Below, piece after piece: positions 1-64,000 of a DNA stretch of 64,000 nucleotides. The notes under the pieces are model-generated. The model saw nothing but the letters and a program-made list of their open reading frames with translations, was not told the origin of the DNA and did not search any database. The stretch comes from Craspedostauros australis (Eukaryota > Bacillariophyta > Bacillariophyceae > Mastogloiales > Achnanthaceae). The DNA is taken from positions 434,001 to 498,000 of the forward strand of contig JAMXDE010000019.1 of the NCBI GenBank assembly GCA_026770025.1. Reading direction: 5' to 3'. Position numbers and translations under genes: made by a program. The number at the start of each line of letters is the position of its first letter. The first letter of the stretch is position 1.

Positions 1-629
1 CGAAATCAACACATCCAAAAGTACCGATATGGATCATCTTCCTAATTTTGTCTTGGGTCTGAAACCTGCATCACATTTCCGAATTCTTTCGAGTAGTTTT
101 CTTGGATCTTTCAAATCGAAGTGTGATTGACACAAAGGACTCAAAACTCGAACAACGATTGGATTGATTCAGCACACATGGTCTAACAACAAGGGAACTC
201 ATGGTGAATACTAGCTGTGTGTCAATAGAGGTTGCAAGCTGATTGTACGAGATTGGCTGGTCATGACGCACATCAGGCACACAAGGAGAACAGCACAGCA
301 CAGCACAGTGCATCACCAGTCATTGACGCGCAGCACGGCGCAGCGCACCACAGAACGGCATGGACAACACAGGAGGATGGTCACAAGGTGCCTTGTACCA
401 TCCACTCTTTCCTTTGTGGGAAGGTCACAGTCATTCTACATTCTGTGTAAGCTATGACTACAAGCAGCAGAGAAACAGGAGGAACTCGTTTGAGATGTGC
501 TGTGTTTCCTCTGTCGACTTTGTGAGGAGGATTTTATGCCTCCGCTGTGTCGTTGTGGAATGGATTCGCAATTCGGGACTCGCAAAGTGTTCTCATTGGT
601 TGGCGCATTTGATAGATTTGTGGTTAATT
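1..629. other. Left-edge sequence, no gene seen
   Basis: Overlapping short ORFs on both strands show no recognisable domain. The stretch has short CAGCA-type repeats around 293-315. It may be the outer part of the TIR element to its right, because weak similarity to the far end of copy B continues a little way into it. Confidence 0.4.
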
Positions 630-1897
630 TCCATGGCCCCCAACAGCAAAAACTGTTTGAGAACACCAAACACAACACAACAACACGACAATGGAGAAAC
701 ACAACAAAACTCCTCAAGCGCTGTCGAACGGCATCGACAGCACTGCCACAACCAGCGGTCCAGAGCAAGATCTGAGGGCATAGGCGGAACCGCCATGGAA
801 AGTTTGGTGGATGAGCAAGAGCGGGATGTCATCTTGGCTTATTTGGGGCCGTGGCAGGCCCACGCGCACACGGCACGATTCGGAGGAAAATCTGCTCATT
901 GGATATGGTCTCTGCCTGGAATGCACAGGCCATTCCAACGACCATGGATGGGCAAGACGTATCCAAGAGGATACGGTGAAGATGCACACGAAGTTTGAGG
1001 GTCGGGGGTGGCCTGGAAGGTGCCCTCCGCAAGAAACAAGTGGAGGGCAAGAGTTTTTTGGCGGGTGGCGGCGGACACATCACGTGACTTCGCTGGTGAT
1101 GGGTGCCATTGAAAAGTCACCCATATCGCCAAGCCACCCATTCAAGATGTGTTAGAAATCAACTCAAGATGGCCATGGCGAAGTATCCTGCGCAGATACG
1201 GTCTGGAAGAGGCTGCAGCCTGGGATGCACACGAAAGGGATTTTTTTGGGTGTCGGAAAAACATCATGATGGCATCATCACATGGAGGTGCACCTTTGGA
1301 GGTATGAGCGCCCCACCCATTCTGAACACATCAGTGTGTCGCCAGAGAATGTGGGAACGCATGAGGGGCATGTGAAGGAGCTGCAAGGATCGTATTGACG
1401 AGATACGGATCCAAATCCGAACGGCATCCGTGTCGGAATCGGGTGTTCGAAAATTCTGCGTTTCAGTGCAGGGACAGTTTGGAGTATGAGATGCGGCTAT
1501 CTGCGCAGGATCTTCATGGAGTGGATAGATGGGGGGTATCCGGAGCCAATGTGGTGCGCAGATTGTGAAAATGCCAGGGATGATAATGATGATCATGGGT
1601 GCTGAAGGTAGGGCAGCATGGTGCCATTGAGAATTTTTTGCACCCACCACCTGACAGACAGCAAGCCAAAACGACATTAAAAATAAAGTTCATACAAATT
1701 TAACTGAGATATTCAGAATAAACGATAGCCAAGCGTCCGAATGAACTGCCTAGTTTTAATTTTAAATGGTGCATTGTTGAGATATAACATCATAAGCAGT
1801 TGTTTGGATGGTTTTGGGTGTGCTCTAATTTAGTCTACTTTATCACGACTCATCACGAGTAAAACTCAAAAAACACTCCACAACTAGTGTTATCGTG
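630..1897 (-). mobile_element. TIR element copy A (non-autonomous or decayed)
   Basis: Read on the minus strand, this stretch matches 62345-63610 on the plus strand over more than 1 kb. Landmarks shared in the same order include the terminal CGATAACACTAGTTGTGGAGT, CCAAAACCATCCAAAC, TATATCTCAACAA, GGAGTGGATAGATGGGG, GATGATCATGGGTGCTGA, GGTGGCTTGGCGAT, AACTCTTGCCCTCCACTT and a GGCC-rich CCCCAAAT block. No intact transposase is present. The short ORFs here (for example 1264-1677 minus and 811-1155 plus) have weakly similar counterparts in copy B, which reflects DNA homology rather than coding. The terminal repeat that should close the left side was not found. Confidence 0.72.
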
Positions 1898-1906
1898 AGT
1901 GCATCA
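1898..1906 (+). repeat. 9-bp direct repeat next to TIR of copy A
   Basis: AGTGCATCA directly follows the TIR end of copy A. The same 9-mer in the same orientation immediately precedes the TIR of copy B at 62336-62344. It has the size of a target-site duplication, but the geometry is unusual (see findings). Confidence 0.5.
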
Positions 1907-2187
1907 ACTGCGATTTGCAGCTCGTATGACATGTCCAACAAAATGACCGGTTGTCAAGCTGTGACAGTCATTGGTCATTCACGAAAACAGTCCCTGCCAT
2001 TCTTGAATTCTCTTTCTATTTTACCACAGCTTACACATGGACTGAACGGGGTTGAAAACGAACTGCTAGCGGGCAAGGTGCCGAAATCCCTTCCGGACGG
2101 AGTAGTACATGGTTGAATTATAGCCTCCATAGGAGCCCATTTTTCAAAATCCTGCCGTGGTCGTACGGTCATTGACTGACGTGGGTA

Positions 2188-2334
2188 ATAACTTTATAAA
2201 CAAGGCCTCCCTGGAGCTTCAATCTCGGATTATGAATCTAAGTATGTTAAAGTGTATATGAGCCAAGTTTCATCTGAATTGAAGGTCCAAAATCAAAGAA
2301 TCCTGGAGGAACCGCACCGCTACTGACTCACACG
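2188..2334 (-). repeat. 147-bp dispersed repeat, copy 1
   Basis: Matches 13287-13433 end to end with no gaps; about 8 mismatches were counted by eye. It lies 52 bp beyond the stop codon of the minus-strand gene at 2387-3908. It is not an open frame on the minus strand (TAG after a few codons), so conservation here is not coding. It could be a small transposon fragment or a shared 3' untranslated sequence. Confidence 0.85.
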
Positions 2335-2350
2335 AGTATATATACTCGTG
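2331..2350. repeat. 20-bp perfect palindrome
   Basis: CACGAGTATATATACTCGTG is its own reverse complement. It overlaps the last four bases of the 147-bp repeat and lies downstream of the minus-strand gene. It may act in transcript termination or 3' processing, or may be incidental. Short CACGAGTA-like strings recur elsewhere in spacers. Confidence 0.8.
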
Positions 2351-2386
2351 CTCATATGGACTATCCTTGGCTTTGGTGGGATGGGA

Positions 2387-3908
2387 TCAACGAATAATGC
2401 ACCCAGGCGGAGTTGGACAAATGGATGCTTCGCCTGCCGCCAACTTGAACACGTTGGCCTTGGCAAAGTCCACTGCTCCCTTTGCATTGACAGTATCTCC
2501 GTCCATGACAGCCATATTGAAACCAGCAATGTGAGCGCAGAGTTCTGCCACTGTGGACGTTGGAGGCACATTTTGGAAGTGTTCACAGGCACTGTCGAAG
2601 AACAGGTTCCCCTTCTTGTGACCGGCGTAGTATCCTTCCAGAATTGCACGGCACATCCCGAGTTCAAGGTCTCTCAATTCATTTTCCAATGGCGACGCAA
2701 TGTCCAGTTCACAACGTGTCATTGGCGGAATTGGGTCCACCACAGAGACCACATATTCTCCGAACAGGGCGACGATGATCTTCTGCATGCTGAATCTCTC
2801 CAGAGTGCCAAGATAAAGGGAATGGTCAACAAATCCATCCCCGATCATCATGCTCGCGGCAGGCAGTCGGATGAACTCTTGGGTCTGGTCCAAATTAACC
2901 AAAATCTCGCCGATGTTTCCCTCAGTGCTGAATCGTCCAAATGATTGCCCGACAGATGTGAGGATAGGATTGGAGAAATTACCAGGGAAGAAGTTGGCGA
3001 TCGCCCCTTGCACGTTTGCGATGGCTTGGTCATCGACGAGCGGCGAATTGCTGAAAAATGCTCTGATCACATCTGTGTTCTGAAAGACCTGTCCCTTCGC
3101 GGCTCTGAGTTCAACCAGCTGCAGCTGGGCCTCGGTGATGGCTGGATCTTGCACCCAGAAAGCTCGGAGCTCATCGACAACGGCACATGCTGTTTCGGTG
3201 AACTCTCCGTTGGGCCCAATACCCGGGTTGCCTTCCACACAGGCATCTGATCCAGCAACAGACGTGATGACGTAAGCCGGAGTGTCGTCACGGCCACCAA
3301 CTGGAACAACCCAAAATGTAGCGAGTTGTTGGGCGACCGGGATTGGGATTTGAGCAAGCTGGTCGTAGTACCACGTGTCGCTGGTGCGCCTCCAGGACTC
3401 GGTGTCGACTTGTGCATCATCTGATGTGGATTTTGCTTGCTCGGAACTCTTGGATTGCTTGGTCTTGAGCGTGCGAGTTGAGCCCTTGATGTTGTCATTC
3501 CTCTGAGCGACCGTCTTGGTTTCTGATGTGCAATTCATAATGAAAAGGAAGGAGCAAGCGTAGGCATATCGGCAGAAGACAGGCGTGGGTGAGGTAAGCG
3601 AGATGAACCAAGCGGGTACATGCGTTTTGCGAGCGAATCATTCTGGATGGAGAGGTTGCAACTGGCGTCCTTGCATGGTGAAGATCTATCGCGGCGACTA
3701 TTACTATTACTATTACTGTTGCTATTGCGCTTGTTCGACCCCTGGAACGTCATCACACGCAATCGGTAGATCACAGACGAATCAGCTGCCGATGGAGAAA
3801 CTGATTGATTGGTTGTTCCTTGTTGTTGAACGTACCTTCGCCCGAAGTGCAGCCCATGAGCGCGCTCATGCACGAAAGTGCAAGTGCGGCTTTTCCAAAC
3901 GAAACCAT
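2387..3908 (-). CDS. Secreted protein of unknown function, two exons
   Basis: I do not recognise a family. The long exon (3522-2387) is open from a CAG acceptor. A short first exon (3908-3837 plus the base at 3836) encodes an ATG and a hydrophobic leader, MVSFGKAALALSCMSALMGC, that looks like a signal peptide. The donor GTACG at 3835 and acceptor CATCAG ending at 3523 are both phase 1 and rebuild a GAA codon, giving an intron of 313 bp. The spliced product is about 402 residues. After a charged linker comes a mixed domain with several Cys residues (near CVEGNPG, TACAVVDE, CELDIAS, DSACEHF, AELCAHI and the C-terminal CPTPPGC), suggesting disulfides outside the cell. No membrane helix follows the leader, so secretion or a vacuolar location is inferred. 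An unspliced start at 3538 is possible but would lack the leader. Confidence 0.7.
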
Positions 3909-5515
3909 GGTGAGATGATGATGGTGGTGGTGGTGGTGGTGAAGGGATGTGTGATATCGTGTGGGTATGCTGCGTTGTGGGAGAGTGTGGTCGTCAAAAC
4001 TTGTGTGTGCCTCTTGTGTTTTTTGTGAGCTGCTGACCGATCTATTCGCATGAACAACTCTGCCTACAATGTTGCTGCTTTGCTGTTGAGGTGCAGGTGG
4101 CAACGAGAAGTGCAAGTGGCAACGGGAGATCTTGAAGATGGCCGCACACTCAGGGTGACATTCACCTCGACAATAATGTCGGTTTGTGCTGGATAAAATG
4201 CGACGGCGAATCCGCCGTCGATGCGGAAAGACCGGAGCGATCACACTCGCGCGACACTTGGAGTACTATATAAGAAGTACGTGTACGAGTCACTCGCTCG
4301 CACGCGCGCATCAGGTGTCATGGTGGGTGGTACTGGTGGCGAAGTAATAGATTGGTGTTGTCTCTGTGGCCGTTTGCTTCGATGTTGTGTGCCAGGGTTT
4401 CCTATCTTCATGCACGACCCGGTGGAAGAGTTATCCCAGCAGTTCATGTGGAAGAGTCAATCAACGCCAATTTTGTGGAAGAACAACTTTGTCGTTTTGA
4501 TGTCGCTCAAGACGATCCAGGTATGGACCAACCTCTTGCGACATGTTGTGAACGAAACTCCAATTTTCTGCTGGAACACACAACATTTTGTCGATTTCCA
4601 CTTTTTTACTCGTGACTTACTATACCAGGACTTAAACACAGTGTTGAGACAGAAAAGTGAATCGGCCGAAATCCTGAAAAGCGTATCTAGTGGCTATTGG
4701 CTAATTTCCGCTTTTTTGGCACTTTTTGGTAATTATTGGTAACCATTGGCCTATCGCCGACGGCACAAGCAACCATTTGATGAGTTGATGGCCGTTGACC
4801 GACATCTTTACATTATTAGAAAGAGGAGAGTGAGAGCTCTCTGTTGATGTGTTCATTGTTGGCAAACGGTCTCCGCTTGCTGTTCATCTTGATGCCTGTT
4901 TTAACCCTTTATCGGCCTTTTTTGTACGGACGACGGACGGACGTGATTTCGGAATTTTTTCGTTGGTAACCATTGGTAACCGCGTAGAGTCTACGACGTT
5001 CTGGTACAGAAATTTGGTGCTTCTTGGTCCAATCTCGGCCGACGGCCTTCCAAAGACCCGCATCCAATTCTGTTTCGTCTATTACTCAAGTGAATGACAT
5101 GGCTGTATTCGTCACTTCATTCTGCTTCGGGTGGTGTGCTGGTCAGCGGTCCAGGATGCCTTTGTGTGTTGCTTTGGGTGTTTAAAGTTAGTCACTAATG
5201 CTCGTGACAGCCATGATCATCAATCCGTGAACATAAAAAAGTTCGCACCAAGAATTATCGCGTGTTTTTACGTGTTGTTGATTCGGACTGAGTTGCTCAC
5301 ATGAGTCTATCTACTTTATGCAAGGTTGTTGCACCGCCCTGACGTCGGATCATCGTGCGGTTGCCTTCAATCGACGCAGTATCCTCTCTTGCACCCGCCC
5401 ATGTAGTGTTAGTCTTCGTCCTTCACTTGCTCCAAACATATACCAACTTTCCTCCATATCAGTGCTCCTCCAAGTATCACAATCAACTCGTCCACCACCA
5501 ACACTCCTCTTCACC
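3909..5515. other. Spacer, no supported gene
   Basis: Contains a His-codon run read on the minus strand near 3920-3945, a TATATAAG box at 4267-4274 facing right, and a 173-codon open frame (4221-4742, plus) without recognisable features. GGTAACCATTGG-type strings recur at about 4739 and 4966. This is probably the promoter and 5' region of the gene at 2387-3908, plus decayed sequence. Confidence 0.4.
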
Positions 5516-6301
5516 ATGCCTCTCAAAGTTGGTTCCCACGTCCTCTCCAAGTTCAACCATCCCTCCCACGGATCTCATGGTGAGAAGGTCCCACTCCGCG
5601 GCATCGTCCTGAAGTCCCTCACTGATTGTGTCTGGCCGATCCACTGGACCTCGCTTGAGGTTGTGTGTGACCACCAAGCTGCGACGTTGAAGCTCAACAA
5701 CAAACCCATCCACCATGCCCCTCCTGACAAGATTACCGACCTCATCCGCACCCGCTACATTGGGAAGGGTGTGTTGGCACTGCAACGCTTCCAGAAGAAG
5801 CGTGCATTCGTTGCTGCGCCCCATGCAGAGCTCTAGATTGGCTCAGCAGTCAGGAACCTGAAGGCCGGCGTCTCCATCGCCCACGCATCGACCGCAAACC
5901 ACCCCAATCGCTCCCATCATGGCCACCCTGAATCGATGTCAAGAGTTCCTCCAGCTGGATCAGACTCCGCCTCTCGCTCTTTTCGCGTCAAAGGAGCAAT
6001 CTCCGATGGCGACGAGCTTCGTGCCGATCTTCGCAGCAGCAGCCGTGATGCCTCTGATGGAGCCAATGATGCTGATGGTGGCGGCGACTTGCCAATGGGC
6101 GATGACGCCAGCGCCTTGTCAGTCCATGATGGACCACACCTCGACTACTCCTTTCGAGGCAACCGACTGGCTGACGCAGTGTCGCACAGGGCAGCCAAGC
6201 TTGCCCTTATGGGGGCGAATGTGGTTGTGGGCAAGGGCCTTGATACTCAGACCTGGACTGTGGTTCCTGACGACCACATCCAGTGTTGGCAAGTTCCATG
6301 A
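5516..6301 (+). pseudogene. Transposon-like ORF broken by one in-frame TAG
   Basis: The frame starting at ATG 5516 runs 106 codons to TAG at 5834-5836, then stays open in the same frame to a stop at 6299-6301. Together this would be about 261 residues. The first part has a small basic module (KVGSHVLSKFNHPS, GIVLKS, WPIHW) of the kind found in front of transposase domains of diatom piggyBac-like elements. The second part is acidic, then ends in a segment with TWTVVPDDHI. No catalytic domain follows. A single nonsense codon in an otherwise open frame indicates recent decay. The transposon assignment is an inference from general resemblance and could be wrong; stop-codon readthrough or a short real gene (5516-5836) are alternatives. 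Confidence 0.45.
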
Positions 6302-7076
6302 TTGGAAGCCTACAATCGTGGAAGACGGTGTTGTTGATAGTCGGTCTGTTTGCTATTTCATTACATTGAGACTCCGATCCTCTCGGTGTCCGTTCTCTTG
6401 CCCGATGCTCTCGGCGCTTCAATCTGTTTCGTAGATTCGGTCTCCTCTACCTCCGACTATGAGTCGGTACGCGAGATGCTCTCTCGCTCCTCTCTGTATT
6501 CTCTCTCTCTCTTTCTGTGTCTCAGCATCGTGTACTTCGTGCTACACGATACTTCGCGTTCGATGCGTACTCCGCATTTGACACTCCGTTCATTCACTAC
6601 TGGTTCCTACTCCGCGAGTACTTACCATTTGAACTTCACCTCCTGCATCCATGATCTTGATGCCCTTCGGTCATCGGATCTTTGCCTCCTGCTCTGACTT
6701 GGAGACAGATGTCGATGTGGTGACATGATGACATCCTGTCAACGTCAGTAGGCATCCTTCTGCTCTCCAGATGTAACGTTCCATTGGTGATGCAGTGCTC
6801 TGTCAGATGATATCGTCATCTGAGGTTTAGTTGGGAAGTACCTCAAGATTCTCTTGGTACCATTGATGGATGGACGGACGATGTTTCTAATTCTCTCAGA
6901 AATCGTCGATTGCAAATTTCCTCTAGAAATTCTGCTCATTTTCGTGTGTTCCATTTCCGCTGTAATTCTGACGAATCACAGTATACTATCGACACGAATG
7001 TAGTTATACCGTCCAAGTGTGTATGAGAGAATAGCGGGTGAACGATGCACATATACACGTACATCTTGACATATAC
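6302..7076. other. Spacer with pyrimidine-rich tract
   Basis: Holds a CT-rich microsatellite near 6478-6525 and no credible gene. The right end (about 7040-7090) has imperfect copies of ACATGTACATCT-like units where the Copia element is truncated. No long terminal repeat could be recognised here. Confidence 0.4.
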
Positions 7077-10000
7077 TCACATGTACATCTCGACAAACTC
7101 TGGACTGTCGGATTTGTCCAGAGGACAGCTTGCCTTCTTTGGGAGTGCGCCAAACATGCGTTCGAAGTTCATCAACATCCTTTTGATGTAGGAATGTGGA
7201 CTCATCTTCAGAGTGCCATCTGGATCTTGACCAAAGTCAGCTCCCAGATGATATTCGATGGGACCAACGCCTTTCAGCTTGTAGCTGTACTTGGATGCCA
7301 ATGTGTCAAAGAAGGAATGGGGATTCTTCATGACTGCCATCAAGTCGTCCACATAGACACAGATGTACTCCCAGTGGGAGCCAGCACCATGCATCCAGAC
7401 ATCAGGGTCAGAACGACATTGGGTGAAACCCATGTCTCTGAGAGTGTCGGAGAGTGCTTCATGAAAACGAGCTCCAGAGGTTCGCAGGCCATAGAGCGCT
7501 TTGACGATGCACATCATATGGCCGGCATGCTCACCGAACTCTTCACCAGCGATGAAGCAGATCTTCTCCTTGGTGAATGCTTCGAGGTAAGCATTACCAA
7601 TATCACCCACCATGGTGGAGAGTTAATTGAGCTCACCTGCCAGGAGAGCGATGCGGAGAGAGTGAAGGCTGACAACCCCAGCGTAGGACATGTCCTTGCA
7701 CTGGTCTGTCAGATGACCTCCTGCGACACATCGAGCCTTATGCCGTAGGTCATGCTTGATTGCATAGACCCACTGAAGGCGGATCTTCTGGTATCCATCT
7801 GGTGGAGCCTGTTGCTTGCCCAGAGACTCGAACGTCCCATAGTCGAACAGCTGCTGCATTTCCTTTCGTTCAGCATCAGCCCAAAGGGTGTTGCTGTTCT
7901 TCCAGTCAAGCTGCATGGCCTCTTGATGGTTCCTGGGCACTTGCACACCAAAGTGGAAGGTTGGAATGTTGCCGTGTGTCCGAGTCTTGGCGACATCGAC
8001 TTGGCGTTGCATCCTCTCTTGGCGTTGGGAGAGGCGCTGGAGGCGCTTCCATCCTGGTTGCCCGAGAAGACCATGTTTGCGACCATACACAGCACATGTG
8101 GCAGGGTCGTCTTGGATCATTGCCAAAAGAGGCTCAGACAAAGTGGAGCCATCATTCCATTGGACGGTGACGTTGAAACGAGATCCCTTGTAGGACAATG
8201 AGGAGGGTGAGATGGGACCGTCATGACCGATGATGTCATGGAATATCCACTTGTTGCCCTCAAAGTCGGAGTCCTGTTGGCTCTCGATGATGTCGGACAG
8301 TTCGGTGTACGCCATCAACTCATTCGTCTCCCCATCATTGAGAGAGAGCAGGAGCTTGATGCGTTGATGATTGTCCGCGTCATGGTCGTTGATCTTGCGA
8401 ACGACGTCCGCACGAACCTCATGGCCATCCTGAAGATGAATGAACGACTTGCCCACCAATTCATCAGGTGTGAACTTGGGGACAGAGACTGTCGCCTTGC
8501 CCATTGTTCCTGGATCGGTGATGCCTGAATCGAAGAGAATGGCGTCCGAGAGAGAATGGACGATCGGATCAGAGTTAGGAGGGACGGATATGTCATCCGA
8601 CACCTCCCCATCATCCGATGGTTCGCTCACCACATCATCATCCTCCCCAACAATGGGAAAGGGGAAGTCAGCTCTAAGGTTCCTGGCATCTGGATCATCC
8701 GCAGAGCGGATTGCAGATCTTGGCAGGAGTCGCTGGGACTCATCATCCAGAATCCAGAAGGTCAGGTCGTCTCCTTTGTGAGCGCATGGGCCGGCCCAGC
8801 GACTGCGACGCTCCTTGGAGTGGCTGGGGAATCCTGGCTTCTCAACTCGGAAGTACACAGGCTGCCACCAGCGGTAAGCAAGGAACTTGCTCACATCAGG
8901 GCGATGCCCATATGCAGCCTGCAGAGGGGTGATGTCTCCTGCAGTGTGCTGGGCGATATGGTTGAACAACGAAATGACGTACTGGGTGCAGATGAGCCAA
9001 TACTTCGATGGTGTTCCGGTGCGATCCATGATTCCATTCGTAGTTCGCTTGATGTCTTGGATTCGGCGTTCAGCACCATTCTGGTGCTGATGCTCTGGCT
9101 CGCTCTGATGGTCCTTGACAGTATACTGTCGAAGAATCTCCTGGACCTTGGAACCGACTTCGGACCTCGCGTTGTCCGACATGAGAAGGTCAGGCGCGCC
9201 GTGACGTCGGATGAAATCCAACAACGTGCTGGCGACCTGCTTCTCCGAGGACATGGGAAAGCCCGCGGTGAATCTGGATTGGAGAGCGACATAGACTTGA
9301 ATCATGGTGCACCCGCCGTGTCCAGGCACGCCATCGTCATGTGCAGGGGTGTCCAAGAACAGGGTGTCCATGGCCACAACCTCGTGCAAGCGATCGACGT
9401 TGGCTGCTGGAAAGCGGGTCTTGAAGTGCTTCCGCATTGAGAACCTCTCTGCGGTGCGGTACCACTGCGATGTGCAGCGAAGAGTGTCTCGCACACGACG
9501 AGAAAGGATCCACCCGAAGTGTGGACGGAGTGCCTCGTAGTTGATAGGCGAGGGGCGTTGTTGGATGCCGCCTGTCGGGACGATGGAGTCGTCCGCAGAT
9601 GGGTGTTGGTCGACAACGAAGACATCGATGGCATGGCTGCGGTCATCCGATGGAGGTTCTGGATCTTGTGGAGCCACGTCGGTGACATCAAGCTCATGGT
9701 CAAGTGAGGAAGGATCCCATTCATCATCGGCTGTGAAGTTGACGTGAGGGAGCTGATCAAGTTGGGCACGAGTCGGAGGACACATGTCCATGTATGACAA
9801 GCCTTGGCGGATTGACAAAGGAATCACATGACCGCCAGGGGTCACGATGGTCTGTCGGCCACCAGGCAGATCACGGGGACGTTCATTGACATCCATGCCA
9901 AAGGAGGCGAGCTGATTGGCGGAATGAATCGTCTTGTGCTTCCCGTACAGCGCGTATTGATGGAATACAGCGATGATTGGTCCGTTGGTGGTCTGGACAA

Positions 10001-10478
10001 GTCCAGCAACAGAACCAATGTCAAGGTTGCCAATGGCTGAATCTCCGATGCCGTTGACATCAGCAGTGTGTCCGGTCTTGCACAGCACCACGACATCATC
10101 TCCGGCGAGACCACCATTGGCTCCACTGTCAACGAGAGTTCCGTGCAGTTCCTTGGATGCCTTGTGAAATTCGTAGCGAATCACGGCTTGGTTGGCGAGA
10201 CGCCAGGTTTGCCCCTTGTAGGACAGGACAGGCACATCAGACGATCCGGTCATCTTGGCGTTGGCAAGCATGCAGCTGATGGCGTCGCCTGGAGGTGCGC
10301 GTGGCGCAGTGTCATTGGCTGCAGAATCTCCGTTGCCAGCTGCCGACTCAGATCCGGCCTTGAGAGCAGTCTTGTCTGCCTTGTTGACAGAGCGATTGCG
10401 GCCGCCTTTGGCACGGTTGGGTTCCCACTTTCCCTTTGCTTGGAGGAATGCTTGGCATTGGCTCTTGTCCATCTTCAT
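7077..10478 (-). pseudogene. Copia pol: protease, integrase, partial RT
   Basis: The first segment (10478-7623) is 951 codons. It has the aspartic protease motif LVDSGANGG near residue 115. The integrase core has an AMDTLFLDT aspartate, LLMSDNA, and HQHQNGAERR containing the catalytic Glu. An acidic linker follows, then the start of RT (QWVYAIKHDLRHKARCVAGG). TAA at 7625-7623 interrupts the frame. The same frame continues at once with VGDIGNAYLEA, KALYGLRTSG and the catalytic VYVDDL, to a stop at 7077. The spacing across the TAA equals that of intact relatives, so a nonsense substitution is the simplest reading. RNase H is absent. The acceptance of ATG 10478 is arbitrary, because the frame stays open upstream and probably continues from gag through a frameshift. 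Confidence 0.85.
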
Positions 10479-11701
10479 CCACTCATCATGAGGGACACGG
10501 GGACGAGGATCCTTCGAATAGTCTTTGTCCTTGCTCCATGAATGTGCACCAGAATTGGTGCCAGAGTGCTTGGCATTGTGGACCTTTCGATTGGTACGTC
10601 CACGTGGCTTGACATGATCCAGCGCTGCGCATGACTGCGCACCAGCGAGAAGATCTTGTCAAAGTCGAGGGTGAAGTCTCTGGAGACTCCGGCAATGCTC
10701 ATGGCATCGAGGGACGCCTCAAGGTACTGAGACTCGAAGAGTGCCCGGTACAACTCGGCATCCTGGGAGATAGACTCCTCAAGCCAGTCATGCTTGCGCT
10801 CGGGGGACACGGTGCGGTCTTGAATTGTCTCCAAGTTGCGAACCTTGTTGGACCAAGCATCGAGGAAGGACTCTCGAGTACCTTGCCAATCCTTGTCCAG
10901 CTTGAGGGACTCGAGGGATGTGCAAAGTGCCTTCGCAGAGTTGGCAGCTGTCACACCAGAGGTGTACTCTGTGAGAAGAGTGGCGTAGGCAGCCTGGCCA
11001 TCCATGGAATTCTCGAAACGCCGGACACAACCTTGACCCTTCTGAGTCTTGAGGCTGAGAACGAGAGCACCGTAGACGAAGATGTTCTGCTCATCGAAGA
11101 GAGTTTGATCCTCAGTTGGCGGCTTGTAGTCGGGGTCCAGGACGTTGGATACGCCTTGGGATGCGGCGACAGTCGCGAATGTGCATCTGAAGGACAGGAA
11201 GTACTTGTCCTCCTTGAGCTTTGGGAATCGTCCGCTGTCGCGCTTCATCCCCTTTCGGAAGTCCTGGAGACGAGAGAATGCTGCGCCAGCTGTTGCAGAC
11301 GAAGGCGCCTCATCAGGGATTGGTGGAGTTGCTGCTGCTGCTGTGGTTGCTGCTGCAACCGATGGATCAACAAGAGGGGTGGCGATCGACTCAGCAAGGG
11401 AATGTCCGGTGATGCGGTACCAGGTGGCGAACATAGGATTGTCCTGAAGTTGGTACCACCGATGGAGGGCGAGGATCTTGCGGATGGTTGGCCCATTGAG
11501 TTGGTACAAGAAAGGCTCTGCATCCTCGTCAGCACTCACGAATCGCATTGCGACAAGGTCGTCGCGCTCAAGGAGCAGGAGATCCGACATGATGTTGATA
11601 CCTTCATGTTCCAGAAGGTCGCGTTGATCGGTACCTGCAGTGATGCCGATGACGCTCAGCACATGGGCGAAAATCTCAGCTTCGGAAACGGTAGTAGTCA
11701 T
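10475..11701 (-). CDS. Copia gag-like protein
   Basis: 408 residues, starting at ATG 11701 and ending with a TGA that overlaps the pol ATG in ATGA. It is soluble, with an N-terminal helical segment, an Ala/Pro-rich linker around residues 125-150, and a capsid-like helical domain following. The last roughly 45 residues look out of register. In the -1 frame the same DNA reads a basic stretch containing KPRGRTNRK and then RVPHDEW, which joins smoothly into pol. The true Gag-Pol junction is therefore near 10625, through a 1-bp deletion or programmed -1 frameshifting. The assignment as gag rests on position and length, not on a zinc knuckle, which I do not see. Confidence 0.7.
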   Translation of the reverse strand: MTTTVSEAEIFAHVLSVIGITAGTDQRDLLEHEGINIMSDLLLLERDDLVAMRFVSADEDAEPFLYQLNGPTIRKILALHRWYQLQDNPMFATWYRITGHSLAESIATPLVDPSVAAATTAAAATPPIPDEAPSSATAGAAFSRLQDFRKGMKRDSGRFPKLKEDKYFLSFRCTFATVAASQGVSNVLDPDYKPPTEDQTLFDEQNIFVYGALVLSLKTQKGQGCVRRFENSMDGQAAYATLLTEYTSGVTAANSAKALCTSLESLKLDKDWQGTRESFLDAWSNKVRNLETIQDRTVSPERKHDWLEESISQDAELYRALFESQYLEASLDAMSIAGVSRDFTLDFDKIFSLVRSHAQRWIMSSHVDVPIERSTMPSTLAPILVHIHGARTKTIRRILVPVSLMMSG

Positions 11702-11709
11702 CTTGGAAT

Positions 11710-11888
11710 GTAGTTTGTTTGTTTGTGTTTGATTGTTTGTGTGTGATTGTTTGTGTGTGATTGTTTGTGTGTGATTGATTGTTTGATTGTTTGTTTGATT
11801 GATTGATTGATTGTTTGTGTGATTGATTGTTTGTTTGATTGATTGATTGATTGATTGTTCGATTGATTGGTTGATTGTTTGATTGTTG
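11710..11888. repeat. GTTT/GATT tetranucleotide-like microsatellite
   Basis: About 180 bp of interspersed TTGT, GATT and GTGTGATT units directly upstream of the gag ATG. It makes meaningless Asn/Gln/Ser-rich ORFs on the minus strand. It would lie in the leader of the Copia transcript. Confidence 0.9.
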
Positions 11889-11925
11889 ATGTGTTGGTAG
11901 ATCGGATGTGATCAATACCAAATGG

Positions 11926-13286
11926 ATGATGTGTTGATGAAGTACTTGGGTAACAAGGCAATGGATATCACTGACGAATGCGTCTAAAAGTGATGGAAGT
12001 GAGTGTGCACAAGCCGATTGGCTTTGATGTTCTGCGCAGCAAAGCTGAAGTCACAGAGATGGAATCAACTTCACGTCGTCACGCGATGTTGCAAGATGAT
12101 GTTGTTGATGAATGCTCAATGACGATGGGAAATGACGATGGTTCACGCATTCAGCACAGGATGTAGGCGATTGCGACTGTTAATCTGATAGAACACAGAT
12201 GAAAGTGGGTACTTACCTCAAAATTGGGAGTGATCAAGTCCGTCAATGAAGTAGAGTGAAACTGTGTGGTAGTGTTATTGTGCTCTGAGTGATTAATTGA
12301 TGTTAGATGGTATGTAAGCTGGCCCAATTCAGAACTGTTGGAGTCTGAATTGTGAGCAGATGGAGATGAAATGATGAAAAATGATGCTGAGGCAACATGT
12401 GTTGCAACACACAGCAGAGCATGAAGTGCAGTGCATAAATTGCAGTGCATGAAGTGCAGAGCATGAAGGTGTTGTCAAGTTTGCAAGACTGAGGAGGTTC
12501 ATAGTGCCTCCAATACTGATCTTGCTTCTTGGAACAACAATGATGCATGCAGCAAATCCGATCATTGCAGAAATGCGATCTTGCCAAATTTGATGGGATT
12601 GATGAGCTTGTATCTGAGCCAAGATGCTCAGGTACATTCACTCACCAAGACAGTAGACATTTATGTTCATGTGCACATAAGGAGGATGACAGGCAGGGCC
12701 TGACGTCCATCCTTCAACTCATTACCACCTTCAGACACCAAGACAGGTATCTGAGGGCCGTTGGTAGTTGCGGTAAATGAGGTAAACAGATAAAGAGAAA
12801 ACGGTTCATGACCAAAAGTCACATGCGTGACCTGACGCATTCTATGGAGAACAAGATTAGACATAGACTAAGATTAATATAGACGTTTGATCTGATAGCA
12901 ATGCACGAGACTGAGGATGTCAATCCCATTCTCCATCGTCGCCTCACTCTTTCAGAAGCCATTATACTCGATTTTCCCCTATCCATTGGAAGTACCGCCT
13001 TCACCATCATAATCCTGTATGCAGTGAAACGAGAATGGGGGGGAAGAGCAGTTGGGGCAGCTGCACGCGTTCACACCACCAGTTGACCATGTTGTGAGCA
13101 CCTCGAAATTGCGTCGTCTGCCCGTCTGTGCGGCAATTGGCATCAAGTTTTGCCTTCGACCCACCAAAAACCGATTCTCGAACTCGTGAACAAACCAAAA
13201 AGTCATGAGATAGTCCCAAACCTAGAAAAAACAACACGACAGATCGCGGGCTCCATTAGAGGTAGCCTGCCCAACTTCATCATCTC
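11926..13286. other. Spacer upstream of the Copia element
   Basis: No supported gene. Includes GCATGAAGTGCAG-like imperfect repeats at about 12415-12470. A 5' LTR of the Copia element would be expected around 11926-12450, but no partner survives to confirm it. Confidence 0.4.
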
Positions 13287-13433
13287 ATAACTTTATAAAT
13301 AAGGCCTCCCTGGAGCTTCAATCCCGGATTATGAATCTAAGCATGTTAAAGTGTATGTGCGCCAAGTTTCATCTGAATTGAAGGTCCAAAAACAAAGAAT
13401 CCTGGAGGGACCGCACCGCTATTGACTCACACG
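13287..13433 (-). repeat. 147-bp dispersed repeat, copy 2
   Basis: Gap-free match to 2188-2334, in the same orientation. Unlike copy 1, it overlaps the 3' end of a small minus-strand ORF, supplying that ORF's last codons and stop. Confidence 0.85.
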
Positions 13434-13575
13434 GGTCGTATGTCGATCGCACCTGTTCCTCATTGCCTTTTGCATCGAAGCCTGTGCTCACGGCATCTCC
13501 GAGTCCTCCATTGGTGCGACAAGCTATCAACACGACGACGAGGACGAGGTTGATGCACAGAGAAGGCTTGTCCAT
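13369..13575 (-). CDS. Small ORF with signal-peptide-like start
   Basis: 68 codons. The N-terminus (Met-Asp-Lys, then INLVLVVVLIAC) looks like a secretory leader. The remainder is a short polar tail. Its last codons are made by the 147-bp dispersed repeat, so the natural 3' end has probably been replaced and this may be a truncated gene or a first exon. It starts only 40 bp from the stop of the neighbouring kinase gene on the same strand. No family is recognised. Confidence 0.3.
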   Translation of the reverse strand: MDKPSLCINLVLVVVLIACRTNGGLGDAVSTGFDAKGNEEQVRSTYDPCESIAVRSLQDSLFLDLQFR

Positions 13576-13615
13576 TCGTTAAGAATTGCTAAATTCGTCC
13601 ACAACAAGGCATGGC

Positions 13616-16600
13616 CTATTTCTTCGATAACCAAGATGATAGCGTCGTTTGCCTCTGCACTTTTGCCTTCGCCTGCTTGAGTGCTGCTGCCGTTGTTGCT
13701 GCTGTTGTTGTGTTGCCTCCTTTCTCGCCAGCCGCAGCTGCGCCACCATCGTAGCCATCCTCTTTGTTGACATCGACACTGGCATCAACATCGCTGTCGT
13801 CACTGAATTCCGATTGGATCTCATCATCTGGCAATTCCAATTCCAAGTCCAATTGCTCTTTCTTCTTTTTGCGTTTCTCCGAGGAGGAAGAGGATGACCG
13901 CCGCCGGCGTCGTTTGCGCGGTGGCGTGGACGCCTCGCTTCCTGGACTGAAAAGGCTGGGAGATTGCTGCTGTTGCTTCTCCGAATCGTGATCATCGTCA
14001 TCATTCTTTTGCGGTGTGGATGGAACCGATTGCAGCTCATCGTCTGGTGGCGGCTGTGACGGAGTCCGATTCTTTTTCCTGCCAGCGATGTGATAGGTTG
14101 GCGATGGGTCTTTGAGTGCGGAGACGGAGAATTCCTCCGGTGACATCACAGTCGCTCTTGCCTCATTGTTTGACAATGCACCCTTCTTGCCGCTTGTCTT
14201 TGCAGCCACCTTCTCCGGCAACGGTGCATCCTCCTTCTGGCCGTCGCCTTGCTTAGTTTCGTTGTCTTCGTTGCTTCCTGCCGTTTCCTTGCTCGGTGTT
14301 ATACCAGTAGTCTGCGGTGCATCCACATCTGCTGCTTCCCCGAACAGCTTCTTCTTGGTGGATCCCAACACGATCACTGGATCATCCAATGGATGAATGT
14401 GTGTGTCGCCATCATCGATTTGCAGCCACGGATGGTCGCATGCTGCACGGATAGTCAAGCGTCGTTTGGGGTCTTGTTTGCATAGTTGGCTGACCAGATC
14501 CGCAGCGGGAGAATTGATGTAATGATCTGGCCACCACAGCGCGAAGGATGATGGTGATGTTGCTGTGGCTTCGTCCTGGTCTTCGTCGGGACTGTCGAAG
14601 GGCGGTTGCCCAATGAGGAGGATGTACAGGATGACACCCAACGACCACAGATCTGCAGGCTTGCCGTACCGACCCTTTCCCTTCTTGGTGTGCTGTCGTT
14701 GCAGGACTTCCGGCGCAAAGTATTGCGGCGTGCCGCAGAACGTTTTGAGCATCATGTCAGAGCCGACGCATATCTTGGCGAGGCCGAAATCTGTGAGCTG
14801 GACGGACCATGGCACAGATTTGGATTGCAGGACGATATTCTCAGGCTTCAGATCGCGATGGACGATATGCTGCTCTTCGTGGAGGTAGTACAGCGCGCTG
14901 CACAGCCGCCGAGTGGTGCGACGTGCTTCGATTTCGGTGTATCGAGTCCTTGCGACGATGGCATCGAAAAGATCGCCGCCCTGCAGCAGTTCCAAGACGA
15001 GGTAGAGGCAGACGCTGGGTCGTATGTAGACGTCAATGAGCTTGACGATGTGAGGATGATCAAGTTTTCGTAGGATATCCACCTCTTCCTGCACCTTGCG
15101 GGCGTCGACCTTCACGCGACCACCCTTTTGGACCAATGCGATCATCTTGACTGCGACCTGCTTTCCTGTTTTGCGGTGGATGGCGCGGCGCACTTGGCCA
15201 GATGTGCCATCACCGAGAACCTCGCGGATGTCGTAATCCATCTCGATGCGACGGTAGTCTGATGGTGGCGGAATGAGCGATGATTTGATTGCGGTCGTTG
15301 TTGCTGTTGTTGCTGCTGCTGTGGACGATGTGGTTGTTGGTTGATCGTTCCCGTCTTGTGCATGGTACTGTTGGATCCCATTGATTTCATCAGTAGCGTT
15401 ATTGTGTTGTTCAGGATGGCGACGCCGATATGTCATTTCACGTGGATTCACAATGCCCTGCCTCAGTCTATTCTGTTGTTGTTGTTGTTGCTGTTGTTGT
15501 TGCTGTTGTTGTGCCTGATGCAGACGACGCTTGCGTTGTTTGCTGGGCGATGGCGCCGCGTTGGAGCACGTCTTCGATGTCACCAGCGTGGCCAACGTGG
15601 CATCATCCAGCATTAACCTGGGCCGCACGAAGATGAAGGAATACGACTGCAGGATGGTTTGCAGTATCTGCGGTTGTCGAATGCGTTTGCGAAGGACGTC
15701 GGGCTGCACGAAGCACATCTCGTCTCCGCTGTGCAGAAGGCGTCGTTCGCCGCATCGCAGAACGGTGGATTGGTTGATGAGAGTTCCATTTCCCGACGTG
15801 TCCTCGATGTAGATGTCAAAATCGTTGCTGCTGCTGTTGTCGTCCATACCGCCGTTGCTGATGCTGGCATTGGTGTTAACATTGTTGCTGCTGTTGTTGG
15901 TGGCGATCGTTGTTCCCTGATCTGTATTCTGGGCGTGGTGGTCCGTTCGCATTTGGCAGTAAATTCGACAGTGCCGATTGCTGATCTGCAGTTTGACGGG
16001 AAGAACAATTGGCAGAGTGGAAGTGGCGGCACCGACGAGGGAGACAGCAACAGTGACACCATTTGCCACGGTTGGAGGTGGTATGAAGTATTGCGTCCGG
16101 AGAGGAGACGAGAACGGAGAAGAGGTTGAGAAAGGGTTGACGTCGGAGGGAAAAACGACAACCACAGTGGAAGCAAAGTGGAGGGAAGAACGTGAGCAAA
16201 ACATGCCGATCGCAAAGAGAGAGATTGTGAGAATTCGGGATCAAAATGTGCGCGTGCGTGCACAGACAGGTCAAGCTCATGTTCATGGTTGTGTTTGACA
16301 AGGTGTTGGCGGCATGTCCATGACAACTTCTGCATTCTTGTCTTTCCATGAATGATGATGTGGACACGTACCATGGAGTGCGCCCACGCATGGACCTTCG
16401 TCATGTCGATCTTTCGATTGCTGCTGTGTTGCTTCGAGGCAACTCGCATGGTGACTGGCACATGACACTTGGAGGATCGTCCCAGCACATGTTCATTGAA
16501 GATCTTGGCGGTGTCGGCTGCGTCCTCGGATGGTCGAGGAAACAAGTCCGTGGCTGCGACCGTGGTGGTTGCGGTGGTGGTTGGCAGCAACCTGCCCCAC

Positions 16601-17250
16601 GGTTGTGGCGGCGGTGGCGGCATTGCGGCTGGTGATGACAGCTGCGAATCGGACTGCGATGTCTGCTGTTGCGAGAAAGCGAAGGGATCGTCCACATCGT
16701 CATCCGCGTTGGCATTGTGGGGAGCCCCGTAGGAGTACCCGCGGCCGTCGATGCCACCGAGCCCGCTGGGATTGTTGTGATTGTTGTCAATCTCATCCAC
16801 GGTGATTTGCGTCATCTCCTGCGTCATGATATCCTGCGACATTGCAGAAGCAGAGGCTGCTGATGCTTCTCCTTCCTTCGCGCTGCTTGGATGGTCGTCG
16901 CACTGGTTACTATCGGCGCTGTCAGCGTTGTTTGAGGCATTGTGGTTGCTGGCATTGATGCGCGTGTTGAAGCTGTTGAGCTCGCCCATGATGTCCTTCT
17001 CCGCACCAGCGCTCGTCTTGCCTGCTTGCTGCGCTGACAAATCGTTGGCCAACACTGGCGGCGACTCATGCTTGCCATCATCCTCCGTCACAGCGTGGCT
17101 GTCATCGTCAGCAGCAGCGCTGCATGCCTTCCTGCCAGCAGCGCAAGTATCATCTTCGCTCACGCCGTCCCCACCAACGCCACCCAAGGAAGGATCCGCC
17201 AATGACGCCAATGCTGACGATGACTCTGTCTTTACCGCGACAGCCTCCAT
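13616..17250 (-). CDS. FHA-domain Ser/Thr kinase, CHK2/Rad53-like
   Basis: Two exons. Exon 1 is 17250-16372 (293 codons), ending at donor GTACGT. Exon 2 begins at about 15985 after CAACTGCAG-type acceptor sequence (AAACTGCAG) and ends at 13616. The intron is about 386 bp, phase 0, and the product is about 1082 residues. The splice joins two halves of an FHA domain: GRSSKC near residue 257, then ISNRHCRIY directly after the junction, then DTSGNGTLIN. A polyglutamine tract follows. The kinase domain (about 545-815) has a Gly loop (LGDGTSGQV), VAVK, HRDLKPEN, DFG and APE, so it should be active. The long acidic and Ser-rich tail has basic nuclear-localisation-like clusters and ends in QTTLSSWL, similar to a PCNA-binding box. 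FHA plus this kinase type is the CHK2/Rad53/Cds1 arrangement of DNA-damage checkpoint kinases acting in the nucleus. The N-terminal 215 residues are low complexity with several SQ/TQ pairs, possible ATM/ATR sites. Confidence 0.85.
15473..15512 (-). repeat. CAG/CAA polyglutamine tract
   Basis: A run of Gln codons in the CHK2-like kinase between the FHA and kinase domains. Mixed CAA and CAG codons limit slippage. It is likely to vary in length between strains. Confidence 0.85.
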
Positions 17251-18013
17251 TCCAAATCCGCGCCTCTTGTTTGCCTTGATCTATGATGGTGCTTTCCGAT
17301 GTTCAATGTCTTGCTGTAATTGTTTGTGTCTCCATCCACAACACAACGCAATTCAGTGCAACACAATGGTATGCAATACAATGCAATACAAGTCCTTCGT
17401 CGTGTTGCAATACGAACCATGTGCTCTGCAGAGTTTGCCTCAACAGCTGATGCCAGGCATCCACGTTCATCAAGATTCCATCTCGCCGTTTCAAAAGCAC
17501 TTTTGTCTCACGGATTTTCATGCCAACGTTGGCGCTAATTGAGTACTGGATGCAAGTTCGCATTGTGTTTGAGTCGCGTTGGTCAGTAGACATGGTGACG
17601 AAGGAAGATGGATTTGTGCGCAAGAGCAGTCACGAACGGACATCCGCGTTCTGTGTTGCGCTCTTGTTGATGTCAAGAGAGAGAAGACAAGCGTTCTGAT
17701 CGCGTTTTCCACACGACAAGAAGCGACCAGCACCGCCCTGGATTGCCTTCGTGCTGGATTGCTTCCTCCTTGTCTTGGTTCATTCACAGACGCAGCGCGG
17801 AATCGGCGATACCCTGCAGACAGGACTCTTCAGGAAGAGACCAAGACCACAAGACCCCATCTGAGCTCACTTCGCTCAATTCGCCGAGCACAAATACCCA
17901 TAGACGGTAAAGCCCACAAATACCGAGCGCTGTACGTGGTGCACATACTCTCAACCGTCATACCTCCTCTACTGTTACTACTATTCTAGTACGCAACACG
18001 TTGACTACGCACG
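17251..18013. other. Divergent promoter region
   Basis: 763 bp between the divergently transcribed kinase gene and the membrane-protein gene at 18014. Contains imperfect ACAATGCAATAC repeats at about 17340-17400. No separate gene is supported. Confidence 0.5.
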
Positions 18014-21000
18014 ATGTCCCACAGCGCCCCACAAAAGCCGGATGACATTGAAGCTGGCCACGCGCAGCGCGCGGTGGATGCCGGCAGGAAGATCGCGAAG
18101 GACACCAGCATGATCGACCTGGATGCCACATCGGAGCATTTCCCGACCATGATCGTCGATGACGCGGACAGCGCAGCCGCTGTGGATGAGACTGCTCAAC
18201 ATGAGACGGCCACAGTGCCCGACGTTGCGTCTGTGGCGATCGAGGCATCGCAGGAGCTGAACAGCAACGATGCAGCAGATGCAGCAGACGAGAACCATGC
18301 TTCCGTGAGAAGCCACAGCAGCTTCTTCGGCGCCGATCGCGACCAGTCGCAGGTGCTGCTGGACGAGCTCGAAGATGCCCAGCTCAACGACATGCGCAAG
18401 CGGCAGATGGAGGCCACCGTGCCAACCACTCCCAACCTGCTGGCCATGGCGTCCGATGCCAAGGCCAAGAGCCGCGAGGCCACCGCCAAGACGCGTGCTG
18501 TGGAACCGCTTAAACGAGGCAGGTTGACGAAGGTCCGCACGAGCGACGCCTCATCCGCGCCAGGAGCCGTGCATGTCGAGGCGGAGCGCGAACCCACGCG
18601 AAGAGAAAAGCGGATCATGAAGAAAGCTGCCGTGGACGCGTCGCTCGAGATGACGCGAACGGTGCGCCAGATCCCGCGATCCAAAACGAAGCAGCAGGAG
18701 GAGCCGCAGACTCGTCGCGGTGGCGTCATGGGATGGGTGCGCAACCGAACGAGGAAGGAAGGCTACAAGGGAAAATTCGGGGATGCTTCGCCCCCTCCGG
18801 ATGCGCCCGTTGACGTACATCAGAGCTCCCAGGATCTCAAGATGAGCGCCACCAGCCGATCCCAACGACCTTCGCGGGCCAAGGATGCGAAGATGAAGGA
18901 TGCTGTCGGGGAGGATCATGCTGCATCCAAGAAGAGGAGCATCAGAGTGATGAGGTCACCAGCGTCGCAGGATCAGACAGAACAGCACCAACCGACACCG
19001 ACGCGGCGTCACATGCAGGCGGCAAAGAGCGACAGTGCTAGGGCATTTTCCGCGGAAGCAATGGACAGCAACACGCGACGCAGCCGTGCGAACACGATCG
19101 CCACGGAGAAGATGAAGATGGGTTCCGGTCACCGCGCTCGTCGACGAACGCACAAGGGACAGGCGCACATGGTGGATGAAGTGCACAGGGATTTTGATGA
19201 AGAGGAAAGCCGTGCGGCTCCAGCAGTTGACGACGACAAATTTAGGGATCAGGCCGTGGCGCCGGGCGTCACGCACGTCGCCGGCGTGGATGGGCCCATG
19301 GTGCAGGACGACGAGTACGATTATGACAACATCGTGGAATCCCCCACGCATTCCCGCAGGAGCGTTGCGCCATCTCAATTCGGGTCGACCATCAGCAGCG
19401 GCGCGGCCGACAGTTCCGGCTCCATGTCTCAGCAGCACCATGGATCCAGCAGCATGCACATGCAACCACCGGAAGCGCTGCCGGTGCACGCCGAGCTCGT
19501 GGAAGACAACGAGGAGCAGATGACGGAGAAGGAACGTCTCAAGATCGAGGAGGAGACGAGGCAGCGTCTCATGATGCAAACGGCCACCGCGCAGGCCGTC
19601 GTTGTCGCCGAAGTGCCCGACGGCGACGACGACGAAGCGCTGAAGGGAGCAGATGCAGAGGATCCAAAATGGTTTCAGACAAAGCGCGCTCGCTGGATGA
19701 TCGGCATAGCCCTGATCGTGGTGGTAGCGATCATCGCGGTCGTTGTCGCAATAGCGACGCAGTCATCGGGAGGCGGCGATGGAACGGATTCGCCGACGGC
19801 CGCTCCAACTGCTGCGCCAACTGCTCTTGCGTCAAATTCTCCGACTGCAGCTCCGACGACGCCATCGCCATCCGCCATGCCGAGTTCTGCTCCAACTGCA
19901 ATGCCCACCATCACGCAACGACCAACCACGGCAGAACCATCCAGTGTGCCCTCGCTTGAGCCAACCTTGGGCGACAACAACTTCTGCGAGTCAGCTCACC
20001 CTGTCGCAATGGGATTCGAAAATCGGATCATCGCAACGCTGGATGAGACGCAGCAACCGAACCAGTTTGCGCAGCGGTGCCAGATTGAATTGGAACTCGC
20101 CGCGCGGAATGGCCTGTGGTACAGATACGAAGGCGAGAACTCAGCGGTGACAGCGCAAGTAACGCAGGGCTTCAGCGTCCATGTGTTCCTCGAGCCATCT
20201 GCGGTGGATCCTTGCGCGCAGCTAGAATGCGACACTACGGCCGTTTACAAAGATGCGTTGGAAAGAGTCGTCTGGATAGGCCGCGAAGGATCCGTCTACC
20301 GTCTCCTCGTCCTGCGAGAAGATGAAGCGCTTACTGGTGACGGGGCATTCGAGCTGTCGTTGATCGACAGCAACCTCCGGGAGAACGCGTATGGCAACAT
20401 CCAACTCGAGGATGGAGGGGCAATCGACGTTCCAGGGCGAACCCACCTTGGCCAATCAGTCGATACCCAGCTCACGTCGAACTGCGACACCGCATCCACC
20501 CCCACAGCTCCGGGCGTGTGGATCTCTGTCGTTGGCACTGGCGGGAATATTGCTGCGAGCACATGCGGACAGGCCACCTTCGACACGCAGGTCACGGTGG
20601 TGGACGAGTCGACGACAGTTGGTGACACGACCGTCGACTTGCAGTGCGCCGGAGGCAACAACGATTTTTGTGGAACATTCGAAAGTCGCGTGGTGTGGGG
20701 AAGCATGGCAGGCGTCGTCTACTATATTTTGGTGCATGGCGCTGGCAACGAGCGTGGAGACTTTGTCTTGTCCATCGTGGACAGCGGATTCGGCACTCTC
20801 CGAGACGCTGACTTCTGCACCAATGCTCTTGACGCGGATGGGATCGTCCAAGACGCCGCTGCGGTCGATGACGCATCATCGCTGAATGTCCAATCCGTCG
20901 ACCTTTCCGCTGCCACCGAGGATTTGTCCGTGCCCACCGATTGCATCGATGCAGAGATCGTCGTGACCGATCCAAGCGGGTACTGGTACAAGGTGACTGG

Positions 21001-21265
21001 AACGGGCCATCTGTTCAACTTCGTGATCACGCAACGTGGCAGCAGCACGCCCAACGACGCCATGGAAGTTGCGGTGTTGACTTCCGACCGGACCATCTCG
21101 CCAGGTATCGAAACCAGATGCGAGCAGCTGGTATGCGTGGCACCGAGCTGCATCGAAGGCTGCCAGTGGCCTACCTCGCTGGGAGAGGTGTTTTACATCT
21201 TCGCGTACGGCGCAAAGGAGAGGGGCCTCAATTCGACGATCGATTTCCGCGTCGATGTAGTTTAG
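18014..21265 (+). CDS. Single-pass membrane protein with repeated ectodomains, paralog 1
   Basis: 1083 residues in one exon. There is no N-terminal signal peptide. About 560 polar, low-complexity residues should be cytoplasmic and are rich in basic segments (for example KRIMKKA). A conserved juxtamembrane stretch, KERLKIEEETRQR, precedes one transmembrane helix (about 562-584, MIGIALIVVVAIIAVVVAIA). A PTAAPTAAPT-type linker (about 595-650) follows, then three related beta-rich domains. Each domain contains a W-Y/S-x-V-x-G core (GLWYRYEG, GVWISVVG, GYWYKVTG), paired Cys, and a YYILVHG-like strand. A type II topology with an extracellular C-terminus is inferred. The same layout recurs at 27595-30360, so the two are paralogs. 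Ligand and function are unknown. The ectodomain repeats loosely resemble beta-sandwich prepeptidase-C-like modules. Confidence 0.85.
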   Translation: MSHSAPQKPDDIEAGHAQRAVDAGRKIAKDTSMIDLDATSEHFPTMIVDDADSAAAVDETAQHETATVPDVASVAIEASQELNSNDAADAADENHASVRSHSSFFGADRDQSQVLLDELEDAQLNDMRKRQMEATVPTTPNLLAMASDAKAKSREATAKTRAVEPLKRGRLTKVRTSDASSAPGAVHVEAEREPTRREKRIMKKAAVDASLEMTRTVRQIPRSKTKQQEEPQTRRGGVMGWVRNRTRKEGYKGKFGDASPPPDAPVDVHQSSQDLKMSATSRSQRPSRAKDAKMKDAVGEDHAASKKRSIRVMRSPASQDQTEQHQPTPTRRHMQAAKSDSARAFSAEAMDSNTRRSRANTIATEKMKMGSGHRARRRTHKGQAHMVDEVHRDFDEEESRAAPAVDDDKFRDQAVAPGVTHVAGVDGPMVQDDEYDYDNIVESPTHSRRSVAPSQFGSTISSGAADSSGSMSQQHHGSSSMHMQPPEALPVHAELVEDNEEQMTEKERLKIEEETRQRLMMQTATAQAVVVAEVPDGDDDEALKGADAEDPKWFQTKRARWMIGIALIVVVAIIAVVVAIATQSSGGGDGTDSPTAAPTAAPTALASNSPTAAPTTPSPSAMPSSAPTAMPTITQRPTTAEPSSVPSLEPTLGDNNFCESAHPVAMGFENRIIATLDETQQPNQFAQRCQIELELAARNGLWYRYEGENSAVTAQVTQGFSVHVFLEPSAVDPCAQLECDTTAVYKDALERVVWIGREGSVYRLLVLREDEALTGDGAFELSLIDSNLRENAYGNIQLEDGGAIDVPGRTHLGQSVDTQLTSNCDTASTPTAPGVWISVVGTGGNIAASTCGQATFDTQVTVVDESTTVGDTTVDLQCAGGNNDFCGTFESRVVWGSMAGVVYYILVHGAGNERGDFVLSIVDSGFGTLRDADFCTNALDADGIVQDAAAVDDASSLNVQSVDLSAATEDLSVPTDCIDAEIVVTDPSGYWYKVTGTGHLFNFVITQRGSSTPNDAMEVAVLTSDRTISPGIETRCEQLVCVAPSCIEGCQWPTSLGEVFYIFAYGAKERGLNSTIDFRVDVV

Positions 21266-23628
21266 AGTTTAGAGTGCTGTAATCTACTCTACTCTACTCT
21301 CCCTAGAGTGTACTAATTGATTGGACATGTGTACTCACACGAGTATGGCCACGTGACAGCGGCAAGGGGGATGCGCACAAGTGAGGTGATCCATTGCAAG
21401 ACAAAAGGAGGCGCCGAACCAAAAGGAATGGAACAGAAAGAGGCAGAAGGGCAGCACTCGGCTGTGGTCGTAGTCGTACGCATTCCTCTTCTCCTCGCAG
21501 CCGTTGTTCGCGCAATCGTGGTGAGTGACGAAGAGCTGTGCTTCATTTCCACCTCTGTTGCAGCGCCAGCATGTGAACATGTGCGCCCATGGATGATGGT
21601 AATGACAGTCATGTTGGGAGTGATTGATGGTGGCGCCATCCATACGTACATGATGATGTGATGATCATACATCTTCACCAAAGATGGCTCCTTGGGCGCT
21701 CTGCCAAGCCGAACGGCGTCCATGGACATCTCGACGTGTGGTCCATACTCCCCCCTTCACAAGTCCATCAAAGCGCATCAAATGTCCGCTTGTTGCCTGC
21801 AATCCACAGGAGAGTCCGGGACATGCATCGAGAATACCTGCTGGTGCTCGTAGCTCGTATCGCATGATGGCCACAAGTGTGAGTACTTGTACAACAGATC
21901 TGTTTACCCAAAAGGCGACTGGTATGCCAATCAGGGACGCTGTTTCAGCCCATGGCTGGACGCCATGCGGTACCTCCAAGTTATTATAGGTCATTACACA
22001 AGTTATGGTGCATGGATCCCAATCCCGATGAGAATAGCAATGCATCTTGTTTGTGAAGAGAAGGTTGCTCCTGGTGTTGCTCAGCAGCTCGTGTTGGTAT
22101 GGACATTGGTATTGGCACCGGCATGGAGCGGTCCGCCCATCCATTCCCAAGCGTTCCCGAACACCCGAACACGATCTACTATATTCCATCACCATTCTTT
22201 CTCCCACCAGCGTTCGCGAGTGCCATGTTCAAGCATCTGGCGTCTCCCCATGGGGGCCTGCTGTTGGACAATGTGCGCAATTGTTGATAGCACAGAGAGC
22301 GCGGGGAGTCCAAGCCGTGCGACGTGCTGCGTGACGGGGGAGCGAATCAGGGAAGATTCTTCGTCTGCCATTGCCGTGTTTCGATTGACAAAAGATGAAG
22401 ATTGGAGCGAATAGAATGGACAAGAAGGACAGCCCATGGAGAGAAATCCGAGCAGAATGGAAACTTCTGATGATGCGAGTGACGGTGGTACTCGCGGGGC
22501 GATGGCGGAGCAAGAGTCCATCACGCTCCAAGAGGTATTGTGCGTACTCTTCACACCAATGCTGATGATGTTTCCGCCACGACCATCCCCCGCGTAGCCC
22601 CCTGAAGAAACATCAGGACAACTCCCGTGGGCATGAACAACCCCCACAAAGGTTCTGGCGTGTCTGGATTGGGGCAGGATGAGATCCGTCTGATCCCTGG
22701 TTTGGAGCAAATTGCCACGCTAACGACCATGTGCCTTGGCATATCACTGGGGATTGGGAGCGCCAAACCCTCCTTCGCGATCTTGGATGGAGTTACCTGC
22801 AGCGAGGCTTTGGAGAGAGCGAGGCGATGTGAGCGGAACAGTTGCCGGGCGAGAACCCAGTCCTTCGACAATGCTGTTCTCCAATCCATGTCAGTGCGCA
22901 GGACTCACTTATCACTTTATCACTAAAACAACGAAGCCACATGTTTCTGGATAGTAAGACCAAAGTATCTTCTATCATTCTCTCCCACAACCAGTGCCCC
23001 GTGATTCAACAAGAACAGCCTCCGATGTGCTATGGTGCGAAAAGGCTCCTCCGACATGCAATGCGTTTGATGCCCTCCAAACAAACCCATTGAAGCCAGT
23101 CAATGGGTGAGCATCTGGAACCTCAACAATCATCAATGAGGTACTGTTCCGTACATGTTCTGCTTTCAGATGACAATGCCGATTCTCAACCGAAACAGTT
23201 GGAAATTCTGGCTGTTCCCAGTCGCGTTCAGCCCACAGAAGGGCTGGGAGTTGCGAAGGCGCCGCCAGGCGAAGTGGCGATGGTGATGTTGTGCGTCTTC
23301 TTGTCACCTCCCTGGTCCTCTCTTGCCAAGACCAACACAAGCCAAGCACAGCGGCCGCATTCCATCCCAGCCAGCGACTGGTCTGATCCCACACAATCAC
23401 ATGAAGTCTGCCAAAGCAAGCAACTTCACAAGACTTTCCAGCCATCGCACGTCGTGGCGTCTCCCCAAGACACCATTACCACTCTCATCAGACCTCAGCG
23501 CATCATAACACAACATAACACATCATAACACATCACATTCTCATAAATCAAATCGCACAGCAACATCAACACAGCATTACAATACATCAGACACACGTAC
23601 CATACCATACACATAGAATAGAAGCATC
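21266..23628. other. 2.4-kb spacer, no supported gene
   Basis: Contains only short ORFs without recognisable features (for example 21665-22207 minus and 22551-22889 minus). TCTAC repeats follow the stop at about 21283-21300. The 150 bp before 23629 are rich in ACACATCATAAC units and probably belong to the promoter or leader of the next gene. Confidence 0.45.
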
Positions 23629-24675
23629 ATGAACTCCTCCCAGCTTTCGATGGCCGCGCAGCTCAACAACAAGGGCGTGGACCTGATGATGGACATGGTA
23701 TCGACGGGTGCTGTCGCGAGGCAACCAGCCCAAGCCAGCAAATCCATGGGACGACACTCCCGAGGCGCACTGCATCAGACGCGCACCCCCGCCGTCCACC
23801 TCTTCCGCAGATGCATCCAGGTCCTCAAGCCACTTCTCGAACAGCATCACTCGACTCCCGACTTTGCCGACGGTGGAGAACCGGTAGTGAACAACTTCCC
23901 TCTCTCTTTCGTTGAGACGCATTCAACACAAGAAGCAGCAGCAGGAGCAACCCAGCAAGGCCAACAACGGCAGCAACAACACACGAAGGAGAGCCACGAG
24001 TCCAAGCAAAGAGCTGCTGGGGCTTCTCCTCGAACACCAGAACGGCGCAAGATGGACCTGCAGAATGCCAAGGTCTTCTCCTGCATCGACTGCGCTATCG
24101 TCTTCACTTCGCACGACCTCCAATCGACCATCTCGAAGCTGCCAGAAGGCAACAGGGACATCGCACGGAAGCAGCTCATCCTCGTCACCAGCTCGGCCGT
24201 CATGATCAACGTTGGCATCCTGTGCCATCGGCTGTACAGCTGGAGAGGCCTCCCATCGGCCAAGAGAGATCAGTACGGCAAGCAGGCCGTTTGCATGTAC
24301 AGGAACGCCCTGAAGTGCCTGCGGTCCATCCACGGCCACAGCGCAAGCAACCCCCTCGTCCGGAACATGCAGATCGTGGCAACTAACAACCTCGCAGTCC
24401 TGAATCTGGCACGGCACGACATCCTGAACGGATCCCAGCGCTTCGCGGAACTGAGATCGTTGCTCTCCGGCAGCCAGCGGCACACGGCATCAACGCCTGT
24501 CCAAACGAGCGCATCGGCGATTGAGCATTGCGAGGACAACCGGAATGGCACCAACGACGACATCAGCACGACCACAACTCACGCCTTGCAACCCGCGTGG
24601 ATGAAGACCGCCCTGCTCAATATCATCTTGAGCCGCGATATCTCCCACTTCATGATCGCAGCCGCTGCTGCATGA
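23629..24675 (+). CDS. TPR-like helical protein, function unknown
   Basis: 348 residues in one exon, soluble. The pattern matches divergent tetratricopeptide-like proteins common in diatoms. LNNKGVDL opens an N-terminal helix pair and AVHLFRRCIQVL follows. After a Gln/Ser-rich linker (about 100-140) comes MINVGILCHRLYSW, a YGKQAVCMYRNAL helix and ATNNLAVLNLARHD. These are the A/B helix signatures of TPR-like repeats (small residues at N-x-A/G positions and aromatic packing). Such folds bind partner proteins. No catalytic residues are seen and the partner is unknown. It lies between the two membrane-protein paralogs. Confidence 0.7.
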   Translation: MNSSQLSMAAQLNNKGVDLMMDMVSTGAVARQPAQASKSMGRHSRGALHQTRTPAVHLFRRCIQVLKPLLEQHHSTPDFADGGEPVVNNFPLSFVETHSTQEAAAGATQQGQQRQQQHTKESHESKQRAAGASPRTPERRKMDLQNAKVFSCIDCAIVFTSHDLQSTISKLPEGNRDIARKQLILVTSSAVMINVGILCHRLYSWRGLPSAKRDQYGKQAVCMYRNALKCLRSIHGHSASNPLVRNMQIVATNNLAVLNLARHDILNGSQRFAELRSLLSGSQRHTASTPVQTSASAIEHCEDNRNGTNDDISTTTTHALQPAWMKTALLNIILSRDISHFMIAAAAA

Positions 24676-25320
24676 TCAGTGAGATATCCGGCAGCGACGG
24701 CTAGAGCGGCAGCAGCAGCATGCATGCGAGCATGCGCATTAGAATAGACGACTATACATTGCGAGGACTCCATGGCATGATACCATACCTCACAATGCAA
24801 TGCCAGGCAATACAATACGACATATACTATCACTGTACACATAGATTCATAGTCATATTACACAAACATTCAGGCCTTCAAGTCCTTGCGGTACCGTACA
24901 CGGTATCAACGATGCACAACTACAGTGTCTCCAACATCCATGCAGAGACGAACCAAGGGACACATTCTCCGCTTGCCGATGTGCGAGCGAATCGACCCTT
25001 CTTGGGAGACAGAAGGAACCAAAACTGCAATGCGGAGGAACACCGTATTGTAAAGTGTGGGGAATGCGTGTTTCCCGCAGACCCATTAGCCGAGACACAC
25101 GATCACCGTCGTACATACTCTCCAGGGATGAGGGTAAGTCTCCAGAGAGCGCCGAGACAGTGATGTGCACATCAATGAGGCTTCGAGTATCCGGAATGTT
25201 GCTGCTCGCTGAAGTAAAGTAATCCGCTCTGCTCTGCAATCGATTGGCATTCGGCGTACGCACTCGTTCGAGTGTTGGCGACAGCTAGACCAAGCAAAGC
25301 ATATCGCCAATCGCTTGCCT
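24676..25320. other. Convergent 3' spacer
   Basis: 645 bp between the stops of the plus-strand TPR-like gene and the minus-strand membrane-protein gene. It has imperfect CAATGCAATRC-like repeats at about 24795-24820. No gene is supported. Confidence 0.5.
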
Positions 25321-26943
25321 CTATTGTCCCAACAGCGGCTCCATCATCCCTGCTGTCTGCTGACTGGCCCTTTCCGCCTTGTCAAGGTCGTTCCATGCAG
25401 GGACCAGGTACGTGATGCTCAAAGTTGCTGGGCCCACCAGCCCAAATATCATCGCATCCTTCGTGGTCATCCATCGACACCCAAAGCAGAAGACGACGGC
25501 AACAATGATAGCGAACGCAGCCCAACCGACGGAGAAGCGACGATACTGCTTGAGGAATGAAAGGAATCGCCGGTGGGCGGAGGATTTGATGTCCGTGTTC
25601 TCGAAGTTCAACTTCCACTGTTCAAGCATTTCACCCTGCCGTTCCTCCAACCGTTGCGGATCGGTGATGCCTTCCTTTTGAGCAAGTTTCATCGCTTTCG
25701 TTTTCGGACGATGATTGAGGACAGGGTCCTTCAGCTCCATGAGCTTGAATCTCTGTGCTCGTTTGACCACCTGTGGACTTTGACGACGATGACAGTCCGT
25801 CAGGATGAGACTCAAGATGGTGATGAAGATGTAGACCATCGTCATTACAGTGATGACATCATGCGCCACCAGCTCACCATCGTCGTACGGTATGCCCGGG
25901 CTGAATGGCATGCTCGAGATCTTCTCCTTGCACGAGCGGGTAAGCAAGCGCCGACGGTTGTTATTCGTTGTCAAACAGTGGAAGTTCTCTGAGGCGAACT
26001 GATTGGACAGGTCGCTCTGCACAGTTCCACCTATTGCCACCTCGATGCCATCGCCATTGTTTGCGTTGCAGGCTGCCTGGAAATCGGAAGCGAGTTTGCC
26101 ACGACTAAGCGTACTAGGTTTCGTCCCAAACGATACAATATCCAGATGGCGAGTCGCTGAAGTCACAAGGTCGATGAATTTGGCATCGTCAATCTTCAAT
26201 TTTGCAATGGCCATGGCGAGAGCATCATTGAGATCGCTCGCGTTTATCTTGTGCTGTCGACCCTTCGTCAGCCATACGCATGCTTCATGCGTGCCTTCAT
26301 CATCTAGGTAACAAAACGATCCTTCAAGTAGGGCGAACCTGACATCAGACACGAATATTGCCGTCATCGTCTTGATTGTTTCGAGTTGTTCATCCTTCGG
26401 CTGTTCATGAAACGAACTACCTTTGAAAGCTCGTTTTCCTTCGAGCACATCCAAGTACATGCTGTAGTACAGTTGCAGCACGAACTCCACAAAGGCGTAC
26501 ACGTCCCTGCTTTCCTCTGGTTTGTCAGACGGTAAGACGACGCGTTTGGCGACTTCCTTGAACCCATCAAGCGAGTTCTCGAAGAAACATTCGTCCTCTG
26601 CTCGATTATCCCATTCACCGCCATGACCAAAATGGCTGGCAGGCAGGAAACGATCGTGCAGCAACGCTCGCAGCATCGAGCTATACAACCCCCGACAAGG
26701 GCTCGTGACGCTCGCAGTACAGATATTGCAGAGAACAGCATTCTCCATCTGACATGGCTTCTTCAGCGCCTTCACGGCATCACGATGGTTGCGTACAGCT
26801 ATGGATGGATCGAGGTCGACGGCAGGGTCAGATTTGTCGAATGCGATCGCGATGAGAAGGACAAGGCAGATCAACATCGCGAATTTGCCTTCGTTCTTGT
26901 GGCGTGAGATTCGATCGTTTTGGTTGCTGACTTTTGAAACCAT
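25321..26943 (-). CDS. Multi-pass membrane protein, unknown function
   Basis: 540 residues from ATG 26943. The frame is open upstream to ATG 27219, but the downstream ATG places a hydrophobic segment (FAMLICLVLLIAIAFD, about 21-36) at a signal-anchor position. A large loop of about 320 residues follows, with several Cys (LCNICTAS, ECFFENS, SFCYLDD, EACVWL), probably lumenal or extracellular. Three more helices lie at about 360-382 (VITVMTMVYIFITILSLIL), 470-488 (WAAFAIIVAVVFCFG) and 494-516 (MIFGLVGPATLSITYLVPA). A basic cytoplasmic-looking segment separates helices 2 and 3. No family is recognised. It is divergently arranged with the paralog at 27595. Confidence 0.65.
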   Translation of the reverse strand: MVSKVSNQNDRISRHKNEGKFAMLICLVLLIAIAFDKSDPAVDLDPSIAVRNHRDAVKALKKPCQMENAVLCNICTASVTSPCRGLYSSMLRALLHDRFLPASHFGHGGEWDNRAEDECFFENSLDGFKEVAKRVVLPSDKPEESRDVYAFVEFVLQLYYSMYLDVLEGKRAFKGSSFHEQPKDEQLETIKTMTAIFVSDVRFALLEGSFCYLDDEGTHEACVWLTKGRQHKINASDLNDALAMAIAKLKIDDAKFIDLVTSATRHLDIVSFGTKPSTLSRGKLASDFQAACNANNGDGIEVAIGGTVQSDLSNQFASENFHCLTTNNNRRRLLTRSCKEKISSMPFSPGIPYDDGELVAHDVITVMTMVYIFITILSLILTDCHRRQSPQVVKRAQRFKLMELKDPVLNHRPKTKAMKLAQKEGITDPQRLEERQGEMLEQWKLNFENTDIKSSAHRRFLSFLKQYRRFSVGWAAFAIIVAVVFCFGCRWMTTKDAMIFGLVGPATLSITYLVPAWNDLDKAERASQQTAGMMEPLLGQ

Positions 26944-27594
26944 GGCTCTACTGGTGGCGGTGCTGATTCTGCTGACGTCGCCGTCGCTTCGATGTTTGAT
27001 AGCATCCTGTCTGGCGGTTCGTTTGTGGGCAACAGCGGTGGTAGCTCGGACATGGCGATGGAGACTTGGGCTTGCAATGAAGTGGAGTGGAGTCGCGAAG
27101 GTGGGATTCCACACTTTGATGCGAGTTGTGCGGAGATGATCGAGTGTACTCCCACGTGCTCGATGTGCACGAGTATTGCCTTCAGCGGCTGTGGGGGTGT
27201 ACTCTCCGAGTATCTCCATCTTGTTCTGTTCGGTCTCTTGTGATCTGTTCGAATCGAACGCAATCTTGGGCAGAAACGATGGATGGATTTGATACTATTG
27301 GTATCCACGACTCGAATTGTGCCCGTTGCGCTTGTGGCCTGATTCAAGTTGTTTGCCCGTTTGTGAATCGTTCCACCAAGTGCCACCAACGCAACCGGAC
27401 TTCTCTCAGTTTGTGGACAGATCCAGGAGAAAAGCGAGGCAACCGGTATGAGAACACTATCCACAATGGCGATGCTCCATCGTGGGGCATCTCTCCATTT
27501 GTCTATCTAACTATCTATCTATCAACGCACAACGTGAAGCAACGCAACAGGAACATACAACACCACGACAACGGCATCGCAATTGCGATCGACC
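26944..27594. other. Divergent promoter region
   Basis: 651 bp between the minus-strand membrane-protein gene and the paralog starting at 27595. GAGTGTACTCC and CACGAGTA motifs occur at about 27140-27175. CTATCTATCTATC repeats lie at about 27502-27520. No gene is supported. Confidence 0.5.
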
Positions 27595-30360
27595 ATGTCG
27601 CGTGAAGATGAACACGATGCGACTCCCAACCAGGATGATTCCCATGAAGCATCGGTTGGCAAGTCGCCAACACCCCAACCTGCGTCGGTTAGCAGCGCTC
27701 CACCGCCGGTCGACCATTCCCAATCGATGGACGAGACGCAACGGAACGCAATGCGGCATCACCGACCGTTGGCGGCATCACGCGACGGCGTCGTGCTGGC
27801 AAACGACCAAGCTGTCGGCGTCATTGACGTGCCGAGCGGGGCTGCGGAGACAAAGGATCTCGTCCATGCGACGGATCGCCGTGGTGGCGTTCACGAGCGG
27901 AGGCGTCAGCGTGGGAAGATGGAAGATGCCAAGGCCAACTTTGGACGCATCGATGCGGCTGCTTCATCTCCCCAACGACATCAGACGAGGACAGGCAAAG
28001 TGTCTGTTCAGCGTCCACCAAAGGCTGGCGCTGCATCGCCACTGCCAAGGAACACCGAGACGTTGCCAAAGACGAAGAGAAGCAAGGGTGGGTACAGAAC
28101 CAAGGGGAGAAATGGCGAAAGTGACGACAAGATGGGAGCCGATAACAACACGATGGATCCTTCCGGCCACAGCCAGGGGAAATCGCTGAAGGCAGGCCGC
28201 GAACAGCGCAAGGACAAGGCTGGCAAACGTCCCGTCAAAGCCCGTCTTGGCGGCGACAAGGACGGCGATCACCATCACGGCGTCCTCGGTCACACTGAGA
28301 CCGGCGGCGTTAACATTGGTATTAACGAACCTTCCGTGGCAACGACTGAGACCAACCTCTTCACAAATGGGCCCATGTTGGCACAAGACGACTCCCATCA
28401 TTTTCCGGGCGCCACGCGAGTCGATGGCCCGGATGCGTCGATGGCTCAGCACGAATCCAGCACAGAAGTCGCCGTCGTCACATCCCAAGGTCAGCAATCT
28501 GACGAACAAACCAATCTTCAACAGCGCAACTCATCGTCGCGTCCGTTTCACATCGAGGCGATGCTCGTCCAAGACGACCACGGCGTATCCGAACGTGATC
28601 GCCTCCGTATCGAGGAGGAAATGCGCCAACGGATGCTCCTTGCCACAACGCGGGCCGAGGTCGTGCGTCAGCCGGTTGGAACCAACAATGCCGATGACGA
28701 CGACAAACATGATCGGGACAAGGCGGCGGAGCGCCAAGAGCGAGAGGCGGCAGCAGCTGCGAAGAAGAAGAAACGGCGTACGGTCATCTTTATCTCGTTG
28801 GGTGTTGTCGTTCTGCTGGCCATGGCAGTCACCATTGCCGTTGTTGTGACGATGGGGCTATCGTCGTCGTCGGATGGAGGTGACAATGGTATGAACAACA
28901 ATGGTGGAAACAACGATGACGCGAACAACGATGGCGCGAACGGTGGTGATATTGCAGAGCAATCGCCTCAGCCAACCGGGATGCTGCTAGAACCGACGAT
29001 ACCCACCTCGCTCCCCTCGCCGTATCCTTCTGCGTTTCCGTCTGTCTCCTCAAGCACGTTTTGTCAATCCCCTTTTCCGTTAAGGGAATTTGGAAACAAG
29101 GCGATCACGAAGGCCGAGTATGCGGAGGCTGAGATCCTGTCGCTGCACGCTCACTGCGAAATGCCAAGTCGGACACAGGACGAAAAATCCGGAATTTGGC
29201 TGCAGTACAGAGGAGAAGGCATGCCCGTCACGGCGATCGTCGAAGATGACTTCGACGTCCGTGTGTACGCTGCGGGCTCTCCGCTCGGCTGCGACACAAT
29301 CACCTGCGAGCTCACGGCCATCTACCGCAACAATCTCAGCCGGGTTGCTTGGTTGGCCGAGTGGCGCACCATGTACTATCTATTCATCAACCGCCGCAGC
29401 ACTGTGCAATGGATCGATGCGATGACGTTCAACCTCACCCTCCGCGATGCCAGCACGCCCGAATTCGCGTACGGTGCAATCCTGGTGCCACAGAGCGGCC
29501 GCCCCTTGTTGGGAGCCAATCATCGCGGAGTGCCGATTGACGATGGCACCGTGCCAGCATGCGGCACAGCATCACTGCCGCAGACGCCGGGTGTCTGGTA
29601 CAGCGTGGTTGGAAATGGTACCGAGCACGTTGCCAGAAGCTGCATGGATGGAGGTCTGATCGCCCAGATTACTGTTCTGGAGGTAGTTGGCGGCTCCTTG
29701 GGAAGCGGCGATGCGACGTTCGTCTGCGTGGCAGGTGGCGAAGACACTTGCTTTGGATCACCAAGCGAAGGCGCCGTTAGGTGGATAGCCGAAAGGGCGA
29801 AGACGTACTACATCCTGGTCCATGGCCTGACTGATCAAGGGGAGTTCGAGCTGACGCTTTCGCGAAGTGCCGGAGATGACGAAAGAACACCGGAGGGCGA
29901 CTTTTGCACCAACGCCATTGACATCAGCGATAGCATCCCTGAAGCAATCGATGGCATGCCTATCGACGATGGCGTGGACGCGCCGCCCATACCTGTGATA
30001 TTGGAGGGGGCCACGCAGGACTTTCAGGTGCCGAAGGAGTGCATCGTCGAGAAGGGATTTGGGACACCCATCGGATTGTGGTACAGGGCAAGCGGGAAAA
30101 TCGGATCTCTGCGGCTCGACGTCTTGCGTGTCGAACCTGAAGGCGGCCCCGACGCGGCCATGACGCAACTCGCCATCTTGCAGGACATGCCAACCCCTGA
30201 TAGTTTGTCCTGCAATCAGCTGCAATGCGTCAACGCGAACTGCATTGGCGGATGTAATTTCCCGGCCGACATATCCGAAGACATCTACATTTTCGTGTAC
30301 GGATTCCAGCAATCAGGTTTGAGAACGGAGGTGGAATTCTCGGTAAAGCAAGAGTTCTAG
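27595..30360 (+). CDS. Single-pass membrane protein with repeated ectodomains, paralog 2
   Basis: 921 residues from ATG 27595 (context ACCATGTCG). A cytoplasmic-looking N-terminal region of about 395 residues is polar and basic. It contains RDRLRIEEEMRQRM just before the membrane, matching the juxtamembrane motif of the 18014 gene. One helix (about 396-422, FISLGVVVLLAMAVTIAVVV) follows, then an Asn/Gly/Asp-rich and Ser/Pro-rich linker, then three Cys-containing beta-type domains with GIWLQYRG, GVWYSVVG and GLWYRASG cores and a TYYILVHG strand. This is the same order as paralog 1, so both descend from a local duplication; two unrelated genes now lie between them. A receptor or cell-surface role is plausible but unproven. 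Confidence 0.85.
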   Translation: MSREDEHDATPNQDDSHEASVGKSPTPQPASVSSAPPPVDHSQSMDETQRNAMRHHRPLAASRDGVVLANDQAVGVIDVPSGAAETKDLVHATDRRGGVHERRRQRGKMEDAKANFGRIDAAASSPQRHQTRTGKVSVQRPPKAGAASPLPRNTETLPKTKRSKGGYRTKGRNGESDDKMGADNNTMDPSGHSQGKSLKAGREQRKDKAGKRPVKARLGGDKDGDHHHGVLGHTETGGVNIGINEPSVATTETNLFTNGPMLAQDDSHHFPGATRVDGPDASMAQHESSTEVAVVTSQGQQSDEQTNLQQRNSSSRPFHIEAMLVQDDHGVSERDRLRIEEEMRQRMLLATTRAEVVRQPVGTNNADDDDKHDRDKAAERQEREAAAAAKKKKRRTVIFISLGVVVLLAMAVTIAVVVTMGLSSSSDGGDNGMNNNGGNNDDANNDGANGGDIAEQSPQPTGMLLEPTIPTSLPSPYPSAFPSVSSSTFCQSPFPLREFGNKAITKAEYAEAEILSLHAHCEMPSRTQDEKSGIWLQYRGEGMPVTAIVEDDFDVRVYAAGSPLGCDTITCELTAIYRNNLSRVAWLAEWRTMYYLFINRRSTVQWIDAMTFNLTLRDASTPEFAYGAILVPQSGRPLLGANHRGVPIDDGTVPACGTASLPQTPGVWYSVVGNGTEHVARSCMDGGLIAQITVLEVVGGSLGSGDATFVCVAGGEDTCFGSPSEGAVRWIAERAKTYYILVHGLTDQGEFELTLSRSAGDDERTPEGDFCTNAIDISDSIPEAIDGMPIDDGVDAPPIPVILEGATQDFQVPKECIVEKGFGTPIGLWYRASGKIGSLRLDVLRVEPEGGPDAAMTQLAILQDMPTPDSLSCNQLQCVNANCIGGCNFPADISEDIYIFVYGFQQSGLRTEVEFSVKQEF

Positions 30361-33300
30361 AGAGAGTTCTTGAGAGAGTGGAATAAGGTTTGCAATAGTG
30401 CACCATGCTCTGGACTAATCTCCTCTTCTCAGATACTATTTCTCGATACGAGTAGGAGTGGAGTAGTCGTGTTGGCAGAGTTCAAGGAGCAAGTATGCAA
30501 CAACGAACTCAACGAGGGAGCGAAGATTTGGGTGCGAGCGGAGAGAATTGGTGGATTCCCATCTTGCCTTCTCACGTACCTTTGGCTTCGGTGTTGCATC
30601 GAGTTCCGTCGCCTCCATCGCTGCCCGTACGCCACTCTCTCTCTAGAGAGAGTACGTGCGAGTGGACGAGCGAGTATATTAGGCGTCCGCATGTCTGTGT
30701 ATGACAGAGCAACCATGATCAGTACAATAGCGAGACGGTGATTGTAGAACGGCATTGCGGGAGTATTCACTCGAGTAGAACAGAGCAGAGTACTAATATC
30801 GTGGAGTATTCTATTTTGGTGTCTATGATTAACGTTGATTAGTGGTTGTTGTCTTCTACCATATCATGTAATACTTCATGGTTAGCCAACCATGTTGTTG
30901 TTTTGGTGGTGTGAGTGATTCGTCACGTGGTTGTGTTGTGGTGTTGCAGAACATCGCTTTGCTTTGCGCTGATACTACATCAACCATTGTATAATAGTAG
31001 CATGGCCATTGTTCATATGTCGGCGCGGATTGCGCAGGCGTTGTGACGTCTTTGGCATCCCGCAATGACAGATAAACAACGACGTGTGATGTGGACCCCA
31101 GTGCAGCAATTGCGTTCGGCAGGAGGAACGTTTGCTGCGGGGTGATACCGAATTTCAGCCGACGACGTTTTGCGCCGTGGTGTGCGTTTGGTATTGGTAT
31201 TTGGTTTCGTAAAAAGTAAGAGAGGATGTTGTTGATTGGCATTCAGTCCCATGTCGGATCTTATCGTTTGCGTCGAGATCGCGTCTTGGGACGCCGAAGA
31301 TCGGCTGGTTGAATCCAAAAGGTGTAGCGCACCATATCGCTGCCTGTGTGCAGAAGACTGTAGAGGAAGTAGTTATGTTCGTGTCTGTGTGTGTTTGTGT
31401 GTTTGGTTGCGGATTATTGCTTTGCATGTTGGCTTTTTTGCTTTCGGAATTGCGGTCATTCAAGGACTGCCGTTCCTGTTGTTGCTTGTCCCTTGGTACA
31501 AACATGTCTGTCTGCTATCGCTGAGGATTCAGCTACGTTGTTGTTGTTGTTGTTGTTGTTGCTGTTGTTCTTGCTGTTGCAAGTTCTGTTGAACAGCGTT
31601 GATTGTTTGCATTGTGGATGCTGTGACCTGTTGGATGTAACACATTGCATCAACGATGGAAGAGTTGAGACGAGGAGTTGGGATGCAAATCGTGAGTGAT
31701 GGTTGTTGGGTGAGTGGATTGCTGTGTTGGAAGTGTGTCATTGGATGTCAGATAAAATTACGCGTGCGGCGACGAGGCAAGATCGAGGCGTTTGTCCCAC
31801 TTACCGTGGCGTTTGGAATGTCAAACGCTATCACTGTTGGTGGAGTAAAATGTACTGGGCCTTCGTTTTTGTTGGCGGATGGGTGCAGTTGCGCCACCAT
31901 CGCGAGCTTTGATCCCAGCGTCGTCGTCAGTTCGCTGCAACGCTTCGATCTTATGAAGCAACAAATCTCATCGCCTCCATTGTCGGGTTCATCGCATCGC
32001 GCGCCATGTTCGGTGTTGGTGGCCCCATCTCAATGCTGGTCACATTGAAGTGGAATCATTGCTTTGATGATAGGAGGCGTTCGGGCGAAAGTGTGCGCAA
32101 CTGAGGCCGTTGTTTCCATCTGCCTGCTGCCTTGTTCGATTTCTTTCGTCTCCTTCTGTCTCGCCTGGAATTGTGCTCCAATCGATTAATCTCCGAAGAT
32201 CCTCCGTGGCTGCGGACTTATACAAATGCACAGGCAGAGATGAAGCGAAGAGGATGCTGTCGGAGCTGATGAGATGGAACGGAGCAACTTCAGAGATGCC
32301 GTTCCTCCGCGCCTCTTGTTGCTTCACAGCACCCTCTGTGTGAGAATTACTCCGTTCTCCTGTGACAATCGCGGCTCCTCTCCATCGCTGTTGTCGTTGC
32401 TTTTGCGGCTGCAGTCAACGTTGTCGTTCCCTGCTGCGGCTGCGGCTGTTGCTTGGAGGCGTCTCCTGTTTTGTGTCCTTTGATCGAAGTCTGTGTCTCC
32501 GTCTCTGTCTCCTGAACTCTTTTGCGTGTTACTCCACATTGTTCTTCACGCAACCAACCACAGTCGAACGAGAAACACACAATGGAAAACGCGGAAACCA
32601 CCCATACCGCATCTGATGTGCGGAAATCAACACGGAAACTGCGCACACATCCATTCCTCGCACTTTGTCCCATGCGCGTACGAGGACGGCCGTTTGTGTG
32701 TGCGTACGTTGCGGTTGGTTGACGCGAGGTGAGCGTGACGTGGACGTTGTCAACGCATGACGTGAGACGTGCGAATTCATCCAATCGCTCAATGAAATCG
32801 ACGTCACCGACTCGTCCTTGGACGATGTGATTGGCTATCAGCGCGAGGTATCCTCGCAAAGTTCGCGAACTCCCAAAGAAGCGGATGTTCCACGGCTGAC
32901 GTTGGTCCAGTTTGGTCCGTCTTGTCGAACACTCAATTCGTGACTTATTTAGGGTCTATTACCTTTCGTATTCTAAGTTTACTTTCACGACTATCAATCA
33001 AACCACGTTTGGATGAAACCGGTTGAGTCATACGAGTCATCTAGCGTTTCTGGATATCTTCGGTCCTCGTCGAAACCAGCCTGGTACCTATGTTCCCAAA
33101 GCAGGCACATGATACCGCATCGACCTGTCCCAGTAGCCACATCAGACACAGTCAGAGAAACCATGGCATGAGCAGTTTCGCACCGCGCAAGTCTCACACT
33201 ATACGCATTCTATGCATCGTGCCTTTGAGTACTCGCACGTATGTGACATTGTGACAATGTGACAAATGATGGAACAACCAGGATCACAGGGTCGAAGGAA

Positions 33301-33712
33301 ATTCCACAACGAGATTCTGGCGTCCAACGTGGTGAACTCGTTGGCCGACGAAGTTCGCGTTGCTTGTAGTTTGCAATGGGGCGTGCACAGGATTCGTTGA
33401 CTGGCATGCTCTACAAGCCGTGATTTCCCTTGCTGTGTCGCAATCATCATTCGCAGGACCTTTCCCATGGCATTCCTTTCATGCAATGACACTCTCACAC
33501 ACAGACATGTCGAGTATGAAGACCTGGGTTTGTGTTCGTGCTTGTGGGTTGAATATGTATGATACGCTATGGTACGTTATGGTATGTTATGAGGATGCCG
33601 CTGTTGTTCTCTTCCTCTGTGGCATCGTCGTTGGCAGGGCTGCAGGCAATGACAATGTTGGTGCCGTTCTCTTCGGGTCACTCTCTTCGGATGTGAAGTG
33701 TGTGCGAAGCTT
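30361..33712. other. 3.35-kb convergent spacer, possible undetected spliced gene
   Basis: No clear gene. A palindromic TCTCTAGAGAGA lies at about 30645. A GTT microsatellite is at about 31537-31580. On the minus strand, one frame stays open from about 32030 to 31805 and ends at a strong donor-like GTAAGT (31804-31799). A GCACACAG acceptor-like site near 31350 opens another frame of about 65 codons. These could be two exons of a small gene, but neither segment is recognised, so it is not called. Confidence 0.4.
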
Positions 33713-36700
33713 CTAGTTGTCTGGCAACGACTTGGCGGCGATGAAACCAATGACAACGACGCCAGTGAGGCCTCCGACGACGCCCCAGAAGATGGCATGG
33801 AGATCGTTCTCTTCGCTGAAGAGGTCGTTGTAAATCGAGATACCGGCGTCGATCTGATACCACGCCATGGCCAAGCATGCTACTCCGAGGAATCGGTGTC
33901 CGATCTCCCATCCAAAGCGCGCTCCTGATTTCTCCTCGGCTTGTTGTTCCACGAGGACGCCGTTCTCCATCTTGTAGTCGTCGTTGCCCGACTTTCCGGA
34001 TGGCTGTTCCTCGGTGTCCATTTCGTTGTTGTCCTGGCCGGCAGCATTGGAGCTGTCTGGCTGGGCAGGTGGGTGTGGTCGCAGGATGCCGTTGATGGCT
34101 TGCGCCACGGCGACGATGAAGACGACCAGGCCGACGAGTCTGTGTGGGTTGGGGTCGGAGTTGAAGTGGTTTGCGTCGAATCCGCTGGGTGTCTCCTTGT
34201 TGATGGCAGCCACGGCGATGCTAAAGGCGATGATGGTGAAGATGACGACGAGCATGTTCAGCGTGCGGTGGATGTTGAACCAAACACCCTGGCCTGGAAT
34301 GAAACGGCGAAGCATGCTGGCACCGATGGCCAGTGGGCAAAGGACACCCCATGCAATGCCAGCGAACCATCCGTGGAGCTTCCACAGATCCTTCTCCCTG
34401 GTCTCGATGTTGCTGACGGATCCGCCCTCGAGGTTCGACAATGCGAACGATCCGCGCTGGCTGTGTGTGTTGAGGCTGTTACCGAAGCCCCATGCGCTCA
34501 GGAAGGTGTTGGGAGTCTCGATGTTGATTGGAATCTCGCCATCTTCCACCATGATCTTGGTGAATCGCAAAGTTGTGATGGATCCGCTCTGGCTGATGCT
34601 CGTGTCGATCAAGGTTTGCTGGGCGGCATCGCGGGGCTGGACGCCAGCGGTGCTTTGTGATGTCATGGTGTACTTCTGGACTTCTCCGGTGTCTGGCAGT
34701 CCAATGATGGATTCACTCCCAACCATGGTTCCAGTGTTGGAGACGGCAAAGCCAACCCAGGCGGTTGCTGGTGCCTCCACTTCGACACTGAGGGTGTTCT
34801 TGCCTTCGGCACGTTCATCAGCGAGATTGACCTTGTACCGCATGATGCTTCCGTCGAGGTTGCCAGTGAGCAGGACCTCGATAAAGTTGGCTGGCGTCTC
34901 TGGAGGCGTGGCCGTTGGTGCAGCGGTTGTTGGCGATGCGGTCGGTGACATGGTGGGAATAGCCTCACCCACATCGAGCACGAGGATCTCGAAACCCAAA
35001 TCGTAGTGGGTGACACAGTGGTAGTACAGCTTGTCTGGGGTAGTTTCGTCTGGTGTGAAAGTGAGAATAGCCGCGTTGTCGACGATGGAAGAATCGTTTG
35101 CGCAGGATGTGTCCAAGGTGCCGAAGTACGTGGCGAACGATTCCAATTCGGCGTTCCTGGAGTCCGGGGTGGTTTCGTCGTACTCGCAGAGCGGTGCCTC
35201 GGCTTCGGCGACGAATTCTGTCACGCCAAGCTCGGTCGATGAAGCTGTGATGTTGATTCCGGCGTAGATGGTCTCGTCGAGTCGTTGCATCGCTGTCTGC
35301 TGCGCGTATCCTCCCTGCGCAGAGTCGGTGATATACAGCGGATGGTACTTGGTGTCAATGCCAGGGGTGTCGCCGCCGTTGACCTTGAAAGTGTAGGTCT
35401 TGCCACGACGCAAGATCACACGAGGGATGAGCATATCGTTCAGGTACCATGCGATGCCCCAGGAGGTCTTGCCGGTGATGGCTGTGTATCCACGTGGTCC
35501 GCCAGAAGGTCCGATGCGGGCGGTGATGTTGAGGTCCTTGTCACCGACATCCTCGCGGACGAACGGTGCTGGCGGTGCTGGTGTGGGCGCAAGCGTTTCG
35601 CCGGCGGCGAGCAGAGGTTCGCAGTTGTTCGCAGTGGTACGTCCGAATTCCAATGAGATTGAGTTAGCACCACCATCGGAACGTTGAGAATGGATGAGAG
35701 GATTTCCGCTGGTGTCCGAAATTGCGCCGATGGCCCAGACGACGAAAGTCGAGACGCCGGTCTGAAGGATCAGCGGGGATGTGAATGCAATTGTCGATCG
35801 TTCATGTGGAGATGGTCACAGCACAAGGAATGGTTGCAAGTGGTCATGTATTGAATGGGTGAGTGTGAGTCAGGCAGTGATTGCGTGATTGCGCGAGTGG
35901 ATGCATTGGCGGACAGTGCATGACATGGGCGTGTCATGCAATACGATATTGTCCTCGCACTTACAGAAGTATCAATGGCTTGGTCGATAGGGACATTTCT
36001 TGGTGTCTGTTCAGTATTGGTGCGTGCGAGTGGGCGGGTGTATTCGATCATGGTGAGGCCACGGCCCTTCATTCCAGAGACGTTGGTGATGTCGTTGGTA
36101 CCAATGCCGTTGAGCGTGGTGTCAAGACAGACGCCCTGCTCTCCACTGCACTGGCCGCGGTCGTCCATGTAGATGTCTCGCACGCGGGGGTTGTCGGCAC
36201 TGGCGCCTGGCCAATCCTGTTGCCCGAATGGTGATGGCGATGGTGATGACGATGGCAAAATAGAATGATCGAGAGAAGGTGTTCCGCAACAGCAAAAGCA
36301 ATAGATACATACATAAGTTGCATGGGGTGAGTGTCAAAGTCAAGGCCTCATGTTACAATCACCCGCAATATTCACAGTTCTCGTCGCACTTACCGCCACG
36401 ACTGCATCTGCGCCAATCATCCAAGTCTCTGTGGTTCTTCCGGAGATTCCAAATCCCATGTAATTGTTGTCCTTGATGCTACCGATGAGCTGGATGGTGA
36501 CCTGATCGTTGGGCTCATCCACTCGCCAGCGGACTTGGTAGCTGTCGGTGAGCTCCTCGCAGTTGAATCCTGGGGGGGTTTCCACGAAGGGTCTCTCGGT
36601 TGGGCATTGGCGTTCGACGCCTTCGGTTGGGATGCCGGCTGGCAGGGTGTCGGGGAAGACCATGTGTCCGAAGTTGGCGTTGGCAGATTCGCACCACACG

Positions 36701-37491
36701 GAGAGGGAGCCACCGAGATAGTCGCGGATGGAGGTGCCTGGTGGGAACTCAATGCGCTGGGTGACGTCTCTTGCCTCTGGTAGTTTGGCGTCGAAGGTAG
36801 ACAGCGCGCAGGCGTTGCTGGGGGCTCCATCCGGTGCGATGATGCCGTTGCTGGAGGGGTTGCTGTTGGTTCCCAGCCAGAAGTAAGCGGCAGGACCACC
36901 GCCATCGTAGGAGTAGTTGTCGACCTCGAGCACGGTTTCCGAAAGAGCGTAGACTTGTCCGGCGACATCATGGGTTAGTCCGACGAAGTTGCCGAGCAAG
37001 ACGCGGGTGTTTACTGGACAGTCACGCGCAATACCGCTAGCCGGGATGCCGGCTGGCAGGGTGTCGGGGAAGACGATGTGTCCGAAGTTGGCGTTGGCAG
37101 CCTCACACCACACGGAGAGGGAGCCACCGAGATAGTCGCGGATGGAGGTGCCTGGTGGGAATTCGACGCGTTGGGTGATGCCTCTCGCCTCTGGGAGCTT
37201 GGCAGATCTGTCGGTAGTCACTGCGCAGGCGTTGCTGGGGGCTCCATCCTGCGCGACGATTCCGTTTCTGGAAGGATTGCTGTTGGTGTCGAGCCAGAAG
37301 AAGGCGGCGGGACCGCGGCCATCGTACTCGTAGTTCTCGATCTCGAGCACGGTCTCGGACAGAGCGTAGACTTGCCCGGCGAGGTCGTGGTCGAGTTCGA
37401 CGAAGCTGCCCAGCAGGACGCGGGCAGATGTCAGGCAAGACAGCGACAGTAGCGCCGTCATGCGGAGGAGATGGGTTGCCATCATCTTCAT
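33713..37491 (-). CDS. DM13-DOMON-cytochrome b561 protein (Skeletor-like fusion)
   Basis: Three exons: 37491-36394, 36216-35965 and 35761-33713. Donors are GTAAGT at 36393 and 35964; acceptors are CAACAG and CTTCAG. Both introns (177 and 203 bp) are phase 0. The product is about 1132 residues. Order: signal peptide (1-23); two DM13 domains (RVLLGSF and RVLLGNF, each with GQVYALSET and YLGGSLSVWCE), about 69% identical-looking by eye; a DOMON domain spanning exons 1-3; a cupredoxin-like region (TYTFKVNGGDTP, YHPLYITDS, YYHCVTHYDLGF); a Thr/Pro linker; a second DOMON domain; and a cytochrome b561 core with helix-borne His in KLHGW, NIHRT, NPHRLVG and EIGHRF. DM13-DM13-DOMON-cupredoxin is the Skeletor arrangement of animals. 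Cytochrome b561 moves electrons across membranes, usually from ascorbate. A plasma-membrane reductase passing electrons to an external haem/copper module is inferred. Confidence 0.88.
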
Positions 37492-37660
37492 CCTTGAGGG
37501 TTGGTTGGTTGGTTGCTGATGTGTTTGATTTGATTTGTTTCGTTTTGTTTGGTGGTGCTGTTTGTTGTGTGCTGTTTGTTATTATGATGACTGTCGTTGT
37601 TGTTGGAACTGCGTTTGCAATTGTCAGATGTCTGGTTTTATGAGGGGAAGAAGCACTGCC

Positions 37661-37682
37661 CTCTCTCTCTCTCTCTCTCTCT
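37661..37682. repeat. CT dinucleotide repeat
   Basis: About 11 CT units, 170 bp upstream of the ATG of the DM13-DOMON-b561 gene, which reads leftwards. On that gene's strand this is a GA repeat in the promoter region. Confidence 0.95.
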
Positions 37683-39988
37683 TTCGTCACCACAGGACCA
37701 CGCTGTTTTCTCTTCTCTTGTTCTTTCAACATGTTGTCGCTGATGATTTCTTTTGGCCTACTTGTTGGGTGAGGCTGGTGAGTTGCGCGATCTTTCCCCA
37801 GCTGGTGTCCAAAAAGGTCGTGTGTGTTCTTGTTTGCGCGTTTCCCGTTCTCCGTTACGCTGTGTCCACGGCGATGTCGCCGAAGGCGTCATTGATCGGG
37901 AGTCTTTGCCTTTGGTTGGCTGTGGGCGGGCAGTCATCGCCACAACTTCCCCGCTTGTTGCCCAAGCAATCTTGGTCTTACCTTTGGGATTTTCCCTCTT
38001 GTTCCTCATCATTGTGCGTTCGCCGCGTCTAATTATTGTTCGTGTTACCAATGAGATCCGTGTGGACGGCTCGAGCTCCCCAACGCACTTGTTGTGCGAG
38101 CGGTCTCTTTGCTGTTGTTATTGCCGCTACGCGCATCTTGCTGTGTTGTCGACGAGAAGACCTCGCACGATCACATCGCATTTGGCAGGAATGGTACCCT
38201 TGCTCAAGGAGGATTGGGCGAACGCGACACTCCTTTTTTGTCATAATAGGCGCTTTCAGAACGCTGTGACGTACGTTCCATTCGCACACGCAAACCGAGA
38301 CCGCGAATCGGACATGTGCCTGCAATGTCACAACAGCATCTGGTGAACTGCGCAAGCACTTTTGATCCCCAGACGGCGAAGATCTCCGAACGGCGAAGTT
38401 GGAGAAGCGTTCGGCGACTCCGCCAATGTTTCGGGGCGGTGCTGTGCGAATGCTACTCGCACGGTATCGGATTAACCAAGATCGGAGAGGGAGAAATGCT
38501 CAATGTGTGCCAGAACGACATCAAAAACCCGCTCGATTATGTGTCGGCCACGTTTTCACATCACCAATCCACAACACGCAAACAACACACAACATCCACG
38601 ACAACATCGCGCAAAATGACAACAACACGCAACAACAGAGGTCGAGGAGTAGCGGAGCAACACAAACACGATGTCAATAGGTAACAGGAACATCATCGAC
38701 ACCAATGTCAGAACCCATCGCCGACTTCACCTCTTGAGGGATAACAAGTGGAATGTTGTTTCTCCCATAGCTGTGTTCGAACAAGTACGTACGATCGATG
38801 GAACGAGGACTAGGTACCTCCCCGTGCATTGGTACCGCCTATCGTAGAGAATGTAATAGAATACTTTGGAGGGCAATTTCGTACGAGTGGCTGGAGAAGA
38901 GATTGTGTGTGTGTGCAAGTCTCTGGATGAGAGGGAGAGAGCATCTCATTCATTTGATCACATTTGAATGAAACTGCTCTGAGAGAGACAGTCGGAGAGA
39001 GTGGAGTGGAGTGGAGCGGAGCACTCGACTTCTCCACCACCAGTCTTCACCGCTCATGCTCAACCTGTCAATAACCAGGCAAAGAGCAAAAACGGGCCGC
39101 TGCAGGAGATGATCGTCCACCACGCACGCGGAGCGAGGACGAAGAGCACGACGAGGAAAGTTTGATTTCCGTTGTGGGGTTGCGATGCACCCCGGTGGGA
39201 AGCTGCGTCATCATGGAACCTCCTTGGTTGACATAATCTTTCCCTCTTCGTGCTGTTGTCGTCGTCGTCGTCGTTGTCTTCCTCCAATCTCGCACACTTT
39301 CCCAATGTTTGCTTCCCGCCTTCTTCGATTCGTTCCGCAAGGCTCTTCTTGCCCACCCAGGGACGAGACACGGGTGTCGAAGCGGGGAACCGAGCAGATC
39401 GTTTGCTGCCACGATGTGAAAACAAGAACCAAGAGGACCACAGTGGATGACAAAAGACGCTCTTGCTGCAACGCTAAGAATGCCTTGTCGCGACAGAGAA
39501 CGGCCTGTTGCTCCCTTCCATCCACAGCTGATCTTGTCTGGCGTCTTCTCTTCATCACTCATCATCATCATCAATCTCCGTTTTCGAAAGTTGTCCAAGG
39601 CAAGATGTCAAAGTGAGACTCCTCCCCATCCACAGGTAGAGCAGAGTGTAGAGTGCGTATGTATGGCCGTGTCCTCTTGATCCTACCCTTACCTTGCTCC
39701 GCCAATGCAAGGCGCGGAGCATGGTGCAACACCTTCTTGTCGCACAGAGACCACAACACAGAAAGACCTCCAAGTTCCCCGCTTGGCTCTCTCTCTCCCT
39801 CTGCTCTCTTTGTCGTCTTCTTCCTCCCCTTGTTCGCGTATCGTAGTCCTTGAGAGCAGAGAGGCCAGCCTTGTCTCCAGGGGATGGTGGAAGCTCACGA
39901 ACCGAAGCAGTCGACCATCACGCAAAGAGCGATCAACCAGCGAATTATTTGCTCTGCCTGGCTCAGCTCCGTGTTGGTCGAGCGAGGA

Positions 39989-40025
39989 GTGTGTGTGTGC
40001 GTGTGTGTGTGTGCGTGTGTGTGTG
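39989..40025. repeat. GT dinucleotide repeat
   Basis: Interrupted GT run with GC interruptions, followed by imperfect GGTATGG repeats at about 40034-40060. It has no coding content. Confidence 0.95.
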
Positions 40026-40526
40026 ACCTTTGCTATGGTATGGGACGGTATGGTATGGTGGCATACCCACACAATACTGTACGATGAAGTAAGGCGCGTG
40101 GACAAACAGATAAAGCCATGTGCATGGCAGGTGGTTGGTTCGATCAGAAAGACCATCACACGTTGAATCCAAACTAGGACATGTACGAATAACAGGACAT
40201 GAAAAGCATTCTAGTTTTGTGAAGTAGGGCTGAGTAGAGTGTTGTCTCAGCTGGGATGTCATTTTTGCGCAGTTCGAATGAAGGGACCAAAGAGACCAAT
40301 GAATGGACGGACGAACGAACGGCGAGGGGTGCCGTAGTCGCGACGAGTGGGGCACACGAGCCAAGAGGAACCAAACTCTTGGCCGTGGCATCATCCACAC
40401 GCTGGCGCCGATGTTGGCGGCTGCTGCTGCAACTACGGTCGTCAACCGTTTCGTTCACACGATATTGGTTCTTGGCACACCCAGTCTCCGTGCCTTCCCA
40501 CAACACAGCAATGGCATCGATCTCCT

Positions 40527-43500
40527 CTAATCGGAATCAGAGTCCGAGTCAGAATCGGAGTCGACGGGCCGGGCTGGTTTTCGGCTCGGTGGGGCGGCGG
40601 CTGGCTGTGGGCCTGGCGGCGCACGGTTGCCTGCGTTCTCCAAGGCAGCACGCTCTGACTTGGCCTCGGCTTCGCATTCCAAGGCCCAGATGACGACGTC
40701 CTCCACCAATTGGGCATCTCGCGACTTGTCCTGGACCTGGGCGACGATACGGGCGAGGGTCTTCTGGTAGGCGACACGGGCGTGGGCCTCGGCCATGTAG
40801 AAGGCCTGTCTGTTCTTCAGGTCCTCCTTCATCTTGACGAGCTGCTTCTTGTACGTGTCGACGTTCTTGATCAACCGAGCGTTGGTTGCGTTCAATCCCT
40901 TCGCGTGGTCGTTGAGCTGGTTGAAGGAGGCGCTGGCGGATGCGTTGGCCTCCATCAATCGGGCGTTGTTCTCCTTGAGGCCCTTGTAGTCACGCTTCAT
41001 GCTCTCGCATTGCTGACGCAGCTTCATGTTCTCCTTACGCAAGTACTCGATAATCTTTCCGGATTCGTCGATGAGGGTCTGCTGCTGGGCGGACTTGTTC
41101 ATCTTCTCGGCCTCTGTGCGCAGCTGATCCTCGAGCTTCTCCTTGTAGTCCTCCATCTCTTGCTCGAACTGGAACTTGGCATCCTCGAGCTCGCGCTTGC
41201 GCTCGTCCTCTGCCTCCTTGAGCTTGTCCTCCATCTTGTTGAGCTGGTTCTGGAGGTCCTCCTCCTCGCGCTTCTTCTCCAGGGCGGCGCGGTACTTCGG
41301 GCGCTGGATGAAGCCACGGGCGATGGCCTGGATGCGGATGGCGGCCTTCTTGGACTTCTTTCCCATGCGCTTCATGCGCTTCTTGTTCTTCTTGGCCTGA
41401 TCGACGCGCTTCTTGGCCAAGGCAAGTCGGAAGAGGCACTGGATGGGGATGACGGCGGTTGCGTACTTGGCGTACTTCATGCGCATGATGGCACGCTTGG
41501 CGAGGAATCCACGCACGGTCTTTTGGATGCGGACGGCCCACTTCTCCCAGATCTTTCCACGCTCGGACTCCAGGTACTCCAGAGCACCTGCGCGGAAGTA
41601 GGCGCGGGTCTTACCGATGGCGTACATCTTCTTGACGGTGCCGCTCTTCGTGGTGGTCTCCATGTGCTTCAGCGTCTTCTCGCACAGGTAGGTGACCTCC
41701 TCTGGCAGATCCTTGCCCTTGAGGGTTCCGAGCAACGGACCGAAACGATCCTTGACATCGGCGTGGTCCAGGCGATTCGGGTATGCCGAACGGGAGATGA
41801 TGACGGCAGCGATCACACCGGCGCATCTCAGCTGTTCGATGGTGGTGACGTGCTGCATGACGAGCTTCTTCTTAAGGACGTTTGGCTTGACGCAACGGAT
41901 GTAGCGCGACTTGGTGGTCGACAGTCCCTTCATGAGAGACGAGAGCTGCGTCTTGAACTTGGTCATCACGGTGTCGGCGACCAGGTTGGACTTGGCACGG
42001 CGTGGTGGGCCACGGCCGGACTTGGCGGCTGGGGCTGGCGCCTTGCTCTCCTGGTTGGTGCACTTGTCGTTGTCCAGATGCTTGGCGAGGATCTCGTTCT
42101 TGCATGCCTTGGCGCAGACCTGCAGATCGGTTGGGAGGGTGTCGGTGTTGCGGATGACGAAGTCCTGAGCTGTGTAGATGACGGCACCGGCGTAGTGGTT
42201 GATTCCGAACTCGCTGCGCTTGAATGTGTTCTTGGCGATGAGGCACGGGACGGTCTTGTTGGATTGCAGAGCCTTGCTGACGAAGGCCTCGTCGTTACCC
42301 TTGGGACGGACGCACTCTTCGTTGAGCTGCTTGATGATACCGAACTTACCCTCGATGAGCTCGAGGACGTCGGAGTTGTCATCGTACTGGATGTCGTCGA
42401 GGTTAAGGCCTTCCGCCTTGTACTCCTCCTGCACGGTCTGGAAGATGTCGTGGGTGAACTTGGCCTGCAGCTTCTCGTTACAGTAGTTGATACAGAGCTG
42501 CTCGAATCCGTTGATTGGGAAGGACTCGAAACCGAAGATATCCAGCAGACCGACCACGCCGAACTCGGTGTTGGCGTCGGCGCCTGGGTAGTTGTTCTCT
42601 GCGCAAGTGGCGTCGTTGATGGCACGCACGAGCCAGAGGAAGATCTTGGCGTAGATCTCCTTGGCGAAGGCGTCGGCGGATTCCTTGGAGACGTCGCTCT
42701 TGAGCGGGACCTTGTACTCCTCTCCACGCGTCTTGATGGTGCGCTCCGTGAAGGCCCTCCCCAGGAGGTCCTCCTCGCAACCGATGAGCTCGGCGAGCTC
42801 CTTGAACTCCTTCTTGGATGTCACGACGGATTCCTCATCGTTGCCTGGCTTTGGTGCGAAGGACAAGTTACCGAGCTGCAGCACGGCGGCGATGGCCTGG
42901 AAGAGAGTGATGTACTTGTCATCCTTGATGCCGACGATCTCGAGGGCCTTCTTGGTCTCGGGGAAGTGCTCGCTGTCCTCCTTGCCGTCGATTCTGACCT
43001 CAGGCGACTTGCCGACGTAGGCGAAGGACTCGTTCTTGGTGCCCTTCAATCCCTTCCAGATCTTGACCTTCTCGCTTTCCGGCGCGTTGAGGAGCTGGTA
43101 GAAGATGTGGTAGGTACGCTCGGTCTCGTCGTGGTAGACGACACGGGACTTCTCGAGGAGGTAGACCTCGCACTTGGAACCGGACATGATGGCGCGCGGG
43201 TTGTCGCCGACGTTCTTGGGCTCCTTGCGGTCGAACTGCAGGACGATGTACTTACCGAAACGAGAAGAGTTGTCGTTACGGCGCGTCTTGGCGTTACCGA
43301 AGGCCTCGAGGAGGGGGTTGGAGTCGAGGATACGGTTGACGACCGCATCGGCGTCGATCTCGCTGACGGCGGTTGGATCCTTCTGCACACTGGCGATATG
43401 GTTCATGCAAATCTTGACGGTCTCGGTCTTACCGGCACCGGACTCGCCGGACACCAGGATACTCTGGTTGACGCCTTCGTACGCCAGACCGCGGTAGCAG

Positions 43501-44459
43501 AGGGAGGAGACTTCGTAGATGTGCGGCGGGAGTCCCTGTCGCGGGTCCTGCTCGGACTGCTCCCACACGAGCTTCTGCGCGTAGTAAAGGCGGACCTTTT
43601 CGGTGTACAGGTCGGTGAGCCACTGGTACGGATTGACGGCGATGACGATGTCGGAAACGCGTGTGTATGGCTTGGCGCTGCAGTGACGCTCCTTCAAGTT
43701 GTACAGGATGGCAGCCTGCGTATCGTTTGGATAGTGTTAATAATATATGGATAGCATATGGATAATATGTGGATTATTGTGGAGGTAAAGATGGAGGTGG
43801 TTGTGGTCGGGTCAATATTTGCGTTAGTGTTAGTTAGTTGATGTCACAATATGAGGACAATGATAACATATGGTAATGCGAGGATGATGGCGAAAGTGGC
43901 ACAGTGGACCTGTCGTTGCCATCATGTCATATCATATCATATCATATCATATCACAGATGCAGGTTTCAATGCGAAATGAAGGCATGCACTGCATCACAT
44001 TCGAGCCAACAGACCATGATGAACGAGCAGAGGGGACCTTTGATGAGCCTCCTCCTCCGCTTCATACCAACACCAACGCCCACGCCCGCATGGAAGCATG
44101 CATGCGCAAAGGCATCGAGCAATGAAAGACGCAGACAAGCAGACCATCGAACTCACCTCATGCAAATACGGCAGGTCCACCATATCATCGACCTCCTTGA
44201 GGGAGCCGGACTTGCCGACGTTCTGAAGCGGCAGGGACCTGTTGGGGTAGTCCTTGAGGTTGATCTTGGCGGACTTGAAGCCGGTGGCGCCCTTTCCGCC
44301 ATCGCTGAGGATGAGCTCCTCGCTGTCGTACTGCGGGATGGCGACCTTGGCGACATCGCCGGTCTGCTCAACGAGACGCGCTGGGATCCATGCGTAGTCG
44401 TTGCTGCGGATGTACACGTTGTTGGCCGTGGCGCCGCCGCCGTCCTTTTCCTTTGGCAT
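40527..44459 (-). CDS. Myosin heavy chain with IQ motifs and coiled coil
   Basis: Two exons: 44459-44157 (101 codons) with donor GTGAGT, and 43715-40527 after acceptor ACGCAG. The intron is 441 bp, phase 0, and the product is about 1163 residues. The junction rebuilds DLPYLHE-AAILYNL, the normal start of a myosin motor. The N-terminal SH3-like subdomain has YAWIPARLV. The motor has P-loop GESGAGKT (about 191-198), switch I NDNSSRFGK (about 248), switch II DIFGFESF (about 496) and the actin-facing TTKSRYIRCVKPN. Three IQ-like repeats (RIQKTVRGF, IQCLFRLALAKK, RIQAIARGF) follow for light chains or calmodulin. A coiled coil of about 150 residues then suggests dimerisation. A Pro-rich tail ends in an acidic Ser-Asp repeat, a likely CK2 target. 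It moves cargo on actin. I do not assign a myosin class; no tail domain such as FYVE, WW or MyTH4 was seen. Confidence 0.95.
43926..43955. repeat. CATAT pentanucleotide repeat in myosin intron
   Basis: About six ATATC units inside the single intron of the myosin gene. It is a candidate length-variable marker. Confidence 0.9.
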
Positions 44460-44660
44460 CGTGCCGCGTTGCTGTTGATGCTGTTGTTGGTTCTGCAGCA
44501 GTTATGCGTGGGTGAATTGTGACCCTGGAATGAGATCTGCGGGTCTTTTTGTTCGGTCCAATTTGGGTTCTGGCAGCGACGATGGGCGTTGGGCTTTGCT
44601 TCTGCTGTCTCTCACGCGCTTTCGTTCAACTCCGGCGCAGTTCGCAGATGGCAATGGTCG

Positions 44661-44687
44661 ATCAATCAATCAATCAATCAATCAATC
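44661..44687. repeat. ATCA tetranucleotide repeat
   Basis: About seven ATCA units, 200 bp upstream of the myosin ATG. Confidence 0.95.
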
Positions 44688-47600
44688 GGTCTGTCGATCG
44701 GTTGCTCGAGGCTGACGATGATGTGATGCTGTCCTGTTGCCTTGGGCGACGTGCTTTCTTTATGTTCTGTTCTCGTTCCGCTGACCAGGGAGGGGCTCCT
44801 GCGTGCATGGGATCTCTGGTGGATCTTTCCCGTGCCTGTCGCACCCTCTTGTTCCTTCGCATGACAGTGATCAATGCCTTTCCTTTCTGCCGCTTGTTTG
44901 CACTGCTGTGTTCGTTCGCCTTCACGTGGGTTGTTCCGGTTTTGCGTGACGGGTTTTCGGTGGAAGAAGTGCCAATCTCAACACACTGCGGATGACTGCT
45001 CGCAACAACAATGCCTGCGTTTTCTGCCTGCGACTCTTGGTCCGCTTTCTCCAAGATTCCATTTCGTATGTACAAACCATACGACATGGCCATCATTCAC
45101 GGAATTTCGCAGCGCTGGAATGTCTTTATTGTCGCTTGCAGATGACCGGCGATAAATCAATCCGAGAAGCAGAATTGAATCGCCTGGATCGAGGGATCCT
45201 ATCCAAATGACCGTTGCGATGACCGATTGGTACTTGCGTAGAATCAGTGAATGGTTTGGGTATCCCAGACTGGAAGCACCCTTTCCAGTCGTTGATATCA
45301 CACAAGAAAGTCCGAAAATTGAATCACGTGGCAATTCGGCTCAGCTGCATCAACCGTCAGTCTCCGCTTCCTCTACCCACAACCTCCATCACGAACATGG
45401 GTGCTCTGCTCCACCCTGCTCTGCTCTTATCAATGAATGTATTGTCTGTACCATCCCTCCCGTTTAACCGTCGTATCCACGTGCCACCTCGCAGGGCAGC
45501 GCAGGTCTCACAATCGCAACAGTATCATCGGCAACAACAAAAAGCATGCTATGATGACCCGTCATCGCACACTCTGCATACTATAATCTCTCGTCTTCCA
45601 CTTTCTTCACCATGGAAGCATTGCGGCTGCAAAATCAATAGCCACGTGGCATTGCATGGGTCGATGGACGAAGCACGACGTTTGTTTGCATTCGTACGCC
45701 TTTGTGCAGCTCGCATTGTTTTTGCGATGTTCTGTCCGTTCTTGATTGTTTCGAGTTGGAACAGGAAGTTGCGCAATGGCGTCTTTGTGTGACTCGTATG
45801 CATAGCTACGTGCATGGATGATTCTCCAAGCTTGCTCACACGCAGCAAGTATTCACTCTGTCTGCTCGTGATGAGATGTTCGTCCCTTCTGATCCGCAGC
45901 AGCCGACATGGAAATGGCTTGGGCGATGGCAAACATCGTCCCAACGACCGACCTGTGGAATGAGACATTTGATTCATCTGTGTTTCCCATCAGTGATTCG
46001 AATTGGAGTCTGTCTCGCTATCGAGTCACAGAAGAGATTTGAAGAGCAGGCCAACGAGTATCCAAGGAGCCAAGCGTATTCAAGTGTATTGAAGCGTACT
46101 CTAGAACTCCATGTGCATCGCTAACGCATGAATCATTGTTTTTTGTAGAGTATTGGAGCGCTGCATGGTACAGTGCATAAGTACACTGGTTTGCGCCTGC
46201 CATACTCAAGTGGTCCACAGTCGCCAAAATAATACATCAGAGACGTACCGAAGCGTGCATGGCACGCCATTGTTCACCGCGGATCGAGCAGACGGCGATG
46301 CAGAGATCGTGAACAGTGACCTGACGTTCAAGATGCTCTGTTATCGTGCAGACGTGTTGCTGCCAGCACGAGTACGAGCGACATGCGAATTACAGCGAAG
46401 AGACGACAGAGAAGTGCGAAACATACAAAGCAAGATGATTGATGAGACGGTACTTCTTTGGGAACAACTATACTTTAGTACGGAGTGCTCTTCTTTCAAT
46501 CGGAGTGTAATTGCAATCGATCAATCCAATAGCCCACGTCGCAAAGGATTGACTAGAATGTGACTTGACGTATGGTGCCCTCTGTTATAACTTCACGAAT
46601 AGAGAGACCAGCAATCGCCACTTGCTTCATGTCACACTCCATCTGATCTCGACTCACGCAGGAACGATCGTGATTGTGAATCGGGCTGATTAGAACTCTA
46701 GGGAGGGAGGGAGAGAGAGAGAGAGAGCGGCATGACTTCGACCAGCACATTTAGATTCCTTCCGAATATGTTGCTGGGATAGAGGGATGGGTAGATTCCA
46801 GCGCGGAGAGGGAGAAACGAAGAGGGCGGAAACACGAAGGCAACAGTCGCGCCTACAGTCTTGGTGAACGCAAAGACGGCGAATCTTCCAATGCAGCTTT
46901 GGGCGAGCGACCTTGCCCTTTTGTGCATCGGCGCTGCTTCTCCCACGAGTAGCCATGTTTCTCTTCCACCATGACAGGTTGTCACGTGATGTCGCTATCA
47001 TCGGCGATAGTGACAACAGGGTGCACATGTAATCCCACGAGTGTGCGCAGGTATTCAGATGGAGGGCATGGACTCAGTCCCAGTGAATCGCGCCAGAGTG
47101 CAACTTCTGGTCGGTAAGACGAGCTGCCACACAACACCGCACCGCATTGCACCGCGCCTCACTGAGCCGTGGGCATCACCTAGCTCGTACTATTACACCA
47201 TCCCCGTACCATACTCAACCGCTCTGACGGAATCCGCACAGCTCCAATATCATGCGTGCTGCGCTGTCCAGTGGCGCAGCAAGCACAAGCTGAGCGGCAG
47301 AAACAAACTGAAATCCACGATGCCAACTGGGGAGCAACTCCACTGGTAACCCGATTGAAGTGTACAAAACACGCACCAATGCTCGTACGTCCAAAGTAGC
47401 ATCGATCGAAGACCACAGAAAGGTAAAGTAGAGTCGTCCTCGCAGCATCACTTGACCTCTCCTGAGTACTATATTCGTTGTACCTACTCTATGGAGGGTC
47501 CTCTGCTCTGCCGTGTTCTGCATCATAGTTTGGTCTGTGGGTTCGCTGGCATCGTACTTATGGTGCACTTGCAGGGTAGCGCAGTTTCGATACTTTTTGC

Positions 47601-48426
47601 ACCAAGGCAAGGACAGGGAGGCGCGAGTGCGTTAGGGATGGCGAATATCATGGAACGTGTCACAAAGAAGGTGCATATATCATTCATACCCATTTTCCGA
47701 ACATCATTGAACATGACGGAACAGCCGACAACACGTCGGTAGCGTTCTTCATAGGATCCCGACAAGGCACAAGAGATCGCGCCCTGCATCAACGTTCGCC
47801 ACAAACAAGGTGTGGAATGGATGGCGCGACGTCGAAATGCAACCACTGACACAACCGAACTGACCACAATCGAACAACTGCTATCTCACAGCCAGAAGCT
47901 GCGAAAACTGCATTCAAGCACAGGGTTAACACGCGCGCGCTCTTTCGCTCTCCCTTTGTACCTCTGTGGTTGGTTGCAGACCGGTGAGTCACAGAGACGA
48001 GAAGCGTCAGGTACATTCCTCACCATCGTGGACAAGAGGCCGACTTCGGCATTTGGACTGCCAGATACGACCTACGACCAGGGACGAGAAAGTAATAGAA
48101 TAGTTGAGACGCAACGGGCGTTTGTGATTGAGTGACAACCAAAGGCTGAGAACAGCACCTGCACACGTACACACACACACGCTCATGTGGGTGATACCTG
48201 CGTCCTCCTGGCCCGCTGTTGAGCACATCTTCACACAAACGCGACTGAGAGATCTTCGGCTTGTCCTGTTGTGTCTCTCGATTCCTGACCCAAGACACAT
48301 TCTCTTCCCTCTCTTGGCCACAAACTCATCCAGTATCCAACACGCTCTGGCAGTTGCCACAACCGCTACAATTTCCGTCGCCGTCGCTGTCACCACAACC
48401 ATCACACAGTAACGACATCACAGCAA

Positions 48427-48484
48427 CAACATCACATGGCAACATCACATGGCAACATCACATGACAACATCACATATCAACAT
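48427..48484 (+). repeat. 13-bp tandem repeat, about 4.4 copies
   Basis: Unit CAACATCACATGG, the last copies slightly altered. It is surrounded by further CAACA-rich sequence. Confidence 0.9.
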
Positions 48485-49393
48485 TCCAAGTTTCAGCACT
48501 CACCGAACCCTCTGCATCCCAACATAGAGGAGCCAGATTCATGAAACCTGCGCTCGAAGGACTGTACCAGACGACTGATGCCTGCTGTCGTTTCGCACAT
48601 GCACTGAACGCACTGCTCTGCTGCTGAATCACTCGTCCGCCCACAGCAACTAACGCACAGGGAAAAGCCAATCGATCCAAGATCCGTTCTGCGCGCAGAT
48701 CTGGCAACGTCGACACAAGGTTGACAGGACCTCGCACTGGTTACACGCAAAACCACACCTCAGAAGATAAAAGTCTGCGGAATTCACTCCCTCCGTTGTG
48801 TTCTACCCACAGTTCCTGTCTTGGTATCTGTCACAACACGGGGATCGCCGACGGCAAGTCTCCAAACACCTTGTGCACACCACAACGCAGCATAGAGAAG
48901 GTGCTGGAAGCAGAGCCGCACTCTTGCCTATCACACCATACCATAGATACCACACTAATCGTCACCACAAAAGCAAGCGAAAACCTCACAACTCCAGGAA
49001 AACCACCACGAACTGGGGCAATTCTCATACATTCAGTACAAAAGTACGCAGATCGTCCTGGACATCCCCTGAACCGACACAGGCAAGGGGCATAGTCACG
49101 ACGCAACCACCGTGAGTACAGAACATCCGATACTAGTGGTTGTGAAAACACCGTAGGAACTGATTGGTCGCCCCACGTTTTGCACCTTGCACCACACGAC
49201 TGCGGGGTGAATCGCTGGTCGGATCATCACGTCACGACTTCTCCACCATAGCTCGTGCTCGTAGGTGCCACAGCCCTCTTTGTCTAATAACTCCTTTCTC
49301 AGCACCATAACACAAAATACTTTCCATCGGACATCCAAGCACGAGTACGACTTCGAGTACGAAGTGCAAACCTCCTGTGGTTCCATCAATCAC

Positions 49394-52225
49394 ATGCGAA
49401 TGTTTGGTGCATGCACATCAACTGCCACCCTACCTGTACACACGACGAGAACTCGTGGTTCTGCGTCTCCAAGCCGCAACATGAATAACAGCTACTCCAA
49501 CAAAAGATCGATGCGCAATGAGAAGCGAGGGGAGCTATATGGAGGTGCAGCCCCGGTGACAAGGCATGGTGAAGATATGAACCTGTGTACGTATCAGAAC
49601 CCGCGCCAAGCTATGTCATCGCAACCGTCATCATTCCCAACACAGCGACTTCCGCTTCCGTCGCCGCCACCGTCGCCGCCACCGCCGCCACCACCTCGAT
49701 CATCATGTTCGTCATCGCGTGGCCCTCCCTCAGCATCAGCATCAGCATCGCCATCGCTGGCCTTGCGAACTAGAAAGACTGCCCCGATGCCCAGTCGACG
49801 TCGATCGTCTGCTTCCTCCGAATCGTCGACCGCAATTCTTCGGTCACGTTCTTCGCATACTACCAAGCGACTGTACCCTTCCATCGATGACTTGGAAGAT
49901 GACGATGCGAGCGAGTACGCGTACCAGAGCGTCCTCAAGAAGATGACGGCATCGCCCTCGTCAAGGTTCATCTTTCGAAAGCAACCCTCGAGTCGAAGTC
50001 AAACCACAGATCCCACAGCCCGCACGAGCTTGTCATCATCCGTCTCCGCCAGGTTCTCGTCTCCCATGTCATCGCGCAAAGGTGCCTCCAGAAGATCCGG
50101 GGCAGTTCGAGCCAGTACGGCATCGTCAAATGATGCAGCGCAGTACACTAGAGTCTACAGTGACGGCAAAAGCAAAAGCAATATCAACAACGGTGCCAAC
50201 GCCGGCCGCGGGAGGAATACAGCACATGCAAGTCGAACGCAACGGACCGAAGCATTCAATCGCATGGCGATATACGAAGCAGCATGCACACCCGTCAAGG
50301 AATCGAACCAAGTTTCGCCAACGCCTAAACGCGAAATGGAGACTTCGCTGCCGGAATTCCAACGTCGTCGCAGCTCCAAGCGTTTGCGGGCTTCGTTCGT
50401 TGTCACAGAGACTATGAACAAGCTGAAACTCTCCCACCTGGACTCGGATGACGGAGTTGACGGAGATGCCGACAATGACGACGACGACGACGACGACGAC
50501 GACGAAGAGGAAGGTCCAGGTGACCGCCGTCAGTTTCCCATCCGTTCGATGACTCCTTCGCAGCTTCAGCCAAATCCCCACGCATATCGCGCTACTGCTA
50601 CTGCACCTGCACCTGCAGGACCGCACCTTCTCCCAATCGCAATTGGTGTGCCCTCCCAGCCCACTGAACAAAGCGACGAGAGGCGCTCGCAACGACAGAG
50701 GCGACGCGAACGTCCGCCTTCTCAAATCTTTGCCTCATCCCTCGAAGATCCAGCCAAACATCGCAGCAGCGGTAGCTTCCAAATCGATCTGCCGCATGAA
50801 ATCGAACAGCCCCGGCAGAGTGAATATGCAATGCAACGTATTGCGGAGTCTGGATCTTCTAAATGGCCGTTGCCGCTGAAGTATGACAGCTCCACATACC
50901 TCAACCACAAGCTGCCTCCCGTGGCGAAGGGGAAATGGATCGGCTTCGCTGACAAAGGCTCCGAAAAGCACAAGGTCCGACCGCACGGCAAAGCTTCCAT
51001 CCGCTCCAAAGGGGCTTCGAGCGTTCCCTCTCCAATGTTGCTCCGGCGACGATCAACCGACAAGGACGTCCACATGGCCCGGAAGCTGCAGGAGGAAGCG
51101 GACAAAGAACGCGACATCTATGAGAAAGGCCAGCAAATGCAGATGCTGTCAACTGCATTCGGCAAGACCGTCCTCTTCGTCAGCCAGATCATGGACACAG
51201 TTCAGAAGGTGTATGCTCAAAGCGTCTCGCAATCCACGACTCCCATGGCCAAAGACGACAGTTTTGACCCCGACAACACATACCGCTGCGAGTTGGTCGG
51301 GACAGAAGATGCTTTCGTTTCCTGGGTGGAGCAATTCTTGGATGCCCACCAAGCCTGCCACGACAAGGCAAGGCCTGCTGCCATAGACATTGGGTATCAC
51401 ATCGTTTCGTCTCTGGATGAGTACGAAGAGATCAGGTTGCATGGGGTGTCGCCGCAGCAGGTGAAGTTCGTCTCGAGCACGTCGTTCGATAGGTACAAGC
51501 AGTGCCATCAGCGTGGCCAGACGATCGTCTTGGACGAGGCACCAAACGACTCACCGACGTTCATTCAGAACTTTGATGGCGGCATCCACACCACGAACAA
51601 CCCGATGCTATACTTGAGCGAAGCCGGTGCAACAGATACAAGTACGCCCGAGGCACCAACCACCCCAGTAAACAAAGCTGACATGATGTGCGTACTGGTG
51701 GTGAGGTTGAAAGGCCGAATCGGCAAGGCCGACATCCTGCGCTATCAGACAACTGATGTCTGGAATGAGCAGACCGGCATCAACACGACGCCATGTCATA
51801 CCACCAACGTGGTTGCGCACGTAGCCTGCACACGCGAGTTGGCAAACCGGCGCGTGGCGGACGGACAGAGCAATGCGACAGGTGTCCATGATGCTGGAAG
51901 CAACGCGGTTCTCACGCAAATGTACCGGTCTCAGCTGCTGCTCCGAGACACAACGTCGGCCATGGTCGTGAACAGTCCATCATCGTGCTCGTTCGATTCT
52001 CTGTGTGATCACAAAGATCAACACATCGGATCCGGGCACGCATCGTACGAACAGGTCCTACTACGCACATCCGCACAATGCTTACCTATCTTGGCTTTTC
52101 CACTGTACGAGTTGATATCCACAACCGATCCGGACCGCCCGCTGGACTTCTACAACACACCCATTTTTCAGTACCAAGAGAAGATCCAAAAGACTATCGA
52201 TTCCTTCATGATGCTCATCCTTTAA
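49394..52225 (+). CDS. Disordered protein with C-terminal ART/PARP-like domain
   Basis: About 943 residues from the first ATG (49394). The frame is open further upstream and the start is uncertain; ATG 49481 is also possible. The N-terminal 600 residues are Ser/Pro/Arg-rich with a polyproline run, a long Asp/Glu run (about residues 360-375) and basic clusters, and look disordered and nuclear. A short helical segment (KDVHMARKLQEEADKERD) leads into a folded C-terminal region from about 640. It has GYHIVSSLDEYEEIRLHGV (about 665), DGGIHTTNNPM (about 728), a hydrophobic VLVVRLKG strand (about 765) and VLLRTSAQCLPILAFPLYEL near the end. The order H-Y/x-T-like strand, then a GGI-x-T-NNP segment, then a terminal QxxP strand resembles ADP-ribosyltransferase/PARP-type folds seen in diatom proteins. 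Whether NAD-binding residues are intact is unclear, so activity is not claimed. Confidence 0.6.
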   Translation: MRMFGACTSTATLPVHTTRTRGSASPSRNMNNSYSNKRSMRNEKRGELYGGAAPVTRHGEDMNLCTYQNPRQAMSSQPSSFPTQRLPLPSPPPSPPPPPPPRSSCSSSRGPPSASASASPSLALRTRKTAPMPSRRRSSASSESSTAILRSRSSHTTKRLYPSIDDLEDDDASEYAYQSVLKKMTASPSSRFIFRKQPSSRSQTTDPTARTSLSSSVSARFSSPMSSRKGASRRSGAVRASTASSNDAAQYTRVYSDGKSKSNINNGANAGRGRNTAHASRTQRTEAFNRMAIYEAACTPVKESNQVSPTPKREMETSLPEFQRRRSSKRLRASFVVTETMNKLKLSHLDSDDGVDGDADNDDDDDDDDDEEEGPGDRRQFPIRSMTPSQLQPNPHAYRATATAPAPAGPHLLPIAIGVPSQPTEQSDERRSQRQRRRERPPSQIFASSLEDPAKHRSSGSFQIDLPHEIEQPRQSEYAMQRIAESGSSKWPLPLKYDSSTYLNHKLPPVAKGKWIGFADKGSEKHKVRPHGKASIRSKGASSVPSPMLLRRRSTDKDVHMARKLQEEADKERDIYEKGQQMQMLSTAFGKTVLFVSQIMDTVQKVYAQSVSQSTTPMAKDDSFDPDNTYRCELVGTEDAFVSWVEQFLDAHQACHDKARPAAIDIGYHIVSSLDEYEEIRLHGVSPQQVKFVSSTSFDRYKQCHQRGQTIVLDEAPNDSPTFIQNFDGGIHTTNNPMLYLSEAGATDTSTPEAPTTPVNKADMMCVLVVRLKGRIGKADILRYQTTDVWNEQTGINTTPCHTTNVVAHVACTRELANRRVADGQSNATGVHDAGSNAVLTQMYRSQLLLRDTTSAMVVNSPSSCSFDSLCDHKDQHIGSGHASYEQVLLRTSAQCLPILAFPLYELISTTDPDRPLDFYNTPIFQYQEKIQKTIDSFMMLIL

Positions 52226-53601
52226 GGTTCCAATGTCCCATATAATACATAAAATACTAACATATAATGCAATTTAGTGCTCTTACAAGAAGACTGCATA
52301 CTGGCCGAAGTTTTCACTGCGCGACAGTCGAATGCCTGATGCCAACGTCGGCATCGTCACCGCTGCTTCTTTCAGCAATTGTATCCGTTCATGCTAGCAC
52401 ATGCCCGTACATGCTTTGTCCTCGTGTCCACAGGCACTCTCTCGAGGCTGATGTTGTGGTCATGGTCAGCATCCAAGCATTTTCAAGATCAATCCAGCCC
52501 AACTTCGAGAGTGAGAGGACGAGGCATGTGCTATTGTTCTTGTTCTCGTCTTCGTGTTGACGTGCTCGGAGTTGCCAGTCGAACCGACCGCCGTACGACC
52601 ATTGCACCCTGCTCACACTCTGCCTAGTCGACGTCGAGGTCCAACATGTTCGCAACAGACTATCCATTATGGTTGTATTTGGGATCTAACGCTCCCGGAG
52701 CGAGAGTCCCTCCCTGGTAACGACATCATCCAACGCAAGTCACGCAATGAAGTAACCCGTAAAGTTTGGTCCTGGTTGATCACACATCCGAAAAATGTGA
52801 TGCTTGTGATCCTGCATTGAAAAAAGCGAAAAGTGCTCATCCATCTTTTCGTTGTCCCTCTATTCGTACACCGTTTCGATTGACATTTCGAGTGTTCTCT
52901 TTGTTGCCCACGATAGCGAGAATGATAAAAGATCCATTCTATTGCGCAATTGGGACGTTGAACATGGGGTCCATCCTGGCGCCTTCACATTCGTTGTTCT
53001 TTCGAGCGAACACGCAACGGTGCGATGCTTCCTGGACTTTCACGTCGGCGTGGTCCTCGTTCCTCCCCAAGAGGAGCACAGGCAGGTCGCGGTTCCGCGC
53101 TGCACATTGGTGCGGTGCGATACATGCTCATATCCATGTGATCGCAGAGCGTTTGTTGGGGGCTTTAGCACGCTTCCGTGCCCATGTCAACCTCTGGAGA
53201 AGTGCTGAGGAAGTTCGACTGCCATAAGCGCGGTTGCGAACTCTGACTTCCTTTTCTGGCTGGCGGTATCGCTGATGTGAATGGGCATCGCATCTTGCAT
53301 AGGTTCTCGAGGCGATGTTCTTGGAGGGAGGGAACGGGGTCTTGGACGCTTCCTTCGTTCTCTGAACGTCCTTCATTCCACTGCCTGTACTATACATGCG
53401 TGAACTTGAACAGCAAGAACTGTTCCGACTTCCTGTCTTGATTCGTACGTTGTTCTTCTGGCTTCAAAACCATATCCACGTTCCGCTGGAGTCTTGAAGT
53501 AAGCCCCATAGGTTGTTCTCTACAATATAAAGATACCTGTCTGTCATACCACACACACTTATGTGCTTACATGCATACGTAGCGCGCGTGTGTGCGCATG
53601 C
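52226..53601. other. Convergent 1.4-kb spacer
   Basis: Between two convergent stops. Short ORFs (for example 52766-53227 plus) have no recognisable domain. AATATAAAG-type AT-rich motifs lie at about 52240 and 53524. No gene is supported. Confidence 0.45.
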
Positions 53602-56600
53602 TCATGTTTCAAAGATGATAGCCCAGATAACATCCTCGTAGGTCGTTTCACGGCATTTGTACCCATTCGTGGTGCCATCCACGTGAGGCTTTGCATTTGG
53701 ACGCAAGTCGATGCCGATCTCCAGCGAGGTGGTCACGATCTTGCGATCGTTGAACTTGCGCAGGGGGATGCGCTCCGAGTTGGGACCCATATGCGATGAC
53801 CAGAATTCTTGGAATTCGGACGTGTCGGAACCAGGCGGGTCGTACTCTTCCGAGTCCTCATCGGCCGAATGTTGGTGTCCCTTCTGCTCTCGCCGGCCTT
53901 GGAAGAAGAGATCGTACGAGAATGGAACCTGGACGGCAGCGAGCGTGAGTGGATACCCGTTGGGCCACAGCATCACGGGAGATTCGCGCAGGCACTCGGC
54001 GCGGTCAGCAATGACGTAAATGGCTTTGGCGTGTGGGTATTCCTGCCACAGAAAAGGCTCTGCGCCTTCGACGATTACGTCGTGCATTGTCCCGATTCCT
54101 CTCAGGATGCCTTCGTATCGCCGTGGCATCTGGTCCAAGAACGTGGCCTGGAACCACTGGCTGGCGGAGTTCCAAGAACGGAAGATCTCGGAGTACGATT
54201 GGATCTTTCTGCGGACCTGATCTACCTGATCCAAATCCATGGTCGGGTCCAGGATGCGCGAGAATGCGCCGCGGCCGTTGATTTGCTGAAAGAGGACGCC
54301 GTACACCCTCGCATCTTCGTAGGTGGTGAAGTTGTAGATGTCGAGCTGCATGTCCGAGCAGCTCGTTTCGAGCGCCCGTGCCATGCCAGCTCCCAGCCGC
54401 GCCCACTGGCGGGGGTACCGTTCGAATGCTTCCCACTGCTTCTTGGACAATATCTGGTGCACTGGCAAAGTGCGCAAATCCAGCTCCTTCCAGTATCTGT
54501 TCTTGAGGACGGTGCCATCGTTGACTTTGATATTTTCGTGCAACACCGGGGCCATCATGTAGTCGGATTGCATCATCATGCCATGCCCACGGCACATCCC
54601 GACCATGTACCCCAACCGAAGCTGGATCGTCTTGTGCACCAGCTCCCTCTTGATTTTTTGGGTTGCGAACTTAACCTTGTTCAGAATCTCAACCTCACGG
54701 CAGTCTTCTTCCGACCCTGTACAGGTGACCCTCGAGCCTGCGCCAGTTCCCTCCATCTCGCGAATGAAGCTGCCAGTGTGCGTGATGATGGACGACCGCT
54801 TCCAGCCCAGCCATTGGGTCCAGACGTACCGATCACCGACGCCGGCTGCGATGACGCCGCGCTTCGAGTATTTTAGATGCATCTCCGCGGATTTGCCTGC
54901 AAAGTAGGTACGGATTGGCATGATGAATTGGAAGATGATCCAGCAAAGACTGATGAGGGCATACCACCGTTTCCGCCTCAGCATTTGCTTGTACAACACC
55001 TGCAACTGCTGTAACTGAGGATCGGAGTATGGTCTGTCCCGCCGGTTGCTGCTGCTGTTACCACTGCCACTGCTGTTGCCGTCCGCGGAAGCTTTGTCGC
55101 TGCTCAATCGCAGCATCTCGGGCATGGATCGGAAGGGCTCCACCAGGAGGGTGTACAGGACGTCCAACATCCACCACACCACAGAAGTTTCCAGACCTGC
55201 ACCAAACGATCTCCAAATCCAAAATCCCAACGCGAAGTAGACCGTCGTGATTTGGTGGAGGGGCTCGACCTCGCTGTCGCTGTACGGCGTCAATCCAAAG
55301 TAGTACCAGCCCAACGCCGCGACGAATGCCAGATGCGTGATCCACGTGTACCACGGCAACGCAACGATGCGGTGCAACGGTGACTGCGCGTCACCTTCAA
55401 TCGATGACGACTGCAACCGATTGGACGACGACTGCTTCGATCTCGCCTTCCACCACGCGCCGTGATGTCCCAACCACAGCCGCAGCGTGATGAACTGCGC
55501 AAGGCACAGACAGATCCACGCCGTGCGTTGGTCGCCCTTCTCGAATTCCTTGTAAACGCTCGATGGAACTTGCAAGGGATGGTAGATGCCGTGCTTATGA
55601 TCCATGCGCTTTTGGATCGCGTCGTAATCGGGCAGCGGTTCGTCGCGCCGTCTGGCCGAGATGGGGGACGGGATGGACTTCGTCCTGATCTTGTCGTGAT
55701 GGAAGAATCGCCACGTCTCCTCCGTGTTGTACTGGATAAAATCGTAGGGCGTCGTGGGTCCCTTGTCGATGGTGTAGGGATACATGGGGAACATGTAATC
55801 ATCGTCGTTGCGGTAGGCCGGTTCGTCATCCTTCATGGTCGTGAAGGCGCTCGTCGTGGTTTCGTCTTGTGCGGGTGGTGCGGTGCGCGGATCCGATTTG
55901 CCCAGCGATTTGAGGCGGTGGTAGTTGGAGTAATGTTCGTAGAGCCTGTCGAGATTTCTCGCTATGTGGCGCAGCCGGAAGTAATCGCCGTGCAGCCAAT
56001 GCTGATCCAACCAGCGGATGAGAACGCCATTGACGGTGAAGACGACGGCGAGCTGGAATCGCAGGAGGTTGATGGTGGTGGTGGACCAGGATTGCAGCGA
56101 GGAATAGTACTGCAGGTCGTTGGGCAAGGTGAGAACGTGCTGCGTGTTGGTGGAGGTGCGCTTGCGACGCGCCTGCTTGCTGTTGATGTCCGGACCGAAG
56201 GCCTTGCGACCACCCAGGATGGTCGGCACGACGACGTTGCACATCCAGGAACATATGCCCGTGTAATGGAGGTGCTGTTTGCGAACATCCGGCTGTCGCT
56301 GCTGCTGTTGCGATAGATGCGCAAGTTGCTGCTGCTGAATGAGGCTGTTCCAATCCTTCTTGCCGTGGATATCCTGCTGATCCAACGCTGTCGCGAGGAT
56401 GCCCAAACACAGCAGCAGGTATCGATAGTCGGTGTAGAGATGCAGCAAGGAGAAGAGCTTGGCGGCGTACATGAAGAGGAAGGTGGTCGCCGAGGTGCTG
56501 TACCAGTAGTACGACACGAGCTGCAAGAACTGCTGCAGGAGGTTGTCGGGTGTGATGAGCATCCTCTGTTGCGACTTGTGCAAGGCGGCGGACTTCCAGA

Positions 56601-57594
56601 CGATGTACATGCCGCCCTTCCACACGGCGATCGCGACCAGCCCCATGGCACCGTAGTACCACACATGGAATTGGAACTTCAACCACGGATACTCGTCGAT
56701 GAAAAAGCTGCGCGGCGGTTCGGTGGGCGATTTTCCGTTCAATCCATCGTCGTAGTCCGACTGCTGTTGGGCCTTGCCGGCATAGGGCATGCGCGGCAGC
56801 ACCCAGTGCTGCGTCCACTCCCACCAATCCGTGGCCAACCAGGTGTCGGATCCCGTGTCGAAGAACATGTTCTCATCCTGGAAGTTGTAGGTGGCATCAT
56901 GCGGATCGTAGCAGGAGGGATGCGCGACATCGAGGATCTGATAATGCGGCAGGTAGGTGATATACTCGTAGATCAGCAGCGCGAAGAGGAGCATGCGCAG
57001 CCAACCGAGATGAACATGCGCGCGTTGGTACGGATTGATGGTGCCATCATGATGATTGGGAGAGACGAAGGCGAACCATCGTTGCAACAAGGATCGGTTG
57101 TTGTAGCTGCCTGCGCGCGATGCGACGCTGCTGGCTTTGATGTTGGCAGATCGATTGCGTCTGCGCGCCGAAGCCGAAGTGTTCTTGGGCGGTGGCTTCG
57201 TGGATCTGTTGCGCGGCTTCTTGATCTTTGGTTTGTCAACAGCATCTGGTTTTGGTTTGGGATCGACAACGGAGACCGCAACGACGACGACTGGCTGTGC
57301 CTGGCTGTTGTCTGTCGCCCGAGTGTCATCGTTGTTATCATTGTCGTTGCTGCTGCTGCGATGTGTCTTTGGCTTCTTCTTGTTGCCATCATCGCTGTCA
57401 TCCCCATCGTTGTCATCATCATCGTTGTCACTACGGTCATCATTGTCATTGTCATTGACGCCCACGGCAACCACAGCTGCTGCATCGATGGATGGATCGA
57501 CAGCCACGGCACGCACCGCCACGACGTCGCCATCGTCATCTGCTGCGCCCGTTCTGCCTTTCTGCGGCTGTCGCGAGCCTCTCTTGCGCGCCAT
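53602..57594 (-). CDS. Multi-pass membrane protein, gamma-carboxylase/HTTM-like
   Basis: 1330 residues from ATG 57594. The N-terminal 190 residues are charged and low complexity, with a long Asp/Asn-rich run. Hydrophobic segments lie at about 200-220 (LLFALLIYEYITYL), 306-328, 351-402 (two helices), 508-530 (LAVVFTVNGVLIRWL), 690-712, 750-770, 782-820 and 877-897. The segment ending in LAVVFTVNGVLIRWLDQHWLHGDYFR resembles the helix and loop of vitamin K-dependent gamma-carboxylase/HTTM proteins, where a pore-lining helix precedes D-x-x-W-L-x-G. A soluble C-terminal region of about 430 residues contains charged strands and ends at GYKCRETTYEDV. Similar long carboxylase-like proteins occur in diatoms. 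Whether it carboxylates glutamate is unknown, because I could not place the catalytic lysine. The protein is longer than animal carboxylase (about 760 residues), owing to the two extensions. Confidence 0.6.
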   Translation of the reverse strand: MARKRGSRQPQKGRTGAADDDGDVVAVRAVAVDPSIDAAAVVAVGVNDNDNDDRSDNDDDDNDGDDSDDGNKKKPKTHRSSSNDNDNNDDTRATDNSQAQPVVVVAVSVVDPKPKPDAVDKPKIKKPRNRSTKPPPKNTSASARRRNRSANIKASSVASRAGSYNNRSLLQRWFAFVSPNHHDGTINPYQRAHVHLGWLRMLLFALLIYEYITYLPHYQILDVAHPSCYDPHDATYNFQDENMFFDTGSDTWLATDWWEWTQHWVLPRMPYAGKAQQQSDYDDGLNGKSPTEPPRSFFIDEYPWLKFQFHVWYYGAMGLVAIAVWKGGMYIVWKSAALHKSQQRMLITPDNLLQQFLQLVSYYWYSTSATTFLFMYAAKLFSLLHLYTDYRYLLLCLGILATALDQQDIHGKKDWNSLIQQQQLAHLSQQQQRQPDVRKQHLHYTGICSWMCNVVVPTILGGRKAFGPDINSKQARRKRTSTNTQHVLTLPNDLQYYSSLQSWSTTTINLLRFQLAVVFTVNGVLIRWLDQHWLHGDYFRLRHIARNLDRLYEHYSNYHRLKSLGKSDPRTAPPAQDETTTSAFTTMKDDEPAYRNDDDYMFPMYPYTIDKGPTTPYDFIQYNTEETWRFFHHDKIRTKSIPSPISARRRDEPLPDYDAIQKRMDHKHGIYHPLQVPSSVYKEFEKGDQRTAWICLCLAQFITLRLWLGHHGAWWKARSKQSSSNRLQSSSIEGDAQSPLHRIVALPWYTWITHLAFVAALGWYYFGLTPYSDSEVEPLHQITTVYFALGFWIWRSFGAGLETSVVWWMLDVLYTLLVEPFRSMPEMLRLSSDKASADGNSSGSGNSSSNRRDRPYSDPQLQQLQVLYKQMLRRKRWYALISLCWIIFQFIMPIRTYFAGKSAEMHLKYSKRGVIAAGVGDRYVWTQWLGWKRSSIITHTGSFIREMEGTGAGSRVTCTGSEEDCREVEILNKVKFATQKIKRELVHKTIQLRLGYMVGMCRGHGMMMQSDYMMAPVLHENIKVNDGTVLKNRYWKELDLRTLPVHQILSKKQWEAFERYPRQWARLGAGMARALETSCSDMQLDIYNFTTYEDARVYGVLFQQINGRGAFSRILDPTMDLDQVDQVRRKIQSYSEIFRSWNSASQWFQATFLDQMPRRYEGILRGIGTMHDVIVEGAEPFLWQEYPHAKAIYVIADRAECLRESPVMLWPNGYPLTLAAVQVPFSYDLFFQGRREQKGHQHSADEDSEEYDPPGSDTSEFQEFWSSHMGPNSERIPLRKFNDRKIVTTSLEIGIDLRPNAKPHVDGTTNGYKCRETTYEDVIWAIIFET

Positions 57595-58442
57595 CGCGAT
57601 CACGTGTAGTCGATGCGTTGACTCTTGTCACTTTCTCACAACGTCATGCATGTATGTATTATATGTATTCGTTTGTACAATGCAATAGCTGTTGACTGCA
57701 TAGACGTTGATCGGATTGGATTGGATTGGATTGATCACAGAATACCTACTCCACAAGTGTTGTCGAGCAGAGTCCAGTGCAGTGCAGTGGAATGTGTGGA
57801 CAATTGCAATTGTGTCGGCGCCAACCACACGAGAACCATCTCCAACCAACACACAGAGCCAACAACAACACGGATACCAAACTCCGTCGCGTTTGCGTGA
57901 CCCCGAATGACCAGCAAAAAAGAAAAACCATCACTCATTTCTCCGTCTTCCACTTGGCAATTGACCATTGGTGGAATGATGCAACCAGACAGAGCGGCCG
58001 ATTCGATTCACGCATCATGTCACTTCTGCGTCACATGAGACAAAGTCAGCAACCGCCAATTCCGATCAACGTTTTCAATAAGAGCCCGATCAGTGAGTCG
58101 ACCAACTGTTTGCAATCAAGAGTCTAATCAAATTTCTGGGATTTTGAAACTAATTGCATATAAATAATCCTCGTAGTCTATTTACATATGATGGACCCTT
58201 TCAGCTTGTACTTTGTTTCATTTTAATTTTTATGGAGTGATCTATGTATACATTGCAGTCGCGTTGATCCTACAGCAGAAAAATCGTTAGTTTCTGCCGA
58301 AGGTTCGATAGTGTTCTCATGTATTTATCGTGAGGTGACCAGTCACGGACTTGCTTCGGAAGGTGCCGGTGGTTTGGTACGCGTTAATTACACGTTAGCA
58401 TGTGGCGCATGATTCCACATTCTGCTCGTCACAAAACAGATG

Positions 58443-58484
58443 ACACAAAACACATCACACAAAACACATCACACAAAACACATC
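58443..58484 (+). repeat. 14-bp tandem repeat, 3 copies
   Basis: Unit ACACAAAACACATC, perfect in all three copies, about 330 bp before the DDE gene start. Confidence 0.9.
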
Positions 58485-58589
58485 ATCTCCATCATTTCGC
58501 AAAATCGCGCCACACGTTCGCTCCATTTCACAACTTTCCTCGCCAATGCCATGCACACTCGCCCTTTCGCTCAATGCACGTTCTCGTCA

Positions 58590-58590
<1 letters not shown>

Positions 58591-58676
<86 letters not shown>
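58591..58676. repeat. AGT trinucleotide repeat, about 28 units
   Basis: A nearly perfect AGT run. If translation began at ATG 58546 it would encode polyserine. It more likely lies in the 5' leader, because a better start (ATG 58810) follows. Confidence 0.95.
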
Positions 58677-58809
58677 GAGTTGTTGTTGTTGTTGTCAACG
58701 AATGGTCCACCCATCATCGCATGCTCTCCTTTCGTCACTTCGTCCTCCACCTGTGCAGTTCATCACATCCATCTTGCAAGCAACACTACTCTACAGCAAC
58801 AACTGCATC

Positions 58810-61800
58810 ATGCCTTTCTCTACCACCGCCAAGGCCCTCTCCAAGGATGGCAACCCCTCCCCCAGTAAGAAACCTCGCGCTCACCCTGTGTCTGCTCCTC
58901 CTGTCGATTCGAAGGGTGACTTGCTACCTACTGCTGAACAACTGTTGCCTGACAAGCCATCCGCTGCGTTGAGGAAGCCGAGCACCATCACGCGAGTGAT
59001 CGATGTGAAGCCGATGCATGCAGCGGATGGCAACCTTGTCCCGAACGGCACGCATGCACACGCTCGTGAGCTGCACGTGTTCGTACACATCCTCGACAAC
59101 AACGGAGGCGTCTACGACGACTCCCATGTCAGGGTGCGTTCGGAGGGACGAGGTGTCGGCGATGGTACGTTGGTGAGCGTTATCGTGAACGCGCCAACCC
59201 CCGTTGAGCCTCTTGTTGCGTCTGATGTTGCACCACCGGTCAAGCCGACCCCACCAGGGAGGCTTCTCTGGCGCTGCAACACGGTAGCTGCTGGGGGGTA
59301 CGCAGATCCCTCAAATGAGAGCGACAGCACGTATGTTGACGAAAAGGAGGAACAGACACGCGCCGGCAGGGGCGGGAGGGGCGGGAAGTTTGGGCATGAT
59401 CCGGAGGAGGAGAGCTGGAGGCGCGATGCTATCGTTCGTGTGATGGCGGAGCTTGGATCTAACCTAGATCCAAAACTGTTGCGGTCAATGCCGAAAAAAG
59501 GGTTCGTCCTCACAGGCAGACACAATCGAACCATCTGGAGTAACATCAAACAGATGTGGAGTGTCGTATCGTGTGCGCTTTGGACTGTCCTGCTTCCAGA
59601 AGAAGAGGTGCCAACTCGTCAGATGGGACAGGTGGTTGCATACGTGCGCGGTCAGGTTGAGCTTCCTCCGACAATGTTGGCATCTAACCTGTACACCCTC
59701 TGCTTGCTCGGAGAAACTACATCATCCTGCACGGTGAGAGCTGCTTTGGCCATGTCTGCGCCTCATACACTGTGTACTGCTATCTTGGACAAGCACGCAC
59801 ATGGATTATCGGAGGAACAGAAGGCGCGCATGCTTCCCAAACGCGACATCATCACGCACAGCCAGGCCTGTACTTTGCGGGGTTACTACGACATCTTGAG
59901 CAACGGCAAAGTCATCCCATCCCGAGTTCTCCAGTATCGCGTGCGTGCCTGTGATCTCTCTGGTGTGGTGTCCTTCCTCATGACCACTACTACATACAAG
60001 GCGGGGCTGAGTCACACGGTACAGTATGGGGGGGTTGAATTCGAAAATGTCCCGGTGTTCGATCGAGGTGGCACGACCATCCGAGAATTATTTGGCATGT
60101 ACTCGTCCACTACAAACAGCCCAGTGGGAAGGCCCGCGTTTACCACCATTACTAACCTCCTCACACGCAAAAGCAAGATCAAGACAGGGCTTTCTTCCTT
60201 TGAGAGTTACTTCTGGATGGCAACCGAAAAACTGAAACATGCAATTTTGCGCCTTCTAGACCTACTGAAGGCTAAGTATGAAGCGAGCGGAGCGGAGAAA
60301 AACGATGCAGCTGTGGATGCCAATGACGGGATCCGCCACGACAACGATGACCCCCATGACGTCATCTCACCACATTTGCGCACAGCAGAGTCTCTGTTGC
60401 ACGAACTCGAACTGCTTGTTGTGTTCGTCAAATGGGAATTCACCGCGTCACACATGCAGCTCGAGTGTGATGACCCCATGCATTCCGCCGCGTTCGCTCT
60501 CACCACCGAAAAGGAGAAGAAGAAGGGAACAACCAACCAACGCAAACCACGCACCAACAAGCACAAATGCAAGAAGAACACTGCTGTAACAAAGGACAGT
60601 CCAACCATCACAATTGACATTTCTTCCGCCGCCGCAAACCAACAACCACGCAAAGTATGCAACCATTGTGGAGCTGCAATGCGATTTGTGGATGATCATT
60701 TTGTCCCATTCGTCAAAATGCTTAAGGACAACGAACTCGCGGAACACAAGGACGAATTGCAATCAATGCTTGCGGCGGCCCCGGGATTCGCCAATGAAAT
60801 TGTTAACTACATGGCTCACAAAGTGCGTGCCAAAGTGCAATTCAGACAAATCGCCTTTTATCAATCCGAACTCAATGATAAGCCTGAAAGAGCCTATGTG
60901 GTACTCGACCATAAGCAAAAAATTCTACCAACAGGCCAAGGCGAAGCCCAGCAAGAATATTGGGGGAAAAAGGGGATGTCACTGCTTGGGGCAATGGTCA
61001 TCACTTGTCGCAATGACATTTTTACTTATCGGTTCATCGACATTGTGGTCGATGAAAGACCAACACAAGACACACTTCAAGTTGGTGGACTGCTGGAGAT
61101 TGTGCAAAAAAAGGTCAAAGACATTCTCCCATCCGTGACTGAAATCATCTTACAGAGCGATAACGCGTGTTGTTTTGCCAGTCACGAGCACATTGCGCTC
61201 ATCACGTCCAAACTCAACAAGAACCTCAGGCAACGAAACGCGGCCAAAATCATCGCGTGGATCTACACAGAGGCCCAAACTGGTAAGAGCATGCTGGACA
61301 CCCACTTCGCGTACATCACACGTGTACTGCGAAAATACGTGCAAAGCGGACGTGACATCAAGACCCCGCTCCAACTCTTCCACGCACTGGTAGCCGGTGA
61401 CATCGCGGGAACAACAACAGTACTTGCCAACGCGGCGCTCCTGGCAGGCAACATCACGACGTTGCCAGGTGCACCAAAACGACGATTCCGCGCATCTGGA
61501 CAACAGGTACGTATGACTCACGAGGTGAAGTACGACGATGACCAGGCGCGGTTGGTGGCTGCATCTGGCATCACCGAAGACGTCGTGGTGAAGAGCACCG
61601 AATGGGAGGGCTGGAGTATCAACGAGTTGGGTGTTGTCGAGGACGATTCGCACATGTCCGAGAAGCTGCCGATCACGTCCGAATCATTCAGGAAGACGGA
61701 CAAGACGCGAAAACTCGGGCGCACAGCGGCAGAGAGCAAGGCGCTGGTGTTCGGCAAGGCCATCCAAGACGGACAACAACACCTGCCATCCGATCACACC

Positions 61801-62331
61801 ACGGCACTACAAGACCAGACCGCGGAAACAGAACACCCACCACTCGCAGTGCCAGGCTGGGCAAGCAAAACTGCGCGCAAACCAGCGGAACTACCAGACT
61901 ACGTTGTGGCAAAATTGAAGGACATCTGTGAAGCGTCCGCGAAGGACCCGAAAAACAGACCGTCCGAACACGAAGCACACGAGAAACTGATGAAGAACGA
62001 AAAAACGAAAACTGACTGGTACGTACAACTGCACGCAAACCCCATGCGCGTAAAAGCGTCGCTGTTTGCAGCGTACAGTGCCAAACAACACAAACAAAAG
62101 AAGGAGGCTGCCCTCATCAAGACAGCAACCAACACAACAAACAAAGCAACAGCAACATCCAGAATCATGGCGACCAACAATGAATCAGCTGGAACAGAGG
62201 AGGAACAGAGGGAAGAGGAGTTGCAAAGAGAGGAAGAGCAACTGGACCATCAGATGTGGTGTGATGCTCACACCATGAAGGCCAACGCAGAAAGTGAGGC
62301 TGTGTTGGGTGATGAGACCGAAACTCCGTGA
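58810..62331 (+). CDS. DDE transposase-like protein of an unplaced family
   Basis: 1173 residues from ATG 58810; the in-frame ATG 58546 would add a polyserine leader and is not preferred. The N-terminal half has a Gly/Arg-rich patch (AGRGGRGGK) and a helical domain of unknown type. A basic linker and a CNHCG knuckle lie at about residue 617. The RNase H-like core has VVLDHKQKI (Asp about 700), LQSDNACC (Asp about 784) and YTEAQTGKSMLD (Glu about 821), giving D-84-D-37-E spacing. KQKILP, then EYWGKKGMSLLG, then DNA-C-C, then EAQTGK-x-x-x-D-x-H-F-A match a layout I recall from uncharacterised proteins of animals and protists with transposase ancestry. The C-terminus is charged and Glu-rich. The frame is fully intact, so it is either recently active or domesticated. 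The stop lies 13 bp before the TIR of copy B. Confidence 0.7.
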   Translation: MPFSTTAKALSKDGNPSPSKKPRAHPVSAPPVDSKGDLLPTAEQLLPDKPSAALRKPSTITRVIDVKPMHAADGNLVPNGTHAHARELHVFVHILDNNGGVYDDSHVRVRSEGRGVGDGTLVSVIVNAPTPVEPLVASDVAPPVKPTPPGRLLWRCNTVAAGGYADPSNESDSTYVDEKEEQTRAGRGGRGGKFGHDPEEESWRRDAIVRVMAELGSNLDPKLLRSMPKKGFVLTGRHNRTIWSNIKQMWSVVSCALWTVLLPEEEVPTRQMGQVVAYVRGQVELPPTMLASNLYTLCLLGETTSSCTVRAALAMSAPHTLCTAILDKHAHGLSEEQKARMLPKRDIITHSQACTLRGYYDILSNGKVIPSRVLQYRVRACDLSGVVSFLMTTTTYKAGLSHTVQYGGVEFENVPVFDRGGTTIRELFGMYSSTTNSPVGRPAFTTITNLLTRKSKIKTGLSSFESYFWMATEKLKHAILRLLDLLKAKYEASGAEKNDAAVDANDGIRHDNDDPHDVISPHLRTAESLLHELELLVVFVKWEFTASHMQLECDDPMHSAAFALTTEKEKKKGTTNQRKPRTNKHKCKKNTAVTKDSPTITIDISSAAANQQPRKVCNHCGAAMRFVDDHFVPFVKMLKDNELAEHKDELQSMLAAAPGFANEIVNYMAHKVRAKVQFRQIAFYQSELNDKPERAYVVLDHKQKILPTGQGEAQQEYWGKKGMSLLGAMVITCRNDIFTYRFIDIVVDERPTQDTLQVGGLLEIVQKKVKDILPSVTEIILQSDNACCFASHEHIALITSKLNKNLRQRNAAKIIAWIYTEAQTGKSMLDTHFAYITRVLRKYVQSGRDIKTPLQLFHALVAGDIAGTTTVLANAALLAGNITTLPGAPKRRFRASGQQVRMTHEVKYDDDQARLVAASGITEDVVVKSTEWEGWSINELGVVEDDSHMSEKLPITSESFRKTDKTRKLGRTAAESKALVFGKAIQDGQQHLPSDHTTALQDQTAETEHPPLAVPGWASKTARKPAELPDYVVAKLKDICEASAKDPKNRPSEHEAHEKLMKNEKTKTDWYVQLHANPMRVKASLFAAYSAKQHKQKKEAALIKTATNTTNKATATSRIMATNNESAGTEEEQREEELQREEEQLDHQMWCDAHTMKANAESEAVLGDETETP

Positions 62332-62335
62332 TGGG

Positions 62336-62344
62336 AGTGCATCA
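62336..62344 (+). repeat. 9-bp direct repeat next to TIR of copy B
   Basis: AGTGCATCA, identical and co-oriented with 1898-1906. It abuts the left TIR of copy B and sits four bases after the DDE gene's stop codon. Confidence 0.5.
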
Positions 62345-63857
62345 CCGCGATAACACTAGTTGTGGAGTTTTGTGGGCGACAGATCATGCTACTATAACGA
62401 GTCTAGAGGTCACCCCAAAACCATCCAAACATCTGCTTACCATGCTATATCTCAACAACACATCACTTACAATTGAAGCTAAACATTGCGTTCAGACGCC
62501 TGACTATCTGTTAATCAGAATATTGAAGTTTAATTGATATTGAAGCTGCTTTTATTTTCATGTTGATCCACCACACAATTGTGTGGTGGATTCAAAAAAT
62601 TCTCGATCAAGCAATGTTGCCCTCCTCTCAGCACCCATGATCATCATCATCATCCTTGTATTTTGGAAAACTGAACAACACAATGACTTGGTATACTCCC
62701 CATCTATCCACTCCATGACGCTTGGCCACAGATACCCACCTGACATGGCCCAAAGTGTCGCTGCACTGAAAAAGAGCGTTGTCAAAAAATCGATTGCAAT
62801 CCGGATGCGGTATGGATACGGATCCATACCTCATCCATACAATCCATGCATCCCCTCCACGTGGTCCTCGTGCATTCTCATACTCCCTGGCGACACGCTG
62901 ATGCATCCAGAATGGGCTGGGCATGTGTGCTTCCAAAGATACAGCTCCATTTGGTGATGCCATTGTTTTTCGCACCCACCCACCATCAATGACCGTTCGT
63001 CAGATATGGTGGGGTGCCGCCTCTTGTGGGCCGTCTCCGCGGCGCAAACTTCGCGAGGTGAATCTTGAATTAATGCCGCACGCATCTTGTATGGGTGGCT
63101 TGGCGATTGTGTGAGTTGGCAATGGTGCCCTGCACAGCCAAAGCCACATGATGGAAACCCCACGACACACCGCGAAAACTCTTGCCCTCCACTTTTTCCT
63201 CCGCGCGGAGGACTTCCCGGTCCTCCCCGAGCCTGAAACTTCGTGGGCATCTTGGTCTTGGCCTCCTGGAGCCATCCTGCCAATCTATAGGCGATGGGGT
63301 GGGCTGTGGATGGAGTACGCTGGCCATATGCAATGAGCCAATCTGGCGCGAAATTGTGACGTTTGATCTGGGGCCTGCGACGGCCCCAAATCAAGCGCTC
63401 TCACGGCACCCTCTCATCCACCCACCAAGGGTTGCATCGCGGTGACGGCGATGTGCTTGGATTCTGTGGTGGATCACTGGTTGGTGCGGCGCAGTGATTG
63501 CCGTTGGACCGCCATTGTGGCTTTTTTTTGGTGTTCTGCCATTGTCATGTTGTTGTTTTTAGGGGTTTGCCGCCCTCGACCAAGCGTACTTGCTGGGGGC
63601 CGAGGTAATTATCAAATATTGTACTAAATGTACAAAAAGAGCATGGCACTAAGCACTTCGGTAGTACCAATGGAGCTGGACCATTCCGCCGTGATGAACT
63701 GCAGACAATGATGCCTCCTATCGTGCTGTGATTGGTGTTTCATGACGCAGTATCCATCTTCGTGTCGTAGATGACGGATTAAGCAACCGGAGGATATAAT
63801 AGATGTAAACATGCACTCGCCGCTTCTCCCAAAACTCTACAACTAGCGCTATCGTGG
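62345..63857 (+). mobile_element. TIR element copy B, about 1.5 kb
   Basis: The left terminus CGCGATAACACTAGTTGTGG and a right terminus at about 63828-63857 form an imperfect inverted repeat of about 30 bp; the right one, reversed, reads CACGATAGCGCTAGTTGTAG. The interior matches copy A (630-1897, reversed) as far as about 63610. No transposase frame lies inside, so it is non-autonomous. Clear duplication of a target site on both of its own sides was not seen (AGTGCATCA left, ACAGGGTGT right). The right terminus is less certain than the left. Confidence 0.65.
62567..62592. repeat. 26-bp perfect palindrome inside copy B
   Basis: Two 13-bp arms (ATCCACCACACAA and its reverse complement) meet without a spacer. 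Copy A has GGTGGTGGGTGC at the matching place but no palindrome, so the palindrome arose in copy B or was lost from copy A. It can form a cruciform or hairpin. Confidence 0.9.
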
Positions 63858-64000
63858 ACAGGGTGTTGGATGCTCTGATCGGAACTGCTGGGAGGCGCGG
63901 TAATCTCCATCATTAGTGCATCAGAAAAGTACTTTTTCATACAAAAACGGTGTTCTCCACCTCATTTCATGTGTTTTTACGCGCGAATTCCGATGCTTTA
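63858..64000. other. Right-edge sequence
   Basis: 143 bp outside the presumed right terminus of copy B. No gene or repeat was recognised. Confidence 0.4.

Follow-up and report, generated by a model that had tools for sequence, protein, structure and literature searches.

A recently active family of 6-kb DNA transposons with NTAN target-site duplications in the diatom Craspedostauros australis

A long open reading frame in the stretch of Craspedostauros australis DNA analysed here (64,000 nucleotides, hereafter the window) belongs to a well-delimited and recently active family of DNA transposons. In these elements, which span about 6.03-6.15 kb and end in terminal inverted repeats (TIRs), the transposase gene is the sole gene detected, and we consider it very probable that they are autonomous and are moved by their own DDE/D transposase. 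A preliminary description, made from the letters of the window, had read the frame as a transposase, and this reading is strongly supported by the TIRs, 4-bp NTAN target-site duplications (TSDs), copy number, an exact empty site and purifying selection. Whether the family also amounts to a new superfamily is a possibility that we weigh below.

Element structure and target sites

We derived the element boundaries from 20 loci taken with their flanks, and found a length of 6025-6145 bp in the 13 copies measured, with TIRs that pair over 120-174 bp at 78-86% identity (5 of the 13 measured copies). The left end reads 5'-GAGCC(C/T)GATCAG(T/C)GAGTCGACC and the right end is its inverse, with GGCTC last; in one locus (L014) the left end has decayed. 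In the window copy (Table 1), homology breaks at 63885. It picks up again at about 70019 and extends to about 70314, outside the window; there an ATAA follows the right TIR and matches the one at 58078-58081. The window copy is complete, with a younger insertion splitting it downstream of the gene; a truncated copy was rejected, since the missing end was found beyond the nested insertion. In the nested insertion itself (63886 to about 70018; L029:1887-8019), we found no long terminal repeats and several frames longer than 250 aa, one of which looks Harbinger-like.

Table 1. Features of the window copy (positions in the window; residue numbers refer to the transposase)
Feature	Position	Strand	Remark
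Left target site duplication, ATAA	58078..58081	.	Right ATAA beyond the window, after ~70314
Left TIR, first bases GAGCCCGATCAGTGAGTCGACC	58082..58180	+	At least 99 bp
(AGT)30 microsatellite, 5' leader	58591..58680	+	Length and composition vary among other copies
Transposase gene	58810..62331	+	1173 codons plus stop
Putative zinc-binding C553, H558, C617, C620	60466..60669	+	Invariant in 9 copies
D700, candidate first catalytic acid	60907-60909	+	Invariant in 9 aligned copies
D784, candidate second catalytic acid	61159-61161	+	Invariant in 9 aligned copies
E821, third catalytic acid of the preliminary description	61270-61272	+	Invariant in 9 aligned copies
D830, alternative candidate third catalytic acid	61297-61299	+	Invariant in 9 aligned copies; topology argument
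3' part of element without codon signal	62332..63885	.	Holds internal inverted repeat 62345-62372 / 63830-63857
Nested 6133-bp insertion, start	63886..64000	.	Cuts the window copy off from its last 296 bp

Nineteen of the 20 aligned loci, including the window copy, carry the stretch spanned by the internal inverted repeat as part of the element; in L015 the match stops short of it. A separate 1.5-kb element, suggested by that inverted repeat, was rejected. So was a second gene in this 3' part of about 1.9 kb, given that we detected no codon periodicity there and saw no frame common to the subfamilies (in the periodicity test, the coding control was significant in three of four windows, the first being the exception). 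Elsewhere in the window, a relic of the 3' part lies at 652-1895 on the minus strand; it is about 70% identical, begins near the gene end, and has neither the gene nor complete ends.

The 4-bp flanks matched in 32 of the 34 copies examined, always as NTAN. These comprised all 14 copies with both ends found among the 20 loci, and 18 of another 20 TIR pairs spaced by about 6 kb; the two exceptions are flanked by CTAT/CAAT and CTAG/TTAT. Across the 32 TSDs, the second base was T and the third was A in every case, while the first (A 11, T 10, C 7, G 4) and the fourth (T 18, A 7, G 6, C 1) varied. On contig 12, one member, carrying the variant end GAGCCCCTCGAG, sits inside another and has TTAG on either side. 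When its flanks were joined and one TTAG removed, the resulting 161 bases aligned without gaps over 156-161 bases to 17 other members, and the reconstructed empty site was identical at 161 of 161 bases in five copies (L016, L017, L020, L023 and L024). The contig 12 insertion is exact, and four base pairs were duplicated rather than two. Among the flanks retrieved we found no empty sites in host DNA; the left flank of L018 (129 bases) is single-copy.

Copies in the host genome and selection on the gene

The preliminary description had proposed counting the genomic copies and looking for common TIRs, and both searches of the host genome (74.8 Mb in 90 contigs) were productive. With the whole protein we obtained at least 40 matches (39 of 533 candidates scored); those listed include at least seven other places at 95-99% identity over most of the protein and two further pieces at 93% and 97%, the remainder being at 83-86%. 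The core (residues 691-847) gave at least 150 matches at 90-100% identity (150 of 372 candidates scored); of these 150, 116 fall in open frames of 1100 aa or longer, and a single one has an internal stop. Both counts are lower bounds, and more diverged members would lie outside the best-scored matches. The family comprises more than a hundred copies, mostly intact. The 22-base TIR end, with up to three mismatches, occurs at 97 + 89 sites in the genome, and a second TIR variant, GAGCCCCYCGAGYGAGTCGACC, with up to two mismatches, at 91 + 87 sites; together this makes up to 364 ends, a few sites possibly being counted twice, and reversed-pattern controls for both searches gave 0 sites in the genome.

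At least two TIR variants coexist, with cores GATCAG and CYCGAG, and the facing pairs that were read carry the same core at both ends. A link between TIR variant and protein type was considered and set aside, as no simple one appeared in a small sample: the proteins of L031 and L036 share a diverged block (201-400), yet the TIR variants of their elements differ. No facing TIR pair shorter than 5.9 kb was found in the first 100 places listed per TIR search, read by eye, and these places gave no sign of miniature derivatives; derivatives with the same ends elsewhere, or with other ends, are possible. Several pairs of the same TIR lie 11-15 kb apart. Very long cargo-carrying forms were rejected as an explanation, because the two pairs opened (C33 and C8) each consist of a 6-kb element into which another sequence has inserted, with direct repeats of 795 bp (99.5% identical) and 175 bp (100%), respectively, at the ends of the insertion; both insertions are probably LTR retrotransposons.

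Translation of 58810-62331 on the plus strand confirmed the intact frame of 1173 codons plus stop that had been described for the window copy. Upstream of 58810 the same frame stays open to 58444, across the microsatellite, and in copies about 85% identical the frame starts at or near the equivalent of 58810. Between copies of the host genome (28 pairs among eight copies), we estimated dN/dS at 0.16-0.30 over the whole frame and at 0.11-0.30 in residues 600-930, a range that indicates purifying selection. The frame is not due to chance, given the 150 scored core matches, the large share of them in long open frames and this dN/dS range. We also found 11 differences over 6058 aligned positions, plus 87 gap columns, between two full-length copies, L017 and L020. 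Together, the dN/dS values and this near-identical pair show that the genes are under constraint and that some copies are recent; near-identical full-length copies occupy different sites, in support of the recent activity suspected earlier.

Divergence is unevenly distributed along the protein. In residues 200-600 (window 59407-60609), dS was 0.79-0.96 between two groups of copies (L031 and L036 vs the window copy, L009, L017, L019, L021 and L022), and the same between-group pairs gave 0.23-0.55 in the other three blocks; amino-acid identity in residues 201-350 fell to 38-64%. These patterns suggest that the proteins may be mosaics produced by module exchange between subfamilies, the swapped module perhaps being a DNA-binding one.

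Other features of the genome and the window were recorded alongside. Silicon transporters (PF03842) gave 88 matches in the host genome, 32 of them above 750 bits and 28 of these 32 without internal stop; this is far above the few such genes known per diatom, and the family is possibly greatly expanded in this genome. Light-harvesting proteins (PF00504) gave 61 matches, and the two results together fit a host that is a diatom or another silicifying ochrophyte. The window also contains a myosin head gene (40530-43697, minus strand, 1056 aa), antisense to which runs a 1014-codon open frame with no Pfam match (40710-43751, plus strand), and a 150-bp repeat present at 2188-2337 and 13287-13436 with 94% identity between the two places. 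A long frame at 7626-10478 (minus strand) has weak, below-cut-off matches to rve and RVT_2 (E 0.006 and 0.008) and is probably a copia-like retrotransposon relic.

Proposed mechanism and candidate catalytic residues

TIRs together with a TSD of fixed length indicate DDE/D transposition. In the mechanism that we propose, a single protein would bind the long TIRs with their 5'-GAGCC...GGCTC-3' ends and excise the element through a candidate RNase H-like DDE/D active site, whose fold and third acid are predictions. The transposase would then join the element to its target by attacks 4 bp apart, staggered around TA, and this staggered joining would leave the NTAN duplications. Judging from the transposon class, movement is likely cut-and-paste rather than replicative; no excision footprints and no expression were seen.

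The three motifs quoted in the preliminary description are at residues 697, 781 and 819, so the acids it proposed are D700, D784 and E821. All three are located as quoted and, like D830, fall in the most conserved region of the protein; the choice of E821 is less secure, D830 being at least as good a candidate for the third acid. The RNase H order consists of a strand ending in D, two strands, a helix, a strand ending in D, a helix, a strand, and a helix with the third acid, and in retroviral integrases the last acid sits at the opening of a helix. Set against this order, E821 closes the fifth strand and D830 opens the next helix. In our judgement D830 is therefore somewhat likelier than E821 to be the third catalytic acid, from its position at the opening of a helix, as for the last acid of retroviral integrases. 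A Chou-Fasman estimate places strands in agreement with the RNase H order but calls the last helix as a strand; the RNase H fold of the core is a prediction from sequence. Further upstream, a low-complexity stretch separates the C553/H558 pair of the putative zinc site from the C617/C620 pair.

Relatives, alternatives and placement

We found nothing above noise for the transposase in Pfam, NCBIfam, PHROGs or PDB sequences, the few Pfam lines falling far under the curated cut-offs. Records of phages and plasmids likewise yielded no relative, nor did contigs of viral and prokaryotic origin; the contig scans relied on exact matches to short peptide patterns and are blind to remote kin. Distant relatives proposed from motifs (one viral and 21 prokaryotic contig matches; best tblastn E 0.60) were judged to be chance by frame and context. 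A profile of the protein, A1, was empty in a three-genome pilot and gave two short matches, at E 0.005 and 0.008 per genome, in sets of 398 and 395 prokaryote genomes, which we took as chance; since only close copies went into A1, the profile searches are insensitive to remote kin. The libraries searched held neither Repbase transposases nor other eukaryote genomes. In the literature, we found no title or abstract describing an NTAN / GAG...CTC transposon family. The available part of one report mentions, for Phaeodactylum, two types of element with an uncharacterised transposase, of which one is weakly piggyBac-like (PMC2806351), and either type could be related to the NTAN family.

With the fold of the transposase predicted, one might suppose that a nuclease not of the DDE/D kind moves the element, but a constant 4-bp duplication next to TIRs is what DDE/D transposition usually leaves, and the most conserved part of the protein holds three or four invariant acids; we regard a nuclease of another kind as very unlikely. 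Even less can be said for a single domesticated host gene of transposase origin, an option raised in the preliminary description. An intact frame under purifying selection would suit it; the window copy, however, is one of more than a hundred, is flanked by its own TIRs and matching TSDs, and is accompanied by at least seven others that are 95-99% identical to it and by many more in the 83-86% range, so that we give domestication next to no weight.

Within DDE/D transposons, the closest call concerns Sola. Accessible parts of the literature describe Sola elements as having a DDD transposase, a 4-bp TSD, a size of mostly 2-9 kb, TIRs of 11-1124 bp and very variable termini (PMC10741241), with AT-rich TSDs such as ATAT in Sola2 (PMC3627910), and place Sola-1 and Sola-2 in a brown alga (PMC12477816). 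The TSD length, element size and TIR length found here all agree with that description; D700 and D784 are invariant in nine copies with either D830 or E821, and D830 as third acid would give a DDD enzyme. However, the Sola2 TSDs quoted there also include AAAT and ATTT (PMC3627910), which have no central TA, as opposed to all 32 matching TSDs of our family. A divergent member of Sola, in which case the lineage would not be new at the superfamily level, is a serious reading that falls a little short of an even chance; such a member would move by the mechanism proposed above. By comparison, an offshoot of the IS630-Tc1-mariner radiation, with its usual TA target widened to a 4-bp duplication, seems unlikely to us. 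The TA invariant in the 32 matching TSDs speaks for such an origin, as does the DNA motif after the second D, which we take to recall the mariner group. On the other hand, there is no Pfam match, and Tc1/mariner duplications are given as 2-bp TA in the part of PMC10741241 at hand; in our family the duplication takes in the outer bases as well. With Sola compared by description only, we put forward a new superfamily of eukaryotic DDE/D transposons as possible rather than probable. Its hallmarks would be one protein of about 1170 aa, unlike any family profiled in the libraries searched, long TIRs with GAG...CTC ends and a 4-bp target that is strictly NTAN; its elements would spread as intact autonomous copies, the TIR pairs listed giving no hint of miniature derivatives.

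As a young, abundant family with intact enzyme genes, defined ends and target, and an empty site, these transposons make direct activity tests feasible, and they may in future offer an insertion tool for a silicifying alga. Should the family not belong to Sola, the 23 superfamilies counted for Repbase (PMC10045372, seen in part) would gain an addition, and there would be a profile for proteins now left uncharacterised by genome annotation.

By TSD length, termini and the lack of a Pfam match, the element does not fit hAT, Mutator, piggyBac, Harbinger or Tc1/mariner, as the preliminary description had held. The target of piggyBac is TTAA, and the element here shares with piggyBac / IS1380 a 4-bp duplication with a TA core. 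It differs in having GAGCC...GGCTC ends, where an excerpt of PMC10045372 gives 5'-CC..GG-3', and in its free outer TSD bases and lack of a Pfam match. Ginger1 and Ginger2 resemble it in their 4-bp (to 6-bp) TSD and long TIRs, but their TG...CA termini (PMC10741241, in part) do not occur in our element, which also has no rve Pfam match. With Tc1/mariner it has in common the TA in every matching target, and differs in its 4-bp rather than 2-bp duplication and in the lack of a profile match. The TSD lengths that the same partial source gives for hAT (8 bp), Mutator (7-12 bp), PIF/Harbinger (3 bp) and CACTA (3 bp) differ from the 4 bp found here, again with no Pfam match; between residues 782 and 845 the protein has no C/DxxH motif like that of the Dada-hAT-Kolobok-MuDR-P group. 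On TSD length and termini as defined in the available parts of PMC10741241 and PMC10045372, hAT, Mutator, Harbinger, CACTA, Tc1/mariner, piggyBac and Ginger are thus excluded. Sola1, Sola2 and Sola3, as partially described in these sources, share with our element the 4-bp TSD, TIRs, a large single transposase, element size and a possible DDD triad; compared by description and not by sequence, they differ from it in the central TA, which is present in 32 of 32 TSDs here and not in the Sola2 TSDs quoted.
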